Shown: piece by piece, positions 1 to 64,000 of the stretch
Numbering within the stretch: the first letter of the stretch is position 1
Layout: the number at the start of each line of letters is the position of its first letter
Assembly (NCBI RefSeq): GCF_004138135.1
Contig: NZ_RYFD01000025.1
Coordinates: forward strand, 1-64,000
Length of the DNA stretch: 64,000 nucleotides
Reading direction: 5' to 3'
Source: Candidatus Oscillochloris fontis
GTDB taxonomy: Bacteria; Chloroflexota; Chloroflexia; Chloroflexales; Chloroflexaceae
Notes under the pieces: model-generated
Seen by the model: only the letters and a program-made list of their open reading frames with translations
Told to the model about the DNA's origin: nothing
The model's database searches: none
Made by a program: the position numbers and the translations under genes

Positions 1-260
1 GGGCGACCGGCTCCTCGACGACGACCGGGGCGGCAGGCTCCTCGACGGCGACCGGGGCGACCGGCTCCTCGACGACGACCGGGGCGACCGGCTCCTCGAC
101 GACGACCGGGGCGACCGGCTCCTCGACGACAACCGGGGCGACCGGCTCCTCGACGACGACCGGGGCGACCGGCTCTTCAGCCACGATCTTGACCGGAGCA
201 GGCTCTTCAGCCACGATCTTGACCGGAGCAGGCTCTTCAGCCACGATCTTGACCGGAGCA
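1..260. repeat. Coding tandem repeats, 27-bp and 30-bp units
   Basis: Positions 1-176 hold about six and a half copies of a 27-bp unit (GACGACGACCGGGGCGACCG core). They are followed at 171-260 by three perfect 30-bp units beginning GGCTCTTCAGCCACGATCTT. Both keep the reading frame of the minus-strand protein. Sequence identity between units is very high, as expected for recent slippage or unequal crossing-over. Confidence 0.9.
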
Positions 261-613
261 GCAGGTGCCTCGACCTTAACCGGGGCGGCGATCAGGCGGG
301 GGGCTGGTGCCGTATAGCTCTCGTCAATAATCTCCACCTTGAGGGTGGTGCGCCCGGCTGGTAGACTATCGTGATCAGCCCAATGCTCCACTTCGCGGAT
401 GGCAATATCGGCCAAGCCCTTTGGAATGTCAATGACCCCATGGCTCAACTCACGGATCGCATTATTGATATGAATGCGTGACTCTTCTGGTAGGAGTTGG
501 AGGGGCCAGCCAACAACACCATACCCAATTCGGACAACTCCGGTGACAATCGCCTCGGCTTGATCCAACATTTCCCCAAAGCGACCTTGGCGACTAGTCC
601 CTTGTTCGCTCAT
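1..613 (-). CDS. Hypothetical protein with Pro/Val/Glu tandem repeats (C-terminus beyond window)
   Basis: The frame opens at an ATG (611-613) preceded by an AAGGAG ribosome-binding site and stays open to the window edge, giving at least 204 residues. The first ~105 residues look globular, beginning MSEQGTSRQGRFGEMLDQAE, and match no family I recognise. After a short Ala/Pro linker come three exact 10-residue repeats (APVKIVAEEP) and then at least six 9-residue repeats of the type VAPVVVEEP, up to the edge. There is no signal peptide or membrane segment in the visible part. The low-complexity acidic tail resembles spacer or scaffold regions, but its function is unknown. The repeats are nearly identical at DNA level, so repeat number may vary between strains. 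Confidence 0.75.
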   Translation of the reverse strand, partial: MSEQGTSRQGRFGEMLDQAEAIVTGVVRIGYGVVGWPLQLLPEESRIHINNAIRELSHGVIDIPKGLADIAIREVEHWADHDSLPAGRTTLKVEIIDESYTAPAPRLIAAPVKVEAPAAPVKIVAEEPAPVKIVAEEPAPVKIVAEEPVAPVVVEEPVAPVVVEEPVAPVVVEEPVAPVVVEEPVAPVAVEEPAAPVVVEEPVA

Positions 614-695
614 GTTATGCTCCTTCCGATCAGCTATGATCTGGACGTATCATACTGTGTTTTTGTCTATAGGGCAATCAGGCTGATCCATGCGT

Positions 696-848
696 CAGGG
701 CATGTGCAAAGTCACCTCCGGTGGGGGTTTGGAGGCGGCTTCGCCGCCCCCGAAGATATTTTTTTGTTGTTTTTTGGCGGCTACGCCGCCAAAAAACAAC
801 AAAAATGAGGGTTTGGGGCGCAGCCCCAAGGACTTTGCACATGCCCTG
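696..848. mobile_element. MITE-like element with 18-bp inverted ends and 10-bp target duplication
   Basis: The 153-bp element starts CAGGGCATGTGCAAAGTC (696-713) and ends with the exact reverse complement (831-848). It is flanked directly by the same 10 bp, ATCCATGCGT, at 686-695 and 849-858, which looks like a target-site duplication. Inside are a GGCGGC/GCCGCC palindrome with A/T-rich arms (about 763-806), a GGGGCGCAGCCCC hairpin, and a segment containing GGTGGGGGTTTGG. It encodes nothing. A shorter relative with the same ends lies at 12736-12811. It would have to be moved by a transposase supplied in trans. Confidence 0.8.
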
Positions 849-856
849 ATCCATGC

Positions 857-880
857 GTAGGGGCGATGCTTCGCCCCTAC
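857..880. repeat. Short copy of the GTAGGGGCGA palindromic repeat
   Basis: A 24-bp hairpin with 10-bp arms (GTAGGGGCGA and TCGCCCCTAC). Read on the minus strand, its TAG is the stop codon of hypC. The neighbouring MITE appears to have inserted at the edge of this repeat. Confidence 0.8.
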
Positions 881-1110
881 TCAATCTGATCCAACTCGCG
901 CAGGTAGTGCAGTGTCTGCTCGGCCTCTTCGGCATCAATTATACTGATCGAGAAGCCGACATGAACGATGACATAGTCACCGACCTGGGCTTCGGGGGTG
1001 TAGGCCAAGCAAATATCCTTGATGATACCGCCAAAATTGACTTTGCCGTGGGTCATGCCGAGCTCGTTGGGTTCCATGGAGATGATTTGTCCGGGTATAC
1101 CGAGGCACAT
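877..1110 (-). CDS. hypC: Hydrogenase maturation chaperone HypC/HupF
   Basis: A 77-residue protein starting MCLGIPGQI, the invariant N-terminus of the HypC family. After removal of the start Met, Cys2 binds the Fe(CN)2CO cofactor intermediate together with HypD and delivers it to the [NiFe]-hydrogenase large subunit precursor in the cytoplasm. The typical GDYVIVHVGFSISIID stretch is present near residues 44-59, and the length is normal for the family. It starts 13 bp after the hypF stop and has an AAGGAA ribosome-binding site, so it is the last gene of an operon with hypF. Its TAG stop lies inside a dispersed palindromic repeat. No hypD, hypE or structural hydrogenase genes are in the window. 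Confidence 0.93.
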   Translation of the reverse strand: MCLGIPGQIISMEPNELGMTHGKVNFGGIIKDICLAYTPEAQVGDYVIVHVGFSISIIDAEEAEQTLHYLRELDQIE

Positions 1111-1123
1111 GGGGCGTTCCTTT

Positions 1124-3454
1124 TCAGTTGATTGTAGAGATCATCGTGGCAACTTGGCCATAGCTCAGTCCGCCATCATTGACGGGGATTTGGCGTGGGA
1201 GTAACGGGCGCTGGTGGGCAATTTGGAGTTGGTTGATGGCACCTTCGGCGAGGTAGCGATTCTGGAAGCAACCGCCACTGAGGGCTACTGTGTGTACCCC
1301 CACCTGGCGGGCGAGTGCGCAGATGGCGCTGATGACGCCATTGTGGAAGCGGGCGGCGATGCGTTCGCGGGCTACCCCTTGTCGCAGATCGTCGAGGATG
1401 GCGCTGATCGCTGGCCGCCAATCGAGGACGAACGGGTTGGGTGGGCATGTAACCCTGCCTGCGGTATGGGGTTGGGCTTCGCCTCGATCCCACACCAACG
1501 GGTAGGCGCTCTGCTCGTAGGGATCGGCGAGATATTCGAGGGCTATCGCGGCTTGGCCTTCAAAACTGACCTGTGGGAAGAGGCCGAGGAGCGCGGCAAC
1601 ACCATCAAAGAGGCGACCGGCGCTGCTAGTACGTGGGCTATTGAGTCCCTGTTGGAGCATCCGCAGCAGCAGGTTGCGCTGGGTTGGGTTGAAGGTGTCC
1701 AGTGGAGCCAGATCGGCGCACTCCACCCCTGCGGGGCCAAGGGTCTCCCAGAGGAGCGCGAGCGCCACGCGGGCCGGTTCGCGCACCGCCGCCTCGCCGC
1801 CGGGCAGCCGGAAGGGGCGTAGATGGCCGATCCGCTGGCTGGCGTGGAGTTGACCAAGCAGGAACTCGCCGCCCCAGATCGTGCCATCAACGCCATAGCC
1901 TGTCCCGTCCCAGATCACCCCTAGTGCCGGTTCAAGCACCCCATGCTCGGCGAGACAGGCGGCAAAGTGGGCGTGATGGTGCTGGATGGCGATACGCGGA
2001 ACATCGGGTATGAGCGTCGTATGCGCCACCTGACTACTCACATAGTCGGGGTGCAAGTCGTGGGCGACCAGCGCTGGCTGGGTGGGGTAGAGGCGCAAAA
2101 AGTCTTGGATAACCCGCTCGAAGGCGGAGCGCGCCTCAAGCGTACTGAGATCGCCGATATGTTGCGAGATGAAGACCTGCTGTCCGAGGCTAAGCGCGAT
2201 AGTATTTTTGAGGTGCCCCCCCAGTGCGAGGGTAGACGGCGGCGTTGCGGGGAGCGCCACCGGCAGTGGTGCATAGCCACGGGCACGGCGGATGATGCGT
2301 GGAGTAGCGGCGATCACCTGCACCACACTATCATCTACATGGCGCTCGATGGGGCGGTTATGGGTGAGGAAGGCATCGGCGATCTGGCCGAGGCGCTGGT
2401 GGGCTTCGGCTTCGTGAATACAGATCGGCTCATCACGTAAGTTGCCGCTCGTCGCCACCAGTGGCACATCGAGGCGGTGCAGCAAGAGGTGATGGAGTGG
2501 TGAACAGGGGAGCATCACGCCCAGGTAGGGGCTACCCGGCGCGACCGCATCGGCAATCGGGATGCGCGGTTGGGTGGTGCGTGGGAGGAGCACAATCGGA
2601 GCTTCGGCGGAGGTGAGGAGATCAGCGGCGAGCGGATCAATCTGCACTAGCGCCGCCGCCTGTTCCAGATCGCGGGCCATCAGGGCGAGTGGCTTGGCCG
2701 GGCGAGCTTTGCGGATGCGCAACCGCGCCACCGCCTCGGCATTGCGGGGGTCAACCAGCAACTGGTAGCCACCGATCCCTTTGAGGGCCAGGATCTGCCC
2801 CTGGCGCAACGCGGCAGCAGCAGCGTTGAGGGGATCATCCGTGGCGGGAGATGCGGCCTCTCCCGCCACGTTAAACGCCAGTCGCGGCCCGCATACGGGG
2901 CAGGCGTTGGGCTGGGCGTGAAAACGGCGATCAACAGGGTCGCCGTACTCAGCCCCGCAAGCAGGGCAGAGTCTAAACGAGCGCATGGTGGTATTCGGGC
3001 GATCATAGGGCAGCGCGGTCATAATCGAGAAGCGCGGCCCGCAGTTGGTACAGTTGGTGAAGGCATAGCCAAAACGGCGATTAGCAGGATCGCGGATCTC
3101 AGCCAGACAATCGGGGCATGTGGCGGTATCGGGAGCGATGAGCGTTGTTGGGCGGCCATGTGGCTGGCTGGGGCGGATCTGGAAGCCGGTATAGCCGTGG
3201 GGGGCGTGCCAGGTAGTCTCGATCTGGATAATGTGGGCACGTGGAGGTGGTGCAGCCTGGAGTTGTTGCAGAAAGGCTTCCAATTGGGTCACGTTCCCCT
3301 CCACCTCAATCGTTACCCCATCGCCCCCATTCAACACCCAGCCGACCAACGCCAACCTATGGGCCAGCCGATAGACAAAGGGGCGAAACCCGACCCCTTG
3401 AACCGCACCGCGAACCAGGATGCGTAGCCCTGTATTGCGAGCGGCCATGCTCAT
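1124..3454 (-). CDS. hypF: Carbamoyltransferase HypF
   Basis: 776 residues, the usual HypF length. It converts carbamoyl phosphate to the thiocarboxamide on HypE that becomes the cyanide ligands of [NiFe]-hydrogenase. Domains in order: an acylphosphatase domain (about 8-95, with RGAVQGVGFRPFVYRLAH); a zinc-finger region of four CxxC pairs (CPDC, CTNC, CPAC, CPVC, about 112-190); a YrdC-like domain (about 205-390); and a Kae1-like carbamoyltransferase domain with the His-rich HHHAHFAACLAEH motif and the late SGGCFQN motif. The start ATG overlaps the stop of the upstream HD-GYP gene as ATGA, so translation is probably coupled. A second Met at residue 3 could also serve as start. Confidence 0.95.
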   Translation of the reverse strand: MSMAARNTGLRILVRGAVQGVGFRPFVYRLAHRLALVGWVLNGGDGVTIEVEGNVTQLEAFLQQLQAAPPPRAHIIQIETTWHAPHGYTGFQIRPSQPHGRPTTLIAPDTATCPDCLAEIRDPANRRFGYAFTNCTNCGPRFSIMTALPYDRPNTTMRSFRLCPACGAEYGDPVDRRFHAQPNACPVCGPRLAFNVAGEAASPATDDPLNAAAAALRQGQILALKGIGGYQLLVDPRNAEAVARLRIRKARPAKPLALMARDLEQAAALVQIDPLAADLLTSAEAPIVLLPRTTQPRIPIADAVAPGSPYLGVMLPCSPLHHLLLHRLDVPLVATSGNLRDEPICIHEAEAHQRLGQIADAFLTHNRPIERHVDDSVVQVIAATPRIIRRARGYAPLPVALPATPPSTLALGGHLKNTIALSLGQQVFISQHIGDLSTLEARSAFERVIQDFLRLYPTQPALVAHDLHPDYVSSQVAHTTLIPDVPRIAIQHHHAHFAACLAEHGVLEPALGVIWDGTGYGVDGTIWGGEFLLGQLHASQRIGHLRPFRLPGGEAAVREPARVALALLWETLGPAGVECADLAPLDTFNPTQRNLLLRMLQQGLNSPRTSSAGRLFDGVAALLGLFPQVSFEGQAAIALEYLADPYEQSAYPLVWDRGEAQPHTAGRVTCPPNPFVLDWRPAISAILDDLRQGVARERIAARFHNGVISAICALARQVGVHTVALSGGCFQNRYLAEGAINQLQIAHQRPLLPRQIPVNDGGLSYGQVATMISTIN

Positions 3455-4644
3455 GGATGCCTCTCAGCATAGGATATCCACATATCAATATGTTCCAAGA
3501 AGACCGTGACCACCTCAGGATCAAAATGAATTCCCGCCTGCTGTGCGATATAGCTACGGGCACGTTCGGGTGGCCATGCCTTACGGTAGGGGCGATCATT
3601 GGTGAGCGCGTCCCAAACATCAATCACGGCAAAGATGCGCGCTGCGAGGGGAATTTGTTCACCCTTGAGTCCCGCCGGGTAGCCTTGGCCATCCCAGCGT
3701 TCGTGGTGCGAGATTGGGATGGACAGGGCGGGGCGGAGAAATTCGATCTGTTGCAGTAGTTCATAGGAATAGATCGGATGCATCCGCATCAAGGCCCACT
3801 CATCATCGGTTAAGGTGCCAGTTTTGAGTAATACCGAATCGGGAATTCCCATCTTGCCAATATCGTGCAACAGGGCACCCCGACGCAGATGCTCGATCTC
3901 CTCTTCCGCGATCCCCATTGTGCGGGCCAAACGCACGGTCAGTTCGGTGACGCGCTCACTATGGCCATGGGTCTCCTGATCGCGCATATCGAGGGCGCGT
4001 GACCAGCCCACAATCGTGGCATCGTAAGCATCGGTGAGCGCTCGGTGGGCGTTTTGGAGAGCTAATTCGTGTTCACGGCGGTCACTAATATCTTGTTTAA
4101 TCGCAATAAAATGGCGAATGACTCCGCGTGCGTCCTTTACCGGAGTAATCGTCTGTTCTTCATCATAGAGAGTACCATCTTTGCGCCGATTGACCATAAT
4201 GCCATGCCAGACCTGATCGGCGAGGATGGTATTCCAGAGTTGTTTATAGAAGAGATCCTCGTGTTGTCCAGAGCGCAACAGGCGGGTCGTCTGACCCTTG
4301 GCCTCATCCACACCATAGCCGGTAAGCTTCGCAAATGCTGGGTTAACCCATTCGATTTTACCGTTCATATCAGAGATCACAATTGCATTCGCTGCCGCCT
4401 CAAGTGCTGAACTCTTGAGAAAGATCTCGTCTTCAATTCCCCAGAGGAGCCAAAAGAGGATACTGGCGGTAACGGAGACAAAGAATAGCCCCTTGGCGAT
4501 ATTATACAAACTCAATTCCAAGCTGTTGAATTGAGACTCATAGATAAGAAGCACATCACTCGCAATAATCCAGAGCGTGCTCATGGTTGCATAGATGATG
4601 GTAATGCGAACCGCAAAGCGGCGATGTCCCCGATCTTTCTGCAT
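3451..4644 (-). CDS. PAS domain and HD-GYP c-di-GMP phosphodiesterase, membrane-anchored
   Basis: 397 residues. Two hydrophobic segments near the N-terminus (about 10-32 and 45-66) anchor it with a very short exposed loop. A PAS/PAC domain follows (about 75-195; NAIVISDMNGKIEWVNPAFA), then an HD-GYP domain (about 200-390). The HD-GYP domain keeps the expected motifs: HSERV, HDIGKMGIPD, HPIYSYELL, HHERWDGQGYP and DVWDAL. It should therefore hydrolyse cyclic di-GMP using a bimetal centre. It overlaps hypF by 4 nt and is the first gene of the hypF-hypC unit, an unusual partner for hydrogenase maturation. The PAS ligand cannot be read from sequence. Confidence 0.88.
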   Translation of the reverse strand: MQKDRGHRRFAVRITIIYATMSTLWIIASDVLLIYESQFNSLELSLYNIAKGLFFVSVTASILFWLLWGIEDEIFLKSSALEAAANAIVISDMNGKIEWVNPAFAKLTGYGVDEAKGQTTRLLRSGQHEDLFYKQLWNTILADQVWHGIMVNRRKDGTLYDEEQTITPVKDARGVIRHFIAIKQDISDRREHELALQNAHRALTDAYDATIVGWSRALDMRDQETHGHSERVTELTVRLARTMGIAEEEIEHLRRGALLHDIGKMGIPDSVLLKTGTLTDDEWALMRMHPIYSYELLQQIEFLRPALSIPISHHERWDGQGYPAGLKGEQIPLAARIFAVIDVWDALTNDRPYRKAWPPERARSYIAQQAGIHFDPEVVTVFLEHIDMWISYAERHP

Positions 4645-4803
4645 AAGAAAGCCTTCTTCATCTGATTACGGGGCAGGGTAGAGGTATTGTAGCAAGAATT
4701 AGAGTTTCCGGGAAGTTCAGTGTCTTGACAAACCGCTTGGGATACGAGATGCTTGACAATGATGAGGTTTATACATCAGGCATCATAAGGTAAGGAGGCG
4801 CTG

Positions 4804-6462
4804 ATGGCTCATAGGTTCTCTCGCCCACTAGTGCAGGTGGTGATTCTTCTCCTGGCGCTCAGTTTGGTGCTACCTACAGGGCAGACAAGTTTTGCTCAGG
4901 ATGATTCACGCTATTTCCCTGAGACGGGCCATTCGGTAGGTGGTTCCTTCCGCAGTTTTTGGGAAGCTAATGGTGGGATTGCCATCTTTGGTTTCCCGAT
5001 TAGTGCGGAGTTTGTGGCGGCGAATGGACGAACCATGCAGTGGTTCGAGCGGGCGAGGTTCGAGCTGGCCGATGTGAATGGTCAACTCCAGGTACAACTC
5101 GGCAACCTCGGTGCTGAGGTGACACAGAATCGGATCTTCCCCAAGGTACCACCGATTGAGAATAGTGCGGATCAGCGCTACATCCCAGAGACGCAGCATA
5201 TCATTAAATATGGTTTCAAGGAGATCTGGGAGACTCGCGGTGATGTGCGCATCTTCGGTTACCCGTTGAGTGAGGAGATTGACGAGATCCTCGAAGATGG
5301 CGAGTGGCACACGGTACAATATTTCGAGCGAGCGCGCTTCGAGTATTGGCCCAACTTGCCGCCGGGTGAGCGGGTGTTGCTGAGCCATCTAGGGCGTAAA
5401 CTGGCCTCCACCGATCTGACCAACCCAGGCACACCGGCTCCGACCCCGGTACCCGTGCCGACTCTTCCACCGAATGTGAATGCGACGGTGACGCCACAGA
5501 GTGGCCCGCCCGGTACGAGTTTCGCATTCAGTGCGAATGGCTTTACGCCCGGTGAGCGGGTCGGGATCTGGATCACCCTGCCCGATCAATCCACTTCTGG
5601 GGCCGATTTCCAGGTGACGGCTGATGGCAGTGGTGGGATTGGCGGCGATAGTCTTGCCATCACTACCGCCGCCGGTGATCCAACCGGGATCTGGTCGTTC
5701 AATGCCCAAGGCGTGAGTAGTGGCAAACAGGCGGTGGGCTACTTCTTCGTGGGTGGCACGGCTAGCGCCCCCCCCGGCAATACCGACCAACTTGGTGTTC
5801 CGGTTCATGATCAACTCCCCACCCAAGGTTTGGTCATGATCGCGCCGGTGGCGGCACCGTCGGGGACGCTCTTTGAGATGTACGGGGGTGGTTTTACGGC
5901 GGGTGAGCAGGTGAGTGCCTGGATTACCAAGCCGGATGGCCAGAGCCAAGTGATCCCACAGGTAGCGATTGAAGGTACGGTGGCCTATACGCTGATAGAT
6001 ACCACTGGCTTGCCCGATGGCGTCTACCAAGCGGTGATTCAAGGGCGGAGTAGCAATGTGGTCGCCGCTGCATCGTTCAAACTCACCCGCGATTATGTGG
6101 CCGGGCCGGGGACAGCGCGCCCAGCGAGTGTGAATGGTGGCTCGACCCCGCCTGAAGGGCCAGGCGGTACCACCTTCCAGATTCGTGGTTGGGGCTTTAA
6201 CCCCAGCGAGCCGGTTGAGGTCTGGACGACTAATCCGAGTGGGTACTATGTGCTACAGGCTGAACCGATGGTGACGGATACTGAGGGGCGGATTGGCTAT
6301 GTGCCCGCGATAGACCTGCATTCACCGGCGGGTGCCCAATCGGGGCTGTATGCAGTACACTTCCGCAGCAAGGCAACCGGCAAGCGGGTGGATGTCTACT
6401 TCACCGTTACGGGGAATACCCAAGCGCAGTCGGGCGCAGGGAACTGGGAGATCCTACCGTAG
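4804..6462 (+). CDS. Exported protein with two LGFP-like repeats and Ig-like domains
   Basis: 552 residues with a clear signal peptide (basic start, hydrophobic segment about 9-25, then a cleavage-like Ala-Gln). Two ~85-residue repeats follow (about 36-115 and 119-200). Each carries the pattern [FI]PETxH, F-x-x-x-W, G-x-x-x-FG[FY]P and FERARFE, typical of LGFP/surface repeats common in Chloroflexota. After a Pro/Thr linker come three similar ~100-residue beta-rich units, each opening with a phrase like GPPGTSFAFSANGFTPGE, resembling IPT/Ig-like surface domains. A role at the cell surface or sheath is likely; no catalytic motif is seen. The start ATG follows TAAGGAGGCGCTG. TTGACA hexamers at 4725 and 4753 may belong to its promoter, but I could not assign a convincing -10. 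Confidence 0.82.
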   Translation: MAHRFSRPLVQVVILLLALSLVLPTGQTSFAQDDSRYFPETGHSVGGSFRSFWEANGGIAIFGFPISAEFVAANGRTMQWFERARFELADVNGQLQVQLGNLGAEVTQNRIFPKVPPIENSADQRYIPETQHIIKYGFKEIWETRGDVRIFGYPLSEEIDEILEDGEWHTVQYFERARFEYWPNLPPGERVLLSHLGRKLASTDLTNPGTPAPTPVPVPTLPPNVNATVTPQSGPPGTSFAFSANGFTPGERVGIWITLPDQSTSGADFQVTADGSGGIGGDSLAITTAAGDPTGIWSFNAQGVSSGKQAVGYFFVGGTASAPPGNTDQLGVPVHDQLPTQGLVMIAPVAAPSGTLFEMYGGGFTAGEQVSAWITKPDGQSQVIPQVAIEGTVAYTLIDTTGLPDGVYQAVIQGRSSNVVAAASFKLTRDYVAGPGTARPASVNGGSTPPEGPGGTTFQIRGWGFNPSEPVEVWTTNPSGYYVLQAEPMVTDTEGRIGYVPAIDLHSPAGAQSGLYAVHFRSKATGKRVDVYFTVTGNTQAQSGAGNWEILP

Positions 6463-6472
6463 GTACAAGATC

Positions 6473-6519
6473 GTGTATGGTATGGTTTGGCGGCGAAGCC
6501 GCCAAACCATACCATACAC
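6473..6519. terminator. 22-bp perfect palindrome between convergent genes
   Basis: Arms 6473-6494 and 6498-6519 are exact reverse complements around a GAA loop, with a GGCGGC/GCCGCC core and A/T-richer flanks. It lies 10 bp after the surface-protein stop and 1 bp before the isocitrate dehydrogenase stop, so it can act as a terminator or mRNA-end stabiliser for both. Palindromes with the same core and different flanks occur at 18169, 27417 and 27720. Confidence 0.7.
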
Positions 6520-6520
6520 T

Positions 6521-8332
6521 CTACCCCACCACAAAGTGGAAGATGTCGGTATCGCTAATGATCCCGATTGGCTCCTCATCCTCGGTGACCACCACGCGGC
6601 GAATATTCTTGTCGAGCATCAATTGGGCGCACTCGACAATCGTCATATCGGGGGTGGCGGTAATCAGTGGGCGGGTGCTGACCGTCTCCACCTTCATGCC
6701 GTTAATATCCTTGCCGATAGCGGCGATCTTCTTCAGAATATCGCGCATGGTCATGATACCCCACTGGCCAGTGGCATCGGGCATGACGATCACTGAATGG
6801 ATACCGCGTGCCTGCATATGCTGCGAGACCTCGCGGATCGAGGCTTCCCCAGGCACCGCGATGACCGTGCGGGTCATGACCGACCCGACCGTCTCGCGGG
6901 GATAGACGCGACCCTCGGCGCGTTTGAGCAACTCCGGGCCGACGGCGCTACCCTCATCGGTCTGGCCACCCCCGGCGAGGATGACATCCATATTGGCGAT
7001 GAGTGCATCGGCGAACTCGGAGGTCTTAACTTCGGTGGCATGCTCCATTTGGCGTGCGAAGTCGTAGGTGACGATCTTATCGGTGATTGTCTTCCCTAAC
7101 GCAGCGACGATCAAGTCGGCGGCCTCGACCCAACCCATATAGCGCAGCATCATATCGCCGGAGAGGATGACCGAACCGGGATTGACCTTATCGAGATCGC
7201 TATACTTCGGGGCGGTTCCGTGGGTGGCCTCAAAGATCGCGTGGCCGGTGACATAGTTGATATTACCGCCGGGAGCGATTCCGATCCCACCGACCTGGGC
7301 AGCGAGGGCATCGCTGAGGTAATCGCCATTCAGGTTCGGCGTAGCGATCACATCAAACTCATTGGGGCGGGTGAGCACCTGCTGGAGCGTAATATCCGCA
7401 ATCGCGTCCTTGATCAGGATCTTACCTGCTTCTAGCGCGGCATTCTGCTCAGCATTCGCGGCTGCTTCGCCGCGTGCTGCCTTGGTGCGCTCCCACTGCG
7501 CCCAGGTATAGACATGATCGCCAAAGGTGCGCTCGGCATACTCATAGCCCCAATCGCGGAAGGCCCCTTCGGTGAACTTCATAATGTTCCCCTTGTGGAC
7601 CAGCGTGACATTCTTGCGCTTAAAATTGATCGCGTACTGGATCGCAGCCCCAACGAGTCGCTCAGCACCCAGGCGGCTCATCGTCTTGAAGCCGACTCCG
7701 ACATCAACCTGACCCTCCGGGGATTCATGGATCATCTCCAGGAACTCATCGGTGCGTTCGGCGGTACCGAAGCGGATCTTGGCAAAATCCTTGGGGAAGG
7801 TGGCCTGGAGGAAATCTAGCACCTGCTGGGACTCAGGTGTTCCGGCGCGATACTCAATACCGGCATAGATGTCTTCGGTATTTTCGCGAAAGATCACCAT
7901 GTCAACTTTATCCGGGCGCTTGACGGGTGAGGGGACGCCGGCGAAGTGGCGGACGGGACGCAGACAGACATAGAGATCGAGCAACTGGCGCAGGGCGACG
8001 TTGAGCGAACGGATACCACCGCCAATCGGGGTGGTGAGTGGCCCCTTGATACCGACGAGATACTCTCGAAAGGCTTCGACTGTCGCATCAGGCAGCCAGT
8101 TCCCCGTCTCGGTAAATGCCTTCTCGCCAGCGAGCACCTCGTACCATTGGATCTTGCGCGTCCCGCCGTAAGCCTTCTCAACCGCAGCATCGAAGACCCG
8201 CACACTGGCGCGCCAGATATCGCGCCCGGTACCGTCACCCTCGACAAAGGGAATGATCGGGTTGTCCGGTACGTTGAGCACCCCGTTGTCTATCGTAATC
8301 TTTCCGCCCTCGGGTATGGCGCGGCTCGGCAT
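6521..8332 (-). CDS. icd: NADP-dependent isocitrate dehydrogenase fused to a CBS-domain pair
   Basis: 603 residues, about 180 longer than usual bacterial NADP-IDH. Residues 1-470 are a complete IDH: phosphorylatable Ser109 and Asn111 in [11 protein letters not shown], the Mg-binding region [13 protein letters not shown], and the NADP-type coenzyme motif [17 protein letters not shown]. It should catalyse oxidative decarboxylation of isocitrate to 2-oxoglutarate in the cytoplasm. Residues ~482-603 form two CBS repeats ([20 protein letters not shown]...; [20 protein letters not shown]...), the usual adenine-nucleotide-sensing module. This suggests allosteric control by AMP, ADP or ATP. The start has a GAAGGAG ribosome-binding site. 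There is no stop, frameshift or spacer between the parts, so the fusion looks genuine. Confidence 0.94.
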
Positions 8333-8378
8333 TGCTACTCTCCTTCAAGCAAAGATCGGGCCAGTGGGATTCAATTGT

Positions 8379-8384
8379 ATTATA
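8379..8384 (-). promoter_or_regulatory. Candidate -10 box for icd
   Basis: Minus-strand TATAAT lies 46 bp upstream of the icd start. I found no matching -35 at normal spacing; the upstream side runs into the 8400-8472 repeat. Confidence 0.3.
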
Positions 8385-8399
8385 TAGCAGATTGTTGGA

Positions 8400-8472
8400 G
8401 TAGGGGCGAAGCATCGCCCTCTAACCTCGTTCGGGTTCCCCTGATCCATGGAGGGCACTGCTTTGCCTCTAC
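8400..8472. repeat. Degenerate copy of the GTAGGGGCGAAGCATCGCCC repeat
   Basis: A 73-bp element starting GTAGGGGCGAAGCATCGCCC and ending with a mutated inverse end (GGGCACTGCTTTGCCTCTAC). Same family as 16484-16556 and 62450-62521; this copy is the most decayed. Confidence 0.75.
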
Positions 8473-8512
8473 CTCAACCTTTTGCACAGGAAACGTTCAT
8501 TATTTGTGTGGA

Positions 8513-8540
8513 TTGACATAATTTTATTCATAGGTATAAT
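8513..8540 (+). promoter_or_regulatory. Perfect-consensus sigma70-type promoter of the diguanylate cyclase
   Basis: TTGACA (8513-8518), 16-bp spacer, TATAAT (8535-8540), 50 bp upstream of the start codon. A dyad, GGTATA (8533-8538) and TATACC (8546-8551), overlaps the -10 box and may be an operator. Confidence 0.75.
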
Positions 8541-8590
8541 TTTGGTATACCTCAACATGCTATCCCCTCGATTGAGAAAGCAGCATACCC

Positions 8591-9826
8591 ATGCGACGCC
8601 ACTACATAACGATCAGTATTCTCTTCTGGTTGATGTTGGTGTTCGCTTCAGTAGTATGGAATATCACTCAAATCCGTTCAGCGCAGCAGCATGCTGATAT
8701 CCAAGTTGGGCGTGCCTTCTTTGAGATGATTGTCACGGTGCGCGAATGGAATGCGCAGCTTGGTGGTTTGTATGTTCCGGTTTCGGAGCACATTCAGCCC
8801 AACCCCTATCTTCAGGATGCGGATCGCGATCTGCGTTTAGAGAATGGCATGGTGCTGACGAAGATCAATCCTGCATATATGACTCGTCTGATCGGCGAAT
8901 TGGCCGAAAAAGGCAATCAAATTCGCTTTCATATTACTAGTCTTAAGCCGATCAATCCAGATAATGTTGCTGATCCTTGGGAGGCACAGGCATTATCTTC
9001 GTTTGAGCAGCAGGGCATGAGCGAGTCGTATACCTGGGATGCCACGAATCTGCCGACCTTTCGTTACATGGCGCCCCTGATTACCCAAGCGAGTTGCTTA
9101 AAGTGCCATGAGGTGCAAGGTTATCAGGTGGGTGATATTCGGGGCGGCATTAGTGTCTCGTTTGCCTCGCGCCCGGTGGTCATTTGGCCGATCATCTTGA
9201 GCCATGCGGTAATTGGCTTGGTCGGGTTGGTCGGGTTGGTCTTTTTTGGTCGTCGCTTACAACAGACCTTCACCGATTTTGAGCGTCAGTCGCAGTTTGA
9301 TGGTCTGACGCAGGTCTATAATCGGCGCTATTTTGATGCCTACCTGCACCGTGAATTCTTGCGTAGTCGGCGTGAACAGTCACCGCTCTCGATCATTCTG
9401 TGTGATGTGGACTACTTCAAGACCTACAACGACATCTATGGGCACCAGATGGGTGATCAGGCGCTCCGCCAGCTGGGGATGTCTTTAGCGGCGACGATCA
9501 AGCGCCCCGGTGATATAGTGGCGCGCTACGGAGGCGAGGAGTTTGTGATTGTGTTACCGCATACCACAACCGACGGAGCCTACGCAATAGCCGAACTAGT
9601 GCGGGCGAATATCGAGGCGCTCAATATTCTGCACAAGGGCAGCCAGGTGAGCGACCACATCACCTTGAGTTGTGGGGTCGCGACGGCGCATGGTGAGATT
9701 CGGGCTTCCACCCTACTGGAACGTGCCGATCAAGCGCTCTACCAAGCCAAACAGACGGGTAAGAACATGGTGGTGTGTGCAGTTGATCCGTACCGGGTCT
9801 TGTCAGCGGGGCAGAGTGAGGAGTAG
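8591..9826 (+). CDS. Membrane diguanylate cyclase with Tll0287-like (DUF3365) heme sensor domain
   Basis: 411 residues. A membrane segment at 7-24 precedes an extracytoplasmic sensor (about 30-195) of the Tll0287/DUF3365 type, carrying a covalent c-type heme motif CLKCH at 169-173. A second membrane segment (about 198-220) follows, then a GGDEF domain (about 235-400). The catalytic GGEEF is intact (314-318), and the product-inhibition site RxxD is present five residues before it (R305-D308). It should make cyclic di-GMP in response to a gas or redox signal at the heme. The promoter upstream is perfect consensus. The next gene starts 135 bp downstream, so it is probably monocistronic. Confidence 0.9.
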   Translation: MRRHYITISILFWLMLVFASVVWNITQIRSAQQHADIQVGRAFFEMIVTVREWNAQLGGLYVPVSEHIQPNPYLQDADRDLRLENGMVLTKINPAYMTRLIGELAEKGNQIRFHITSLKPINPDNVADPWEAQALSSFEQQGMSESYTWDATNLPTFRYMAPLITQASCLKCHEVQGYQVGDIRGGISVSFASRPVVIWPIILSHAVIGLVGLVGLVFFGRRLQQTFTDFERQSQFDGLTQVYNRRYFDAYLHREFLRSRREQSPLSIILCDVDYFKTYNDIYGHQMGDQALRQLGMSLAATIKRPGDIVARYGGEEFVIVLPHTTTDGAYAIAELVRANIEALNILHKGSQVSDHITLSCGVATAHGEIRASTLLERADQALYQAKQTGKNMVVCAVDPYRVLSAGQSEE

Positions 9827-9880
9827 TGATTTATACATTCCTCTAACATTGGATGGCTTCTCGGTGGTGGAGGGATCGGC

Positions 9881-9886
9881 TACAAT
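9881..9886 (+). promoter_or_regulatory. Candidate -10 box for the thioredoxin-TPR gene
   Basis: TACAAT 75 bp upstream of the start codon. A weak -35 (TTCTCG) sits at 17-bp spacing. Confidence 0.3.
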
Positions 9887-9961
9887 GCGTAACGTACTGC
9901 CATTGTGGTGCATCACAATGGTGGAGACACGTTGCAAAGATCTCAGTATGAGGAAGCCATA

Positions 9962-10813
9962 ATGTTGAGCGGAACGAAGCAGAACCCAACCACCCAGCGT
10001 CACCCGGCGGTTATCGAGGTTGATGAGAGCAACTTTGAGCAGGAGGTGATGGCGCGATCCAAGGATGTCCCAGTGGTGATTGACTTCTGGGCACCCTGGT
10101 GCGGGCCGTGTCGGGCGCTTGGCCCCACACTAGAGCGTCTAGCGAGTGAAGCCAAGGGGGCGTGGGTGTTGGCGAAGGTAAATGTAGATGAGAACCAGCG
10201 CCTAGGGGCCACTTTTCGTATCCAGAGCATCCCGGCGGTGAAGGCGGTCTTCAACGGTAAGATCGTGGATGAGTTTGTGGGGGCGCTCTCTGAAGCCCAG
10301 ATCCGCACCTGGTTGAAGCGGTTTCTGCCCCAGCAGGGCGATTCACTCCTAGAGGCGGCCCAGGCGCTTGAGGCCAGCGATCCGCAGGCAGCGGCGGCGC
10401 GCTACCGCCTGATTCTGGGTGAAGATCCGCAGAACGCGGGGGCGATGTTCAACTTGGGGCGTTTGTTGCTGATGCAGGGTGAAGACGAGGGCTTTCAGAC
10501 GTTGCGCCAAATTCCGGTGGGGACGTCCTTTTATGCACGGGCGCAGGCGATGTTGCCTTTAGCCGATTTTTTGGCGCTGGCCACGCAACCCGCCGAGGGT
10601 GATCTGGCGCAACGCTACCATCAAGCGGCGCAGATGGTACGCAGCGGCGCCTACTCCGGGGCGATGAGTGAGTTACTCGCGATTGTGGCCCGTGATCGCA
10701 GTTTCCAGGATGATGGGGCACGCAAGGCGTTGTTGGGTCTCTTTGCAGCCTTGGGCGATGAAGATCCGTTGGTGCCGGCCTATCGGCGCAAGTTGGCAAA
10801 TACGTTGTTTTAG
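9962..10813 (+). CDS. Thioredoxin-domain protein with TPR tail (YbbN/CnoX-like)
   Basis: 283 residues from the ATG at 9962, chosen because GAGGAAG lies just before it; the frame is open further upstream without a good ribosome-binding site. Residues ~14-120 are a thioredoxin fold with an intact active site WAPWCGPCRA and the cis-Pro region IQSIPAVKAVF. The C-terminal ~150 residues are alpha-helical TPR-like units (DPQAAAARYRLILGEDPQNA...). This is the architecture of YbbN/CnoX, a chaperone-redox protein that protects substrates under oxidative stress in the cytoplasm. The TAG stop is the first three bases of a short palindromic repeat (TAGAGACGCAA). Confidence 0.88.
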   Translation: MLSGTKQNPTTQRHPAVIEVDESNFEQEVMARSKDVPVVIDFWAPWCGPCRALGPTLERLASEAKGAWVLAKVNVDENQRLGATFRIQSIPAVKAVFNGKIVDEFVGALSEAQIRTWLKRFLPQQGDSLLEAAQALEASDPQAAAARYRLILGEDPQNAGAMFNLGRLLLMQGEDEGFQTLRQIPVGTSFYARAQAMLPLADFLALATQPAEGDLAQRYHQAAQMVRSGAYSGAMSELLAIVARDRSFQDDGARKALLGLFAALGDEDPLVPAYRRKLANTLF

Positions 10814-10880
10814 AGACGCAATATATTGCGTCTCAACATGTTGCGGGGTAGCGTAGACGCAATATGTTGCGTCGCTACGC
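10813..10880. repeat. Two AGACGCAA palindromes between convergent genes
   Basis: Palindrome 10813-10834 (GAGACGCAAT, AT, ATTGCGTCTC) and a second, slightly imperfect one at 10851-10880 (GCGTAGACGCAA, TATG, TTGCGTCGCTACGC). The first overlaps the thioredoxin stop and the second contains the hydrolase stop on the other strand. They may act as a bidirectional terminator. Confidence 0.75.
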
Positions 10881-11894
10881 ACACAAAAAATCGTGCAGGA
10901 TGGTGTTGTAGGCATCGGGAAATTCAATCGGCGGTAGATGCCCACACATCTCCAGCAGGGCCAGTTGGGCACCGGGGATACGTTCGAGTACCGCAGCGGC
11001 CTGGGCGGGGCGGGCGATACGATCCGCTTTGCCACTGATCAGGAGCGTGGGGGCACGGATCGCTTCGAGGCTCGCGATCAGCGTTGGGTCGGCGTGAGCC
11101 GCATAGGTGGTAAGCGCGGCGCGCCCATCGGCGTTGGCAAAATCCACCAGATAACTCTGCCACAGTTGCTCATCGCCGGGTGCGCCAGCCATGAGTTGCG
11201 AGGCCAGCAGTTGGCTGGTGGCTTTGGCGCGCATGGCGAGGCTGGCCCATGGACGCCAGAGATCAAGGACTGGGCGCGCCATAGTCAGTGCGGCGTCGAA
11301 GGGTGAGCGGCCCACGATCATCGCCAGCAACTCTGGGGCAAAGGGCCGTAGTGCTAGGCTGGTTAGCACCAGGCGGTTGACGCGGTCGGGTTGAAGTCCG
11401 GCGACGGTAGCGGCAACGGCGGCTCCCAAGGCGTGGCCTGCGAGGTCAAACTCATCAAGCCCCAACGAATCGGCGAAGGCGAGGATCTCGTAGGCGAGGC
11501 TTTCGAGGGTGGGTGCGGCATTGCGGGCGGGCGAATTGCCGAAACCGGGCAGATCGGGGGCGTAACAGGTATGTTGGGGTGAGAGGGAGTGCAGCACCCC
11601 GCGCCAGAAGTTGCCGGAGGCTCCGAAGCCATGCAGCAGGATGAGGGCGGGGCCGCTGCCGCTTTGGAGGTAACTGATCACCCCCGACGCCATCTGGATG
11701 GCCGAGCGGCGGATGTGGGGTGCCCGCGTCTCCGGGGTGCTGGTGAGCCGCAGACCGCGCCCACGCGCAATCGGGGTATCGGGGGGCAGTGGCGGCGATG
11801 TATCGAGCGGCTCAAGTGGCGCGGGTTTGCGGGTCGAGAGCCGGATGCCCTGCCCGCGCCGGATCGGAGTGGGTGGATCATCGTGGTGTGGCAT
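10875..11894 (-). CDS. Alpha/beta-hydrolase-fold protein lacking the nucleophile
   Basis: 339 residues from the ATG at 11894, which overlaps the parA stop by 17 bp; longer in-frame starts lie deep inside parA. The N-terminal ~65 residues hold two copies of a basic motif (RRGQGIRLS at 12-20 and ARGRGLRLT at 43-51). The rest is an alpha/beta-hydrolase fold with oxyanion motif HGFGASGNFW (88-97), an acid candidate Asp291 (SGKADRI) and catalytic-type His319 (CGHLPPIE). The nucleophile elbow reads GHALGA (153-158), with Ala155 where Ser is expected. It is therefore probably not a Ser hydrolase; a binding or non-hydrolytic role is possible. The true substrate is unknown. Confidence 0.8.
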   Translation of the reverse strand: MPHHDDPPTPIRRGQGIRLSTRKPAPLEPLDTSPPLPPDTPIARGRGLRLTSTPETRAPHIRRSAIQMASGVISYLQSGSGPALILLHGFGASGNFWRGVLHSLSPQHTCYAPDLPGFGNSPARNAAPTLESLAYEILAFADSLGLDEFDLAGHALGAAVAATVAGLQPDRVNRLVLTSLALRPFAPELLAMIVGRSPFDAALTMARPVLDLWRPWASLAMRAKATSQLLASQLMAGAPGDEQLWQSYLVDFANADGRAALTTYAAHADPTLIASLEAIRAPTLLISGKADRIARPAQAAAVLERIPGAQLALLEMCGHLPPIEFPDAYNTILHDFLCA

Positions 11895-12648
11895 AGCGCG
11901 CCTCCAACTCCGCAGCGAGCGTGGCGTAGGCAATGGCCCCCGCGCTCTGCGGCGCATAGACCCCGATGGGCTGTCCGGCTGAGGGGGCTTCCGCCAGCTT
12001 GACGTTGATCGGGATGGTTGTTTCAAAGACGAGATCGGTATAGCGTGTACGTACCTGTTGTTCAATCTGGAGCGAGAGATTGGTACGCCGATCCGCCAAG
12101 GTGCAGATGATGCCCCCAATGCTCAGGTTGGGGTGAATCTCGCGGATCAGTTCGATGGTGGCTTCAAGCTGGGGCATGGCCTTGAGCGCGTAGGCGTGGA
12201 GTTGCAGTGGCACCAGCACATAATCCGCAGCCGCCAGCGCGTTGAGTGAGAAGATGCCCAGGCTGGGTGGCGGATCGATCAGGATGTAGTCGTAGGCGGT
12301 GTGGGTGGCGCGGAGTGCTTTGCGCAGCAGGAGTTCGCGCCCGACCTTCCCGGCCAGTTCGAGTTCGGCCCCGGCCAGATCGAGCGAGGCTGGCACTAGA
12401 TCTACGCCCGCAGCGGTGGTTTGGGTGGCAAACTCGACCCCGCGCTCTGGGTTGAGGAGCACTTCGTAGACACTATACTCTAGCGTGTCGGGCTGGATAC
12501 CAAGCCCTTGCGTTAGATTGGCTTGCGGATCAAGATCGATCAACAAGACCCGATGCCCGCGCCCGGCCAGCATGGTACCCAAACTGAGCGTGGTGGTCGT
12601 CTTGCCGACCCCGCCCTTCTGCATGGCAAACGCGAAGGTATGACCCAT
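11878..12648 (-). CDS. parA: ParA/Soj-family ATPase
   Basis: 256 residues from the ATG at 12648, chosen for its GAGGT ribosome-binding site; an ATG at 12663 lacks one. It has the deviant Walker A motif KGGVGKTTTTLSLG near residue 10, the Walker A' region LLIDLDPQANLTQGLG, and the switch motif DYILIDPPPSLG. Such ATPases position chromosomes, plasmids or protein complexes by ATP-dependent dimerisation. No parB is adjacent, and its partner is the downstream pseudo-hydrolase with a 17-bp overlap. It may therefore be an orphan ParA serving another cargo rather than the chromosomal Soj. Confidence 0.88.
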   Translation of the reverse strand: MGHTFAFAMQKGGVGKTTTTLSLGTMLAGRGHRVLLIDLDPQANLTQGLGIQPDTLEYSVYEVLLNPERGVEFATQTTAAGVDLVPASLDLAGAELELAGKVGRELLLRKALRATHTAYDYILIDPPPSLGIFSLNALAAADYVLVPLQLHAYALKAMPQLEATIELIREIHPNLSIGGIICTLADRRTNLSLQIEQQVRTRYTDLVFETTIPINVKLAEAPSAGQPIGVYAPQSAGAIAYATLAAELEARYATPR

Positions 12649-12735
12649 AGATACCTCGTGCATCAACGACGATGCGCCGCTAATTCCGATTGTACCACAG
12701 GGTTGCGCCCCAAGCCCCAATTTGTGTTGTTTTTT

Positions 12736-12811
12736 CAGGGCATGTGCAAAGTCCTTGGGGCGGCGCAGCCGCCTCCGCACCCCCACCGGAGCTGACTTTG
12801 CACATGCCCTG
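12736..12811. mobile_element. Short MITE-like element with the same 18-bp ends as 696-848
   Basis: Ends CAGGGCATGTGCAAAGTC (12736-12753) and its exact complement (12794-12811) enclose 40 bp with a GGCGGCGCAGCCGCC palindrome and a CACCCCCACCGGAG segment. No target duplication is visible. The left flank (12700-12735) contains remnants of the GCGCCCCAAGCCCCAA type found inside the longer element. Confidence 0.7.
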
Positions 12812-12832
12812 CATAACCCGAAAGCGGTATGC

Positions 12833-12838
12833 TACAAT
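12833..12838 (+). promoter_or_regulatory. Candidate -10 box for the FHA regulator
   Basis: TACAAT 43 bp upstream of the start; no good -35 at standard spacing. It lies 22 bp downstream of the MITE end. Confidence 0.35.
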
Positions 12839-12881
12839 ACCCTTAACAACGTTCTTATATGCAATGGTGGAGGTCTGCCAG

Positions 12882-13550
12882 ATGCTCTCTGCGCCTGCCC
12901 CAAAACTGATAATCAAGCGCCAGGATGGGCAGTATCGTGAATTGGAATGGGATCAGGAGATGATCTCGGTGGGACGCGATAGTAGTAACGATATTGTGAT
13001 CGATCACCCGCTGGCTTCGCGTCGCCATGCCCGCTTTGTGCGCGAGGGTGATGGGTTTGTACTCCATGATCTGGAGAGCACGAATGGTACGTTCCTGAAC
13101 GGTGAACGTTTGACGGGTAACCAAGAATTGCGCAATCAGGATCAGGTGATTATCGCTGATACGGTCATTACCTTTCAAGACCCGGAAGCCACCGTTAAGG
13201 GTGCGCTGCCACCAGAGTTGCTCCGCGCAGTGCGAGAGGAGTTGCGGGTAGATAGCCGCACCAAGCAGGTCTTTCTGCGTGGCCAGGTGCTTGAGCCTTC
13301 GCTGACGGTGAAGGAGTTCCACCTACTCGAACTGCTCTACTCACGGCGTGGTCAGGTGATCAGCAAGGATGAGATTGCCCGCGATGTTTGGGATTATGAG
13401 GTCTTCGACTACAATGCGATTGATGCGTTGGTTTACCGTCTGCGCCAACGGATTGAGCCAGATCCGACCAACCCGCGCTATTTGGTGACGCAACGTGGGT
13501 TTGGGTATAAACTGATTACGTCCCCGGATTCCGCCGATCTGAAATCATGA
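12882..13550 (+). CDS. FHA domain fused to OmpR-type winged-helix DNA-binding domain
   Basis: 222 residues from the ATG at 12882, which has GGAGGT seven bases upstream; the frame is open back into the MITE but without a plausible start. Residues ~8-100 are an FHA phosphothreonine-binding domain with the family signature (ISVGRDSSNDIVIDH, SRRHARF, LESTNGTFLNG). Residues ~120-215 are a Trans_reg_C winged helix (LTVKEFHLLELLYSRRGQVISKDEIARDVW, VYRLRQRIE, RGFGYKL). This suggests a transcription factor steered by Ser/Thr-kinase signalling instead of a receiver domain. The order is the reverse of EmbR-type regulators, where the DNA-binding domain comes first. The target is unknown. Confidence 0.88.
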   Translation: MLSAPAPKLIIKRQDGQYRELEWDQEMISVGRDSSNDIVIDHPLASRRHARFVREGDGFVLHDLESTNGTFLNGERLTGNQELRNQDQVIIADTVITFQDPEATVKGALPPELLRAVREELRVDSRTKQVFLRGQVLEPSLTVKEFHLLELLYSRRGQVISKDEIARDVWDYEVFDYNAIDALVYRLRQRIEPDPTNPRYLVTQRGFGYKLITSPDSADLKS

Positions 13551-13581
13551 GGATGCTGGGGCTTGCCCCCGTTGAGCGACT

Positions 13582-14889
13582 ATGTCATCTGTAACTCTTT
13601 CTACGGCCGCCCAGTTGCGCGGCGTTGTTGATGTTCCCGGCGATAAATCCATCTCGCATCGGGCTGTCATCTTTAATGCGGTGGCGTCGGGGAGTGCCCG
13701 GATTACCAATTTTCTGACCGGGGCCGATTGCCTGAGTACGATTGCATGTATTCGTGCGCTAGGGGTGGATGTCACTCAGAATGGAGATGAGGTTCACGTC
13801 TATGGGGTGGGTCTGCAAGGGTTACGCGAACCAGCCGATGTGCTGGATTGTGGTAATTCAGGTACGACTCTCCGGCTATTGGCGGGCTTGTTGGCGGGGA
13901 TGCCGATCTTTACTGTGCTGACGGGTGATGCCTCGTTGCGTTCGCGACCACAGCGCCGGATTGTCGAGCCACTGCGCAGCTTGGGAGCGCAGATTGATGG
14001 TCGTCAGGGCGGAGATCGGGCACCGTTGGCGCTACGTGGTGCCTCGATCCGGGGCGGGAGTTACCGGCTCCCGGTGGCCTCCGCCCAGGTCAAGTCGGCG
14101 TTGCTCTTAGCTGGCTTGGGTGGTAGTGGCCCGCTGACCTTAACCGGGCGGATCGATTCGCGTGATCATACCGAGCGTATGCTGACCGCCATGGGGGTGG
14201 AGTTGGAGATCACACCAGAGCAGATCACCCTGCATCCACCGACCCACCCGGTGTTGCCATACCCGTTATCGCTGCGGGTTCCCGGCGATCCGTCGAGTGC
14301 GGCCTTCTGGTGGGTAGCGGCGGCGATTCATCCCGATGCGGAACTGACCACCCCGGGTGTCTGTCTCAACCCAACGCGCAGCGGGGTCTTGGATGTATTG
14401 CGGGCGATGGGTGCTCAGATCGAGATCACCAACCAACGCAGCGAGGGCAGTGAGCCGGTCGGAGATGTGACGGTGCGCTCCTCGGCGTTGCGGGGTACCG
14501 AGATCGCGGGCGATCTGATCCCGCGTCTGATTGATGAGATCCCCATCCTGGCGGTGGCGGCGGCTTGTGCCGAGGGTGAGACGCTGGTGCGCGATGCCCA
14601 GGAGTTGCGCGCCAAGGAGACGGATCGTATCGCGACGGTTGCCGAGGGGCTGAGTGCCTTGGGGGTGAAGGTCGAACCCACTAGTGACGGCATGAAGATT
14701 GTTGGCCTGGGTGGCCCGCTCCTGCGTGGGGCGCAGGTGCAGAGTCACCACGATCACCGCTTGGCCATGGCGTGGGCGGTGGCAGCGCTGGTTGCTTCAG
14801 GTGAGATGACCATTGCCGACCCTGATTCGGCGGCGGTCTCGTATCCTGGTTTTTGGGAGACGCTGACCATGGTGCAGCATGCAACCTGA
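13582..14889 (+). CDS. aroA: 3-phosphoshikimate 1-carboxyvinyltransferase (EPSP synthase)
   Basis: 435 residues, normal for the family. It joins phosphoenolpyruvate to shikimate 3-phosphate in the cytoplasmic shikimate pathway. Family motifs are present: GDKSISHRAVIFNAVASG near 20-37, NSGTTLRLLAGLLAG near 93-107, DASLRSRPQRRI near 116, and the C-terminal KETDRI and HDHRLAMAWA. The gene follows the FHA regulator by 31 bp and precedes an unknown gene by 24 bp, so they may be cotranscribed. Confidence 0.96.
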   Translation: MSSVTLSTAAQLRGVVDVPGDKSISHRAVIFNAVASGSARITNFLTGADCLSTIACIRALGVDVTQNGDEVHVYGVGLQGLREPADVLDCGNSGTTLRLLAGLLAGMPIFTVLTGDASLRSRPQRRIVEPLRSLGAQIDGRQGGDRAPLALRGASIRGGSYRLPVASAQVKSALLLAGLGGSGPLTLTGRIDSRDHTERMLTAMGVELEITPEQITLHPPTHPVLPYPLSLRVPGDPSSAAFWWVAAAIHPDAELTTPGVCLNPTRSGVLDVLRAMGAQIEITNQRSEGSEPVGDVTVRSSALRGTEIAGDLIPRLIDEIPILAVAAACAEGETLVRDAQELRAKETDRIATVAEGLSALGVKVEPTSDGMKIVGLGGPLLRGAQVQSHHDHRLAMAWAVAALVASGEMTIADPDSAAVSYPGFWETLTMVQHAT

Positions 14890-14913
14890 GATGCATGCGA
14901 CCTTGTATATGCT

Positions 14914-15501
14914 ATGACGAACACCTTCAGCTTTAAGATCGAGGTCTTTACTGATGGCTTGATCATCTTTGGTACCTACGATCTGCCCTTCTACCGCCGA
15001 CTGAGTGATGCGCTCAATAGCCGCATCAATCGCTTTATTACGCTGCGTGACGCTGGGGTGGCTCCGCTGGGTAAGCCGCAGCAACTGCAACGAGTTGCGC
15101 ATCTGTTGGTTGATCTGAATCAAGCGCTGCTAGTGACGGTATTAGAGGAGCCAGAGCCACCCGCCGACTTTGTGGCTCCTAGCCCGCCGCGTGATACTCA
15201 GCCGATGATGTTCTTTACGACGGCGTTTGCCATTCGGGCTGATTTCTACAAACGTAGTGATATGGAGATCAGCACGATGCTCAGCGAGATGACCGATGAT
15301 TTCATTGCGCTGAGCAGTGTGGCGATCTTTCCGCTCGGCGGTGGGTCTACGCTGCATCGCAACTTTGTCTGTCTCAATCGCAACTCCATTCAGGCGTTGT
15401 TTGCGGTCGCCGTGCCGCCACCGCCGGTACCGCCGGTAGAAGAGACGCAAGATATTGTGTCTCTGCCCGCCACCGAACTCCCACCAAAGGAATACCCATG
15501 A
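14914..15501 (+). CDS. Hypothetical protein, Pro-rich C-terminus containing a repeat
   Basis: 195 residues, no family recognised. The N-terminal ~65 residues ([31 protein letters not shown]) and the middle (~100-165; [21 protein letters not shown]) look like two beta-alpha units, separated by a Pro/Glu linker. There is no membrane segment. The C-terminal tail (about 170-195) is Pro-rich, and part of it is encoded by a dispersed hairpin repeat at 15441-15464. Its end overlaps the galE start as ATGA, so the two are translationally coupled. A role near nucleotide-sugar metabolism is only a guess from context. Confidence 0.75.
15441..15464. repeat. AGAGACGCAA hairpin inside a coding region
   Basis: Arms AGAGACGCAA and TTGTGTCTCT around GATA; the same family lies at 10813-10834 and 44605-44658. 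Here the frame passes through the repeat ([11 protein letters not shown]) instead of stopping in it. Confidence 0.7.
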
Positions 15502-16487
15502 AGATCCTCGTGACCGGCGGAGCGGGCTATATTGGCAGCGCCACCGCCGCCGAACTCTTAGACGCCGGCCACCATGTGGTGGTCTTTGATAATCTCTCGC
15601 AGGGCCACCGGGCGGCGGTGCCAGCGGCGGCCACGTTTATTCTGGGCGATCTGGCCGACCGGGCGGCGCTGGCGCAACTCTTCGCCACGCATCCCGATAT
15701 TGACGGCATCATGCACTTTGCCTCCTACACCCTGGTGGGGGAGAGTATGCAGCAGCCGCTGCTCTACCTGCGCGACAATCTGGTGAATGCGGCCAATCTG
15801 TTGGAGGCAGCGGTGGCTGCCGGGGTGCGGCGTTTCATTCTCTCCTCCACCGCGAACCTGTTTGATGATCCGGCCAAGATGCCAATTGATGAGCATGAGC
15901 GGATTGTGCCCGGTTCGCCTTATGGCGAGTCCAAGTTCTTTATTGAGCGCATGCTGCACTGGTTCGAGCGTATCTATGGGCTGCGCTATGCCTGTATGCG
16001 TTACTTCAATGCCAGTGGCGATACGCCGGAGCGCGGCGAACACCATGACCCTGAAACCCACCTGATCCCGCTCATCCTCCAGGTGGCGCTTGGTCAGCGC
16101 GAACAGATTACGATCTTTGGTGATGATTACCCGACCCCGGATGGTACCTGTATCCGCGACTATGTGCATGTGGTTGATCTGGCTCAGGCGCATATCTTGG
16201 CCTTTGAGTCGCTAGATCGGCTCGGTTCGCGCAAGTACAATTTGGGGAATGGGAGTGGCTTCAGCGTCCTAGAGGTGATCGAGGCGGCACGGAGGGTAAC
16301 GGGGCACCCCATCCCGCATGTGGTTGGCCCGCGCCGCGCCGGTGATCCGGCCATCCTGGTAGCCTCTGCGGAGAGCATCCGCCAGGAACTCGGCTGGCAG
16401 CCACGTTACCCGGATATTGAGGCGATCATTGCGACGGCATGGGAGTGGCACCGGAGCCACCCGCATGGGTACTCGATCATCGCGTAG
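15498..16487 (+). CDS. galE: UDP-glucose 4-epimerase
   Basis: 329 residues of the extended SDR family. It interconverts UDP-glucose and UDP-galactose using tightly bound NAD+, feeding exopolysaccharide and lipid glycosylation. The N-terminal motif GGAGYIGSA binds NAD. The active-site regions are [17 protein letters not shown] and YGESK (Tyr/Lys pair), with RYFNASGD and [12 protein letters not shown] further on as in GalE. Other nucleotide-sugar epimerases share this layout, so the exact sugar is less certain. The start overlaps the upstream stop as ATGA. The TAG stop begins the 16484-16556 repeat. Confidence 0.9.
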
Positions 16488-16556
16488 GGGCGAAGCATCG
16501 CCCGCCAATCCGTCCGTATTCCCCAGACCCCATGGAGGGCGATGCTTCGCCCCTAC
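16484..16556. repeat. 73-bp GTAGGGGCGAAGCATCGCCC repeat with inverted ends
   Basis: Left end GTAGGGGCGAAGCATCGCCC and right end GGGCGATGCTTCGCCCCTAC are perfect 20-bp inverted repeats around an unrelated 33-bp centre. The left end supplies the galE stop codon. Confidence 0.85.
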
Positions 16557-16581
16557 ATTGGTGTCAAAAAAGGAGATCCCT

Positions 16582-18147
16582 ATGCTCCCCACCTACAGCC
16601 CCGAACCCTTCGGCGACTTCTCCACCTCGGAGCGGCGTGCGACGATGCAGCGCGCCCTGCGCCATGTCGCGGGCCAGTTTGGGGCCACCGCACCGTTGCT
16701 GATTGGTGGAGAGCATCTGCTTAGCGCACAGAAACTGGCTTCGTATAGCCCCTGCGAACCCAAAAAGGTGGTTGGCTATGTGAGTATGGCTGATCAGGCC
16801 ATGGCGCACCAGGCGGTGCTGGCCGCCGAAGCGGCCTTTGCGCAGTGGCGGCGGGTGCCGGTGGAGCAGCGCGCCCAGGTGTTGTTGCGTGCAGCGGCCA
16901 TGATGCGGCGTCAAAAAGAGGAGTTGGCGGCCTGGATTGTCTATGAGGTGAGTAAGACCTGGATCGAGGCCGATGCGGATGTGGCCGAGGCGATAGATTT
17001 TTGTGAATACTATGCGCGGCAGGCGCTCGATCTGCAAGGCCGCGATCAGCCGCTTACGCCCTACCCCGGCGAGTACCTGCAACTGCGCCAGATCCCACTG
17101 GGGCCAGGGCTGGCCATTCCGCCGTGGAACTTCCCGCTGGCGATTGCCACCACCCTCACCGTCGCCCCGATTGTCACCGGCAATACGGTGGTGCTCAAGC
17201 CCTCGCCGCGTGCCCCGTTGCTGGCCGTGCGCCTCGTGGAGATCCTGGAGGCTGCCGGGTTGCCGCCGGGAGTGGTCAATCTGGTAGTCGGTGACGATGC
17301 AGTACTGGGCGACTTTCTGGTGGATCATCCGCAGATCCGCTTCATCGCCTTTACCGGCTCGAAGGCGGTGGGGTTGCGGGTGTTGGAACGTGCCGCCGTG
17401 CGCCAGCCGGGTCAGAACTGGATCAAGCGGCCAATTCTGGAGATGGGCGGTAAAGACGCGATCATTGTGGATGCGAGTGCTGACTTGAGCGCTGCTGCCG
17501 AAGGGGTGACGGCGGCGGCCTTTGGCTTCCAGGGCCAGAAGTGTAGCGCCTGCTCACGCGCAATTGTGGTCGAGTCGGTGTATGACGCCTTCCTCCAGCG
17601 TTTGCTTGAGCGTGCCGCCGAACTTCGTTTGGGCCATGCCGCACTGCCCGAAACCCACGTCGCCGCCGTGATTGACAAGCGCGCCTTCGATATGATCAGC
17701 GAGTATATCGCTTTGGGTCAGGAAGAGGGCCGCCTTGTGCTGGGGGGCGAAGTGGTGGATCACAAGCTGATCGAGGATGGCGGCTTCTTCATCAACCCGA
17801 CGATCTTTGCCGATGTAGCCGCGCATGCGCGCATCGCCCAAGAGGAGATCTTTGGCCCGGTGTTGGCGCTGATCAAGGCCAAAGACTTTGATGCGGCGCT
17901 GGCGATAGCCAATGACACCGAGTATGGTCTGACGGGGGCGCTCTACTCCCGCGATCTGGCGCATCTGGAACGGGCACGCGACGAGTTCCATGTCGGCAAC
18001 CTCTACCTGAACCGCAAGTGTACCGGGGCGTTGGTGGGCATTCACCCCTTCGGCGGCTTCAACATGTCGGGCAGCAACAGCAAAGCGGGTGGCCCGGATT
18101 ACCTGCGCCTCTTCACCCAGGCGAAGGCAATGGCTGAACGGTTGTAG
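16582..18147 (+). CDS. rocA: L-glutamate gamma-semialdehyde (P5C) dehydrogenase
   Basis: 521 residues from the ATG at 16582 with an AGGAGAT ribosome-binding site; the longer frame runs through the upstream repeat. It is an aldehyde dehydrogenase of the RocA/PutA P5C group, oxidising glutamate semialdehyde to glutamate with NAD+ in proline and ornithine breakdown. Evidence: IPPWNFPLAIA, FTGSKAVG, the general base in LEMGGKDAIIV, and the catalytic Cys in GFQGQKCSACSR; the C-terminus has HPFGGFNMSGSNSKAGGPDYL, typical of this group. No proline dehydrogenase is in the window. Confidence 0.92.
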   Translation: MLPTYSPEPFGDFSTSERRATMQRALRHVAGQFGATAPLLIGGEHLLSAQKLASYSPCEPKKVVGYVSMADQAMAHQAVLAAEAAFAQWRRVPVEQRAQVLLRAAAMMRRQKEELAAWIVYEVSKTWIEADADVAEAIDFCEYYARQALDLQGRDQPLTPYPGEYLQLRQIPLGPGLAIPPWNFPLAIATTLTVAPIVTGNTVVLKPSPRAPLLAVRLVEILEAAGLPPGVVNLVVGDDAVLGDFLVDHPQIRFIAFTGSKAVGLRVLERAAVRQPGQNWIKRPILEMGGKDAIIVDASADLSAAAEGVTAAAFGFQGQKCSACSRAIVVESVYDAFLQRLLERAAELRLGHAALPETHVAAVIDKRAFDMISEYIALGQEEGRLVLGGEVVDHKLIEDGGFFINPTIFADVAAHARIAQEEIFGPVLALIKAKDFDAALAIANDTEYGLTGALYSRDLAHLERARDEFHVGNLYLNRKCTGALVGIHPFGGFNMSGSNSKAGGPDYLRLFTQAKAMAERL

Positions 18148-18168
18148 GTATATCATCCCCAAACCTAA

Positions 18169-18213
18169 TGTGTGGTCGTGTGTGGCGGCGTAGCCGCCAC
18201 ACACGACCACACA
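18169..18213. repeat. 21-bp perfect palindrome, GGCGGC core
   Basis: Arms 18169-18189 and 18193-18213 around GTA, 22 bp after the aldehyde dehydrogenase stop. Same architecture as 6473-6519 with unrelated arm sequence outside the GGCGGC core. Confidence 0.7.
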
Positions 18214-18225
18214 GATCTTCAACGC

Positions 18226-18256
18226 CAACAACCGGCCCATAATGGGCCGGTTGTTG
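18226..18256 (+). terminator. Terminator-like hairpin
   Basis: CAACAACCGGCCC and GGGCCGGTTGTTG form a perfect 13-bp stem around ATAAT, downstream of the aldehyde dehydrogenase. It is followed by TTGGGGGG rather than a T-run, so its strength is uncertain. The remainder of the 253-bp gap contains only the corA -10 candidate. Confidence 0.55.
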
Positions 18257-18353
18257 TTGGGGGGACGAGCGATGCAGTGTTGAAGGAGGGGGGGACACCA
18301 CATGCTCATCCACTAAAACGAGCCGAACAACATTCTTCGATCATGGACGGGCG

Positions 18354-18359
18354 TATAAT
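18354..18359 (+). promoter_or_regulatory. Candidate -10 box for corA
   Basis: Exact TATAAT 41 bp upstream of the corA start; the -35 is weak. Confidence 0.4.
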
Positions 18360-18400
18360 GGGGGTGAATACTGCCCGATCTGATCTGAGGACGCCATCTT

Positions 18401-19378
18401 ATGCGTAAGACACTGATTCCCCATTCTGCACCGCCACCCACCGTGCTGAGTGGCCCGGTTTCGATCCAGAACTGCTTTACTGAGGGTGGATTGACGTGGG
18501 TTGATGTGGCCTATCCGACTCGTGATGATGTTCTCTCTATTGCTGGACATTACCAGTTCCACCCTCTCCATACCGAGGACGTGCTCTCGAAGCTTCAGCG
18601 CCCCAAGATTGATGAGAATGAGGAGGCGCAGTATGTCTTTCTGGTGCTGCATTTCCCGGTCTTCCATGCGATTGATCGCCTCTCAATTGCGAGTGAGGTA
18701 GACATCTTTGCGGGGCGTGATTATGTGGTGACATTCCACGATGGTCAGTTGCGTCCGATGCGGCGGATTGCGCAGACCGCCGATGATGAGCGCGGGCGGC
18801 AGTTGTTGATGGGGCGTAGCTCTGGTTTTCTGATCTATCGCCAGATTGAATCCATGATCAACTATTGCTTCCCCATGCTCTACCGTTTAGATGAGAAACT
18901 TAATGCACTTGAGGAGAGTATCTTTAAGCGGGATGTGCAATCTACGGTGGAGGAACTCTCCTATTTGCGCCGCGATATTATTGCCCTGCGCCGCATTCTT
19001 AAGCCGAATATCCCGGTTATTCGCTACTTGGCAGCGCGTGAACTGGATTACTTGCGCCTTGATGAAGATGCCTATTTTGGTGATCTCACCGATGGTATGA
19101 CTCGGCTGTGGGATATGTTGGAGGAGCAGAAGGAGATTATCGAGGGCTTGGATGCGACGTTGAGTAGTCTTACTTCGCACCGCATCAATCAGGAGATGAA
19201 GATCTTTACCCTGATTTCGGTCATTATGCTGCCGATGACGCTTGTCGCCAGCATCCTGGGAATGAACGTGGCCATTCCGTATGCCGAGCATCCCCTGGCG
19301 TTGCCGGTCACCATTGCGGTAATGGTGGTGATTGCGGGTGGCCTCTATCTCTTCTTCCGTTTGAAGCGGATGATTTAG
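18401..19378 (+). CDS. corA: CorA-family Mg2+/Co2+ transporter
   Basis: 325 residues. A cytoplasmic alpha/beta and helical funnel (about 1-260) is followed by two C-terminal membrane segments. The diagnostic GMN motif (SILGMNVAIPYAEHP) sits in the loop after the first segment and forms the selectivity filter of the pentameric channel. The long helix with LSYLRRDIIALRRILKPN is also typical. The gene is tail-to-tail with mfd, and the two stop codons overlap by 4 bp (TTAG read on both strands). It gives this region a second Mg2+ route besides mgtE. Confidence 0.93.
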   Translation: MRKTLIPHSAPPPTVLSGPVSIQNCFTEGGLTWVDVAYPTRDDVLSIAGHYQFHPLHTEDVLSKLQRPKIDENEEAQYVFLVLHFPVFHAIDRLSIASEVDIFAGRDYVVTFHDGQLRPMRRIAQTADDERGRQLLMGRSSGFLIYRQIESMINYCFPMLYRLDEKLNALEESIFKRDVQSTVEELSYLRRDIIALRRILKPNIPVIRYLAARELDYLRLDEDAYFGDLTDGMTRLWDMLEEQKEIIEGLDATLSSLTSHRINQEMKIFTLISVIMLPMTLVASILGMNVAIPYAEHPLALPVTIAVMVVIAGGLYLFFRLKRMI

Positions 19379-22300
19379 GTGGCCGCCAGCACCTCCAGTA
19401 CCCCCATCACCTTCTCGCTCCACTGCTCGCCCACGCCGCGCCGGTTGAGCCGGATGAATTGTGGCCCCACTTTGATGTTGGGGTCTCGTCCGTAGCGGCG
19501 GCGTAGCCGTTCGCGTGCGGCTGTATCCAGGATCGGCTGCCGGATGATGAACTCTTCGTTGCTGGTGGTCACTGAGGTGACTCCGGCCTGCAATGCGAGC
19601 GCCTTGATCTGGAGCCAGGTGAGGAGGTGCAGCGCGGGGATCGGCGGGTTGCCGAAGCGATCTTGGAGTTCTTGACGTAATGCACGCACTTCGGCGATCT
19701 CTTCACTGCCCACCATGCGCTGGTAGACGCCTAAGCGCAGTGCATCATCGGGGATGTAGTCGTTGGGTAGGTAGGCGGTGAGGGGCAGATCGAGCGTCAC
19801 CAACGGGGCTACCAGCACCTTCTCGTTGATGATCGGGGCGGTAGGTGGGGGCTGCGGGGTGGCGCTGGGGTGCTGCGCGGCATCTACGCGCTGTTTGAGT
19901 TGCTGCACTGCCTGCTCTAGCAGCCGCGAGTAGAGATCGAAGCCCACCGCTGCGATGTGGCCGCTCTGTTCTGCTCCGAGCAGGTTGCCCGCCCCACGAA
20001 TCTCCAAGTCGCGCATGGCGACGCGGAAGCCTGCACCCAGTTCGGTGGCCTCCTGGATCGCTTCGAGGCGCTGTTGTGCCTCTTCGGTCATGGCGCGATC
20101 CGCCTTGTAGAAGAGGTAGGCGTAGGCGCGGTTGGCCGAGCGCCCCACGCGCCCGCGCAACTGATAGAGCTGTGCCAGGCCAAAGTTGGTCGCGTCGTCA
20201 ATGATCATCGTGTTGGCGCTCGATACATCCAGCCCGCTCTCGATGATGGTCGTACAGACCAACACGTCATGGCGACCCTCGAAGAAGTCAATCATCACCT
20301 GCTCCAACTCGCGCTCGCCGAGTTGGCCATGCCCGACCCCAATGTTGGCTTCGGGAACGAGGTTGCGCAGGTGGTTGGCCACGTGGTAGATGCTCTGCAC
20401 CCGGTTATGTACGAAGTAGACCTGGCCGTTGCGCTCCAACTCGCGCAGAATCGCCTCGCGGATGAGCGTCTCGTCGTAGGGGGTGACGTAGGTTTTGACC
20501 GGGATGCGATCTTCGGGCGGGGTGTCAATCACGCTCAGGTCGCGGATACCGGCCATGGCCATGTGCAGGGTGCGCGGGATGGGCGTGGCGGTGAGCGTCA
20601 ATACATCCACCTCGGCGCGCAGTTGCTTGAGCCGTTCCTTGTGGCGCACGCCAAAACGCTGCTCCTCGTCCACAATCACCAGCCCCAGATCCTTAAAGAT
20701 CACGTCCTTACTGAGGAGGCGGTGCGTCCCGATGAGAATATCCACCCGCCCCAGCAGCAGCTCGCGCATAATCACATCCTGCTCCTTGGCCGAGCGGAAG
20801 CGCGAAAGCATCTCAACCTTTAGCGGGAAGGCGGCCATGCGCTGTTTGAAGGTCTCGAAGTGTTGTTGCGCCAGCACGGTAGTCGGCACTAGCAGCGCCA
20901 CCTGCTTGCCATCCTGTACCGCCTTGAAGGCAGCGCGCAGCGCCACTTCGGTCTTGCCGAAGCCCACATCGCCACAGATCAGGCGATCCATGGGCACATC
21001 ATGTTCCATGTCGTGCTTAACTTCGGCCAAGACGCGCAGTTGATCCTCGGTTTCAATATAGGGGAAGGAGCCTTCTAGTTCGTGCTGCCACTCGTTATCG
21101 GGGTTGAAGGCGTAGCCGCGCTTGGTTTGGCGCTGCGCATAGAGGGCTAACAGATCCTGAGCCAGATCCTGCACAGCGGCACGCGCCTTGCGCTTGGCAC
21201 GCTCCCAATCCTGGGTGCCCAGGCGGGTCAGTGTGGGCGAACTATCCCCGGCGCCGATATAGCGCGTCACACGGTCAATCTGGTCTACCGGGACATAGAT
21301 CTTATCCCCGGCGGCATAGCGCAGTACCAGGTATTCGCGCTCGATCTCGCCGACGGTACGCCGGATCAGGCCATCATAGATGGCGATACCGTGTTCAATA
21401 TGCACCACATAATCGCCGACCTTCAGCCCGCGCAGAAAGGCGGCGCGATCTTCCACATGGCGATTCTTGCGCCGACGCTCGGCAAGTGGGCGGCGCTGAC
21501 GAATGCCGAAGATCTCGCTATCGGTGTAGAGGGTCAGATTGGCGCTCGGCAAGCGCCAACCCGCCTCGATCATCCCATGAATGGCCACAAATGCTGCCGA
21601 GGTGGCCGCGCCATGCAGTTCCTCACTCACCAACTCTTGCAGACGCGCCGCCTGCGCAGTGACCGCCACCACCCGTTCGCCAGCGCGCAGCCGAGCGACA
21701 ATGTCGGCGATCAGGCGGCGGAACTGGCCGCCAAAGTGTTCAGCGGCCCCGAAGGCGGGCGCAGCCAGAGCGCTGGCATCCTCGTTATGGCTCAGATCCA
21801 CCAGGCGGTAGGATGCGCGCACCTGATCCAAGCCGCTCTCGTCCCAGTTCAGATAGGGGCGCGGGAAGGCGGCGGGCAGTTCGTGCTGACCAATCAGTTT
21901 GAAGCGCTGCGCCTCGGCATGCTGCGCCAACTCACCGGCGTGATGGGCCAACATGTGGGCCTCACTGAGCAACACGAGGCACTCTGGAGGCAGGTGGTCG
22001 AGCAGGGTGGGGCTGGCGGGGCCAATCGGGGCGCGGAAGAAGGGCGCATAGAAGGCGCGGCCCTCAAAGCGCTCCCCGGCGCGCAGCCGCTCAAGCGCAG
22101 CGTTCCACTCCGCCTGCGTTTCGCGGCGCAGATCACTACAGTCCAGGCTCTCGATCCAGGCCAGCGCCTGCTCGCGGTTCCAGAGCGGGATCTCGTGGGG
22201 TGGGCTGACACGCGCCACCTCAATCCGCTGCTCACTACGCTGGGTGGCCGGGTCAAAGCGGCGCAGGCTCTCGATCTCATCGCCGAAGAACTCGATGCGC

Positions 22301-22890
22301 AGCGGGCGATCATCGGCACTTGGCCAGAGATCAACAATCCCGCCGCGCCGATTGATCTCACCGGGCGCGGTGACAGCCGAGGTAGGGCGGTAGCCGCGTG
22401 CCACCAGAGTCCGCAGCAGGCGCTCCTGATTCAGCACCGCATCGCGCTGCAACGTCATACTCGCACCCGCCAACTCGGTGGGGCTGAGGGTGGGTTGGAG
22501 CAGCGCCTTGAGCGGAGCGACCAGAATCACGGGTGGCTGGAGCCCAGTGGCGAGGAGTTGCAGCACGCGCAGACGTTGGGCGATCACCTCATCACCGGGC
22601 GACATATGCTCATAGGGCATCGCGTCGCTGGCCGGATAGTGCAGCACCGCATCGGGGCCAAGCCACTGGCGCAGATCATCGGCCGCCCGCAGCGCCGCAT
22701 CGGCATTGATCGTGACATAGAGCAGCGGAGTGCGGCTATGCAGGCTCAGCGCCGCAACCAGCGGCACACGCGCGGCATTCGGTACGGGCGCGACGCGCTG
22801 TTGGCGCGGGCCAGTGGCAAGGCTACGGGCTAACGCAGCACTCGCCGGGAGGTCGGCGATCTCGGTGATGATGTCGGCAAGTCTCTGCAT
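19375..22890 (-). CDS. mfd: Transcription-repair coupling factor Mfd
   Basis: 1171 residues, full length. Mfd displaces RNA polymerase stalled at DNA lesions and recruits UvrA. Recognisable parts: an N-terminal UvrB-like region (PASDAMPYEHMSPGDEVIAQRL), the RNA-polymerase-interacting domain around residues 490-560 (GDYVVHIEHGIAIYDGL), a RecG-like helicase with Walker A GDVGFGKTEVALRAAFKA near 640 and the DEEQ motif, then TATPIPRTLHMAM, QLRGRVGR and the C-terminal TRCF domain. It appears monocistronic, with the CSD-DUF1294 gene upstream on the same strand. Confidence 0.97.
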   Translation of the reverse strand: MQRLADIITEIADLPASAALARSLATGPRQQRVAPVPNAARVPLVAALSLHSRTPLLYVTINADAALRAADDLRQWLGPDAVLHYPASDAMPYEHMSPGDEVIAQRLRVLQLLATGLQPPVILVAPLKALLQPTLSPTELAGASMTLQRDAVLNQERLLRTLVARGYRPTSAVTAPGEINRRGGIVDLWPSADDRPLRIEFFGDEIESLRRFDPATQRSEQRIEVARVSPPHEIPLWNREQALAWIESLDCSDLRRETQAEWNAALERLRAGERFEGRAFYAPFFRAPIGPASPTLLDHLPPECLVLLSEAHMLAHHAGELAQHAEAQRFKLIGQHELPAAFPRPYLNWDESGLDQVRASYRLVDLSHNEDASALAAPAFGAAEHFGGQFRRLIADIVARLRAGERVVAVTAQAARLQELVSEELHGAATSAAFVAIHGMIEAGWRLPSANLTLYTDSEIFGIRQRRPLAERRRKNRHVEDRAAFLRGLKVGDYVVHIEHGIAIYDGLIRRTVGEIEREYLVLRYAAGDKIYVPVDQIDRVTRYIGAGDSSPTLTRLGTQDWERAKRKARAAVQDLAQDLLALYAQRQTKRGYAFNPDNEWQHELEGSFPYIETEDQLRVLAEVKHDMEHDVPMDRLICGDVGFGKTEVALRAAFKAVQDGKQVALLVPTTVLAQQHFETFKQRMAAFPLKVEMLSRFRSAKEQDVIMRELLLGRVDILIGTHRLLSKDVIFKDLGLVIVDEEQRFGVRHKERLKQLRAEVDVLTLTATPIPRTLHMAMAGIRDLSVIDTPPEDRIPVKTYVTPYDETLIREAILRELERNGQVYFVHNRVQSIYHVANHLRNLVPEANIGVGHGQLGERELEQVMIDFFEGRHDVLVCTTIIESGLDVSSANTMIIDDATNFGLAQLYQLRGRVGRSANRAYAYLFYKADRAMTEEAQQRLEAIQEATELGAGFRVAMRDLEIRGAGNLLGAEQSGHIAAVGFDLYSRLLEQAVQQLKQRVDAAQHPSATPQPPPTAPIINEKVLVAPLVTLDLPLTAYLPNDYIPDDALRLGVYQRMVGSEEIAEVRALRQELQDRFGNPPIPALHLLTWLQIKALALQAGVTSVTTSNEEFIIRQPILDTAARERLRRRYGRDPNIKVGPQFIRLNRRGVGEQWSEKVMGVLEVLAAT

Positions 22891-22938
22891 GGCAACCCAA
22901 AAGCGGCCCGATCACCCTGACCGGCCCTTGTGAGGGGA

Positions 22939-23511
22939 TTATACCAGCATCTCCACCAACACATACCCCAACAACACAATCAGATTCAACACCGTCATCA
23001 GCCAGAAGGTGGTCTTATACTCCTGTTTGCGGCTCTTATGCCGGTAGTACTGCTGGGCAAAGAGCGCCCCCGGCCAGCCACACAGGAATTCGAGCCGGTG
23101 TAGCGTGCGCTCTGGGATGCGCCGCTCACCCACAATCGCGCTCTGTTTATCCGTGGCATAGACGATAAAGGTTAGAAGACTCATTAGAATATAGACCACG
23201 AATATGATCGGTGTGATATGAAGAATAATGATCAGCACAGCGAGCAGACCAAAGAAGGCGGCCACGATCAACGCCGGAACGATAGACATCGTGGTGGGAT
23301 CGCGCTTAAAGCGCACCGCAACCGCACGCGGACGGTTTTGTTTGTCATATCCGACTACGTAGGAGATTTCGGTTTGTAGGGGTGGTTGTTTGAGTTCGTT
23401 GGGCAAAATACTGGCATGCAAAAAGACATCCGGGCCACCATGATCGGGCGTGATGAAGCCATAGCCGCGATCTTCTTTCCACATCGTAATCTTGCCGGGT
23501 AGATACAACAT
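22939..23511 (-). CDS. Cold-shock domain fused to DUF1294 membrane domain
   Basis: 190 residues from the ATG at 23511, with AAGGAA six bases upstream. Residues 1-70 are a cold-shock fold with RNP1-like GYGFITP and RNP2-like DVFLHAS motifs, which bind single-stranded nucleic acid. The rest (about 75-190) has about four membrane segments and the DUF1294 signatures DKQSAI, RIPERTLHRLEFLCGWPGALFAQQ and RHKSRKQEY. This fusion is known in bacteria but its job is unclear; an RNA-binding membrane protein is the simplest reading. Upstream lie 370 bp of dispersed repeats. Confidence 0.88.
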   Translation of the reverse strand: MLYLPGKITMWKEDRGYGFITPDHGGPDVFLHASILPNELKQPPLQTEISYVVGYDKQNRPRAVAVRFKRDPTTMSIVPALIVAAFFGLLAVLIIILHITPIIFVVYILMSLLTFIVYATDKQSAIVGERRIPERTLHRLEFLCGWPGALFAQQYYRHKSRKQEYKTTFWLMTVLNLIVLLGYVLVEMLV

Positions 23512-23571
23512 ACAGGGTTCCTTGGGATCATCGCTTGCTATAGAACATGTACCTGTCCACACGTATCTTCG

Positions 23572-23850
23572 CATTCCGGTTTTGACGCAAAGGCGCTAAG
23601 GCGCAACGTTTTCAAGATAGACCCTCATCAAAACCTTCGCGTCTTGTAACTGTTCACACTTGGGGTAAAGGAAGCTTCTGATTGACGCAAAGGCGCAAAG
23701 ACGCCAAGGTTTTGTTGAAGGCTTTGCGCCTTGGCGTCTTTGCGTCAAACCGGAATGCTAGGAGAACTGTGAACAATTACCGCGCCTTCGCGACTTCGCG
23801 TGAACAATAACGTTTCTTTTACCCCAAGTGTGAATAGTTACGAAGGTACT
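23572..23850. repeat. GACGCAAAGGCGC repeat cluster upstream of the first CHAT gene
   Basis: Contains a full 135-bp element at 23646-23780 (GTAACTGTTCACACTTGGGG ... CTAGGAGAACTGTGAACAAT) whose inner arms are TTGACGCAAAGGCGCAAAGA and its inverse. Partial copies flank it. An equally long copy lies at 56441-56575 upstream of the second CHAT gene in the same orientation relative to the gene. No coding potential is visible. Confidence 0.85.
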
Positions 23851-23869
23851 AGAATACCACCATTTATGC

Positions 23870-23875
23870 TATACT
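23870..23875 (+). promoter_or_regulatory. -10 box TATACT close to the CHAT start (leaderless?)
   Basis: TATACT ends 6 bp before the ATG at 23882 and no ribosome-binding site precedes that ATG. Transcription would start at or next to the start codon, suggesting a leaderless mRNA. No clear -35 is seen. Confidence 0.45.
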
Positions 23876-23881
23876 ACACCC

Positions 23882-25975
23882 ATGCCAAACCAACCCACTT
23901 CCACCAACCAGATCGCCGACCTCGAACTGGAACTATTCCCCTTTGCGGATGGCTTGGGGCTGCGCATGCGCTACACCCGCCCCGGCGATCAGGGTGAGGA
24001 TGTGGTGGGGCCGCTCTCGGTGGCGCTGGATCGTAGCGCCTTGAAGAGCCTTGAACATGATGCGCTCGCTTATGGGAAGGCATTGAGTAGCCAACTCTTC
24101 GCCGATGCTGCCGCGTTTGGGGCATGCACCAGCCGCATGACGGCGGCCCGCGAGGCGGGCTATACCATGCGCATCCGCCTGCACCTGACTGAGCCGGAGT
24201 TACACACGCTACGCTGGGAGTGCCTGGTTGATCCGCTTACCCAACAACCGTTGGGGTTGGACGCGCGGTTTCTCCTCACCCGCTATGTCAGTGCCGAGGC
24301 TTATGGCGCGATCATGCTGCGCCCACGCAGTGCGTTGCGGGTCTTGGTGGTGGTGGCCAACCCCGATGATTTGAGCCGCTTCGGGTTGGCGGCGCTCGAT
24401 CCATCTGCCGAGTTGCAACGCCTCCGCACCGCTGCGCCCGATCTGGCCGTGGATCTGCTCACCCCCCAAGCGGGCGAGTCTACCCTGAATGCCTTGGGGC
24501 GCATGCTGCGTGCTGCTCCTGGTTACGACATCCTCTACCTCGTGGCGCATGGCAGCTTTGCGAAACAGGAAGCCAAGCTCTTTTTGGCCGATGCCCAAGG
24601 CAAGACCGAGGTGTGCGCGGGGAGCGATCTGGTGGATCTGCTCGCCGGGCTGGTTGATGAGTACCGCCCGCGCATGGTGCTGCTCGCCTCCTGCGAGAGT
24701 GCCGGGGATGGCTACGCCAATGCGCTGGCCGCGCTGGGGCCACGCATCGCCCAGGCGGGGATTCCGGCAGTGCTGGCGATGCAGGGCAATGTCGCTATCG
24801 CCACCATCAACCGTATGTTGCCGGTCTTCTTCCGCGAACTGCTGCACGATGGGGTGGTGGATCGCGCCTTGGCGCATGCGCGCCTTGATGTGCGTGGGCA
24901 GACCGATTGGTGGATGCCGGTGCTCTACACCCGCCTGCGTGAAGGCCGGATCTGGCCCGATCAGGCCAATGATCCAGCCGCGCCCTATGTGGAGGGCCGC
25001 CGCCTCGATGCCGCCGCCCCCGCCGAAGCGTTTGTCGGCGATCCGATTGAGTTGTTGGTGCAACTCTGCCTGCCTAACTCGCCCGGTTTCCGCGACCGTC
25101 TGCCCATCACCACTGAATCGGGGGCCGAGATTACCCAGGACGATGTGCATGGTGGGGAGATGTCGCTCACCTTCCCCACCAATGCCGATGGTTTGCCCCG
25201 TCCAGCCCCGGTACGGATCAAGATCGCGGCTCCCGACTTTGAACTGGATCGCGAATATGTTGATGCCGAGGTCATGCCGGGGGCGGATCTGCCCCTGCTG
25301 ACCTTCTCGCTCACCCCTAAGCGTACACGCCGCCATACAAGCATCCACGTTGCGCTGCTCCAGCCGCGCCCGGAGGGCGGCTACTATGAGCGCGGCGCGA
25401 TTGATCCGCTGGTGCTGCGTGTTGCTCCGCGTGGAGCCGGTCTGATTGGCCAGATGAAGTGGATTATCTCCAGTTTGGCCTTCAATACCAAGCTCTTTGC
25501 GCCAGAGCCGCAACCTATTCCGCCAGCGATCAGTATGATGGTGGATGCGATGCGTGGTGACAGTCCACTGATTGATTTTGGCCAGGGCAATCAGATCGGT
25601 GAGATCAATTTTCAGGGCGATATTGCGCGTGGTGATGTGATCAAGACCTACAACTACACGGGTGAGCGTGGGGCGGCTCATATTGATCTGGATGCCCTGC
25701 AAGATCTGATCGATGAATCAGATCGCTTTGACCCCATCAAAGAACTCCAGAAACTGATGCGGCGTGTCTCGGTGGCGCGTAACGTGGATGAAGATCTGCG
25801 GGACGAGGCCGCCCTGCGCATTTCGCAGGCGATCAAGGCGCTGGATGCGGGCAAACCGGCACTGGCACGTGAGCGTATTGATCAAGCCCTGGACATTCTG
25901 GATGCTATGCAGAATGGCTACATCAATGCGATCACGGGCAAGCTGCGCAAGGTGCGTAAGGGGATCATTGCGTAG
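23882..25975 (+). CDS. CHAT-domain protease (caspase-like), standalone
   Basis: 697 residues. The N-terminal ~140 residues (LELELFPFADGLGLRMRYTRP...ELHTLRWECLVDP) form the domain that usually precedes CHAT in Chloroflexota. CHAT spans about 150-360, with the predicted dyad His223 (LVAHGSF) and Cys271 (LLASCESAGDGY). Residues ~385-515 are a beta-rich domain, ~565-592 carry a short Gly/Ile/Asn motif (GNQIGEINFQGDIARGDVIK), and the C-terminal ~100 residues are helical. CHAT proteins act as proteases in predicted suicide or conflict systems; TPR-CHAT in type III-E CRISPR is the best-known case. No ATPase lies beside it; a paralogue sits at 54941-56332. The stop TAG begins a GTAGGGGCGAAG repeat. 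Confidence 0.88.
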   Translation: MPNQPTSTNQIADLELELFPFADGLGLRMRYTRPGDQGEDVVGPLSVALDRSALKSLEHDALAYGKALSSQLFADAAAFGACTSRMTAAREAGYTMRIRLHLTEPELHTLRWECLVDPLTQQPLGLDARFLLTRYVSAEAYGAIMLRPRSALRVLVVVANPDDLSRFGLAALDPSAELQRLRTAAPDLAVDLLTPQAGESTLNALGRMLRAAPGYDILYLVAHGSFAKQEAKLFLADAQGKTEVCAGSDLVDLLAGLVDEYRPRMVLLASCESAGDGYANALAALGPRIAQAGIPAVLAMQGNVAIATINRMLPVFFRELLHDGVVDRALAHARLDVRGQTDWWMPVLYTRLREGRIWPDQANDPAAPYVEGRRLDAAAPAEAFVGDPIELLVQLCLPNSPGFRDRLPITTESGAEITQDDVHGGEMSLTFPTNADGLPRPAPVRIKIAAPDFELDREYVDAEVMPGADLPLLTFSLTPKRTRRHTSIHVALLQPRPEGGYYERGAIDPLVLRVAPRGAGLIGQMKWIISSLAFNTKLFAPEPQPIPPAISMMVDAMRGDSPLIDFGQGNQIGEINFQGDIARGDVIKTYNYTGERGAAHIDLDALQDLIDESDRFDPIKELQKLMRRVSVARNVDEDLRDEAALRISQAIKALDAGKPALARERIDQALDILDAMQNGYINAITGKLRKVRKGIIA

Positions 25976-25991
25976 GGGCGAAGATCTTCCC

Positions 25992-26020
25992 TTGACATCC
26001 CCCACGCAACGATCTATACT
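25992..26020 (+). promoter_or_regulatory. Near-consensus promoter of mgtE
   Basis: TTGACA (25992-25997), 17-bp spacer, TATACT (26015-26020). The predicted transcript start near 26027 leaves a leader of about 360 nt before mgtE. Confidence 0.75.
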
Positions 26021-26385
26021 GCCCAACGGGTTGGGCAACCATCCCACTCTTTCACGCGCCTGTGGCGCAACCGCTTGGGCGGTTGTTGGTGAGTATTGCA
26101 GGGCAGCGACGCTCTTCTCACAAGCTACAGGAGCCTACCCAAAAGGCATATGGAAGGTAGTCATCAACAAAGCCATCGCGACCTGCTAGGCCACGCAATG
26201 TGCGCTTGCTTAGGTGCGGGTGTGATCTTGGTTGTCTGACGTTCGCCCTCCAGTGGGCGCCGCCAGCGCCCATACTCCTCCCCGCCTCGGCAGACGCCGG
26301 GGTTTTTGCTTCCCCTTGGCTCATCCAGGTCGCTCCGCGCCGTCTGTGGCCCTGCTGCCACGGTCGGTATTTGCTGGAGGGACAC
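26021..26385 (+). promoter_or_regulatory. Structured mgtE leader with attenuator-like hairpin
   Basis: The leader contains perfect hairpins GCCCAA-CGGG-TTGGGC (26021-26036), AACCGC-TTGG-GCGGTT (around 26070) and TGGGCGC-CGCCA-GCGCCCA (around 26253-26271). A GC-rich stem, GCCTCGGC/GCCGGGGT, directly followed by TTTTT (about 26284-26307) looks like a rho-independent terminator before the gene. A 29-residue open frame (26150-26239, MEGSHQQSHRDLLGHAMCAC...) lies upstream of it with a weak AAAGG site and could be a leader peptide. This layout is typical of a riboswitch or attenuator. I do not recognise the M-box core, so the class is open. Confidence 0.5.
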
Positions 26386-27411
26386 ATGATCGCATTCCGC
26401 ACCCCCGTTGAGGGCGTGATTGCCGCGCCCGTGGTACGCCCGCTTGCCGCCGAGAATGATGGACTCACCTACGCGCCTGCGCTGAGTTTTCCGCGCCACG
26501 CGACGGCGCAACAGGTGATTGATACGCTGCGCCAGATGCGCCCCGATGCGGATAGCGCGTCGTACCTGTTTGTCACGGGTGAGGCGGGTCGTCTGATTGG
26601 CACGCTCAGCCTGCACCAATTGGTCGTGGCCGCACCGGAGACGCGGGTTGAGCAACTGATGAACCCTAGCCTCGTGGCGCTGCCCGAAGATCTTCCGACT
26701 GAGGAGCAGGCGCGCATCCTGAGCGATTCGGGTCTGGCCGCTTTACCGGTGATTGATGCCTCTGGGCGGCTGGTCGGGGCGCTCGATGCCGGTGATCTGC
26801 TCGATGCGGTGGAGGAAGAGGCGACCGAGGATATGTACCTGCTGGCGGGTGTGGATAAGGATGAGGAGGTTTCGCGCCCCATCCAGCGCGCCGCCCGCGA
26901 CCGTGTCTTCTGGTTGACGATCAACCTCGCCACGGCCTTTCTGGCCGCTTCGGTGGTGAGTGGTTTTCAGGATGTGATCGCCCAGGCGGCGGTGCTGGCC
27001 GCGTTTATGCCGATTGTGGCCGGGCAAGGCGGCAATGCCGGCACCCAGACCCTCACCTTCATTGTGCGTTCGTTGGCGCTCGGTGAGGTACGTATGGCCA
27101 ACGCGGGTAAGATTCTGCTGCGCGAACTGACCATCGGCATCTGCAACGGGATCTGTATTGGGTTGCTGGTGGGTGTGCTGGGTTGGCTCTGGAAGGGCAT
27201 TCCCGCCTTGGGCTTGGTGGTGGGGGTGGCGATGATGGGCAACATGATCCTGGCCTCGTTGGCCGGGGTGTTGGTGCCGCTCACCCTCAAGGTGCTGCGG
27301 ATTGACCCCGCGCTGGCCTCGTCCATCTTTGTCACCACGGTGACGGATGTGTGTGGCTTCTTTATCTTTTTGAGCCTGGGGATGCTGGCCTTGCAGATGG
27401 GGTATCTGTAG
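26386..27411 (+). CDS. mgtE: MgtE-family Mg2+ transporter with CBS pair
   Basis: 342 residues from the ATG at 26386, with GGAGGGACAC just upstream. Residues ~30-160 form two CBS domains (ATAQQVIDTLRQM..., MNPSLVALPEDLPTEEQARIL...), the Mg2+-sensing gate of MgtE. About 180-340 is the five-segment membrane domain, with the pore signature AAFMPIVAGQGGNAGTQTLT and PLTLKVLRIDPALASSIFVTTVTD. The N-terminal superhelical N domain of full-length MgtE (~450 residues) is missing, so it is a short form. It is a channel for Mg2+ uptake. Regulation at RNA level is likely given the long leader. Confidence 0.93.
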   Translation: MIAFRTPVEGVIAAPVVRPLAAENDGLTYAPALSFPRHATAQQVIDTLRQMRPDADSASYLFVTGEAGRLIGTLSLHQLVVAAPETRVEQLMNPSLVALPEDLPTEEQARILSDSGLAALPVIDASGRLVGALDAGDLLDAVEEEATEDMYLLAGVDKDEEVSRPIQRAARDRVFWLTINLATAFLAASVVSGFQDVIAQAAVLAAFMPIVAGQGGNAGTQTLTFIVRSLALGEVRMANAGKILLRELTIGICNGICIGLLVGVLGWLWKGIPALGLVVGVAMMGNMILASLAGVLVPLTLKVLRIDPALASSIFVTTVTDVCGFFIFLSLGMLALQMGYL

Positions 27412-27416
27412 AATTC

Positions 27417-27490
27417 TGGTATGTTTTGGCGGCGAAGCCGCCAAAACATACCAAAATAAAGATCTGCGGGGGCGGCGAGCCGCCCCCGCA
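27417..27490. repeat. GGCGGC palindrome followed by a second GC-rich hairpin
   Basis: Perfect 17-bp arms (27417-27433 and 27437-27453, loop GAA) lie just after mgtE. A 12-bp GC-only hairpin (27465-27490) and a CACCCCCACC segment shared with the MITE interior follow. Probably the mgtE transcript end. Confidence 0.7.
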
Positions 27491-27506
27491 CCCCCACCAG
27501 TCTGCT

Positions 27507-27535
27507 GTGACAGATCCTGACTTTGGGGGTACAAT
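27507..27535 (+). promoter_or_regulatory. Promoter of the small membrane protein gene
   Basis: GTGACA, 17-bp spacer, TACAAT, each one mismatch from consensus; 49 bp upstream of the ATG. Confidence 0.65.
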
Positions 27536-27584
27536 AGAGGCTAGTCGTGCGATCTGTCTTGAAATCTCGTGTGGAGAATGAGCA

Positions 27585-27689
27585 ATGCCTGAGATTACTA
27601 CCGATATCCGCCGCGTGCTGACGCTGATCGTTCTCACGTTGCTGATCGCCTTCATGTTTGCGGTCTGGATCTTTGCCTTCTACATGTAG
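27585..27689 (+). CDS. 34-residue single-pass membrane protein
   Basis: ATG at 27585 with GGAG 9-12 bases upstream, and a good promoter before it. The sequence is a charged N-terminus (MPEITTDIRR) followed by one hydrophobic helix (VLTLIVLTLLIAFMFAVWIF) and a short end. Such sizes are easily missed by gene callers. No function can be named; small subunits of membrane complexes or transport regulators look like this. It sits between two repeat clusters and does not overlap another gene. Confidence 0.6.
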   Translation: MPEITTDIRRVLTLIVLTLLIAFMFAVWIFAFYM

Positions 27690-27691
27690 TC

Positions 27692-27840
27692 AGGCGGCAA
27701 GCCGCCCCCGAAGAACTTTTTTTCTCGTATGGTGGCGGCGAAGCCGCCACCATACGAGAAAAGAGATGGTCTGGGGCGCAGCCCCAAGCGTGGCTAAAGT
27801 TCATGGTAATGGGCGAAGCCGCCCCCGAACCCCCACCGGA
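27692..27840. repeat. Composite repeat upstream of the dehydrogenase
   Basis: Includes a perfect 20-bp palindrome (27720-27739 and 27743-27762, loop GAA), a GGGGCGCAGCCCC hairpin, and a CCCCCGAACCCCCACCGGAGG segment. These blocks are also found inside the 696-848 element, but the 18-bp terminal repeats are absent. The final GGAGG serves as the ribosome-binding site of the next gene. Confidence 0.7.
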
Positions 27841-27848
27841 GGCTCTCT

Positions 27849-28604
27849 ATGCACAAGGTTGCGCTTGTTACTGGTGCGGCGAGCGGGATCGGGCGGGCGG
27901 TAGCGGAAGGTCTGGCGGCGGCGGGGCAGCGGGTGGTGGTGGCCGATCTGCCCAACTCGGAGGGCGCGGCGGTGGCGCAGGCGATTGGGGGGCTCTTTGT
28001 GCCCACTGATCTCGCCCAGCGCGAGGCGTGTCGCGCACTTGTCACGGCGGCCCAGGCGCACTTCGGCCCGGTGGATATTCTGGTCAATAATGCCGGGTTT
28101 CAGTCTATCAACCCGATTGCCGATTTCGCCGAGGATGTCTGGGAGCAGATGATCGCGGTCATGCTGACTGCGCCGTTTTTGCTGACCAAGTATGTCTGGC
28201 CGGACATGCAGGCCCAGCAGTGGGGCCGCATCGTCAATATTGGCTCAATCCACAGCCTGCGCGCCTCGCCGTTTAAGGTGGGGTACATCGCGGCCAAACA
28301 CGGTATGCTCGGCCTCACCCGCACCGCCGCACTGGAGGGTGGGCCGTATGGCATCACCGTCAACCTGATCGCCCCGGCCTACGTGCGCACCCCACTGGTC
28401 GAGCAGCAGATCGCCGACCAAGCTCGTACCCGCAACATCTCCCCAGACGAGGTGATCGAGCGGGTGATGCTCGAACCAGCCGCGATTAAGCGCCTGATTG
28501 AGCCGAGTGAAGTGGCTGAGTTGGTCAACTTCCTCTGTTCACCTGCCGCCAGCAGCATGAGCGGTTCGGTCTTTGAGATGGCCTTGGGTTGGACGGCGCG
28601 GTAG
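27849..28604 (+). CDS. bdhA: 3-hydroxybutyrate dehydrogenase (SDR)
   Basis: 251 residues of the classical short-chain dehydrogenase family. It oxidises (R)-3-hydroxybutyrate to acetoacetate with NAD+, in polyhydroxybutyrate turnover. Motifs: TGAASGIGRA cofactor loop (8-17), NNAG (80-83), Ser133 and the Tyr146/Lys150 pair in YIAAK. The segments GFQSINPIADF, IHSLRASPFK and AYVRTPLVEQQI, and the C-terminal SSMSGSVFEMALGWTAR, match the BDH subgroup. The ribosome-binding site GGAGG is part of the upstream repeat. It is tail-to-tail with tatC, 17 bp apart. Confidence 0.9.
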   Translation: MHKVALVTGAASGIGRAVAEGLAAAGQRVVVADLPNSEGAAVAQAIGGLFVPTDLAQREACRALVTAAQAHFGPVDILVNNAGFQSINPIADFAEDVWEQMIAVMLTAPFLLTKYVWPDMQAQQWGRIVNIGSIHSLRASPFKVGYIAAKHGMLGLTRTAALEGGPYGITVNLIAPAYVRTPLVEQQIADQARTRNISPDEVIERVMLEPAAIKRLIEPSEVAELVNFLCSPAASSMSGSVFEMALGWTAR

Positions 28605-28621
28605 GGTTTGTGTCATGGCCC

Positions 28622-29404
28622 TCACCTTTGCTTGGGCACAAAACGCGCCATCACCACCCCCACCTCGTAGAGCAGATACATCGGGATCGCCAGCAGCGCG
28701 AGGTTGATCGGATCACCCGTGGGGGTGATGATCGCTGCTACAATCACCACAATCACCACCGCAAAGCGGCGGAACGATGTGAGTTGCGCGGCGGTTACGA
28801 CACCCATAAAGGCCAGTACATAGATAATGACCGGCAACTCAAAGACGATCCCGTTGATCAGCAGCAGCGTGGTGACGGTATTGAGGAAATCGGAGAGCGT
28901 CGGTTGGGTCTGAATGAACTCGGAGTTAGAAAAACCGATCAAAAAACGGATCGCCGTGGGGACGGTAATAAACCAGCCAAAGGCGATCCCCCCTAAGAAG
29001 AAGAGCGTCACAAAGGGCAGTGCAATAAGGATCATGCGCTGCTCGTGCTTGCGTAGCCCAGGCATTAAAAAGGCCAGCAGTTGGTAGACAATCACCGGCA
29101 TACCGATGATGAAGCCGACGGTAAGCGCCACCGACATATAGCTCGTGAAGGTCTCGGTGGTGCCCACCGACTGCACCGGGGCATAGATCGGATTGACTGG
29201 CGCAAAGGTCGTGATGATCAGGTCGACCAATTGGGGTGGCCCCAGCACCAAGAAGAGACCGAAGAGCATCCCGATCAGCACCCCAATCGAGGCTTTGACG
29301 AGGCGTTTACGCAATTCGCCCAGATGTTGAAAGAAGCCCATCTCGGCTTCGGATGGCTCTTGCTCGGCGATCTGGGTAGGATTCGGTTTGGATTGGGTAG
29401 TCAA
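28622..29404 (-). CDS. tatC: Sec-independent translocase subunit TatC
   Basis: 260 residues with six predicted membrane segments. It is the receptor that binds twin-arginine signal peptides in the Tat complex for export of folded proteins. Family features: GFFQHLGELRKRLVKAS near the N-terminus, the conserved FxxPG-type loop at FLMPGLRKHEQRM, and PTLSDFLNTVTTLLLINGIVFELPVII. The start overlaps the upstream tatA/B-like stop by 4 bp. Confidence 0.95.
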   Translation of the reverse strand: MTTQSKPNPTQIAEQEPSEAEMGFFQHLGELRKRLVKASIGVLIGMLFGLFLVLGPPQLVDLIITTFAPVNPIYAPVQSVGTTETFTSYMSVALTVGFIIGMPVIVYQLLAFLMPGLRKHEQRMILIALPFVTLFFLGGIAFGWFITVPTAIRFLIGFSNSEFIQTQPTLSDFLNTVTTLLLINGIVFELPVIIYVLAFMGVVTAAQLTSFRRFAVVIVVIVAAIITPTGDPINLALLAIPMYLLYEVGVVMARFVPKQR

Positions 29405-30045
29405 GCAACCGGCTCCTGATCCGTGCTAGGTGGTTTCGGTGACCAATCGGGGTTGAGGTGGCCCCGCGCCTGAAGCTCGGCAATCAAGGCGTGCAGATCG
29501 GCACTCATCTCGATTAGGCGGGTCTCAAGATCGTTGCTGGGCACCACCGAGAGTGGGGCGGGCAAGTTCTTGGTTGGGCGGCCAGCGGCGGGTACTGCGT
29601 TAATCGGGCGCACCAGGACGGGATCGTTGCGCACGCTGGGGGGCGAGATTCCCACGGCGGAGTCGGGGAGGGTCGGCGCAGGTGCCGGGCTACTTGGCGT
29701 GGCTGGGGTTGGTTCGGCGAGCTTGCTCGTGGCCCCATTCAGCGTACCGCGCAGATCCACGAGCGGGCGCAACTCCTCCTTGAGCGCCGTCACATTCCTA
29801 CTCACATCGAGTTGATTGCGGGTACGCAGCAACTCATCGCGCAGGCTGGCAATTTCGCCCTCAAACTCAGTGCGGATCTGGTTTAATGCCTGGACTTCAG
29901 GCGAATTCTGCTGCCACGCCATCACTTTAGCGACCTGCTTACCCAAGAAGTTGGTCACCTGGTGCAATCGCTCTGGCCCAAAGATCACCAGGGCTAACCC
30001 GGCAATCAGCAGGAACTCAGGGATGCCAATGTTGAAGATCTCCAT
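29401..30045 (-). CDS. TatA/TatB-like twin-arginine translocase subunit
   Basis: 214 residues. The N-terminus is a single membrane helix with the TatA/B pattern (IGIPEFLLIAGLALVIFGPERLHQVTNFLGKQ), including the FGP hinge, then an amphipathic helix. A coiled-coil segment (~50-100, EFEGEIASLRDELLRTRNQLDV) and a long Pro/Ala-rich tail make it longer than usual TatA (~60-90), so it is closer to TatB in layout. It forms an operon with tatC. Confidence 0.85.
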   Translation of the reverse strand: MEIFNIGIPEFLLIAGLALVIFGPERLHQVTNFLGKQVAKVMAWQQNSPEVQALNQIRTEFEGEIASLRDELLRTRNQLDVSRNVTALKEELRPLVDLRGTLNGATSKLAEPTPATPSSPAPAPTLPDSAVGISPPSVRNDPVLVRPINAVPAAGRPTKNLPAPLSVVPSNDLETRLIEMSADLHALIAELQARGHLNPDWSPKPPSTDQEPVA

Positions 30046-30097
30046 AGTGCTACTCTTGGGTGTGGGCTGCTTTGGTCAATGCGGGTATCTTACCATA

Positions 30098-31210
30098 TCA
30101 CTCCCCCTCTGGCGTAGCGACCGGGGTTGCGGTGGTATTCACCAGCAGATCGCTCAGACGGCGCACATCCGACCAGTTGGTGTTCTCTTCCTCTTCGGCC
30201 AATGGCGTGTAGAGCGTATCCTGCGCGAAGACCTGCACTGCATAGCGTTGGCCACTCACCGTAACAACCCGGCTGTCGTCTAGCGGCGGGCCAAGCGGAC
30301 GACCGAGACGTGCTTGTTCGAGCATATAGGTGTGGAAGGCCCAGTTGGGGTGGTAGGTGATCCCCGCTGACATAAAGGTTTCGCTGACCAGGGCTTGATC
30401 GAGGCTACTCGTGTAGGAGTGCAGATCAGGGGCCGGCTCGAAGCGCCGCCCTGACCACGAGGCCACCACGCGGCGGATGGTGTTGATGTAGGCACTGGGC
30501 ACGTTGTTGTCGCTGCTGGGTGCATAGACCGGGATGGCCTTCTCGACCGTATCCAGACCACGATTGACATAACGGTAGAGGATGAGTTCACACCAATCGC
30601 GCACGCCATCCTCCCACGAGTAGTAACGCGCAAAGCCGCTCACGCGCCCACTACTGCGTTCGGCTTTGATCGCACGACGCAGCATGCCCCAGTTGTGCAG
30701 ATCGTTATTGGCGCAGGCACCGGCCAAACAGAACGAGGATTCATGCTGGAAGAAGGCCAGGGCGACAGCCGGATCGAGACCATAGGAGACAATGATCGTG
30801 TAGAGATTGGCCGCATCAGCCGCCGCCGGGGAACCGGCGCGTTGCAAAATGGCCACGAAACTATCTTGGGAGATGCGCGGGCTTGATTTGAAGGTCAGAC
30901 CCTCAGCGGCGTTGGCCGCAGGTGTCTTGAAGCCCAGACTCAGGCTGACACCGAGGGTGGCCAGCAAGACTACCGCCAGCACCACGGTGCGACGGCCCTC
31001 CGGGCGTAGGATGCCGGGCAGACGGGCCATAAGGAGCAAACTGGCGATCCATGCCAGCACCAGAGCCACCCGGCCTGCTTGGTGCAGGTTGAGTAGATCA
31101 AGCAGCACAAGCGGAAACAGGCTCAACGCGAGGGCCAGTAACGTGGCCAGCGCACGCGGTTCACCGCGCTCACGCCACCAATGTTCGGTATCCGGTGAGA
31201 AATTGGGCAT
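30098..31210 (-). CDS. Membrane-anchored glucosaminidase-like protein
   Basis: 370 residues from the ATG at 31210, with GGAG seven bases upstream; earlier in-frame starts are less well placed. Three hydrophobic segments (about 20-38, 46-63, 73-92) precede an extracytoplasmic domain (about 105-255) similar to GH73 N-acetylglucosaminidases. It includes an AANLYTIIVSYGLDPAVALAFFQHESSF stretch with a candidate catalytic Glu and GVRDWCELILYRYVNRG later. It probably trims peptidoglycan. The C-terminal ~110 residues are of unknown fold. It is transcribed from a good promoter at 31247-31275, divergently from the selenoprotein gene. Confidence 0.75.
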   Translation of the reverse strand: MPNFSPDTEHWWRERGEPRALATLLALALSLFPLVLLDLLNLHQAGRVALVLAWIASLLLMARLPGILRPEGRRTVVLAVVLLATLGVSLSLGFKTPAANAAEGLTFKSSPRISQDSFVAILQRAGSPAAADAANLYTIIVSYGLDPAVALAFFQHESSFCLAGACANNDLHNWGMLRRAIKAERSSGRVSGFARYYSWEDGVRDWCELILYRYVNRGLDTVEKAIPVYAPSSDNNVPSAYINTIRRVVASWSGRRFEPAPDLHSYTSSLDQALVSETFMSAGITYHPNWAFHTYMLEQARLGRPLGPPLDDSRVVTVSGQRYAVQVFAQDTLYTPLAEEEENTNWSDVRRLSDLLVNTTATPVATPEGE

Positions 31211-31246
31211 GATCATCTCCAATGCGCGGTATCCAGCGGTGGTAGA

Positions 31247-31275
31247 ATTATCTACGAATATGCCTGCCATGACAA
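31247..31275 (-). promoter_or_regulatory. Promoter of the glucosaminidase gene
   Basis: Minus-strand TTGTCA, 17-bp spacer, GATAAT, 37 bp upstream of the start codon. Confidence 0.65.
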
Positions 31276-31447
31276 GGAGGCAGGTCGTAGGAGGTGCTGG
31301 TTGGTCATTGTACCCCCATCCACCTGAAGGAGACCGAACGTGGCAGAACTGAGAGATGGTTGTGTCAAGCCTTCGCGTGGCCCTATTGTACCGGGTGTGG
31401 CGGCAACGTCCGCACCGTCGCTAACGCCCCAGATAAGGGAGGTTCCT

Positions 31448-32041
31448 ATGCTCGCACGGGTTGGACAAGAAGCGATTGATTTCGAGTCGAGTGCTTTTGT
31501 GCCCGGTTTCGGCTTTCGTCCGGTCAAGCTCTCCGACTATCGTGGTAAGTGGCTCGTGCTCTGTTTCTATCCCGGTGACTTCACCTTTGTCTGACCGACT
31601 GAACTAGCGGCGGTCGCCGCTCAGTATCAGGAACTGGTCGCTCTGGGTGTGGAAGTGCTGGCAATGAGTACCGACAGCCGCTTTGTGCATAAGATCTGGC
31701 AGGAGCAGGAACTCTCAAAGATGGTTGAGGGTGGCGTGCCCTTCCCCATGCTCTCCGATGCCGGCGGCAAAGTGGGTACGGTCTATGGGGTGTATGACGA
31801 AGCGGCGGGTGTGGATATTCGCGGTCGCTTTATCATTGATCCCGACTTCTTGATTCGGGCGATGGAGGTGATTACTCCCGAAGTGGGGCGCAATCCTGAT
31901 GAGTTGATTCGCCAGATCAAGGCGTTCCAGCATGTGCGCGCCACCGGCGAAGTAACGCCCTCTGGTTGGCAGCCCGGCCAGACAACGCTCAAGCCCGGCC
32001 CCGATTTGGTCGGCAAGGTCTGGGAGGTTTGGAAACCGTAG
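31448..32041 (+). CDS. Selenocysteine-containing peroxiredoxin (AhpC/TSA family)
   Basis: 197 residues if UGA at 31592-31594 is read as selenocysteine (residue 49). The frame continues as a normal AhpC-type peroxiredoxin on both sides: FYPGDFTFV before the UGA and [11 protein letters not shown] after it, exactly where the peroxidatic Cys of the FVCPTE motif belongs. Downstream features fit the family ([25 protein letters not shown]). The usual C-terminal resolving Cys is Thr ([12 protein letters not shown]), so it would act as a 1-Sec enzyme reducing peroxides with an external thiol. A SECIS-like hairpin follows the UGA. The ATG at 31448 has AGGGAGGT; a GTG at 31340 with AAGGAGA would add 36 residues. 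The Sec machinery is outside the window. Confidence 0.88.
31600..31624 (+). promoter_or_regulatory. SECIS-like hairpin downstream of the in-frame UGA
   Basis: AGCGGC (31606-31611), loop GGTC, GCCGCT (31616-31621), with CTG/CAG able to extend the stem below a bulge. The loop begins 18 nt after the UGA, within the usual bacterial spacing, and has G in the first two positions as bacterial SelB ligands do. Confidence 0.65.
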
Positions 32042-32048
32042 GATGTTT

Positions 32049-32078
32049 GTGGCTCCTCACCATGGAGTGAGGAGCCAC
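32049..32078 (+). terminator. 12-bp perfect hairpin after the selenoprotein gene
   Basis: GTGGCTCCTCAC and GTGAGGAGCCAC around CATGGA; no T-run follows. Confidence 0.5.
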
Positions 32079-32094
32079 GATTGAAGAGGTCACT

Positions 32095-32820
32095 GTGCGC
32101 AACCGATTATCCCTCCTGTTCGTGTCGCTGCTCGCTCTGCTGGCTGCCTGTAGTGCAGCACCACCCACGCCCACCGCCACCCCCGTTCCGACCCCGACAC
32201 CCCGCGAACTTGGTGCGGCGATTGGTCGGGCGACCCAGGCGGCTGAGAGTGCCCACTTTACGATTGATCTCTCCGGCAAGCCGATCATGGTGAGTGCCTT
32301 TACGCTCACCCGCATCGAGGGCGATCTCAAACGCCCCGATAGTGTGCTCTCCATTCTGACTGTGACGACTGGATCGGCGGTGGCTGAGATCCGTACTGCG
32401 TCGGTAGCGGGCCAGCAGTATATGACCAATCCGCTCACCCGTGAGTGGGGCTGTTTGGCCGAGGGTGATGGCTTCAATCCGGCGGTGCTCTTTGACCCAC
32501 AGGTTGGGATTGAGCAACTGCTCCAGAATGGCTTTGATGAAGTGACGCTGGTTGGCAGCGAGGATCTGAATGGGGTGCTGAGTTACCATCTGCGCGGCAC
32601 GATCTCTGGTGAGAAGCTGCTGCCGATCAGTATGGGGATGCTCGGTACTGGCCCGGTGGCGCTCGACCTTTGGGCCGACCAGACGACGATGCGGGCCACC
32701 AAGATGGTGCTGGTGGATACGGCCAGCGATGCGACTAATCCGACCACCTGGACGCTGACCTTCAGCGATTATGGGAAGCAGATTGAGGTGCGGGCTCCGG
32801 CGGAGTGTGCCAAACCGTAA
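32095..32820 (+). CDS. Lipoprotein of LppX/LprAFG type
   Basis: 241 residues starting at GTG (32095) after AAGAGGT. The signal peptide ends in a lipobox LLAAC (Cys19), followed by a Pro/Thr-rich linker. The mature part (about 40-235) has the curved beta-sheet pattern of the LppX_LprAFG family (SAHFTIDLSGKPI, FTLTRIEGDLKRPDS, IRTASVAGQQYMTNPLTREW, LRGTISGEKLLPI). Members carry lipids between membranes or to the cell surface. Here it may work with the MFS exporter 116 bp downstream, as the mycobacterial LprG-Rv1410 pair does; that link is inference from neighbourhood. Confidence 0.82.
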   Translation: MRNRLSLLFVSLLALLAACSAAPPTPTATPVPTPTPRELGAAIGRATQAAESAHFTIDLSGKPIMVSAFTLTRIEGDLKRPDSVLSILTVTTGSAVAEIRTASVAGQQYMTNPLTREWGCLAEGDGFNPAVLFDPQVGIEQLLQNGFDEVTLVGSEDLNGVLSYHLRGTISGEKLLPISMGMLGTGPVALDLWADQTTMRATKMVLVDTASDATNPTTWTLTFSDYGKQIEVRAPAECAKP

Positions 32821-32835
32821 CGCTGCACACGCTGA

Positions 32836-32941
32836 TTGACGCAAAGGCGCAAAGACGCAAAGTTTTCAATAGAGACCCCAATCGCAGCCTTTGCGTCTTG
32901 GCGTCTTGGCGTCAAAACCGGGATGCTAGGAGAAGTGTGAA
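32836..32941. repeat. GACGCAAAGGCGC repeat that supplies the MFS start region
   Basis: Arms TTGACGCAAAGGCGCAAAGA and TTGCGTCTTGGCGTC enclose ~40 bp. The tail CCGGGATGCTAGGAGAAGTG matches the end of the 135-bp elements, and its AGGAG and GTG are the ribosome-binding site and start codon of the next gene. Confidence 0.75.
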
Positions 32942-34448
32942 TACTCACAACAAACCGGCCTTCACCTTCGCGCTCATCTGCCTCGCGATCTTCCTGGGGG
33001 CGCTCGATCTCACCGTGGTGAGCGCGGTGCTGCCTCAGGTTATGCTCGACATGCGCGTCTCGATTGATACCGATCTGAACCGTGCGGCCTGGGTGGTCAG
33101 TGGCTACCTGCTGGCCTACACGGTGAGCATGACCTTCATGGGGCGGTTCTCGGATCTGCTGGGGCGGCGGCGGGTCTATCTGATCTGTCTGAGCATCTTT
33201 GTGGTTGGGTCGGGAATGGCGGCAGCGGCGGGCAGCCTCGATATGCTCATTCTGGCGCGGGTGGTGCAGGCGTTTGGGGCTGGGGCGATGGTGCCAATCA
33301 GTATGGCGCTGGCGAGTGATCTCTTTCCCCCGGCGCGGCGCGCGCTGGCGCTCGGTGTGATCGGGGCGGTGGATACGGCGGGGTGGATGGTGGGGCACCT
33401 CTACGGGGGTGTGCTGATGCGCGCCTTCGATAGTTGGCGCTTGCTCTTCTGGCTCAATCTGCCGATTGGCCTGCTTGCCCTCGCGCTTACGTGGTGGGCC
33501 TTGCGCGGGGTGGCGCACCAGCGCGATCAGGGTGGCTTCGATTGGCTAGGGGCGGTGCTGATCAGCGCCAGTCTGATCGCCTTCAATATTGGGCTGGCCG
33601 CCGGTGGCGAACTGGGGGCGACCGACTTCTATGGCCAACGCAGTGGCCCGCCGCCCTACGCGCTGCCCTTGGTGCTGCTCGCGCTGCTCCTGCTGGCCGC
33701 GTTTGTCTGGGTGGAACGGCGCAGTGCCCATCCCTTGATTGACCTGCACCTCTTTCAGCAGCGATCATCGGCGCTGGCATGCGTGGTGAATGTGCTGGTC
33801 GGTTTTACCCTGGCGCTGGCGATCACCAACGTCCCGCTCTTCATCAACACCCGGCTGGCGCTGCAATTCCCCGACGCCCCCGACATTCTACGCCGGGCGG
33901 CCTGGGACGCCGGGTGGATGCTCTCGGCGCTCACGTTGACGATGGCGCTGGCCGCCATCCCCGGCGGTGCGCTGGCGGGGCGCTTCGGCCCGCGCCCGCC
34001 CGCGATTCTTGGTCTGGTGCTGGCACTACTCGGCACCCTCTTGATGAGTCGTTGGCACACCGACAGTACCTACCTGACGATGGGCCTCGAACTCGCCCTG
34101 ACGGGAACCGGCTTGGGGTTGCTCATCTCGCCGGTGGCCGAGGCGGTGATGCAGGCTGCCACCAGCACCCAGCGCGGCAGCGCCTCGGCACTCGTGATCG
34201 CTCTGCGCTTAGTGGGCATGACCGCCGGGGTGGCCAGCCTCACGCTCTACGGGGTGCCACGCCAGGACGCGCTGCGCCGGGCGGGTGTGGATAACCCGCT
34301 GGTGACGAGCGACCCGGCGCGCTTCCTGATGGATGTCGCGGCGCAGGTGGTGGGTGAGACCTTCTTGCTCGGTGCGGTGGCGTTAGCGCTGGCGTTGCTT
34401 GCGGCGTGGGGGATGCGCCCACATCCCCGCGTTGACACCTCACCCTGA
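32937..34448 (+). CDS. MFS drug/lipid exporter, DHA2 (14-TM) type
   Basis: 503 residues from GTG at 32937, with AGGAGA just before it; the frame is open through the repeat but that part reads as non-protein. About 14 membrane segments. DHA2 features: LDLTVVSAVLPQVMLDM in segment 1 (motif D1-like), GRFSDLLGRRRVYLICL (motif A), RVVQAFGAGAMVPISMALASDLFPPARRALALG (motifs B/C region) and WRLLFWLNLPIG. It exports drugs or lipids by proton antiport. The preceding LppX-like lipoprotein makes a lipid substrate plausible. Confidence 0.9.
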   Translation: MNTHNKPAFTFALICLAIFLGALDLTVVSAVLPQVMLDMRVSIDTDLNRAAWVVSGYLLAYTVSMTFMGRFSDLLGRRRVYLICLSIFVVGSGMAAAAGSLDMLILARVVQAFGAGAMVPISMALASDLFPPARRALALGVIGAVDTAGWMVGHLYGGVLMRAFDSWRLLFWLNLPIGLLALALTWWALRGVAHQRDQGGFDWLGAVLISASLIAFNIGLAAGGELGATDFYGQRSGPPPYALPLVLLALLLLAAFVWVERRSAHPLIDLHLFQQRSSALACVVNVLVGFTLALAITNVPLFINTRLALQFPDAPDILRRAAWDAGWMLSALTLTMALAAIPGGALAGRFGPRPPAILGLVLALLGTLLMSRWHTDSTYLTMGLELALTGTGLGLLISPVAEAVMQAATSTQRGSASALVIALRLVGMTAGVASLTLYGVPRQDALRRAGVDNPLVTSDPARFLMDVAAQVVGETFLLGAVALALALLAAWGMRPHPRVDTSP

Positions 34449-34501
34449 GCGTGTTACCATCCATTGCGGGTGACTGTCTTTAATGTCATGGATACCTATC
34501 T

Positions 34502-35275
34502 ATGCTCCCTGAGCCGCCCGTGTGGGCGCAGACCTACCTGTACCCACCGTTGGCGGTGGTGCTACTCTGGGTGGCCCTCACCGCCGGAGTGATGGGCCTT
34601 AACCAGCGTGGCCCACGTGCGGCGCGTTTGGGGTTGATCTTTAGTCTGCCGCTCCTCGGTTTGGCACACTGGCAACTTGTTGTGTCGCGCCACGATCTGA
34701 GTACCCTGGGAGCCTATCAGGCTTTCATGGCGGGGATGTTGATCTGGGCGTGGCACGAACTTGCCTTCTACAGTGGCATCCTCAGTGGCCCATGGAAGCG
34801 TGATTGTCCGAGTCACGCACGGGGCTTCAGCCGGTTGGGCTATGCCCTTGCCACCCACCTCTATCACGAATTGGCCTGTCTGGCCGAGATCATCCTGATG
34901 CTCGTCGCCCTCAGCGACGCCACCAACTGGGTGGGCTTCATCGTCTTTTGCCTGAGTTGGGCACTCCAACACAGTGCAAAGCTGAACGTCCTGCTCGGTG
35001 TGCCGTGGCTCCAGGTTGATCTCTTTCCGTCGCACCTGCGCTATCTCGGCAGTTTCTGGGCACGACATGCGCCTAGTTGTTTCTTCCTGCCTTCGGTTTC
35101 GGTCTCGACCTTGCTGGCGGGCCTGCTTTGGCTCACCGCAGATTCCTTGGCGCCTGCCCCGGTGGCGGTGCGTCTAGCGCTGATTGCAAGTGTTGTTACG
35201 CTGGGCGCGATTGAGCACTGGTTGTTGCTCCTGCCCGTCCGGTTAGCGAGTACGACCCGGCAGGTTGTCGAGTAG
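34502..35275 (+). CDS. puhE: PuhE-like photosynthetic complex assembly protein (DUF3623)
   Basis: 257 residues with about seven membrane segments. The central sequence (AWHELAFYSGILSGPWKRDCP, HLYHELACLAEIILML, SAKLNVLLGVPWLQVDLFPSHLRYLGSFW) matches the DUF3623 family, annotated as putative photosynthetic complex assembly protein 2 (PuhE) in purple bacteria and present in phototrophic Chloroflexota. It should sit in the membrane and help reaction-centre assembly. No other photosynthesis genes are in the window. The acyl-CoA synthetase starts 28 bp downstream. Confidence 0.8.
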   Translation: MLPEPPVWAQTYLYPPLAVVLLWVALTAGVMGLNQRGPRAARLGLIFSLPLLGLAHWQLVVSRHDLSTLGAYQAFMAGMLIWAWHELAFYSGILSGPWKRDCPSHARGFSRLGYALATHLYHELACLAEIILMLVALSDATNWVGFIVFCLSWALQHSAKLNVLLGVPWLQVDLFPSHLRYLGSFWARHAPSCFFLPSVSVSTLLAGLLWLTADSLAPAPVAVRLALIASVVTLGAIEHWLLLLPVRLASTTRQVVE

Positions 35276-35303
35276 TTGCGGCGAGCGAGGTAAGGAGGAA
35301 TAT

Positions 35304-37394
35304 ATGCTTGAAACCATCTTCTCGCCCAAATCGGTTGCCGTCGTCGGTGCATCGCCCAACCCGAACCGCCTCGGGCATGTGGTTCTCAAGAATATTATTG
35401 AGAATGATTACCAAGGTGTTGTCTATCCCATCCATCCCTCCGCGACTAGTGTTCTCGGTCGGCCTGCCTACCCGAATATTTTGAGTCTGCCCGAAACGCC
35501 CGATCTGGTGGTGATCGTCATTCCGCCACAACAGGTGTTGGCGGTGGTGGATGAGTGTGGTCAGAAGGGGGTGCGCGGTCTGGTGGTGATTACGGCGGGC
35601 TTTAAGGAGGTTGGTGGCGAAGGCAAGGAGCTTGAACGCCAACTTCTGGCTAAGGTGCAACAGTATGGCATGCGTATGATTGGCCCCAACTGCCTGGGGA
35701 TCATTGATACGGTGAGTAGCCTGAATGTCTCTTTCGCGGCCCTGATGCCCTTTAAGGGCGAGATTGCGCTGATGTCGCAGTCGGGTGCGATGTGTACCGC
35801 GATTCTCGATTGGAGTAAGGCGCAGGGGATCGGTTTCTCGCGCTTTGTCTCGTTAGGCAATAAGGCTGATGTGGACGAAGTGGCGCTACTGCATGCCTGG
35901 AACCACGATCCGCACAGTAAGGTCATTCTGGCGTACCTGGAGGGGATTAACGATGGCCCCGGCTTTGTGGCTGCTGCCCGCGAGGTGACCAAAAATACGC
36001 CGGTGATTGCGATCAAGAGTGGGACGACTGCCGCCGGAACGCGCGCCGCATCTTCGCATACGGGTTCGCTGGCTGGTTCCGAGGCTGCCTATGAGGCGGC
36101 CTTTCAGCAGAGTGGCATCTTGCGCGCCCGCACGATGAATGAGTTGTTCGATCTGGCGATGCTCTTCGCCTACCAACCACTGATCAAGGGCAATCGGGTT
36201 GCGATCATCACCAATGCGGGTGGCCCCGGCATTATTGCAACTGACGCGGTGGAGCGTAGTGGCCTGAAGATGGCGACGTTTGCTCCCGAAACGGTGACGG
36301 CGCTCCAGGCGAAGTTGCCGCCGACGGCTAACTTCTTCAACCCGATTGATATCATTGGTGATGCGCGTAGCGACCGTTATGAGGTTGGTTTGCGCGCTGC
36401 GCTCTCTGATCCGGGGGTTGATGCGGCGATTGTCCTACTTACTCCGCAAGCGCAGAGTGACCTGATTGAAACCTGTGAGGTGATTATTCAGCTTTCGCAA
36501 CTGCATCATAAGCCGGTAGTGACGAGTTTTATGGGTGCGTATAGCCTTGGTCCCGCCCTAGAGATGTTGAGTGCGAACTTTATTCCTAACTACACCTTCC
36601 CTGAACGGGCAGTGCAGTCGTTGGCATCTATGGTACGCTACACCGAATGGCGCGACCGTCCTGAACCGACCTACCGTATCTTTGAGGTGGATAAGGAACG
36701 GGTGCGGGCGCTCTTTGCGAGTGTGCGCGAGTCGGGGCGGGTGGAACTCGGTGAGATCGAGGCGCGTGAGGTGATTGATGCCTACGGTATGCGTTTGCCC
36801 AAGAGCCGCCTCGCAAGTTCGCCCGATGAGGCCGCCCAGATCGCGGCTGAGATCGGTTTTCCGGTGGTGATGAAGATCAGTAGCCCCGATATTCTGCACA
36901 AGACCGACATTGGTGGGGTGCGGGTCGGTATTACCGATGCAGCGAACGCCCGTGATAGCTACGAACTGATCGAATATCGGGCGCGCAAGTATAGCCCCGG
37001 CGCACGGATCTGGGGCGTACTGGTGCAGGAGATGGTGCGCAAAGGCCGCGAGATCCTTGTCGGTGTCACCCGTGACCCCCAGTTTGGCCCGTTGATTGGC
37101 GTGGGGATGGGCGGGATCTATGTTGAGGTGCTCAAGGACATCGCCTTCCGCCTCGCGCCGATTAGTGAACAAGAGGCCGATGAGCAACTGCGCTCCATTC
37201 GTACCTTCCCGCTCCTGCGTGGGGTGCGCGGCGAGCCACCCGCCGATATTGCGGCGATTGAAGAGACGGTGTTGCGGGTTAGCCAGTTGGTGATGGACTT
37301 CCCCGAAATTGTGGAGATGGATATCAACCCACTCGTCGTCCATAATCAAGGTGAAGGGGCAATTGTGCTGGATGCGCGGATTATCCTGAAGTAG
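35304..37394 (+). CDS. ADP-forming acyl/acetyl-CoA synthetase
   Basis: 696 residues from the ATG at 35304 with AAGGAGGAATAT upstream. It fuses both halves of ADP-forming acetyl-CoA synthetase: a CoA-binding domain (about 1-130; SVAVVGASPNPNRLGHVVLKN), ligase domains (about 140-450; SQSGAMCTAILDW, HTGSLAGSEAAYEAAF with the phospho-His region) and a C-terminal ATP-grasp domain (about 470-696; GFPVVMKISSPDILHKTDIGGVRVG, EMDINPLVV). It interconverts acyl-CoA plus ADP and Pi with acid, ATP and CoA. It is followed by a DRTGG protein, a common pairing. It may salvage acetate or other acids of the 3-HP pathway. Confidence 0.9.
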   Translation: MLETIFSPKSVAVVGASPNPNRLGHVVLKNIIENDYQGVVYPIHPSATSVLGRPAYPNILSLPETPDLVVIVIPPQQVLAVVDECGQKGVRGLVVITAGFKEVGGEGKELERQLLAKVQQYGMRMIGPNCLGIIDTVSSLNVSFAALMPFKGEIALMSQSGAMCTAILDWSKAQGIGFSRFVSLGNKADVDEVALLHAWNHDPHSKVILAYLEGINDGPGFVAAAREVTKNTPVIAIKSGTTAAGTRAASSHTGSLAGSEAAYEAAFQQSGILRARTMNELFDLAMLFAYQPLIKGNRVAIITNAGGPGIIATDAVERSGLKMATFAPETVTALQAKLPPTANFFNPIDIIGDARSDRYEVGLRAALSDPGVDAAIVLLTPQAQSDLIETCEVIIQLSQLHHKPVVTSFMGAYSLGPALEMLSANFIPNYTFPERAVQSLASMVRYTEWRDRPEPTYRIFEVDKERVRALFASVRESGRVELGEIEAREVIDAYGMRLPKSRLASSPDEAAQIAAEIGFPVVMKISSPDILHKTDIGGVRVGITDAANARDSYELIEYRARKYSPGARIWGVLVQEMVRKGREILVGVTRDPQFGPLIGVGMGGIYVEVLKDIAFRLAPISEQEADEQLRSIRTFPLLRGVRGEPPADIAAIEETVLRVSQLVMDFPEIVEMDINPLVVHNQGEGAIVLDARIILK

Positions 37395-37458
37395 TGCTGA
37401 GTGCTGGGTGCTCGGTCTTCAACCCACACCACCCGGCACTACAAACAAGGAGGCAGCA

Positions 37459-38529
37459 ATGGCAACGCTCTATGTCGCGTCAACTGAAACCTTTGTCGGC
37501 AAGAGCGCGGTCTGCATGGGGCTGCTGCGCCGCATGCAGCGCGATGGGTTCAATGTTGGCTATATGAAGCCGGTCAGTGTCTCGGTGGCCCATCGGGCCG
37601 ATCAGGTGCTCGATGAGGACGCCGCCTTCATCCGTGAAACGCTCGGTCTCTCCGCTCCGCTCGATCAGATTGCGCCGGTGCTGATTACCCCCGGGGTGAT
37701 CGATTCGATTATGCGTGGGCAACCCAATAATTTCGCCAAAACCTTGCGCGATGCCTATCTCTCGGTCTCGCGTGATAAGGACGCGATGGTGTTGGAGGGG
37801 ACGAATACTTGGTCGGAGGGGGCATTAGTTGATCTGAGTGCTGATCAGGTTACGGATCTTCTTCATGCACCGGGTTTGTTGGTGAGTCGCTACAACACCA
37901 GCCTCGCGGTGGATACGATTCTCTCGGTGCAGCGCTATGTGGGTGATCGCCTGATCGGGGTATTGCTCAATCAGGTTGAAGATCCGCAGCGCGATTTTGT
38001 GCAGAGCCGGGTGGTGCCCTTCCTCGAATCGCGTGGTATCCCTGTCTTTGGCCTCTTGCCCCACGATAGTACCCTGGCTGGGGTCACGGTCGAGGAGTTG
38101 ATCGAGCATCTGGGTGGGCAGTTGATCGGCAAGCGCGAGTGGTGCCACAAGATGGTCGACTCGCTCATGATTGGTGCGATGGGCGCAGAGGCCAGCCTCT
38201 CCTTCTTCCGCCGTCGCTCGAACAAGGTGGTGATTACTGGCGGCGACCGCAGCGATCTGCAACTGGCCGCGTTGGAGACGAGTACCAACGCGCTGGTGCT
38301 GACCGGCAACATCCGCCCGGCTTACCAGGTGATGGATCGGGCTGAGGAGCGTCAGGTGCCGATCATCATCGTTCCCGATGATACCCTGGTGACGGTAGAT
38401 CGTGCCGAGAGTCTCTTCGGGCGGGTGCGTTTCCATCAGGCTTCCAAACTGAGCCACTTTATCAATCTGATGGAGAATCACTTCGATTTCGGGCGTCTCT
38501 ACGAGGCGCTCGGTATGGCAGTAGGTTAG
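37459..38529 (+). CDS. BioD-like/DRTGG-domain protein (Pta N-terminal type)
   Basis: 356 residues from the ATG at 37459 with AAGGAGGCAGCA. The N-terminal half (about 1-210) is a dethiobiotin-synthetase-like P-loop fold (STETFVGKSAVCMGLLRRM). The C-terminal half has a DRTGG domain (about 215-325). This is the regulatory N-terminal part of long phosphate acetyltransferases, here without the Pta catalytic domain. It lies between the acyl-CoA synthetase and a small unknown gene, so a nucleotide-responsive role in acetyl-CoA metabolism is likely but unproven. Confidence 0.85.
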   Translation: MATLYVASTETFVGKSAVCMGLLRRMQRDGFNVGYMKPVSVSVAHRADQVLDEDAAFIRETLGLSAPLDQIAPVLITPGVIDSIMRGQPNNFAKTLRDAYLSVSRDKDAMVLEGTNTWSEGALVDLSADQVTDLLHAPGLLVSRYNTSLAVDTILSVQRYVGDRLIGVLLNQVEDPQRDFVQSRVVPFLESRGIPVFGLLPHDSTLAGVTVEELIEHLGGQLIGKREWCHKMVDSLMIGAMGAEASLSFFRRRSNKVVITGGDRSDLQLAALETSTNALVLTGNIRPAYQVMDRAEERQVPIIIVPDDTLVTVDRAESLFGRVRFHQASKLSHFINLMENHFDFGRLYEALGMAVG

Positions 38530-38539
38530 TGAGATACTC

Positions 38540-38875
38540 ATGACCCAGGAACCAGAACAGATTGGCGTGCTGACCTTCGTGGCCAATGCCGATTATCCCT
38601 ACCCATTCGCCGTGGCCAAGCCACCCCGTTTTTGGATGGAAGAGACTAGCGGTGCGCTCAGTGCTGCGATTGAAGTCTACATGCGCAGTGAAGATCTGAA
38701 TCCGCAGCAGATGGAACTGATCGGAATCTATCTGCGCCAATATATCGAGCGTGCGGTGATCACCGATGAACAGGATCGCCGCCGCCTGTTGGGGCGGATC
38801 GAGAAGTTGCGTGGCGTGCGTGATCTGGAGCGTTTTGCCGAGGATCTCTCTGAAGTGGGCGTCGAGCCATTTTAA
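38540..38875 (+). CDS. Hypothetical protein, 111 residues
   Basis: Starts 10 bp after the DRTGG gene and ends 5 bp before pyrD, so it is in the same operon. The N-terminal third ([29 protein letters not shown]) is followed by helices ([49 protein letters not shown]). No family is recognised and there is no membrane segment. Confidence 0.75.
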
Positions 38876-38880
38876 CGCCT

Positions 38881-39927
38881 ATGTTGTACAAGAAATTGCT
38901 CCGCCCGATCCTCTTCCGTGTTGCCGGGGGTGATGCTGAGGCGATCCACGATACGACGGTGGCCATGTTGGCGTTGGCGAGCCAGGTGCCGGGCGCGAAC
39001 TGGTTGGGGCGGATTCTGACCATGCGCCAGAATCCGGTGTATGGACGCACGCTTTTTGGGGTGCATTTTCCCAATCCGGTGGGGTTGGCGGCGGGGATGG
39101 ATAAGAACGGCGTGGCGCTGGCGGCGTGGGCTGCTATGGGTTTCGGCTTTGTTGAGGCCGGTACGGTCACTTGGCAGATCCAGCCCGGTAACCCGCGCCC
39201 ACGTATCTTCCGCCTGCCCGAACATGAGGCGCTGATCAACCGCATGGGCTTCAACAATGACGGCGCGGTGGCGCTGGCGGCGCGGTTGCGCAAGTTGGGG
39301 AGGCCGTCGCTGCCAATCGGCATTAGCCTGGGCAAGTCGCGGGCAGCCCCGTTGGAGAAGGCCACCGACGACTACTGTGCGTCGTTCCGCGCCCTCTACG
39401 ACTTCGGCAGTTACTTTGCGCTGAATGTGAGTTCGCCCAACACGCCGGGTCTGCGCAACCTGCAAGACCGGGCGCATCTGAGTGAACTTTTGGCGGAACT
39501 CCAGATCATCAACCAGCGCGTCAGCCAAGCGCGCCACGCCATCCCCAAGCCCCTGCTGGTCAAGATTGCGCCTGATCTGAGCGAGGCCGCGATCAGCGAG
39601 GTGTTGGACGTGGCCGCCGAGCATGGGGTCAGTGGAATCATCGCCACCAACACCACAATTGGTCGGGGGGGCGTCGCCGATCATCCGCGTGCCAGCGAAG
39701 CCGGGGGGCTGAGTGGGCGTCCATTGGCGGCGCGGGCCTTAGAGGTGGTACGCTTCATTCGCCGCGAGGCTGGCCCGACGCTGCCGATCATTGGTGTGGG
39801 TGGCATCTTCACTCCCGATGATGCCTTGGCCATGCGTGCTGCGGGAGCCGATCTGATCCAGATTTATACCGGCCTGATCTACCAGGGGCCGGGGGTGGTG
39901 CGCCGCATTGCGCGGGCGATGGTGTAG
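38881..39927 (+). CDS. pyrD: Dihydroorotate dehydrogenase (quinone), class 2
   Basis: 348 residues. It oxidises dihydroorotate to orotate with FMN and passes electrons to quinone at the membrane. Class 2 features: N-terminal helical extension (~1-40), [44 protein letters not shown], and the catalytic-Ser region [11 protein letters not shown]. The C-terminus has [27 protein letters not shown]. First of three pyr genes in a row. Confidence 0.95.
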
Positions 39928-39946
39928 GTTAAAGGGCAGCCCTTTT

Positions 39947-40026
39947 TTGACGCAAAGGCGCGAAGACGCAAAGGTTGTGATGGGAGCCTCTAGTGAAGGC
40001 TTTGCGCCTTGGCGTCTTTGCGTCAA
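39947..40026. repeat. GACGCAAAGGCGC repeat between pyrD and pyrF
   Basis: Inverted arms TTGACGCAAAGGCGCGAAGA and TTGGCGTCTTTGCGTCAA enclose ~35 bp. Noncoding; the other ~80 bp of this gap hold nothing else I can name. Confidence 0.8.
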
Positions 40027-40088
40027 CATGTGAATTCAGGGAAAGTAAGAACCGTTACCGCCCTGGTATCTTGAGGGAGAAATAGAGT

Positions 40089-40823
40089 ATGGTAGCTGTA
40101 GCACCCCACGAGCGCATCCTGGTTGCGCTCGATGTTGCTGACCTCGCCAGTGCCTTGGCGCTAGTTGAGCAACTGCGTGGGCAGGTGGGTGGTTTTAAGG
40201 TAGGGATGGAACTTTGCACGGCGGTTGGCGTACCCCAGGTGGTGCATGCGGTGGCCGCCCAGGGCGGGGCGGTCTTTCTCGATCTAAAATTTTGCGACAT
40301 TCCTAACACGGTGGCGGGGGCAGTACGTTCGGCGTGTGCGCTGGGGCCAGCGGTACGCATGCTCACCCTGCACTGCCACGGCGGGGCGGCGATGCTGCGC
40401 GCCGCCGCCGAGGCGGCGCGTGCGGCAGGCCCGCAGCGCCCGTTGTTGTTGGGGGTCACGATCATGACCAGCCTGGATGCCCCGGCACTGCGCGATGAGT
40501 TGGGGGTGGCTGGTTCACTTGCCGAGCATGTCGTCCATCTAGCTCAGATGGCCCAGGCGTGCGGATTGGATGGCGTGGTGGCTTCGCCGCACGAGATCGC
40601 CGCCATCCGCGCTGCTTGTGGCCCTGATCTGCTGATCGTGACGCCGGGGGTGCGCCCGGTGTGGGCGAGTAGTGGCGATCAGCGCCGGGTCATGACACCC
40701 GCCGAGGCGGTGGCGGCGGGGAGTGACTATCTGGTGATTGGGCGGCCAATTACGGCGGCTCCGGCAGAGGTGGGCGGGCCATATGAGGCTGCGATACGGA
40801 TTGCGGCTGAGTTGCACATGTAG
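40089..40823 (+). CDS. pyrF: Orotidine 5'-phosphate decarboxylase
   Basis: 244 residues, the short form. It decarboxylates OMP to UMP. The catalytic motif FLDLKFCDIPNTV carries the Asp-Lys-Asp set; further motifs are LVALDVAD, TLHCHGG, LGVTIMTSLD and VTPGVRP. It sits between two repeats in the pyrD-pyrF-pyrE row. Confidence 0.95.
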   Translation: MVAVAPHERILVALDVADLASALALVEQLRGQVGGFKVGMELCTAVGVPQVVHAVAAQGGAVFLDLKFCDIPNTVAGAVRSACALGPAVRMLTLHCHGGAAMLRAAAEAARAAGPQRPLLLGVTIMTSLDAPALRDELGVAGSLAEHVVHLAQMAQACGLDGVVASPHEIAAIRAACGPDLLIVTPGVRPVWASSGDQRRVMTPAEAVAAGSDYLVIGRPITAAPAEVGGPYEAAIRIAAELHM

Positions 40824-40827
40824 TTGG

Positions 40828-40928
40828 TTGACGCAAAGGCGCAAAGGCGCAAAGACGCAAAGACGCAAAGATTTTGAGTGAACTTATGCCTATAGTAAAG
40901 ACTTTGCGCCTTCGCGTCTTTGCATCAA
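40828..40928. repeat. GACGCAAAGGCGC repeat between pyrF and pyrE
   Basis: The left arm has a short internal tandem expansion (GGCGCAAAGGCGCAAAGACG) and the right arm is its inverse. Noncoding. Confidence 0.8.
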
Positions 40929-40963
40929 AAAGGTATTCCGTGGAGGAAGTAAGGAACTGAACT

Positions 40964-41581
40964 ATGAGTGATGTGTTAGCGATCTTAGCCCAGGTTGGTG
41001 CGCTGATTACTGGCGACCATATTGTCTATACCTCTGGGCGGCATGGCAGTAGCTATGTAAACAAAGATGCACTCTACCCGCATACCGAAGCGACTCGTAC
41101 TGTTTGTGCGCAGATCGCCAGCCACTACGCCGATCAGGAGATCGAGGCGGTGGCGGGGCCAACCGTAGGTGGAGTGATCATCGCGCAGTGGACGGCGCAC
41201 CACCTGGGGTATGCCGCTGGCCGTGAGGTGTTGGCGGTCTATGCCGAGGAGACACAGACCGAGACGGGCAAGGCGCGAACCTTCCGACGCGGGTATGATG
41301 CGCTGCTGCAAGGGCGGCGGGTGTTGGTGGTTGAGGACATCTTGACCACGGGTGGCTCGGCGCGCATGGTGGTGGAAGCGGTCGAGGCTGCTGGTGGGAT
41401 CGTGGTTGGCGTTGCCGCACTCTGCAACCGGGGGGGAGTTACGGCTGAGTTGTTGGGTGCGCCCCAACTCTACAGTTTGGCAACCGTGCCGCTAGAGTCG
41501 TGGAGCGCCCAGGAGTGTCCGTTGTGTGCAGCGGGAGTGCCGATCAATCCACGCTTAGGTAAGGGGCATATGCTGCGCTAA
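40964..41581 (+). CDS. pyrE: Orotate phosphoribosyltransferase
   Basis: 205 residues. It makes OMP from orotate and PRPP. The PRPP-binding motif is RVLVVEDILTTGGSARMVVEA; VAGPTVGGVIIAQWTAHHLG and SSYVNKDALYPHTE fit the family. The histidine kinase gene begins 4 bp after its stop. Confidence 0.93.
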   Translation: MSDVLAILAQVGALITGDHIVYTSGRHGSSYVNKDALYPHTEATRTVCAQIASHYADQEIEAVAGPTVGGVIIAQWTAHHLGYAAGREVLAVYAEETQTETGKARTFRRGYDALLQGRRVLVVEDILTTGGSARMVVEAVEAAGGIVVGVAALCNRGGVTAELLGAPQLYSLATVPLESWSAQECPLCAAGVPINPRLGKGHMLR

Positions 41582-41585
41582 GATC

Positions 41586-44500
41586 ATGGACGACAACCAT
41601 CCCAACCTACCGCTAGGCTTGATCATTCTGATGTTGGGGATGATCTTGGTATTCCTCGGCATTGATCGCTTCAACCTGATCCCCACATTGGGTTTCTGGG
41701 AGATCGGGTTGTTGGGATTTAGTTTGATCTTGGCGTTGGGGGCGGGATGGTTGATCGGCCAATATTCACCCCGGGCACGCCGCAGGCATGAGTGTGAGGC
41801 GGCGATTAAAGCGAGTGATCAGCAGTTTCAGTTGATGTTCGAGGAGCATGGCGCGATCATGCTGTTGATCGATTCACTGAGTGGCCAGATTGTTGAAGCC
41901 AACAAGGCCGCGACATGCTTCTATGGTTACTCCAAAGAGCAACTGCGGAGTATGCACATCGAACAGATTAACACCCTCTCGCCTGAACAGATCGCTGCGG
42001 AGCGCCAGAAGGCCATGCGCGAAGTGCGTAGCCACTTCATCTTCCCACATCGGCGTGCTGATGGGAGCCAGCGCACAGTTGAGGTTCACTCTTCCCCGAT
42101 TTGCTTCCGTGAACAGGACGTTCTCTTCTCGATCATCTATGATATTACTGATCGCAACCAGACCGAGGAGTTGGTCTATGCGCAGCGCGATCTCGCCCGG
42201 ATTACGAGTAGTGTCACCTCCATTGAAGAGGCGTTACCGATCTGTTTGCAGATTGTATTGCGCATCAATGGGATGGATAGTGGTGGATTCTACTTCTTTG
42301 ATCACACCTGTGAAACGCTCAAACTGGCCTACCATACCGGTCTGAGTACTGCATGCGCAGAAGCAATCGCGGATTATCCTGCTGATAGCCCCCGTATTCA
42401 GGATCTCTTGATTGATCTGCCATCCTATCGCACAGTCACCGATGATCCGATCTACCATGTGTCGCACCTTGAGGGCTTGCGCAGTTTTGCGACTATCCCC
42501 ATCCCGACCAATGAAGGTGTCTTGGGCTATCTGTTCCTTGCTTCGCATAGTTTGGCTGAGATCACCCCCTTCTCACGGAATGCGCTGGAGGCGATTGCCT
42601 CCGAGATCGGCAATGTGATTATCCACCTGCGCACCAAAGAGTCGCTGGAACAGAATCAACGGGTGCTGCATGAACTGAACCAGACGCTTGAAGATCGCGT
42701 CCAGCAGCGCACCATGGAGGTTCAGGATCTCTACGAGAATGCGCCAGTAGGCTACCACTCGTTGGATTCTGATGGTTTTGTGATTATGCTCAACCAGACC
42801 CATTTGGATTGGTTGGGCTACATGCGTGAGGAGTTATTGGGGCACCACTTTACAGAAATGCTCAGTTCGCGCAGCATTCCCGATTTTGAACATCTCTTCC
42901 CGATCTTCAAACAGCAGGGGAGTGTGCGCGATCTTGAGTTTGAGTTGTGCAAGAAGGACGGCACCCTGATGCCGGTCTTGATCAGTGCTACAGCGGTGTA
43001 TGACGAGCACGGCAATTACCTGATGAGCCGCTCGACGGTCTTTGATAACACCGAACGTAAGAAGGCCGAGTTGGCACTGCGCGAGACCGAAGAGCGCACG
43101 CGCCTGCTCATCGAATCTTCTCCCGATGCTTTTGTCCTCTTCTCTGTGCAGGGCGAAGTGGTACAACTCAACCGCGCCTTCGAGCAGATGACGGGCTATT
43201 CGAGCGCACAAATGATTGGGCGCACCCCGGAGAATATCGGGTTAATGACCGCTGCGGTGGCGTGGGATCTGGTGACGGTCGTTGCACACGATCTCAGGCA
43301 GCATAATCAGTTCACGAGCATCAATCTCCAACTCCAGCGCGCTGATGGTGAGATGCGTGATGTTGGGATGCGGGTCTTTGGCTTGACGATCCAGGGGCAA
43401 CCGCACTATTTAGCCACACTGCGCGACATCACTGTCGAGAAGCAGGCGGAGGAGACGTTGCGCCAAGCCAACATGGCGCTTGCCCATGCGGCGCGTACCA
43501 AAGACGAGTTCCTGGCGAGTATGAGCCATGAATTACGTACTCCGCTGAATGCCATCCTGGGCCTGAGTGAAGCCTTGATCGAGGAGGTGCGCGGGCCGCT
43601 GAATGAGCGCCAGCTTGATGCTCTGCGCAACATTGAAGCCAGTGGCCAACACTTGCTCGCGCTGATCAACGATATTCTTGATCTCTCCAAAGTTGAGGCT
43701 GGGCGGCTGAATCTCCAGATCGAACCCGTGAGCATCGCTGATGTGTGTCAGGCCAGTCTACTCTTTGTGAAGGAACAGGCACTGAAGAAGTCGCTGCGCC
43801 TGAGTTTCCACCTCAACGACCAGATGGCCGAGATGGAGGCCGACCCGCGCCGCCTCAAGCAGATGTTGGTCAATCTGCTGAGTAACGCGGTGAAGTTTAC
43901 GCCACCCAAGGGGCGGGTTGATCTCGAAGTGCAGATTGAACATGAGGCGGAACTGATCGCATTTGTGGTGCAGGATACGGGTATTGGGATTGCCCAAGAA
44001 GATGTGGCACGCCTCTTTCAGCCCTTCAAACAACTCGATTCGAGCCTGAGCCGCCAGCATGAAGGCACCGGGTTGGGCTTGGCGCTGGTGCGGCGCTTGG
44101 CCGAGATGCACGGCGGCGGGGTGATGGTTGCGAGTGAATTGGGCCAGGGTAGCCGTTTCACGATCCAGTTACCCTATCGTCGGCCAGAGATGCAGAGTAG
44201 TCGTATCAGTTCTGCTCCGCCACCCGCGCCCCAGGCGGTAGTATCCGATTCTCATGGGCACCGCATTCTGCTCGTCGAGGACAACCAAGTCAATATTTTA
44301 ACGATCTGCGACTACCTGGAAAGCCATGGCTATACGGTCGTGGTGGCTCTTAATGGTCAGGAGGCACTCGATCTGGTTGAGCAGGCCCAGCCCGAACTCA
44401 TCCTGATGGACATCCAGATGCCAGTGATGGATGGTATCGAGGCCACGCGCAGATTGCGCCAGATGCCCGCCTATGCGCACGTCCCGATCATCGCACTGAC

Positions 44501-44621
44501 CGCACTGGCCATGCCGGGCGACCGCGAGCGCTGTTTGGAGGCCGGGGCCAATGAGTACCTGACCAAGCCGGTGAGTCTGCGCCATCTGGCGGGGATGATC
44601 GGGGCGATGGTGGCACGGTAG
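41586..44621 (+). CDS. Hybrid sensor histidine kinase with PAS/GAF array and receiver
   Basis: 1011 residues. Two membrane segments with almost no loop (about 10-25 and 38-60), PAS (about 75-190), GAF (about 205-350), a coiled coil (about 350-385), PAS (about 385-490), PAS (about 500-620), then HisKA with phospho-acceptor His648 (FLASMSHELRTPLN). An HATPase domain follows (NLLSNAVKFT, GTGLGLALVRRL), then a C-terminal receiver with phospho-Asp942 (LILMDIQMPVMDG) and LTKPVS. The sensed signal is unknown. The final four residues, MVAR, and the stop are encoded by the 44605-44658 palindrome. It is separated from pyrE by 4 bp but is functionally unrelated. Confidence 0.93.
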   Translation: MDDNHPNLPLGLIILMLGMILVFLGIDRFNLIPTLGFWEIGLLGFSLILALGAGWLIGQYSPRARRRHECEAAIKASDQQFQLMFEEHGAIMLLIDSLSGQIVEANKAATCFYGYSKEQLRSMHIEQINTLSPEQIAAERQKAMREVRSHFIFPHRRADGSQRTVEVHSSPICFREQDVLFSIIYDITDRNQTEELVYAQRDLARITSSVTSIEEALPICLQIVLRINGMDSGGFYFFDHTCETLKLAYHTGLSTACAEAIADYPADSPRIQDLLIDLPSYRTVTDDPIYHVSHLEGLRSFATIPIPTNEGVLGYLFLASHSLAEITPFSRNALEAIASEIGNVIIHLRTKESLEQNQRVLHELNQTLEDRVQQRTMEVQDLYENAPVGYHSLDSDGFVIMLNQTHLDWLGYMREELLGHHFTEMLSSRSIPDFEHLFPIFKQQGSVRDLEFELCKKDGTLMPVLISATAVYDEHGNYLMSRSTVFDNTERKKAELALRETEERTRLLIESSPDAFVLFSVQGEVVQLNRAFEQMTGYSSAQMIGRTPENIGLMTAAVAWDLVTVVAHDLRQHNQFTSINLQLQRADGEMRDVGMRVFGLTIQGQPHYLATLRDITVEKQAEETLRQANMALAHAARTKDEFLASMSHELRTPLNAILGLSEALIEEVRGPLNERQLDALRNIEASGQHLLALINDILDLSKVEAGRLNLQIEPVSIADVCQASLLFVKEQALKKSLRLSFHLNDQMAEMEADPRRLKQMLVNLLSNAVKFTPPKGRVDLEVQIEHEAELIAFVVQDTGIGIAQEDVARLFQPFKQLDSSLSRQHEGTGLGLALVRRLAEMHGGGVMVASELGQGSRFTIQLPYRRPEMQSSRISSAPPPAPQAVVSDSHGHRILLVEDNQVNILTICDYLESHGYTVVVALNGQEALDLVEQAQPELILMDIQMPVMDGIEATRRLRQMPAYAHVPIIALTALAMPGDRERCLEAGANEYLTKPVSLRHLAGMIGAMVAR

Positions 44622-44658
44622 AGACGCAAGATATTGCGTCTCTACCGTGCCACCATCG
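44605..44658. terminator. 25-bp perfect palindrome spanning the stop codons of two convergent genes
   Basis: Arms 44605-44629 and 44634-44658 are exact complements around GATA. The centre is the GAGACGCAA repeat family; the outer part is coding on both strands and gives both proteins the same last four residues, MVAR, and a TAG stop. It probably terminates both transcripts. Confidence 0.8.
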
Positions 44659-47041
44659 GGATGTAGGTGCGCCAGATGGTCATCCGCGAATCCACATTGA
44701 GGGTGAGCACCTGGGTTGCCGATTCGTTCTGTTCAGCATCTACCGCCTTGTAGTAAATGGTATAGCGGCCATCTACGAGTTGGCCGATGTTGGCGCTGCG
44801 TCCGGCAAATTCGATCCACTGCACCCCATCAAACGAGATGCGCAGTTTGCTCACGCCACTGCCCCCAAAGTCGTCGGCCACGAGGGTGACGCCACGAATT
44901 TGTTGGAAGGTTCCGCCCAGGGTGCTATCGTTTTGGGTACCATTTCCGCCTAGCCCTTCGATCACCCCCGCAAAGACGCTGGAGCCGGGGAGCATGACCC
45001 GATAGCCCGCGAAGGCACCGCCCTCACGCTCAAAGTATTTGAAACTCAGCACATGGCGTCCAGCACCGAGGTAGATTGTGCCCTGCTTGCTCTCGGTCGC
45101 ATGCAGCCCGCTATTCAGAACGACGGGTACCCCATCCACCCATAGCCACGAGCCATCGTCGCTGGTAGTCTGGAAGGTGTAGGTACCGGCTGTTGGCGCG
45201 ATGAAGACGCGGGTCTGTTCGATCACAAAATTGTCGTTGACCCCGGCAATTGGGCCGCTGTGGCCCCAATCGGTTGGGGTGCCGTCCCACACAAAACTGC
45301 CCAGCCACTCGCCCTTGGTGATCGAGAGCGCATTCTGGGTGCGGGCCAGAAAGTTGTCCGGCACATTGCCTAAGCGGTAGACATTGGCGACTGGGTTCAG
45401 ATTGGCATTATAGCTATTCAGCATTGGCGCACTACGCTCACCAATCACCGTAATGCTCTGGCTAAAGGCATCACGCGCCATGTAGCCCACATACTCATTG
45501 ATCGCCCCGGCGCGCAGCGTCACCGTCCCTGGCTCGCGGAAGCGCAGGTAGCCCACCACTTGGCGCGTCGCACCCGGCGCCAGATCGCCATTGATCCCCC
45601 AGCGCCACGGGTAGCCGCCGCTCTCGCCATTGCACGCCGGGGCGCGGGCGGATTCAACTACCCCCAAGGTTACGCGGAAGCGGTTACTCTCCTTGGGGTA
45701 GACCGGGTAGCTCTGGGCGGCATCGCCGAGGAAGCACTCATCCTCATCGTAGACGTAGCTGTCGGCCACATTGAAGTTGCCCGCCTGTGGCGCTTGGGTC
45801 ATGATCGTCTGATTGCCGTTGTTGCGCACGGTAAAGGTGATTTTGAGCAGTTCACCCGCCACAACCGTGGTGCGGTCGTACTGCACATTCAGCAACTCCA
45901 TGCTGGTGATCGGGGCGGGAACATTCAGCCGATTCTGTACTTGGAGCCGGATATTGGGGATGAGCGCCTGGAAACTATCGCCGGGACATGTCGTATGCCC
46001 CGGTGTCACCTGGCGGTGCCCGGAGATGGTCGGCACCACCCCCCCGGCATTGAAGGGCGCGCAGTAGGTGGAGCGGGTACAACCGTAGTAGGAGGTACTG
46101 GCTTGGGGATCAATGTTGCGCTGCTCGGCCTTCCATGCCAACAGGTTCACCAAGCTGCTCTGCGCGGCAGAGGAGGGCGCGACACTGCTATAGGTGCCCA
46201 TAACCGAGACGCCCATGGAGCCATAGTTGGCGGTATCGTGGAAGCCGACCGCGTTATCGCCCCCGGCGCGACCTTCATAGATCAGGCCATTCGGATCGAT
46301 CAGGAAGTTGTAGCCAATATCGCCCCAGCCACGCGAAATGGCGTGGAACGACCAGATCGCCCGCACCCGGTCGGCCCAACTCTTCTCGCTACTCCCCAGG
46401 CTATTAGAATCGGCGGTGTGGTGGATCACCAGATGGGTCACGCTAGAGTAGGCGGGGGTAGCGCGGCTACCCTGGCCATCAGGGCTGCCCCAGTCGCTGC
46501 GACTGACCACAGCGGGCTTACCGATGGCGGCCAGATCGGCGCTAGGGGTGGGGGTACTCGGCCCATAGTGGGCATCCACCGTATTGACCGCGATCTGCCC
46601 TAGAGTTGGCAGGCTGCCATCGGGAGCCGCGCCCAGGGTGGCCCGCACCTGCCAGAAGCGCATCTCCTCCCCGGCGTAGATGATCGTGCTCCAGTGGAGG
46701 TTGGGGCCATCCGCAGGCTGCCAGAGGTCGTCATCTTCACCCACACTACCCCATGGAGTCCAGTTGGTGGCATCCATACTCGCCCGGACTTCAAGTTGCA
46801 CCCCGCTCTGCGCAGGCTGCACCACCTCCCAGCGCAGCAGCATATGGGTGAAGGGTTGAGTCGCAGTGATCGGCGAGAGGTAGTCGCCGCTGCCGGTACT
46901 ACTCAGTTGAGCCGGATCGAGGACGGTCTGCACCGGCTGGCCACTGGGTGGCGCGGCGCTACTCGGTGTGGTGGGGAGCAGACTGAGCAGTATCAGGCAG
47001 CAACAACTGATCAACACTGGGATCATGGTGCGCTGGAACAT
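44642..47041 (-). CDS. Secreted N-acetylmuramoyl-L-alanine amidase (PGRP) with PA14 domain
   Basis: 799 residues from the ATG at 47041, with GGAGGT upstream. The signal peptide covers about residues 1-30. A beta-rich domain (about 40-160) is followed by a PGRP/amidase_2 domain (about 175-370): VVSRSDWGSP, LVIHHTADS, GDIGYNFLIDPNGLIYEGR, ISGHRQVTPGHTTCPGD. It has the His/Cys zinc ligands needed to cleave the MurNAc-L-Ala bond. Then come an unnamed beta domain (about 380-530), a PA14 carbohydrate-binding-like domain (about 545-700; TYTFQTTSDDGSWLWVDGVPV) and a final beta domain. It acts outside the cell, either in wall remodelling or against neighbours. Its end lies within the 44605-44658 palindrome. 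Confidence 0.88.
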   Translation of the reverse strand: MFQRTMIPVLISCCCLILLSLLPTTPSSAAPPSGQPVQTVLDPAQLSSTGSGDYLSPITATQPFTHMLLRWEVVQPAQSGVQLEVRASMDATNWTPWGSVGEDDDLWQPADGPNLHWSTIIYAGEEMRFWQVRATLGAAPDGSLPTLGQIAVNTVDAHYGPSTPTPSADLAAIGKPAVVSRSDWGSPDGQGSRATPAYSSVTHLVIHHTADSNSLGSSEKSWADRVRAIWSFHAISRGWGDIGYNFLIDPNGLIYEGRAGGDNAVGFHDTANYGSMGVSVMGTYSSVAPSSAAQSSLVNLLAWKAEQRNIDPQASTSYYGCTRSTYCAPFNAGGVVPTISGHRQVTPGHTTCPGDSFQALIPNIRLQVQNRLNVPAPITSMELLNVQYDRTTVVAGELLKITFTVRNNGNQTIMTQAPQAGNFNVADSYVYDEDECFLGDAAQSYPVYPKESNRFRVTLGVVESARAPACNGESGGYPWRWGINGDLAPGATRQVVGYLRFREPGTVTLRAGAINEYVGYMARDAFSQSITVIGERSAPMLNSYNANLNPVANVYRLGNVPDNFLARTQNALSITKGEWLGSFVWDGTPTDWGHSGPIAGVNDNFVIEQTRVFIAPTAGTYTFQTTSDDGSWLWVDGVPVVLNSGLHATESKQGTIYLGAGRHVLSFKYFEREGGAFAGYRVMLPGSSVFAGVIEGLGGNGTQNDSTLGGTFQQIRGVTLVADDFGGSGVSKLRISFDGVQWIEFAGRSANIGQLVDGRYTIYYKAVDAEQNESATQVLTLNVDSRMTIWRTYIPMVAR

Positions 47042-47150
47042 AGCAAACCTCCGTGGATACACGATTTCTTTTGATCAGAACGACAGAGGATCGTAGAACC
47101 CGTGCGGTTTGCATGACAGGATGATGACAGGATGTTGACCTAAAGCTACT

Positions 47151-47178
47151 GCGCCCCAAGGATTTGCCCATGCCCTGT
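47151..47178. repeat. Decayed end of the MITE family
   Basis: GCGCCCCAAGGATTTGCCCA followed by TGCCCTG resembles the right end of the 696-848 element with several changes. The rest of the 47042-47327 gap holds a GACAGGATGATGACAGGATG direct repeat near 47116 and a TATAAT at 47219. Confidence 0.5.
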
Positions 47179-47218
47179 GGGATGCCCGCGCTCCCAGGAT
47201 ACTGCTGGTTCATTGCCG

Positions 47219-47224
47219 TATAAT
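47219..47224 (+). promoter_or_regulatory. Candidate -10 box for the 47328 gene
   Basis: TATAAT without a recognisable -35. Confidence 0.3.
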
Positions 47225-47327
47225 AGAAAGCTAAAGCTCCTGGGTGTGCGGGCTAGAACAGTAAGGGACTACACTCATCCTCTCCTTCCACAACAACCGT
47301 CGTTTCCGTGACGACATACTGACGCAG

Positions 47328-47999
47328 ATGCAATCCCATGCCGAGCAGGGGACGCTGAAGCCGCTGTATCTACCGGGTGGCTCCGTGTTTCTGTATGCGC
47401 TGGGTTGTCCGCATCCGGATGAGGTTGCTCTTATTGCACGAGCATTGGGGCTACCGCCATTGATGCTAGGTTTGGGATTCAAGTTATTTGATGGCTTTCC
47501 CGAGACGCTTCGTGAGCGCAAGGAGTTTGTCGCCACACGCCGAAGGATGTTGGCTGCCTTCCCCGTCGGTGTTGATTGCGCCCCTGTTGTTGGTCGGTTC
47601 TTCCACCGGCTTCTCACGGAGAAGCGCTATCAGATTGCCGACCGCTTTCATACAGCTACAAGTGCCGCCCTCTTACGTGAGGTGATCACTGCGCTCGATG
47701 TTGATCCTCTGGGTAGCTTTCTCGACGATGATCTACGCACACAGGTGCGCGATGAGTTAGCACGGCAGATCGAACGAATCAGGTATCTCTGGCAGACTGA
47801 GTCTCGGCAGGATCGGGCATATGAGGAGACCAGACGGGCGCTGGAGTTATTGGAGGCTATCAGTTGTATACCGATTGATGGCTATGCACCCGCTCAGGCT
47901 GCGGAATTGAGCACAGGCTCCGCCCAGATGCAGTCTGGTGCCCTCTGGTTCCAGTGGGAAGATCTCCTGCGTGATCTGTTTATCCGCGTGCTAAAGTAG
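47328..47999 (+). CDS. Hypothetical protein, start uncertain
   Basis: 223 residues from the ATG at 47328; no ribosome-binding site precedes it. The frame stays open and protein-like for about 20 more codons upstream (LSFHNNRRFRDDILTQ), so the real start may be a rare codon or may have been lost. A mixed alpha/beta N-terminus (PLYLPGGSVFLYALGCPHPDEVALIARALGLPP) is followed by helices. There is no membrane segment, and no family is recognised. The TAG stop is the first part of the 47996-48042 repeat. Confidence 0.65.
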   Translation: MQSHAEQGTLKPLYLPGGSVFLYALGCPHPDEVALIARALGLPPLMLGLGFKLFDGFPETLRERKEFVATRRRMLAAFPVGVDCAPVVGRFFHRLLTEKRYQIADRFHTATSAALLREVITALDVDPLGSFLDDDLRTQVRDELARQIERIRYLWQTESRQDRAYEETRRALELLEAISCIPIDGYAPAQAAELSTGSAQMQSGALWFQWEDLLRDLFIRVLK

Positions 48000-48042
48000 G
48001 GGCGAACCCGACCGAGGTTGGTGGGCGATGCTTCGCCCCTAC
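47996..48042. repeat. Short GTAGGGGCGA repeat
   Basis: GTAGGGGCGAACCCGACCGA at the left and GGGCGATGCTTCGCCCCTAC at the right, 47 bp; supplies the stop of the upstream gene. Confidence 0.75.
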
Positions 48043-48052
48043 GGGATGATTT

Positions 48053-48553
48053 ATGGACGTTGTTCACTCCCTCATCGGCTCGCTATGGTTCTGGGCTTGG
48101 GGTGTTACCTCGCTAGGCTGGATCTACTGTACCCTCGCGAATCTCTGGCCGAGGCTCTTTCACCGAGCCGTCATTCGGCTTGCGGTGCATCAGGCGAATG
48201 GGTATCAAGTAGGTCATGCGCTCTATTGGCATCTGAGAGCATCTATCGCGCTCCCACTTGCCCTTGCTTCCTGTATGCCTCTGATCATTGCAGGTACACT
48301 GCCGCGTAGTTGGTCAAACATTGGCCTGGGGTTTATTGGTGCTGCCCTGGTCGTTTTGTGGCTCCTCCAACCACCTGGCCGCTGCCTCGGCATACGTGTG
48401 CTGCCGCAGGGGGCAGATCAGTATCCCTTGTTCGTGCTTCAACCGATTGGCCCGTGGTGGCGTGGTATCGTTCTCCTCCTAGTTTGGGGACTCATCCCGA
48501 CATGTATCATTGGCTGGGCGCTGAGTGCGCTGATGCCCCTGATTCTGCCCTAA
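48053..48553 (+). CDS. Hypothetical membrane protein
   Basis: 166 residues with four predicted membrane segments (about 7-28, 63-84, 88-108, 135-160). It starts 10 bp after the repeat, without a strong ribosome-binding site. No family is recognised. Possibly cotranscribed with the preceding unknown gene. Confidence 0.65.
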   Translation: MDVVHSLIGSLWFWAWGVTSLGWIYCTLANLWPRLFHRAVIRLAVHQANGYQVGHALYWHLRASIALPLALASCMPLIIAGTLPRSWSNIGLGFIGAALVVLWLLQPPGRCLGIRVLPQGADQYPLFVLQPIGPWWRGIVLLLVWGLIPTCIIGWALSALMPLILP

Positions 48554-48637
48554 ACAATCCCCTCACGGAAGATTGCTCGTACTCCCTATGCTATACTGCT
48601 GCCGGATAACCCGCTTCTGCTATCCAAGGTGACACCT

Positions 48638-50902
48638 ATGACGACTTATCTCGGTAAACGCCGTAAGATTATTGATGGTTTGGAGAAGATCACCGGGCGT
48701 GCGCGCTATGCGGGTGATCTGGTGCTGCCGAATATGCTCTATGCGCGGGTGTTGCTCAGCCCGTATGCGCATGCGCGGATTGTTCGTATTGATACGAGTG
48801 CTGCCTGCTCCATCGCTGGGGTGGTGGCGGTGCTGACCGCGACCGATCTGGTGACAAAGGGGCGAATGGCAGGCTCGCGTCAGACGACGACGCTGGCCGA
48901 GGATGTGGTGCGCTATCGCGGTGAGCCGGTGGCGTTGGTGTTGGCGGAGAGTGAGGCCGCCGCCGCCGATGGGCTGGCCGCGCTGCAAGCCGAGTATGAT
49001 CCCTTGCCGGTGGTGGCCGATCTGGAGCAGGCGCTCGATCCGTCTGCGCCACTGATCTGGCCGCACGGTGTGCCCAAGGCCGGGGCTGATCTGACGGCGA
49101 CCCACGCGGCGGTGGCACGCGGCAGCGCCGATACTGCGGCCCACGCGCCCACCAACATCCACGAGCAGAAGCACTTTCAGCGCGGTGATGTGGAGGCGGG
49201 GCTGGCTGCCGCCGCTGTCACCCTCACTCGCACCTACCGCACCCCGATTGTCCATCAGGGCTACCTGGAACCCCATGCCTGCCTCGCCGATGTTGATCCG
49301 TTCCGTTCCACCCTGACGATCTATACCGCGACCCAGGATCAGTTTGGGGTGCGTGCTGAAGTGGCGCGGGTGCTGGGTCTTGCGCTCAACCAAGTGACGA
49401 TTGTGCCTACCACCTTTGGCGGTGGCTTCGGGGCCAAGTATGGCATCATCGAGCCACTCGTGGCGGCGGCGGCGCTGCGCATGCGGCGTCCGGTGCGCCT
49501 CACCCTCACCCGCAGCGAGGATTTCCTGACTACTACCCCCTCGCCGGCAACGCTGATCACGCTGACGCTCGGTGCGGCTCAGGATGGTACGCTCACCGCG
49601 CTCAAGGCCGATGTCAAGCTCGACAATGGCGTCTACCCCTACCCGCTGGGTGGGATTGTAGCCGTCTTGCTGGGTGGCTACTACCGCTGCCCGAATGTCG
49701 AGATCGCCGTGGCCGAGGTGTTGACCCACAAACCCCAGGTGGGTTCGTACCGTGCGCCGGGTGCGCCGCAGGCCACGTTTGCCATCGAGTCGAGTATGGA
49801 TGATCTGGCGCGTGAGTTGGGCCGCGACCCCTTAGAGTTGCGGTTGCACAATGCCGCCCGCGAGGGCGATCTGATGGGCAATGGCGACCCGTGGCCCTCG
49901 ATTGGTTTGGTGCAGGTGCTTGAGGCGGCGCGGAGCCACCCGCTCTGGACGCAGCGCCCGACTGAGCCGGGCCACGCGGTGGGCTTAGCGATTGGTGGCT
50001 GGCCGTGTAGCTCTACCCCGGCGGCGGCGGTGTGCCGCGTGGACGCCGACGGGACGGTGCGGGTGCATGTGGGTTCGGTGGACATCTCCGGGGTGAATAG
50101 TAGCTTTGTCTTGGTGGCCGCCGAGATCCTGGGGGTTGCGCCGCAGCAGGTGGAGATCATCCAGGGTGATACGCGCACTGGCCCGTTTGCGGGTTCGAGT
50201 GGTGGCAGCCAGATCACCTACAGTGTGAGTGCGGCGGTGGCGGCAGCCGCACAGGCGGCACGCCAGCAACTATTAGAACTGGCCGCCACGATATTGGCGG
50301 CTCCGGTTGCGGATCTGGAACTAGGGGCGGGCCAGGTGAGTGTGCGTGGCGCACCGGAGCGCAGCATCCCCTTGGGTAAACTGGCCCGCCGGGGCGAACG
50401 ACAAGCGGGCGGGCCAGGGCCAATTGTGGGTGTGGGTCGCACCGCACCCGCCGAGAATGCACCGGGGTTTGTGGCGCATCTGGTGGAGGTGCGGGTTGAC
50501 CCGGAGACGGGGCGGGTGACGCCGTTGCGCTACGTGGCCATCCAGGATGTCGGCTTTGCGCTCAACCCCATGCTGGTCGAGGGCCAGATGCATGGAGCCT
50601 CGGCGCAGGGGGTAGGTTGGGGCTTGTACGAGGCGCTGCGCTACGACGAGCATGGTGAGTTGCTTACCGCCACGTTTATGGACTATGCGCTGCCGCGTGC
50701 CGACAATCTGCCGAGCATTGAGGCGATCATGCTCGAAAACCCGGCTCCGCATGGGCCATTCGGGGCGCGCGGTGTCGGTGAGCCGCCGATTACCGCCGGA
50801 GCGGCGGCGCTGGCCAATGCGGTGCGCAGTGCGGTGGGCGTGCGGATTACCCAACTCCCGATCAATGACGAGGTGGTGTGGCGGGCGATCATTGGTTTGT
50901 AA
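48638..50902 (+). CDS. Xanthine dehydrogenase-family molybdenum-binding subunit
   Basis: 754 residues from the ATG at 48638 (AAGGTGA upstream; an in-frame GTG lies 9 bp earlier). It is the large catalytic subunit type of molybdenum hydroxylases: an Ald_Xan_dh_C domain (about 12-125; RVLLSPYAHARIVRIDTS) and two Mo-cofactor domains. Motifs: FGGGFGAKYG, GSYRAPGAPQATFAIES, and GARGVGEPPITAGAAALANA with the catalytic Glu. The CO-dehydrogenase active-site loop (AYRCSFR) is absent, so a purine or aldehyde substrate is more likely. The FAD and 2Fe-2S subunits that normally lie beside it are missing. Confidence 0.88.
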   Translation: MTTYLGKRRKIIDGLEKITGRARYAGDLVLPNMLYARVLLSPYAHARIVRIDTSAACSIAGVVAVLTATDLVTKGRMAGSRQTTTLAEDVVRYRGEPVALVLAESEAAAADGLAALQAEYDPLPVVADLEQALDPSAPLIWPHGVPKAGADLTATHAAVARGSADTAAHAPTNIHEQKHFQRGDVEAGLAAAAVTLTRTYRTPIVHQGYLEPHACLADVDPFRSTLTIYTATQDQFGVRAEVARVLGLALNQVTIVPTTFGGGFGAKYGIIEPLVAAAALRMRRPVRLTLTRSEDFLTTTPSPATLITLTLGAAQDGTLTALKADVKLDNGVYPYPLGGIVAVLLGGYYRCPNVEIAVAEVLTHKPQVGSYRAPGAPQATFAIESSMDDLARELGRDPLELRLHNAAREGDLMGNGDPWPSIGLVQVLEAARSHPLWTQRPTEPGHAVGLAIGGWPCSSTPAAAVCRVDADGTVRVHVGSVDISGVNSSFVLVAAEILGVAPQQVEIIQGDTRTGPFAGSSGGSQITYSVSAAVAAAAQAARQQLLELAATILAAPVADLELGAGQVSVRGAPERSIPLGKLARRGERQAGGPGPIVGVGRTAPAENAPGFVAHLVEVRVDPETGRVTPLRYVAIQDVGFALNPMLVEGQMHGASAQGVGWGLYEALRYDEHGELLTATFMDYALPRADNLPSIEAIMLENPAPHGPFGARGVGEPPITAGAAALANAVRSAVGVRITQLPINDEVVWRAIIGL

Positions 50903-51003
50903 AGGATGGACAAGACATGTTGGGCGGCAGCGTCCCCAACATAGCATGACGTTCACAGGATCGTGATTCTGGATCGTGCGCCCCGATACGGTTATGGAAT
51001 TCC

Positions 51004-51045
51004 TTGCAATCACCTGTATGCTGTGGTATGATAATTTATCATACC
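51004..51045 (+). promoter_or_regulatory. Promoter and operator of the toxin-antitoxin pair
   Basis: TTGCAA (51004-51009), 17-bp spacer, TATGAT (51027-51032). A perfect 8-bp dyad GGTATGAT / ATCATACC (51025-51032, 51038-51045) covers the -10 box, the expected place for autorepression by a ribbon-helix-helix antitoxin. Confidence 0.7.
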
Positions 51046-51082
51046 AAATTGCGACGATTGATACACGCACACGAGGTAGCGT

Positions 51083-51325
51083 ATGACGACCACCAAGGTT
51101 GCGATTACCATTGATAGTAGCCTGCTCGCAGAACTCGACCGCCTCGTTGCGCAACAGGTGTTTGCCAATCGGAGTAAAGCGATTCAGGAAGCCCTTGCCG
51201 ATAAATTAACGCGGATGCGTCGGCACCGTTTAGCCCGCGAAAGTGCGAAACTCTCGCCCGTGGACGAACAGGCATTGGCCGAAGAGCAGTTTGAACAGGA
51301 TAGCGCGCAATGGCCAGTATATTAA
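51083..51325 (+). CDS. Ribbon-helix-helix antitoxin
   Basis: 80 residues. The N-terminal ~45 residues ([38 protein letters not shown]) have the RHH DNA-binding pattern. The acidic C-terminus ([20 protein letters not shown]) would wrap and block the toxin. It overlaps the toxin gene by 16 bp, the usual coupling in type II modules. The dyad over the promoter is its probable operator. Confidence 0.85.
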
Positions 51326-51648
51326 GAGGGGATATTTGGTGGGCTGATCTTGACCCCGTCCGTGGCTTCGAACAAGCCGGGACGCGCCCAGTACTCGTGA
51401 TCAGCCATGACGTTTTTAATGCGCGCTCCGGAACCGTGATTGCGCTCGCGATCACCAGCCAACGCCCTTTAGCAGGCTATCCATTGACCTATCCGCTCCC
51501 CGATGGAACCTTACCCAAACCATCGTGGGTCAAAGTCAGCCAGATTCGCACCCTCTCCGTCCAACGCCTCAGTAACCGCGTAGGTGCCGTTGACCCAAGC
51601 GATGTGGACGAAATTATTGATGGCTTGAACGAAATCATCGCCGACTAA
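51310..51648 (+). CDS. MazF/PemK-family endoribonuclease toxin
   Basis: 112 residues. Family signatures: [27 protein letters not shown] (with the catalytic-type Arg and the GxE/Q-x-G-x-RP-V pattern), a Ser/Thr-containing ITSQRP and the C-terminal [20 protein letters not shown]. It would cut mRNA in a sequence-specific way when the antitoxin is degraded. A weak T-rich hairpin (CCGC ... GCGGTTTTTT, 51673-51710) may terminate the pair. Confidence 0.87.
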
Positions 51649-51755
51649 TTGACTTTTTTGCCCTCATCGTAGCCGCGCTCGGTGACACCTAGTGTGGGTG
51701 GCGGTTTTTTGTACAACAAGCCGTACCACACCGGAGGTCTATCGAAAGGAACCCC

Positions 51756-53138
51756 ATGCCCTCCACCCCACCCCGCGCCTATACGGGCGAAACGGTGGCG
51801 ATGCGCCGCCGTTCCGCCGCGCCCCCACCTGCACCGCGCTTCCCCTGGGCCAAGATCCGGCTGGGGTTGGGGTTGCTGGTGCTGGCCATGCTGCTCGGAC
51901 TGGGCATCTTCTACTGGCAGGTGCATCGCCTCGCCGGGGCGATCACACTGGCGGAGGTACGTTCCAACCCACCGCTTGCCACGCCCCTGATCGGAGCCAA
52001 CCTGCTGCTGATCGGTGTGGATGCACGCCCCGACCATCCTGAAGAGGGGGTACGCAGCGACACACTCATCCTCGTGCGCCTGGATGCTGTCGGGCGCTGG
52101 GTGAGTCTGCTCTCCATCCCGCGTGATACCCAAGTCGAATTACCCGATATTGGCACCACCAAGATCAATGTCGCCTATGGCCAGGGCTATGCGCGCACCG
52201 AAGAGTTGTATGGCCCCGGCACGACCCCGGAGCAGGGCGGGATGGCGCTCGCGGCCCAGACGGTGGAGCAGGTGCTCGATCTGCGCAGCCGGGGCATGCG
52301 GGTTGACTATACCGCCCAGATCAACTTCGACGGCTTTGCGGGCATGATTGACGCCCTCGGAGGGATTACGATCAATGTCCCGCAGTTGATTATAGATGAT
52401 GAGTACCCCACCGCAGACTTCGGGATCATGCGGGTGGAGTTTCAGCCAGGGCCGCAGCGCATGGATGGTGAGCGGGCGCTCATCTACGCCCGCACCCGCC
52501 ACGCTGACAGCGATTTTGGGCGTTCAGAACGCCAACAGCAGGTCATGCGCGCCATCCTACACGAGTTCCAGGCGAAGGGGATGCTCGGTCAGGTTTGGGC
52601 CGTGCCGGGGTTACTGGCTGCGGTCGCCGGAGAAGATGGCAGCACCCCACCTGTTATGACCACGATGCCGATTGATCGCCTCGATGTTCTGATCGGCCTG
52701 CTCGGTTTGGCTGGCAGCCTCGAACCGGATGCGATTGGGCAACTGCGCATCAGCCCGGAGGTCGTGGGCATGACCGAGATCGGCTCGAATCTGATCTGGG
52801 ACCCCGCTGGGATTCAGCAGGTACTCGATGCGTTTGTCGCGCCGCCCAACGAGGCCCAGGAGCAGGCAACGATTCTCGTGATGAACGGCACCAGCACCCC
52901 TGGTCTGGCGCGCACGATTAGTTTGGAGTTAGAGGCGAACGGCTTTCGCCTCCTACCGCCAGAGAATGCCCCCGAAGGCAACTACCCGCGCACCGTCATT
53001 TATGATCCGAGTGGCAAACCGGCCACAGTGCGCCGCCTGAGTCAAATCTTCAAGGCCGAGGTGGTGCGGGGCACCGCGCCGGGGGTAATGAGCGCGGCGG
53101 ATGTGGTGGTTATCCTGGGGGATGATGCGGGGGGGTAG
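51756..53138 (+). CDS. LytR-CpsA-Psr (LCP) family glycopolymer transferase
   Basis: 460 residues. A short cytoplasmic tail is followed by a membrane segment (about 33-54) and the LCP domain (about 75-260): LLIGVDARP, RSDTLILVRLD, SIPRDTQVELP, INVAYGQGY, IDALGGITINVP and ARTRHADSDFGRSERQQQV, which keep the polyprenyl-pyrophosphate-binding Arg/Asp residues. The C-terminal ~90 residues (ILVMNGTSTPGLARTISLELEANGF) form a LytR_C domain. It attaches wall polymers or glycans to peptidoglycan or protein. The start ATG follows AAAGGA. Confidence 0.92.
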   Translation: MPSTPPRAYTGETVAMRRRSAAPPPAPRFPWAKIRLGLGLLVLAMLLGLGIFYWQVHRLAGAITLAEVRSNPPLATPLIGANLLLIGVDARPDHPEEGVRSDTLILVRLDAVGRWVSLLSIPRDTQVELPDIGTTKINVAYGQGYARTEELYGPGTTPEQGGMALAAQTVEQVLDLRSRGMRVDYTAQINFDGFAGMIDALGGITINVPQLIIDDEYPTADFGIMRVEFQPGPQRMDGERALIYARTRHADSDFGRSERQQQVMRAILHEFQAKGMLGQVWAVPGLLAAVAGEDGSTPPVMTTMPIDRLDVLIGLLGLAGSLEPDAIGQLRISPEVVGMTEIGSNLIWDPAGIQQVLDAFVAPPNEAQEQATILVMNGTSTPGLARTISLELEANGFRLLPPENAPEGNYPRTVIYDPSGKPATVRRLSQIFKAEVVRGTAPGVMSAADVVVILGDDAGG

Positions 53139-53147
53139 GGGTTTAAT

Positions 53148-53642
53148 CATTTAACCGCCGAGGACGCAGAGGGGGAGGGGTTTGTAGGTCTCCCTTGCGG
53201 TACGCTTCATTTAACCGCCAAGGACGCAGAGGAACGCAGAGGGGGAGGGTTTGTAGGTCTCCCTTGCGGTACGCTTCATTTAACCGCCGAGGACGCAGAG
53301 GAACGCAGAGGGAGACGGGTTTGTAGGTCTCCCTTGCGGTACGCTTCATTTAACCGCCGAGGACGCAGAGGAACGCAGAGGGGGACGGGTTTGTAGGTCT
53401 CCCTTGCGGTAGGCTTATTTAACCGCCGAGGACGCAGAGGGGGAGGGTTTGTAGGTCTCCCTCTGCGCCCCTCTGCGTCCTTTGCGGTTACGAACCGGAA
53501 TAATCTGCGTAATCTGCGCAATCTGCGGATAAATAACGCATGCCCCTCCGTTCCGTTCCTCTGGGGTTACGAACCGGAATAATCTGCGCAATCTGCGTCA
53601 TCTGCGGACACATAACGCGGGGCGCATCGCGATGCGCCCCTA
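53148..53642. repeat. Tandem AACCGCCGAGGACGCAGAGG repeats plus palindromes
   Basis: About five direct copies of a 60-70-bp unit (AACCGCCGAGGACGCAGAGG ... GTAGGTCTCCCTTGCGGTA) run from 53151 to ~53480. Then comes a 53-bp segment (53511-53563) repeated exactly at 56756-56808, and a GGGGCGCATC-GC-GATGCGCCCC hairpin (about 53618-53639) with CTAC at its edge. No coding function. Confidence 0.85.
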
Positions 53643-54944
53643 CGACGACGAGGATCGCACATGCTCGGCCAAGCCCCGCAGATGCGCGGCGAGCTGCGCG
53701 GCGTGGGAACCAGGAGCCGCCCCGGTGGCGTAGACGTCGGCGGTGACGGTGAGCTTCTCGATGAGCGCAGCACACGCTTCGGGGCTACCGTCGGTGAGGG
53801 TGCGCATAACAGCCACATGGAGTTCGTGGTTGGTTGGCGAGTGGCGCGAGCCGCGTCCCATGAGCGAGGGATGGTTGATCAGGGCGCTCGCGAGGCGTTG
53901 CCGGTAGGCTGCGGGCTGCTCCTGGGGGTAGGTGCGCAGGAAGTTTCCGGCGAGGTGTAAGGCCAGCGGTAGGTCGCCGAGCACCTCGGCCAGCATCGCC
54001 GCCTCGTCTTCCCCCAGAGTTTCGCGCAGGCTGCGCAGCAAGGCGATACTCTCCGCCCGTTCGAGTACATCCAGCCGCCGCTCCACCACGCCCAGGACGC
54101 TCTCCCACTGGCTCGCCCGACTCGTCACCAGCACCCGGCACCCGCCCGTCGTCGGTCGCCACTGGGCCAGCAGCGCTTCGTCTTCGCAGTTGTCGAAGAT
54201 CAACAGGCGCGGCAGCGCTTCCTGCCACGCGGCGATCACCCGCCGCACCTGATCGTCAATCTTGAGGTCGGCGAAGCCGGGTAGGTTGAGCGCCATGCCG
54301 CAGGCGGCGATCTCGGCCGTGATGACCTGGGGGTCGGCGAAGCTGAGCCAGAAGACGCCCCCAGCGAAGAACTTGCCGTAACGGTGGGCAAACTCGGTGG
54401 CGAGGTTGGTCTTGCCGATACCACCCAACCCAGTGGCGGCGGCAATCTGGCCAATCGCGGCGGTCGCGCCCCCCTTGAGCGTCGCCGCCAGCCAATGGAG
54501 GTCATCGCCACGCCCGACAAAGTGCGGGTTGCGGCTGAAGGGCATGCGGTGGGGCGTGGGGAGTGGCGCATGGGGCGGCAGGTCATCCAGTGGGAGGGCG
54601 GCGAGTAACTCCAGGGCGGCGGCGAGGTCGCGATACGTCCCCACCGGCGGGAGTTGGATGCTGATCGCGGTGCCGATAATCTGGTGGACATAGCCACCGG
54701 AGATCGTGATCTCTTGGAGCGTCCCGATCTGGTGGCGGGCGAACTGTAAGGGCGCTCCAGCAACCGCGATGGTCTGCCCAGCGAGACTGGCTAGTGCGAC
54801 GGCCAGCACCGGGCGTGCGGCTATTTCGGTTGCGATGGCCGCTGGATCACGGGAGAGCAGCGCGGCGAGATCGCCCGCATGCCCCGCTAGTTCGGCGGGG
54901 AGTGCGGCGGCAAGAGCGGTGATGATGGCGTCTTGCTGGCTCAT
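53640..54944 (-). CDS. NB-ARC (STAND) ATPase without C-terminal sensor repeats
   Basis: 434 residues. The N-terminal ~60 residues are helical and Ala-rich, followed at 72-91 by a short motif (IGTLQEITISGGYVHQIIGT) almost identical to one in the CHAT protein next to it. The NB-ARC ATPase spans about 140-370: Walker A GLGGIGKT (172-179), Walker B RLLIFDNCED, TSRAS, and GDLPLALHLAG (GLPL-like). Family members normally continue into TPR, WD40 or LRR sensors; here only ~60 residues follow. The stop TAG belongs to a palindromic repeat. It may be truncated, or may rely on another sensor. It is coupled (ATGA) to the upstream CHAT gene. Confidence 0.85.
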   Translation of the reverse strand: MSQQDAIITALAAALPAELAGHAGDLAALLSRDPAAIATEIAARPVLAVALASLAGQTIAVAGAPLQFARHQIGTLQEITISGGYVHQIIGTAISIQLPPVGTYRDLAAALELLAALPLDDLPPHAPLPTPHRMPFSRNPHFVGRGDDLHWLAATLKGGATAAIGQIAAATGLGGIGKTNLATEFAHRYGKFFAGGVFWLSFADPQVITAEIAACGMALNLPGFADLKIDDQVRRVIAAWQEALPRLLIFDNCEDEALLAQWRPTTGGCRVLVTSRASQWESVLGVVERRLDVLERAESIALLRSLRETLGEDEAAMLAEVLGDLPLALHLAGNFLRTYPQEQPAAYRQRLASALINHPSLMGRGSRHSPTNHELHVAVMRTLTDGSPEACAALIEKLTVTADVYATGAAPGSHAAQLAAHLRGLAEHVRSSSS

Positions 54945-56332
54945 AGGGTGTCATCTGGGAGATCTTCAACCATGACCCCCAGAGCGCGCAGCGCCGCTTT
55001 AGCGCGGGCGATCCCGGCTCGTGCCTCTGTGGCACCGTGCATAATATGCGGGGGAGCATAGGCCGTACCGAAGACGGCAAGCTGTTGCAGGTAGTGGCCG
55101 AGGGTGCGCCGATGGGTCGCCAAGAGGGTGTGCTGGTGGGTGATGGCTTCGGATTGCGCCCCCGCCGGGGCAGGCGGGTTGCCATAGTTTGTGCCGATGA
55201 TGCTGCCCACGTTGCCGCCGTTGATCGTGATCTGCTGCACCGTACCGATAGAGAAGTTTGGCGAGGGTGCTGCAACAGGCACCTCCGCCCGCCACAACGC
55301 TCCGTCCCGCACCGCCATCCAGAGCGTCGGCATCCACCAATCGGGGTGCTGGTGCAGCGCGGCGCGCGCCGCCGCGAGTGCCCGGTCAATCTGGCCGTCG
55401 CGGCGCAGCTCCGTGAAGAGACGCGGCATCAGTTGGGCCACCAGGGCCATCGGCACATTGCCCTGCATGGCGATCACCGCGCCAATTCCAGCACGGGCCA
55501 ACTGCGGGCCAAGTGCGGCCAACAGTTCGTAGGTGTTGCCCGCCCCCTGGCACGAAGCGAGCACCACCAACAGCGGGTGGCGGGTCAGCGCGCTGATCTG
55601 CTGCACCAGCGCCGCCCCGGCGGTGGGCTGGTACGCCTCGCTGGCATCCATCTCCAGGAAGAGGGAGGAACCATCCCCGTGCAGCGCCCCGTGGCACACC
55701 AAGTAGAGGATGCTGGCCCCCTCGCGCAGCGCGGCAGCGATGTTGGCCAGACTCGCGCTAGGGCGACCTTCGCGGCCATCCAGGATCGTGGCGGCCAGAT
55801 CACCCAGGCCGCGCTGGGCACGTTGCACCTCAGCGGCGACATCCACCGGGGCCATCTGGTATCTGGGTAGCAGATCCGGGTTCGCCACCGCGATGACGGC
55901 GTGCAGGGTGGGTTTGGCCGGGGCCTGCACCTCGGCCAAGCTCGCAGTGACCATGAAGCGCGAAAAGGGCGTGCGTTCACTAGAGGCCAGCGGCGTACTA
56001 TCCACGGGGTCACGCAGCAACTCCCAGCGGATAGCGTGCAGCCCATCATCGCCGATCAGCACGAGGCGCACCCGCACCGGCTGGCCCGCTTCGGCAAAGC
56101 CGCGCACCCGCTGCCAAGCCTCGCGCAACCCCGGTGCAAAGACCATCGCGGTCAGGGCGGCTCCGTAAGCATCGGGGATGGTGGTGAGCGCACGCAGCGC
56201 CATAGCATCAAGGGAGACCGGTTCGGGTGGCACGAGATCGGCGCGGTGGTTGGGCAACTCAGCCCGCAGGGCGGCGGTGGTTGCCCCATCAGCAGCACGG
56301 GTGATCGTGAGTTCAAGATCGGTGGTGGGCAT
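54941..56332 (-). CDS. CHAT-domain protease paired with NB-ARC ATPase
   Basis: 463 residues from the ATG at 56332; the frame is open 29 codons further but that part looks non-coding. The N-terminal domain (1-~140, TDLELTITRAADG...IRWELLRDPV) matches that of the 23882-25975 protein. CHAT spans about 140-345, with predicted catalytic His214 (LVCHGAL) and Cys261 (LASCQGAG). Residues 361-380 carry the motif SIGTVQQITINGGNVGSIIG, shared with the ATPase. A helical ~80-residue module follows (LLATHRRTLGHYLQQLAVFG...IARAKAALRALGV) of a kind often attached to effectors in Chloroflexota. It is probably the killer or processing protease released by the ATPase. Confidence 0.87.
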   Translation of the reverse strand: MPTTDLELTITRAADGATTAALRAELPNHRADLVPPEPVSLDAMALRALTTIPDAYGAALTAMVFAPGLREAWQRVRGFAEAGQPVRVRLVLIGDDGLHAIRWELLRDPVDSTPLASSERTPFSRFMVTASLAEVQAPAKPTLHAVIAVANPDLLPRYQMAPVDVAAEVQRAQRGLGDLAATILDGREGRPSASLANIAAALREGASILYLVCHGALHGDGSSLFLEMDASEAYQPTAGAALVQQISALTRHPLLVVLASCQGAGNTYELLAALGPQLARAGIGAVIAMQGNVPMALVAQLMPRLFTELRRDGQIDRALAAARAALHQHPDWWMPTLWMAVRDGALWRAEVPVAAPSPNFSIGTVQQITINGGNVGSIIGTNYGNPPAPAGAQSEAITHQHTLLATHRRTLGHYLQQLAVFGTAYAPPHIMHGATEARAGIARAKAALRALGVMVEDLPDDTL

Positions 56333-56365
56333 GGTGTGGCTCGCTCTAGTGAATTGGCTGGCACC

Positions 56366-56394
56366 ACTATAGCACAATATGGTGGCCTTGTCGG
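56366..56394 (-). promoter_or_regulatory. Candidate promoter of the CHAT/NB-ARC operon
   Basis: Minus-strand CCGACA, 17-bp spacer, TATAGT, 33 bp upstream of the ATG. Moderate match. Confidence 0.4.
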
Positions 56395-56440
56395 GGCGCA
56401 GCCCCGACGCAATGATCACACTGCGATCCTCGGAGGTGAG

Positions 56441-56575
56441 TAATTGTTCACAGTTCTCCTAGCATTCCGGTTTTGACGCAAAGACGCCAAGGCGCAAAGC
56501 CTGCAACAAAACCTTTGCGTCTTTGCGCCTTTGCGTCAATCAGAAGCTTCCTTTACCCCAAGTGTGAACAGTTAC
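56441..56575. repeat. 135-bp GACGCAAAGGCGC element, inverted relative to 23646-23780
   Basis: Same length and near-identical sequence to 23646-23780. Read on the minus strand it begins GTAACTGTTCACACTTGGGG and ends CTAGGAGAACTGTGAACAAT. It lies directly upstream of the CHAT operon. Confidence 0.88.
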
Positions 56576-56589
56576 GGAGGTGAACCTCA

Positions 56590-56840
56590 TTTGACCGCCG
56601 AGGACGCCGAGGAACGCAGAGGGGGACTGGTTTGTAGGTCTCCCTGCGGTAGGCTTATTTAACCGCCGAGGACGCCGAGGAACGCAGAGGGGGACGCATT
56701 GGGATGCTGCCATCCTCTGCGCCCCTCCGCGTTCTCGGCGGTGAATAACCGGAATAATCTGCGCAATCTGCGGATAAATAACGCATGCCCCTCCGTTCCG
56801 TTCCTCTGCGCCCCTCCGCGTTCTCGGCGGTAAAAACCGA
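56590..56840. repeat. Second cluster of AACCGCCGAGGACGC repeats
   Basis: Two copies of the unit seen at 53151-53480, inverse end pieces (CTCCGCGTTCTCGGCGGT) and the 53-bp segment 56756-56808 that is identical to 53511-53563. Together with 53148-53642 it brackets the CHAT/NB-ARC operon. Confidence 0.85.
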
Positions 56841-56844
56841 TCAT

Positions 56845-59800
56845 CTATGCGAGGCGACGTTCCCACGCCTCGTACAATTCGTCCTTGGTGCGCAACCCGG
56901 CGGTGGGTAGCGCATGGTTGACCACATAGGTCGCGGCGGCGTGGCGGTTCTCCCACATGGCCTGGTGGGCCTCGCGCAGTTCCTCCCACGGCACCAGGGT
57001 TGGCTCGGTGATGCTCAGTTGCCCCGCGCTGATCTCGTCGCTCAGACGCACAATCTCGTAGGCGTTGGAGAGGTGGGTACCGTAGATGTTCGCGGTGGGC
57101 ATCAGAATGCGCCGCTGGCGCATCCAGATCTGTGGGGCGAAGAAGGAGTAGCGCCGCCCGCCCAGATCTTCAAAGTAGATGATTCGCCCGGTGAAGGGCT
57201 TCACTAGCATGGCACTCACCGCCAGCGCATCGTGTCCGGCGCGCTCGATCACCAGATCGGGGTAGCCGCGTGGATTGTCGGCGCTGCGGAGGTAGTGGCC
57301 CACCGCTGCCCCCAGTGGTTTGAAGGTCAGTTCACTGAAGCGCCGCACCGCCTCCTTCAGCCCCGCTGGGTCGGCCTTGGAATCGGGCAGTTCGGGCATC
57401 GTTCTGGGCCACTCGAAATCGCTCCCCAGCCGCCGCCGCAGTTCCTCTAGGCTCACCACCCCGCGTAGGCTGCTGCCAAACCCCAGGCTCTGCACAAACT
57501 CGCGCTGTGCGTCGGTGTAGGTGATCACCACCGTGCGAGCGCCTAACGCACGGGTAGCTTCGATGGCCTCTAAGCCTGATGAGTCGATCAGTTCAAAGGG
57601 TGGCGGCACATCAACGTGGGTGATGCGGGTGTCGGGGATGCCGTAGTAGATCACCACCGCTTGGCCCGCGTGCAGCGCCGCCCGCCGCAGCATGGTGGCG
57701 GGGTTCGAGGTGCCCACCTTGCCGATGAAGGTGAAGTGGTAGCCACTACTGGCTCCATAGAAGGCCAGGGTGGGGATGTGGCCAGCATACGCTTCGCCTA
57801 AGAGTTGGAAACTGCGCGGAAAGGCGGTCTCGCCCGCATGCGAGATCGCATAGTCGGCCAGCCGCCCGCTGTTCTGCTCGCGGAAGCGTGCCACGAGTGC
57901 CTGCCCGGCCTGTTCCCACGCCGACCAGAGTTCGGGATCAGCCGGGACACGGGTGAAGCAGTGGGCTAGGCCGGGGGTCATCCGATTGACCGCCCCGCGT
58001 GCCCCGGCTTTGCGTAGCGTCTGCTCGCGTTCGGGCGAACTGACCAGCCCGATCACATCCATGCCGTTGCGGACTGCTGTGCGCACCGCGTCCAAGCCGG
58101 TGCCGGTTGCCGCGCCCTCAATGAAGATGCTGCGCCCCGATTGGATACGCAGGGTGGTGAAGAGGGCGCGGTAGATCGTTCCCAGGTTGAGCATGAAACT
58201 GCCCGCCGCTTCGAGGCTCATATCGGGAGGCAGCGGTTGGCACTGGGGAGCCTGGGCCAACATAAACTGCTGGTGTGAGCCGTCGGGGGTGTTGTAGCCC
58301 TGAATGACAAAATCGGCTGCCATGGGATCAAGCCCGGCCATGGGCGAGAGGAGGTTGCTCTGGCCCGCATAGACCGCGACCAGATCGCCTACCTTGAGCC
58401 GCCCCTCACGCCGCACATCTTCGCCCAGCGCGGCAATCAGCCCCACCCCGCCCGATCCGGTCACGTGCCAGTCGCGGTCATGGTCGTCAAAGAGGCTCAC
58501 CGGGATGCCCGTAATCGCCCAGATGTCGTTAAAATTGACCTCGCTGGCCAACATGTAGAGCAACGCCTGATTCGCGCCGGGTGTCTCCACCGGGATGACA
58601 ATCTGGCGCTCGGCATGGATGGGGTCGCCGTGGGCACCCGCCCCACTTGCTGAGTCGCGCACTACCGCCTGCGCGTATTGCCAGGTGGGGAGGGGCGTCA
58701 CAGCGGGGAAGAAGGGCGCACCGACGGGGAGAAGCATCTTCCACTCACGCAGCAGCCGCTCTTGGGTCGCATCAACCAAGCGGCGGCGGGTGGGCAGTGG
58801 GGCGCTCTGCTTCTCCATGAAGGCGCGAATCCCCGCCTTACCGCCCGCTGGGTCTACGACCGCCTGAGCAAAGAGGTGGGCCTCGTGGTGCAATCCGGCT
58901 TCAATCCCATGGGTGAACCCGTAGCGTAACGCTTCGATACAGCGTGCGGCTGCGCTGCCCCGTCCTGTTGCTTGGGCTTGGCGGATGATGCGCTCAATCG
59001 CCGGGTGGGCGAGGATGTGGGCCAGTTCATCCTTCACAAAACCGGGTTGTGGATTGATCCACTCCGCCATCTGGTGCTGACGTTCCACAAAGGCACGCCC
59101 TAGCTCTGTCGTTGGGGCCTGCGCATCACCGGGATCTTCGGTGATGTAACGGCGTGCCAGCATACATGCCAGCGTGAGCGGATCATTTGCGCCGTGGGCC
59201 AGCATATCCACCAACCCGATCTCCTGGGCCTCCTCGGCGGGGATGTTGCGTCCGCCCAGAATAAGGATCAGCGCCCGCAACAACCCGGTGCCCCGCGTGC
59301 GGGTGTGGAGGATACGCGGCAGGCGTTGGGTTCCGCCATAGCCGGGGAGCAGGCGCAGGTTGATCTCTGGCTGGCCAAACTCGGCGCTGATTTCCGCCAC
59401 CCGGTAGTGGCAGGCCAACGCGAACTCCAACCCGCCACCTAGGGCTACCCCATTGATCGCGGCGATGCATGGCTTGTTCATGCGCTCGATCTTGCGGAAG
59501 GCCAAGTGGGCATTGTTGGGCAGCGCCAGCGCCTCTTCGACGGTATGCACATCTTCGAGCAACTGGCGAATATCGGCTCCGGCCACAAAGCTGCGCGTTC
59601 CTGCACCGGTAAAGACCACCGCTGCTACATCGTGCCGCCGTGCCAGGTGGTCGAGGATCGTGTTGAGTTCATCCAGCGCCCGCTCGTTGAGCGCATTCAC
59701 CGGCGGGTTGCTGATCGTCACTAGCGCTAACTTGCGGGTGGAATTGCCACATGCGACCGGGTGGTATTCGATGCGGAAGTAGCGGTAGGTTTCGAGTAAC

Positions 59801-62367
59801 TGCTGTTCGTCGGTGAGTTGCTGTTGCAGTTTCCAGACCTTGATCTTGGCCGCGATCTCGTCGAGTACCTCTGGATTGCGTAGGGTGGTGGTATCGCCCA
59901 ACGGCTCATCCAGCATCATCGCGCGCACAAAGCGGCGCATATACTTGCCGCTGCGCGTCTCTGGGAAGGCCGAGAGTTCGATATAATCTTCGGGCACACT
60001 CACCACGCCCTTCTCCGAGCGTACCAGTTCATTCAACCGTTGGCGATCCTGGCTGGTCAACCGCTGCCCCGGTGCCATCACCACGAAGGCCAACGGGGTC
60101 AGCCCCTTCTCGCGGTGGGGTGCGCCAACCACAATACAGTTGCCCACCGGCGAATCGGGGGTGATCTGGCGATCACGCAGAATGGCCCCCTCGATCTCCT
60201 CGGTGCCCATGCGGTGGCCAGAGACATTGATCACATCATCGGAGCGCCCGTGCAGGGTGAAGCTGCCATCGGGGTACTTCATGGCAAAATCGCCCTGCAC
60301 ATAGGCCCACTCGCCCTGCGGCCCGCGCCGCCAGTAGGTCTGCACAAAGCGCTCGGCATCGCCGTGCCACACCGAGATGGGTTGCTGCTGCTCCACCGCC
60401 TGCATCCAGTTCTGGAACCCAGCCACATCGCCCCAGATCGTCCGCGCCAAGTAGGGGTAGGGCGCGGTCAGTACAATCTCGCCCTTCTCTTCATACTCCG
60501 CAACCCGGTAGCTGATCGCTCCGTGTGTATCATGCTGCGCCACCCAGACATCACCCGCAATCCACGGCAACGGGTAGGTATGCGCGTCGGCACGTAGCGG
60601 GAAATCATCATTCCCATAGAAGTGGGTCCAGACGATGCCGCCATGCTCGGTGGCCCAGTAGGAGTTGATGTATTGCGGCGTCATCAGATCCATGCCGAAC
60701 TGCTGTACCGCCGGACTGACCGGCTCGGCGCAGAAGGTGGCCACGCGCAGGCTCGCCATCTGATACTGGCGCACGTCCTCGACATGCTGCGGGTTACTCA
60801 ACACCGACTTGAGGAAGGTGACACCGGCCTTAAAGATCTGTACGCCGTAGCGCTCGATGATACTCGCATAGCGTCCCGCCGAGGGGAAGACCGGTGAGCC
60901 TTCGGTGAGTACGCCGGTGAGCCGGTAGGCCAAACTGGCGGTGATCATATAGCTCTGGCCGGTGATCCAGCCGGGGTCGGCGATGACATAGATCACATCA
61001 CCCGGCTCAGCGTCGAAACTGACCCGCAGGGTATGCACTAGCCCCGCCACATAGCCCGCGTGGACATGCACTACCCCCTTGGGTTTGCCGGTACTCCCCG
61101 ATGTGTAGATGATAAAGAGTGGGAACTCGGCATCCACCGGCAGACAGGGGGTACTCGCATACAGCGCTCGCACAAACTGGTCGGTCGGCAGCGCCAGCAA
61201 CTCGGCCTCGCTGCTCACCGCCACACCCGCCGCACGGGCCGTTGCGAGGATCTGTTCGGTTGCCTTATCCAACAGATCGTGGCTCCACACATCGCGGTCG
61301 GCACGCCAGAGGATCTCTTGGCCAGTGTGGCGCACCACCACCACCGCATCCACCCGGGGTGGGGTATTCACGAGCGCTTGGGCGATAACCGTGCGCAATT
61401 GGGCTTGCATCGCCGGATCAAGATCGGCCAGACGCGCCAACCCTTGCCCTACCCCACGCATAATATCGGTGCGTTCGACGGTAATCTCATTGCCGATGGC
61501 CTCACGTACAGCGGCGTCAATAGATTGAATATGCCAAGTATCAATGCGCTTCGACTCAAGCGCCTTGCGCACGATCTGGAGTGCGACTTCAACCGGAATA
61601 TAGGTATCGAGTGCCTGATCGGTATAGATCTCTTTGTAGGCCACCACCTGGGCATTCCGGTAGCCACCATCGCAGGTGATCACCACCCGTGCCCCGGCGT
61701 TATGGATGCGATCCGAGAGCGTTTTGTCACTAAACCCACCGAAAACTGGCGTATAAATGATACCAAGTCGCTTCGCTGCTTCGGTATAATAGATCTGAGG
61801 CAGAATATTGGGCATATTCAGCGCAATTCGGTCGCCACGCCGCAAACCCAGATCGCGCAACACCTGGGCCGCCTTGACCACCTCCCACAACAGGCGTTTG
61901 CGCGAGACCGCCTCGTGAACCACCGGGCCACCGCGCCCCGCATTGAGACTACTATCCCAACGGTCGCCCTCGAAGAAGAAGGCGGTCTCATCACCAAAAC
62001 CGAGCAGCACATGGCGGTCTACCTCATTGAAGCAGGCGTTCGTCAAGCCACCCTCGAACCAACGGTAGAAGGGCGGGTCATCGGCATTGAGCGTCCGCTG
62101 CCACGGCAGATAGTCGGGGCCATAGGGGACATGGACGGGCAGCCCGGTCTGGGCTGCGAAGCCATGCCACTGCTGCTGGGTCTCATCCCAGATGATCCAG
62201 GCGTCCAGGGTTGTATCGTACCAATGGATCGTGCTACGGGCGATTGATCCATGAAAGAGGTCAGGGGTACCCAAGGCACTCATTCGCTGCGCGTCCCAAT
62301 CGGCGCGCGAACGAATCGGGTTGGTGCGGGGGCTACGGGGCGAATAGTGCGGCACGGTCTCGATCAT
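56845..62367 (-). CDS. pcs: Trifunctional propionyl-CoA synthase
   Basis: 1840 residues, close to the ~1822 of Chloroflexus aurantiacus, and similar along its length. It converts 3-hydroxypropionate to propionyl-CoA in one polypeptide. The acyl-CoA synthetase part (about 1-880) has IIYTSGSTGKPKG near 420 and the core GRSDDVINVSGHRMGTEEIE. The enoyl-CoA hydratase part (about 880-1220) has SFVAGADIRQLL and AINGVALGGGLEFALACHYR. The NADPH-dependent enoyl-CoA reductase part (about 1225-1840) has VTGSGGVGLIAALG and FIEGAATGTGLDAVRTA. It runs in the 3-HP bi-cycle of green non-sulfur phototrophs. The start has GGAGGG and a promoter with TTGACA. No other 3-HP gene is adjacent. Confidence 0.97.
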   Translation of the reverse strand: MIETVPHYSPRSPRTNPIRSRADWDAQRMSALGTPDLFHGSIARSTIHWYDTTLDAWIIWDETQQQWHGFAAQTGLPVHVPYGPDYLPWQRTLNADDPPFYRWFEGGLTNACFNEVDRHVLLGFGDETAFFFEGDRWDSSLNAGRGGPVVHEAVSRKRLLWEVVKAAQVLRDLGLRRGDRIALNMPNILPQIYYTEAAKRLGIIYTPVFGGFSDKTLSDRIHNAGARVVITCDGGYRNAQVVAYKEIYTDQALDTYIPVEVALQIVRKALESKRIDTWHIQSIDAAVREAIGNEITVERTDIMRGVGQGLARLADLDPAMQAQLRTVIAQALVNTPPRVDAVVVVRHTGQEILWRADRDVWSHDLLDKATEQILATARAAGVAVSSEAELLALPTDQFVRALYASTPCLPVDAEFPLFIIYTSGSTGKPKGVVHVHAGYVAGLVHTLRVSFDAEPGDVIYVIADPGWITGQSYMITASLAYRLTGVLTEGSPVFPSAGRYASIIERYGVQIFKAGVTFLKSVLSNPQHVEDVRQYQMASLRVATFCAEPVSPAVQQFGMDLMTPQYINSYWATEHGGIVWTHFYGNDDFPLRADAHTYPLPWIAGDVWVAQHDTHGAISYRVAEYEEKGEIVLTAPYPYLARTIWGDVAGFQNWMQAVEQQQPISVWHGDAERFVQTYWRRGPQGEWAYVQGDFAMKYPDGSFTLHGRSDDVINVSGHRMGTEEIEGAILRDRQITPDSPVGNCIVVGAPHREKGLTPLAFVVMAPGQRLTSQDRQRLNELVRSEKGVVSVPEDYIELSAFPETRSGKYMRRFVRAMMLDEPLGDTTTLRNPEVLDEIAAKIKVWKLQQQLTDEQQLLETYRYFRIEYHPVACGNSTRKLALVTISNPPVNALNERALDELNTILDHLARRHDVAAVVFTGAGTRSFVAGADIRQLLEDVHTVEEALALPNNAHLAFRKIERMNKPCIAAINGVALGGGLEFALACHYRVAEISAEFGQPEINLRLLPGYGGTQRLPRILHTRTRGTGLLRALILILGGRNIPAEEAQEIGLVDMLAHGANDPLTLACMLARRYITEDPGDAQAPTTELGRAFVERQHQMAEWINPQPGFVKDELAHILAHPAIERIIRQAQATGRGSAAARCIEALRYGFTHGIEAGLHHEAHLFAQAVVDPAGGKAGIRAFMEKQSAPLPTRRRLVDATQERLLREWKMLLPVGAPFFPAVTPLPTWQYAQAVVRDSASGAGAHGDPIHAERQIVIPVETPGANQALLYMLASEVNFNDIWAITGIPVSLFDDHDRDWHVTGSGGVGLIAALGEDVRREGRLKVGDLVAVYAGQSNLLSPMAGLDPMAADFVIQGYNTPDGSHQQFMLAQAPQCQPLPPDMSLEAAGSFMLNLGTIYRALFTTLRIQSGRSIFIEGAATGTGLDAVRTAVRNGMDVIGLVSSPEREQTLRKAGARGAVNRMTPGLAHCFTRVPADPELWSAWEQAGQALVARFREQNSGRLADYAISHAGETAFPRSFQLLGEAYAGHIPTLAFYGASSGYHFTFIGKVGTSNPATMLRRAALHAGQAVVIYYGIPDTRITHVDVPPPFELIDSSGLEAIEATRALGARTVVITYTDAQREFVQSLGFGSSLRGVVSLEELRRRLGSDFEWPRTMPELPDSKADPAGLKEAVRRFSELTFKPLGAAVGHYLRSADNPRGYPDLVIERAGHDALAVSAMLVKPFTGRIIYFEDLGGRRYSFFAPQIWMRQRRILMPTANIYGTHLSNAYEIVRLSDEISAGQLSITEPTLVPWEELREAHQAMWENRHAAATYVVNHALPTAGLRTKDELYEAWERRLA

Positions 62368-62408
62368 CGTTGATCCCTCCGAACAGGTATACAGAGCAGG
62401 TAGGGTAT

Positions 62409-62437
62409 AGCGTACCTAGCCCAGGCCGGTGTGTCAA
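62409..62437 (-). promoter_or_regulatory. Promoter candidate of pcs
   Basis: Minus-strand TTGACA (perfect -35), 17-bp spacer, TACGCT (weak -10), 42 bp upstream of the ATG. Confidence 0.45.
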
Positions 62438-62449
62438 GGGGTGATCCGC

Positions 62450-62521
62450 GTAGGGGCGAAGCATCGCCCTCCAACCCAGATCGTGTTCCCGTGCATCTAG
62501 AGGGCGATGCTTCGCCCCTAC
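62450..62521. repeat. 72-bp GTAGGGGCGAAGCATCGCCC repeat with inverted ends
   Basis: Perfect 20-bp outer arms but for one base, around a 32-bp centre; between the divergent pcs and apbE genes. Confidence 0.8.
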
Positions 62522-62550
62522 TGGTTTCTTCTCACATCCAAAGATCTCCT

Positions 62551-63468
62551 ATGCAACGCATTGAATTTCGTGCCATGGGCTGCCAGATGCTCGCCCTCAT
62601 TGATAGCGAACATCCTGAAGCCGCCGCTGCCCTCCACCACGTCCCAGAGTGGTTCGCCACCTGGGAAGCGGCGCTCAGTCGCTTCCGCCCCGACAGTGAG
62701 ATCTCGTTGCTCAACACCGATGCAGGCTTTTGGGTACCGGTGAGCGAAACCCTCTGGCTAGTTTTAGAGGCCGCGTTGGAGGCGGCCCAGCGCAGTGCGG
62801 GGGTGGTGGTGCCGACTATTCTTCACGCTCTGCATGCCGTTGGCTACACCCGTGATTTTGCGGCTGGCCCGCAATTGATGGCGTCGCCTGCTCTCGTCAC
62901 CCCCGCCCCTGACTGGCGTCAGATCGAGATGGAAGCATCACTACGTGCGGTTCGGCTTCCCGAAGGGGTGCAGATTGACCTGAGCGGTATCGCCAAGGGT
63001 TGGGCGGCGGATCAGGTTGTGCAGCGGCTGGCACCCTATGGCCCAACGCTGGTTGATGCGGGTGGCGATATTGCCATCAGTGGCGCTATGGCCAGTGGCC
63101 ACCCCTGGCTGATCGGGATTGATAACCCGCTCAATCCCGATGCCACCCTGGGGATGCTGAGCCTACATGGCGGTGGTGTGGCGACCTCCGGGCGCGACTA
63201 CCGCCGCTGGCAGACGGCGGAGGGCTGGCAGCACCACATCATTGATCCGCGCAGTGGGCGGCCTGCGCAGAGCAGCGCACTCACCGCGAGTGCCGTGGCC
63301 CCCTCGGCGCAGGCGGCGGAGGTGGCGGCTAAGTTGATCTTTATTCTGGAGGCGGCGGGGCTAGAACAGATCGCCAGTTGGCCCGGCTGTGCCGGGATGC
63401 TCCTGCGTGAGGATGGCAGCCAGATCACCACGCCGGGGTGGGCGGAGTATCTCTACCAGACCAGTTAG
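62551..63468 (+). CDS. apbE: FAD:protein FMN transferase (ApbE)
   Basis: 305 residues from the ATG at 62551; the longer frame runs through the repeat. ApbE attaches FMN covalently to Thr in redox proteins such as NqrB/RnfG-type subunits, outside the cytoplasm. Signatures: FRAMGCQM, SRFRPDSEISLLN, IDLSGIAKGWAADQVV, LVDAGGDIAISG and HHIIDPRSGRPA. No lipobox or signal peptide is seen, unlike many ApbE proteins, so its export route is unclear. No acceptor protein gene is nearby. Confidence 0.92.
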   Translation: MQRIEFRAMGCQMLALIDSEHPEAAAALHHVPEWFATWEAALSRFRPDSEISLLNTDAGFWVPVSETLWLVLEAALEAAQRSAGVVVPTILHALHAVGYTRDFAAGPQLMASPALVTPAPDWRQIEMEASLRAVRLPEGVQIDLSGIAKGWAADQVVQRLAPYGPTLVDAGGDIAISGAMASGHPWLIGIDNPLNPDATLGMLSLHGGGVATSGRDYRRWQTAEGWQHHIIDPRSGRPAQSSALTASAVAPSAQAAEVAAKLIFILEAAGLEQIASWPGCAGMLLREDGSQITTPGWAEYLYQTS

Positions 63469-63472
63469 TTTG

Positions 63473-63600
63473 TTGGCGCAAAGGCGCGTAACAGTTCACC
63501 CTTGGGGTAAAAGAAATCTCATGTTGACGCAAAGGCGCAAGGACGCAAAGGTTTTGTTGCAGACTTTGCGCCTCTGCGTCTTTGCGTCAGAACGATATAC
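63473..63600. repeat. GACGCAAAGGCGC repeat
   Basis: Contains CAGTTCACCCTTGGGGTAAA and the inverted arms TTGACGCAAAGGCGCAAGGA / GCGTCTTTGCGTCA; a diverged copy of the 135-bp element between convergent genes. Confidence 0.75.
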
Positions 63601-63605
63601 TCTTG

Positions 63606-64000
63606 CTAGTGGAGAATCCGCGACAAGAAGAGCTTGGTGCGCTCATGCGTGGGCTGGCTGAAGACCTGATTGGGTGGCCCCTGCTCAATGATTCGCCCCT
63701 GATCCATAAAGACCACCTGATGCGCCGCGTTGCGCGCAAAACCCATCTCATGCGAGACGACTACCATCGTCATACCTTCGCGGGCCAGATCGAGCATGAC
63801 ATCCAGCACCTCTTTGATCATCTCTGGATCGAGTGCCGAGGTTGGCTCATCAAAGAGCATCACCTTGGGTTGCATCGCTAGTGAACGCGCAATCGCCACC
63901 CGCTGCTGCTGGCCACCCGAAAGCTGCGTTGGGTGTTTGTGGGCTTGTTCGGGGATACCGACCTTCTCCAAGAGTTTCCAGGCGATCTGCTCGCTCTCCG
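63606..64000 (-). CDS. glnQ: Polar amino-acid ABC transporter ATPase (partial, GlnQ/HisP type)
   Basis: The C-terminal ~130 residues are visible; the frame runs off the window edge ([18 protein letters not shown] at the start). ABC signature [15 protein letters not shown], Walker [15 protein letters not shown], and H-loop [10 protein letters not shown]. The segment [20 protein letters not shown] fits the polar amino-acid subfamily. It powers import of glutamine, glutamate or a similar amino acid. Confidence 0.9.

Follow-up and report, generated by a model that had tools for sequence, protein, structure and literature searches.

The M-box riboswitch (RF00380) controls mgtE in other bacteria, and control of Mg2+ uptake by leader peptides is understood chiefly from enteric bacteria, in which it operates via Rho or translation. 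In the mgtCBR leader, short ORFs are combined with alternative hairpins that are unlike intrinsic terminators, and an involvement of Rho has been proposed (PMC3641672). The leader ORFs mgtM, mgtP and mgtQ comprise 8-16 codons, with mgtP and mgtL being proline-rich (PMC3641672, PMC8092293). In Salmonella mgtQ, the residues Asp2 and Glu5 hinder translation of mgtQ itself and increase MgtB (PMC8092293). The small ORF uORF2 (Rv1805A), which lies before pe20 in Mycobacterium tuberculosis, is under the control of an M-box (PMC12810186). Here we describe a leader from the Chloroflexaceae that probably functions as a ribosome-mediated transcription attenuator controlling Mg2+ uptake genes.

The window, that is the whole 64 kb stretch of DNA analysed here, belongs to a 4.46 Mb genome and contains an mgtE gene. 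Its product matches PF01769 (e-value: 2.9e-35) and carries the membrane and CBS domains expected of an MgtE channel, with a TIGR00400 score above the cut-off (235.6 vs 232.75 bits), while the MgtE_N domain is absent. The closest solved structure is the Mg2+ transporter MgtE (2yvx), the match running from residue 159 onward. In full-length MgtE, MgtE_N precedes the CBS domain; the short form lacking MgtE_N is common to at least 12 Chloroflexaceae genomes, and G003 and G005 encode a long MgtE besides the short form. The gene and its leader comprise the following features:

25992..26020, + strand: sigma-70-type promoter, with -35 box TTGACA (25992-25997), 17-nt spacer and -10 box TATACT (26015-26020)
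26056..26134, + strand: predicted three-way junction (covariance model R1, covariation and P1 swap test)
26056-26066 with 26124-26134, + strand: junction helix P1
26068-26074 with 26079-26085, + strand: junction helix P2
26089-26093 with 26117-26121 and 26100-26104 with 26111-26115, + strand: junction helix P3
26105-26110, + strand: P3 hexaloop AGCGAC (family pattern RRNGNM, one G near-invariant)
26150..26239, + strand: leader ORF of 29 codons, MEGSHQQSHRDLLGHAMCACLGAGVILVV, with AAAAGG upstream of the start
26174..26204, + strand: region 1, predicted 5' arm of an in-ORF hairpin able to sequester region 2 (fold and clade swap test)
26205..26226, + strand: region 2, predicted antiterminator arm, ORF codons 19-26, pairing with the terminator 5' arm
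26244..26271, + strand: GC hairpins lying between stop codon and terminator, with alternative pairings GCCC/GGGC and GGGCGC/GCGCCC
26284..26308, + strand: intrinsic terminator (regions 3 and 4), GCCTCGGC-AGAC-GCCGGGG then TTTTT
26386..27411, + strand: mgtE, short form, 341 aa, CBS and MgtE membrane domain without MgtE_N

A first-pass annotation of this DNA had proposed a near-consensus promoter about 360 nt before mgtE, a 29-codon frame in the leader and a terminator-like stem with a T-run, and all three stand, being retained in relatives as described below. The promoter matches 11 of the 12 consensus positions, where shuffles of the scanned region average 0.7 sites at the lower threshold of 9/12, and the end of its -10 box lies 365 nt from the mgtE ATG (26386). 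Transcription is expected to start near 26027, and a scan of the leader region found no second promoter ahead of mgtE. A promoter of the same type, equally far upstream, is present in 14 other Chloroflexaceae leaders, while that of G022 is without a detectable -10 box. The expected transcript start is spanned by a perfect inverted repeat (GCCCAAC-GG-GTTGGGC, 26021-26036), a possible operator or stabilising 5' hairpin; the 5' hairpin found at this place differs in most relatives. Upstream of the promoter, a 697-aa ORF (23882-25975) is by eye a candidate CHAT-domain (caspase-like) protein. On the 3' side of mgtE, positions 27410-27840 harbor several long GC-rich palindromes, such as TTTTGGCGGCGAAGCCGCCAAAA and TATGGTGGCGGCGAAGCCGCCACCATA, as well as a promoter-like site (27507-27535) and a 34-codon ORF (27585-27689; MPEITTDIRRVLTLIVLTLLIAFMFAVWIFAFYM) that may encode a membrane peptide with a single transmembrane pass.

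The single-sequence fold of the window leader is slightly more stable than its shuffles (z -1.75), and relatives were needed because hairpins in one GC-rich sequence prove little. The leader lies ahead of the same short mgtE in 16 Chloroflexaceae genomes (that of the window and 15 others). A DNA search recovered it in two of the five congeners, 72-74% identical, on the same strand and directly 5' of mgtE; the genes upstream are not the same among these three genus members, while the promoter, ORF, terminator and their spacing are retained. Family-level mgtE relatives, with 43-85% protein identity, share the same layout. With Rfam release 15 as the reference for known RNA families, no family reached the gathering threshold in the window, and scans of the relatives returned only M-box and tRNA above threshold. 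As the first-pass annotation had supposed, the M-box core is absent: the RF00380 covariance model does not match the window leader at its gathering score, and the search it had proposed against RF00380 and all riboswitch models gave nothing at threshold. A search for tRNA and tmRNA was negative, and no relative turned up in the viral contigs searched. The best of the weak matches, to Yfr1 (RF01116; 25.1 bits vs a gathering score of 38), consists of two GC hairpins and was rejected. Those one-mismatch pattern matches outside Mg2+ loci that were inspected resembled chance. On this comparative proof, the leader is a real, conserved regulatory element. A lack of conservation and covariation in relatives had been named beforehand as a finding that would overturn the attenuator claim, and conservation and covariation were both found.

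A leader ORF with a start codon and ribosome-binding site is present between promoter and terminator in all 16 leaders, with the same positions of start and Shine-Dalgarno sequence in the relatives and a length of exactly 29 codons in ten of the 16. The peptide N-terminus follows the consensus M-[D/E]-x-S-H/Q. Codon 2 encodes Asp or Glu in 27/29 leaders, with GAA, GAC and GAT all in use, indicating that the amino acid itself is under selection. For Ser, nearly all leaders use AGT, a preference that may reflect an additional RNA-level constraint. The ORF contains no run of codons for a single amino acid, its conserved start being M-[DE]-x-S-H/Q, and past approximately codon 8 there is no codon-position bias and changes are mostly nonsynonymous, in keeping with a function of the 3' half at the RNA level. 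The ORF is probably translated; past the N-terminus it shows no coding signature in these alignments.

The terminator hairpin is likewise found in 16/16 leaders, with a U-run in 11 of them and a strong hairpin lacking a good U-run in the other five. When the most stable duplex of ORF and terminator 5' arm was computed leader by leader, it mapped towards the ORF 3' end in 15/16 cases, at approximately codons 19-30; in the window, region 2 pairs with the terminator 5' arm at -20.4 kcal/mol. Among ten clade representatives, own ORF-terminator pairs reach -265 kcal/mol, compared with -206 +/- 10.8 kcal/mol for swapped pairs, with none of 200,000 permutations as good. The outcome with five long-mgtE leaders added is the same (0/100,000 as good), and for the long-mgtE leaders alone (five clades) p=0.18. 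Compared with codon-order shuffles, the 2:3 pairing reaches about p<=0.05 in 12/16 leaders; for the window alone, p is 0.05 against codon-order and 0.18 against dinucleotide shuffles. This pairing of the ORF 3' half specifically with its own terminator indicates an antiterminator overlapping the leader ORF, as in trp-type attenuators. Family-wide, the antiterminator is mutually exclusive with the terminator, with modest support in the window alone.

A 1:2 hairpin competing with the antiterminator is found as well: its swap test gives p=0.004 with region 1 starting from codon 9, region 2 extended 5' and the clade of G020 left out, a p value to be read with care since these boundaries were picked after viewing the folds. 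With poorly placed boundaries, the same test had yielded p=0.39. The z score of the 1:2 hairpin is below -2.7 in 5/16 leaders (four of one genus, plus G012) and near zero or positive in several others, with the window at -1.4. The GC hairpins at 26244-26271 had been considered as the key switch and were dropped; they are absent from G006 and G012, and so are not a core part. Taken across the clades, the pairing logic 1:2, 2:3 and 3:4 is well supported; for the window alone, support is modest for 2:3 and weak for 1:2. The earlier suggestion of an attenuator, possibly with a leader peptide, is thereby borne out at the family level, with ORF, antiterminator and terminator covarying as in a trp-like attenuator.

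The leader is further distinguished by its 5' domain. When applied unaided to seven relatives, none of them from the genus of the window, RNAalifold returned a three-way junction whose P1 helix closes just 5' of the ORF ribosome-binding site. Eight junction pairs are changed on both sides in this alignment, a count equalled in none of 500 shuffles. The covariance model R1, built from these seven relatives with the clade of the window left out, matches the window at 26053-26173 (e-value: 8e-10, among 21 loci), and on the whole source genome the window leader is its sole match (e-value: 4.6e-8). Confident R1 matches are restricted to the Chloroflexaceae, with one per genome; two weak matches in a phylum search of 400 genomes (e-values: 0.003 and 0.007) were taken as chance. 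In a 13-sequence alignment, which was fitted to the R1 model and hence leans towards the junction structure, 20 of the 26 junction pairs show changes on both sides and 95.5% of cells are paired (0/500 shuffles), compared with a maximum of 50% paired and seven pairs in slid controls on the same alignment. An alignment-free check, in which the strands of P1 were exchanged among ten clades, returned p=0.00025. The distance from the end of P1 to the start of the ORF is 10-17 nt in 15/16 leaders and 15 nt in the window, and the helix is retained in members such as G006, G044 and G020 despite very different sequences. The junction is, judging from these alignments, conserved by structure rather than sequence and absent from Rfam, in line with the earlier suggestion that the leader may be of another class. 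By eye, the P3 hexaloop might also form a pseudoknot with the linker that follows P1 (window positions 26135-26140) in 8-9 of 14 leaders, for example loop AACG with CGUU and AAGG with CUUU, although not in the clade of the window.

The same type of ORF followed by a terminator extends beyond the short mgtE. It lies ahead of long mgtE genes in Chloroflexus-like genomes and other genera, with peptides such as MDSSHSRQRH, MDGSHTGQRR and MDDHQPGRRR, while in the congeners G001 and G002 it precedes an operon made up of an MgtE_N-CBS gene and, after it, a gene for an NRAMP-family transporter. The closest solved structure to the latter transporter is 7qia (e-value: 9e-112; next 1.9e-32), which we take to be a Mg2+ transporter of the NRAMP family. 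The M-box search that was negative in the window leader is positive in three relatives, L147 (120 bits), L148 (115 bits) and L196 (105 bits). In these leaders, from G008, G016 and the congener G004, the order is M-box, its own terminator, leader ORF, second terminator and gene. In L147 and L148, the ORF (MDVSSHSRRR... or MDDHQPGRRR...) and second terminator precede a long mgtE, while in L196:347-850 (G004, of the genus of the window) a TTG-start ORF (DDPHQHPGIWMYVPN...) and second terminator precede MgtE_N-CBS and NRAMP-type genes. Two further families of the order contain a long mgtE with a terminator and a leader ORF located just after the -10 box. The ATG of such leaderless-type ORFs (L021, L024, L025, L027 and others; MSTDGST, MNADGHSSN) lies 8-12 nt past the -10 box, and their initiation could be Mg2+-dependent; the antiterminator swap test for the Herpetosiphonaceae-type leaderless leaders gives p=0.07. 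The family-wide occurrence, the additional Mg2+ transporter genes and the tandem arrangement with the M-box go beyond what the first-pass annotation had seen.

Comparison supports the promoter, junction, ORF start, 2:3 pairing and terminator as parts of this system, and we infer the translation of the ORF, the ribosome as the switch, Mg2+ as the signal and a junction that would tune initiation on the leader ORF. In the proposed mechanism, the polymerase would start near 26027 and produce the three-way junction ending just 5' of the ORF ribosome-binding site, after which region 2 (codons 19-26) would pair with either region 1 (approximately codons 9-18) or region 3, the terminator 5' arm. A ribosome reaching the stop codon would cover region 2, allowing the 3:4 terminator to form and switching mgtE off, while a ribosome pausing within the first codons (M-[D/E]-x-S-H/Q) would mask region 1, such that the 2:3 antiterminator forms and transcription proceeds into mgtE. 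A probable trigger would be low Mg2+ destabilising or slowing ribosomes on the acidic N-terminal codons; Mg2+ is proposed as the signal because of the target genes and precedent. Early fall-off of the ribosome would leave 1:2 free and favour termination, and the model thus needs either a pause or a 2:3 pairing that outcompetes 1:2, which is the weakest part of the mechanism.

The structural conservation of the junction throughout the family, the 10-17 nt interval between P1 and the ORF, and the near-invariant hexaloop G would also fit a riboswitch that senses Mg2+ or a metabolite and acts on ORF initiation, with the ORF and terminator as its expression platform, particularly as an M-box takes the position upstream of the ORF in L147, L148 and L196. 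However, the M-box in these leaders has its own terminator before the ORF and is thus a separate switch, and there are relatives in which the ORF and terminator are preceded by only short 5' hairpins or in which the ORF is leaderless. The junction moreover lacks a conserved ligand-pocket sequence, and an alternative fold of P1 that would be conserved was likewise not found; we regard this reading as unlikely. A wider proposal unites it with the attenuator, namely that the junction with its hexaloop is a new, probably Mg2+-responsive riboswitch class which took the place of the M-box in one lineage of the Chloroflexaceae. It would gate translation of an ancient acidic leader peptide driving a trp-like attenuator, and elsewhere in the order this peptide would occur together with an M-box or short hairpins, or without any leader, instead of with the junction; we put this forward as a speculation with a small chance of being correct.

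A lone terminator whose U-run is weak in some genomes, hence partial read-through, and the lack of a coding signature towards the ORF 3' end would fit a plain structured 5' UTR, in which a stability hairpin, the junction and a constitutive leaky terminator set the mgtE level and the ORF is non-regulatory. Such a UTR does not, however, predict the own-partner-specific pairing of ORF and terminator, the conserved start site and acidic codon 2, or the repeated occurrence ahead of Mg2+ transporter genes of three kinds, and it is accordingly given little credence. The promoter-to-terminator unit and the weak Yfr1-like score might alternatively suggest an independent sRNA of about 280 nt, with mgtE transcribed from its own promoter. 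This is scarcely credible and was rejected on synteny, as the leader always lies directly 5' of a Mg2+ transporter gene while the upstream genes vary among the three genus members; there is also the failure to find a second promoter before mgtE, and an antiterminator would be pointless in an sRNA. The ribosome-mediated attenuator therefore remains the preferred reading.

A search among open-licence papers for leader peptides or riboswitches associated with mgtE in Chloroflexi returned nothing relevant. Attenuators of this kind are known, but the present target, its peptide and the junction upstream appear not to have been described. The system is family-wide in a group of Chloroflexota, with a clear terminator/antiterminator logic, three kinds of Mg2+ transporter genes and M-box tandems, and would provide a simple testable setting for whether the ribosome senses Mg2+ via acidic N-terminal codons. 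Its covarying three-way junction is furthermore a candidate new class of regulatory RNA outside Rfam release 15.

Compared with the described systems, the M-box is absent from the window leader and occurs 5' of the same kind of ORF in three relatives. The M. tuberculosis M-box-uORF2 leader shares a conserved small ORF that follows a Mg2+-responsive RNA domain and precedes genes related to Mg2+, but there the sensor is an M-box with a translational platform and Rho, and uORF2 is said to be specific to mycobacteria, with a conserved Pro7 (PMC12810186). Here, by contrast, termination is intrinsic and the junction is not an M-box, which is found in only some of the relatives. With mgtL, mgtM/mgtP and mgtQ of Salmonella and E. 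coli, the leader shares a short ORF 5' of a Mg2+ transporter gene and alternative hairpins. Codon 2 of mgtQ encodes Asp and is acidic here too, such that the mgtL/mgtQ-type N-terminal acidic residue is present; no sequence homology is claimed. A proline-rich or clustered acidic/proline N-terminus of the mgtL/mgtQ type is resembled only in L196 (DDPHQHPG), and while it is translation that is controlled in the case of mgtQ, the present leader would act through intrinsic transcription termination. The arrangement is the same as that of the trp/his-type attenuators in its leader ORF overlapping regions 1 and 2, its exclusive 1:2, 2:3 and 3:4 pairings and its terminator before the structural gene, and differs from these in the absence of a single-amino-acid codon run, in its Mg2+ transporter target and in the extra conserved junction upstream.
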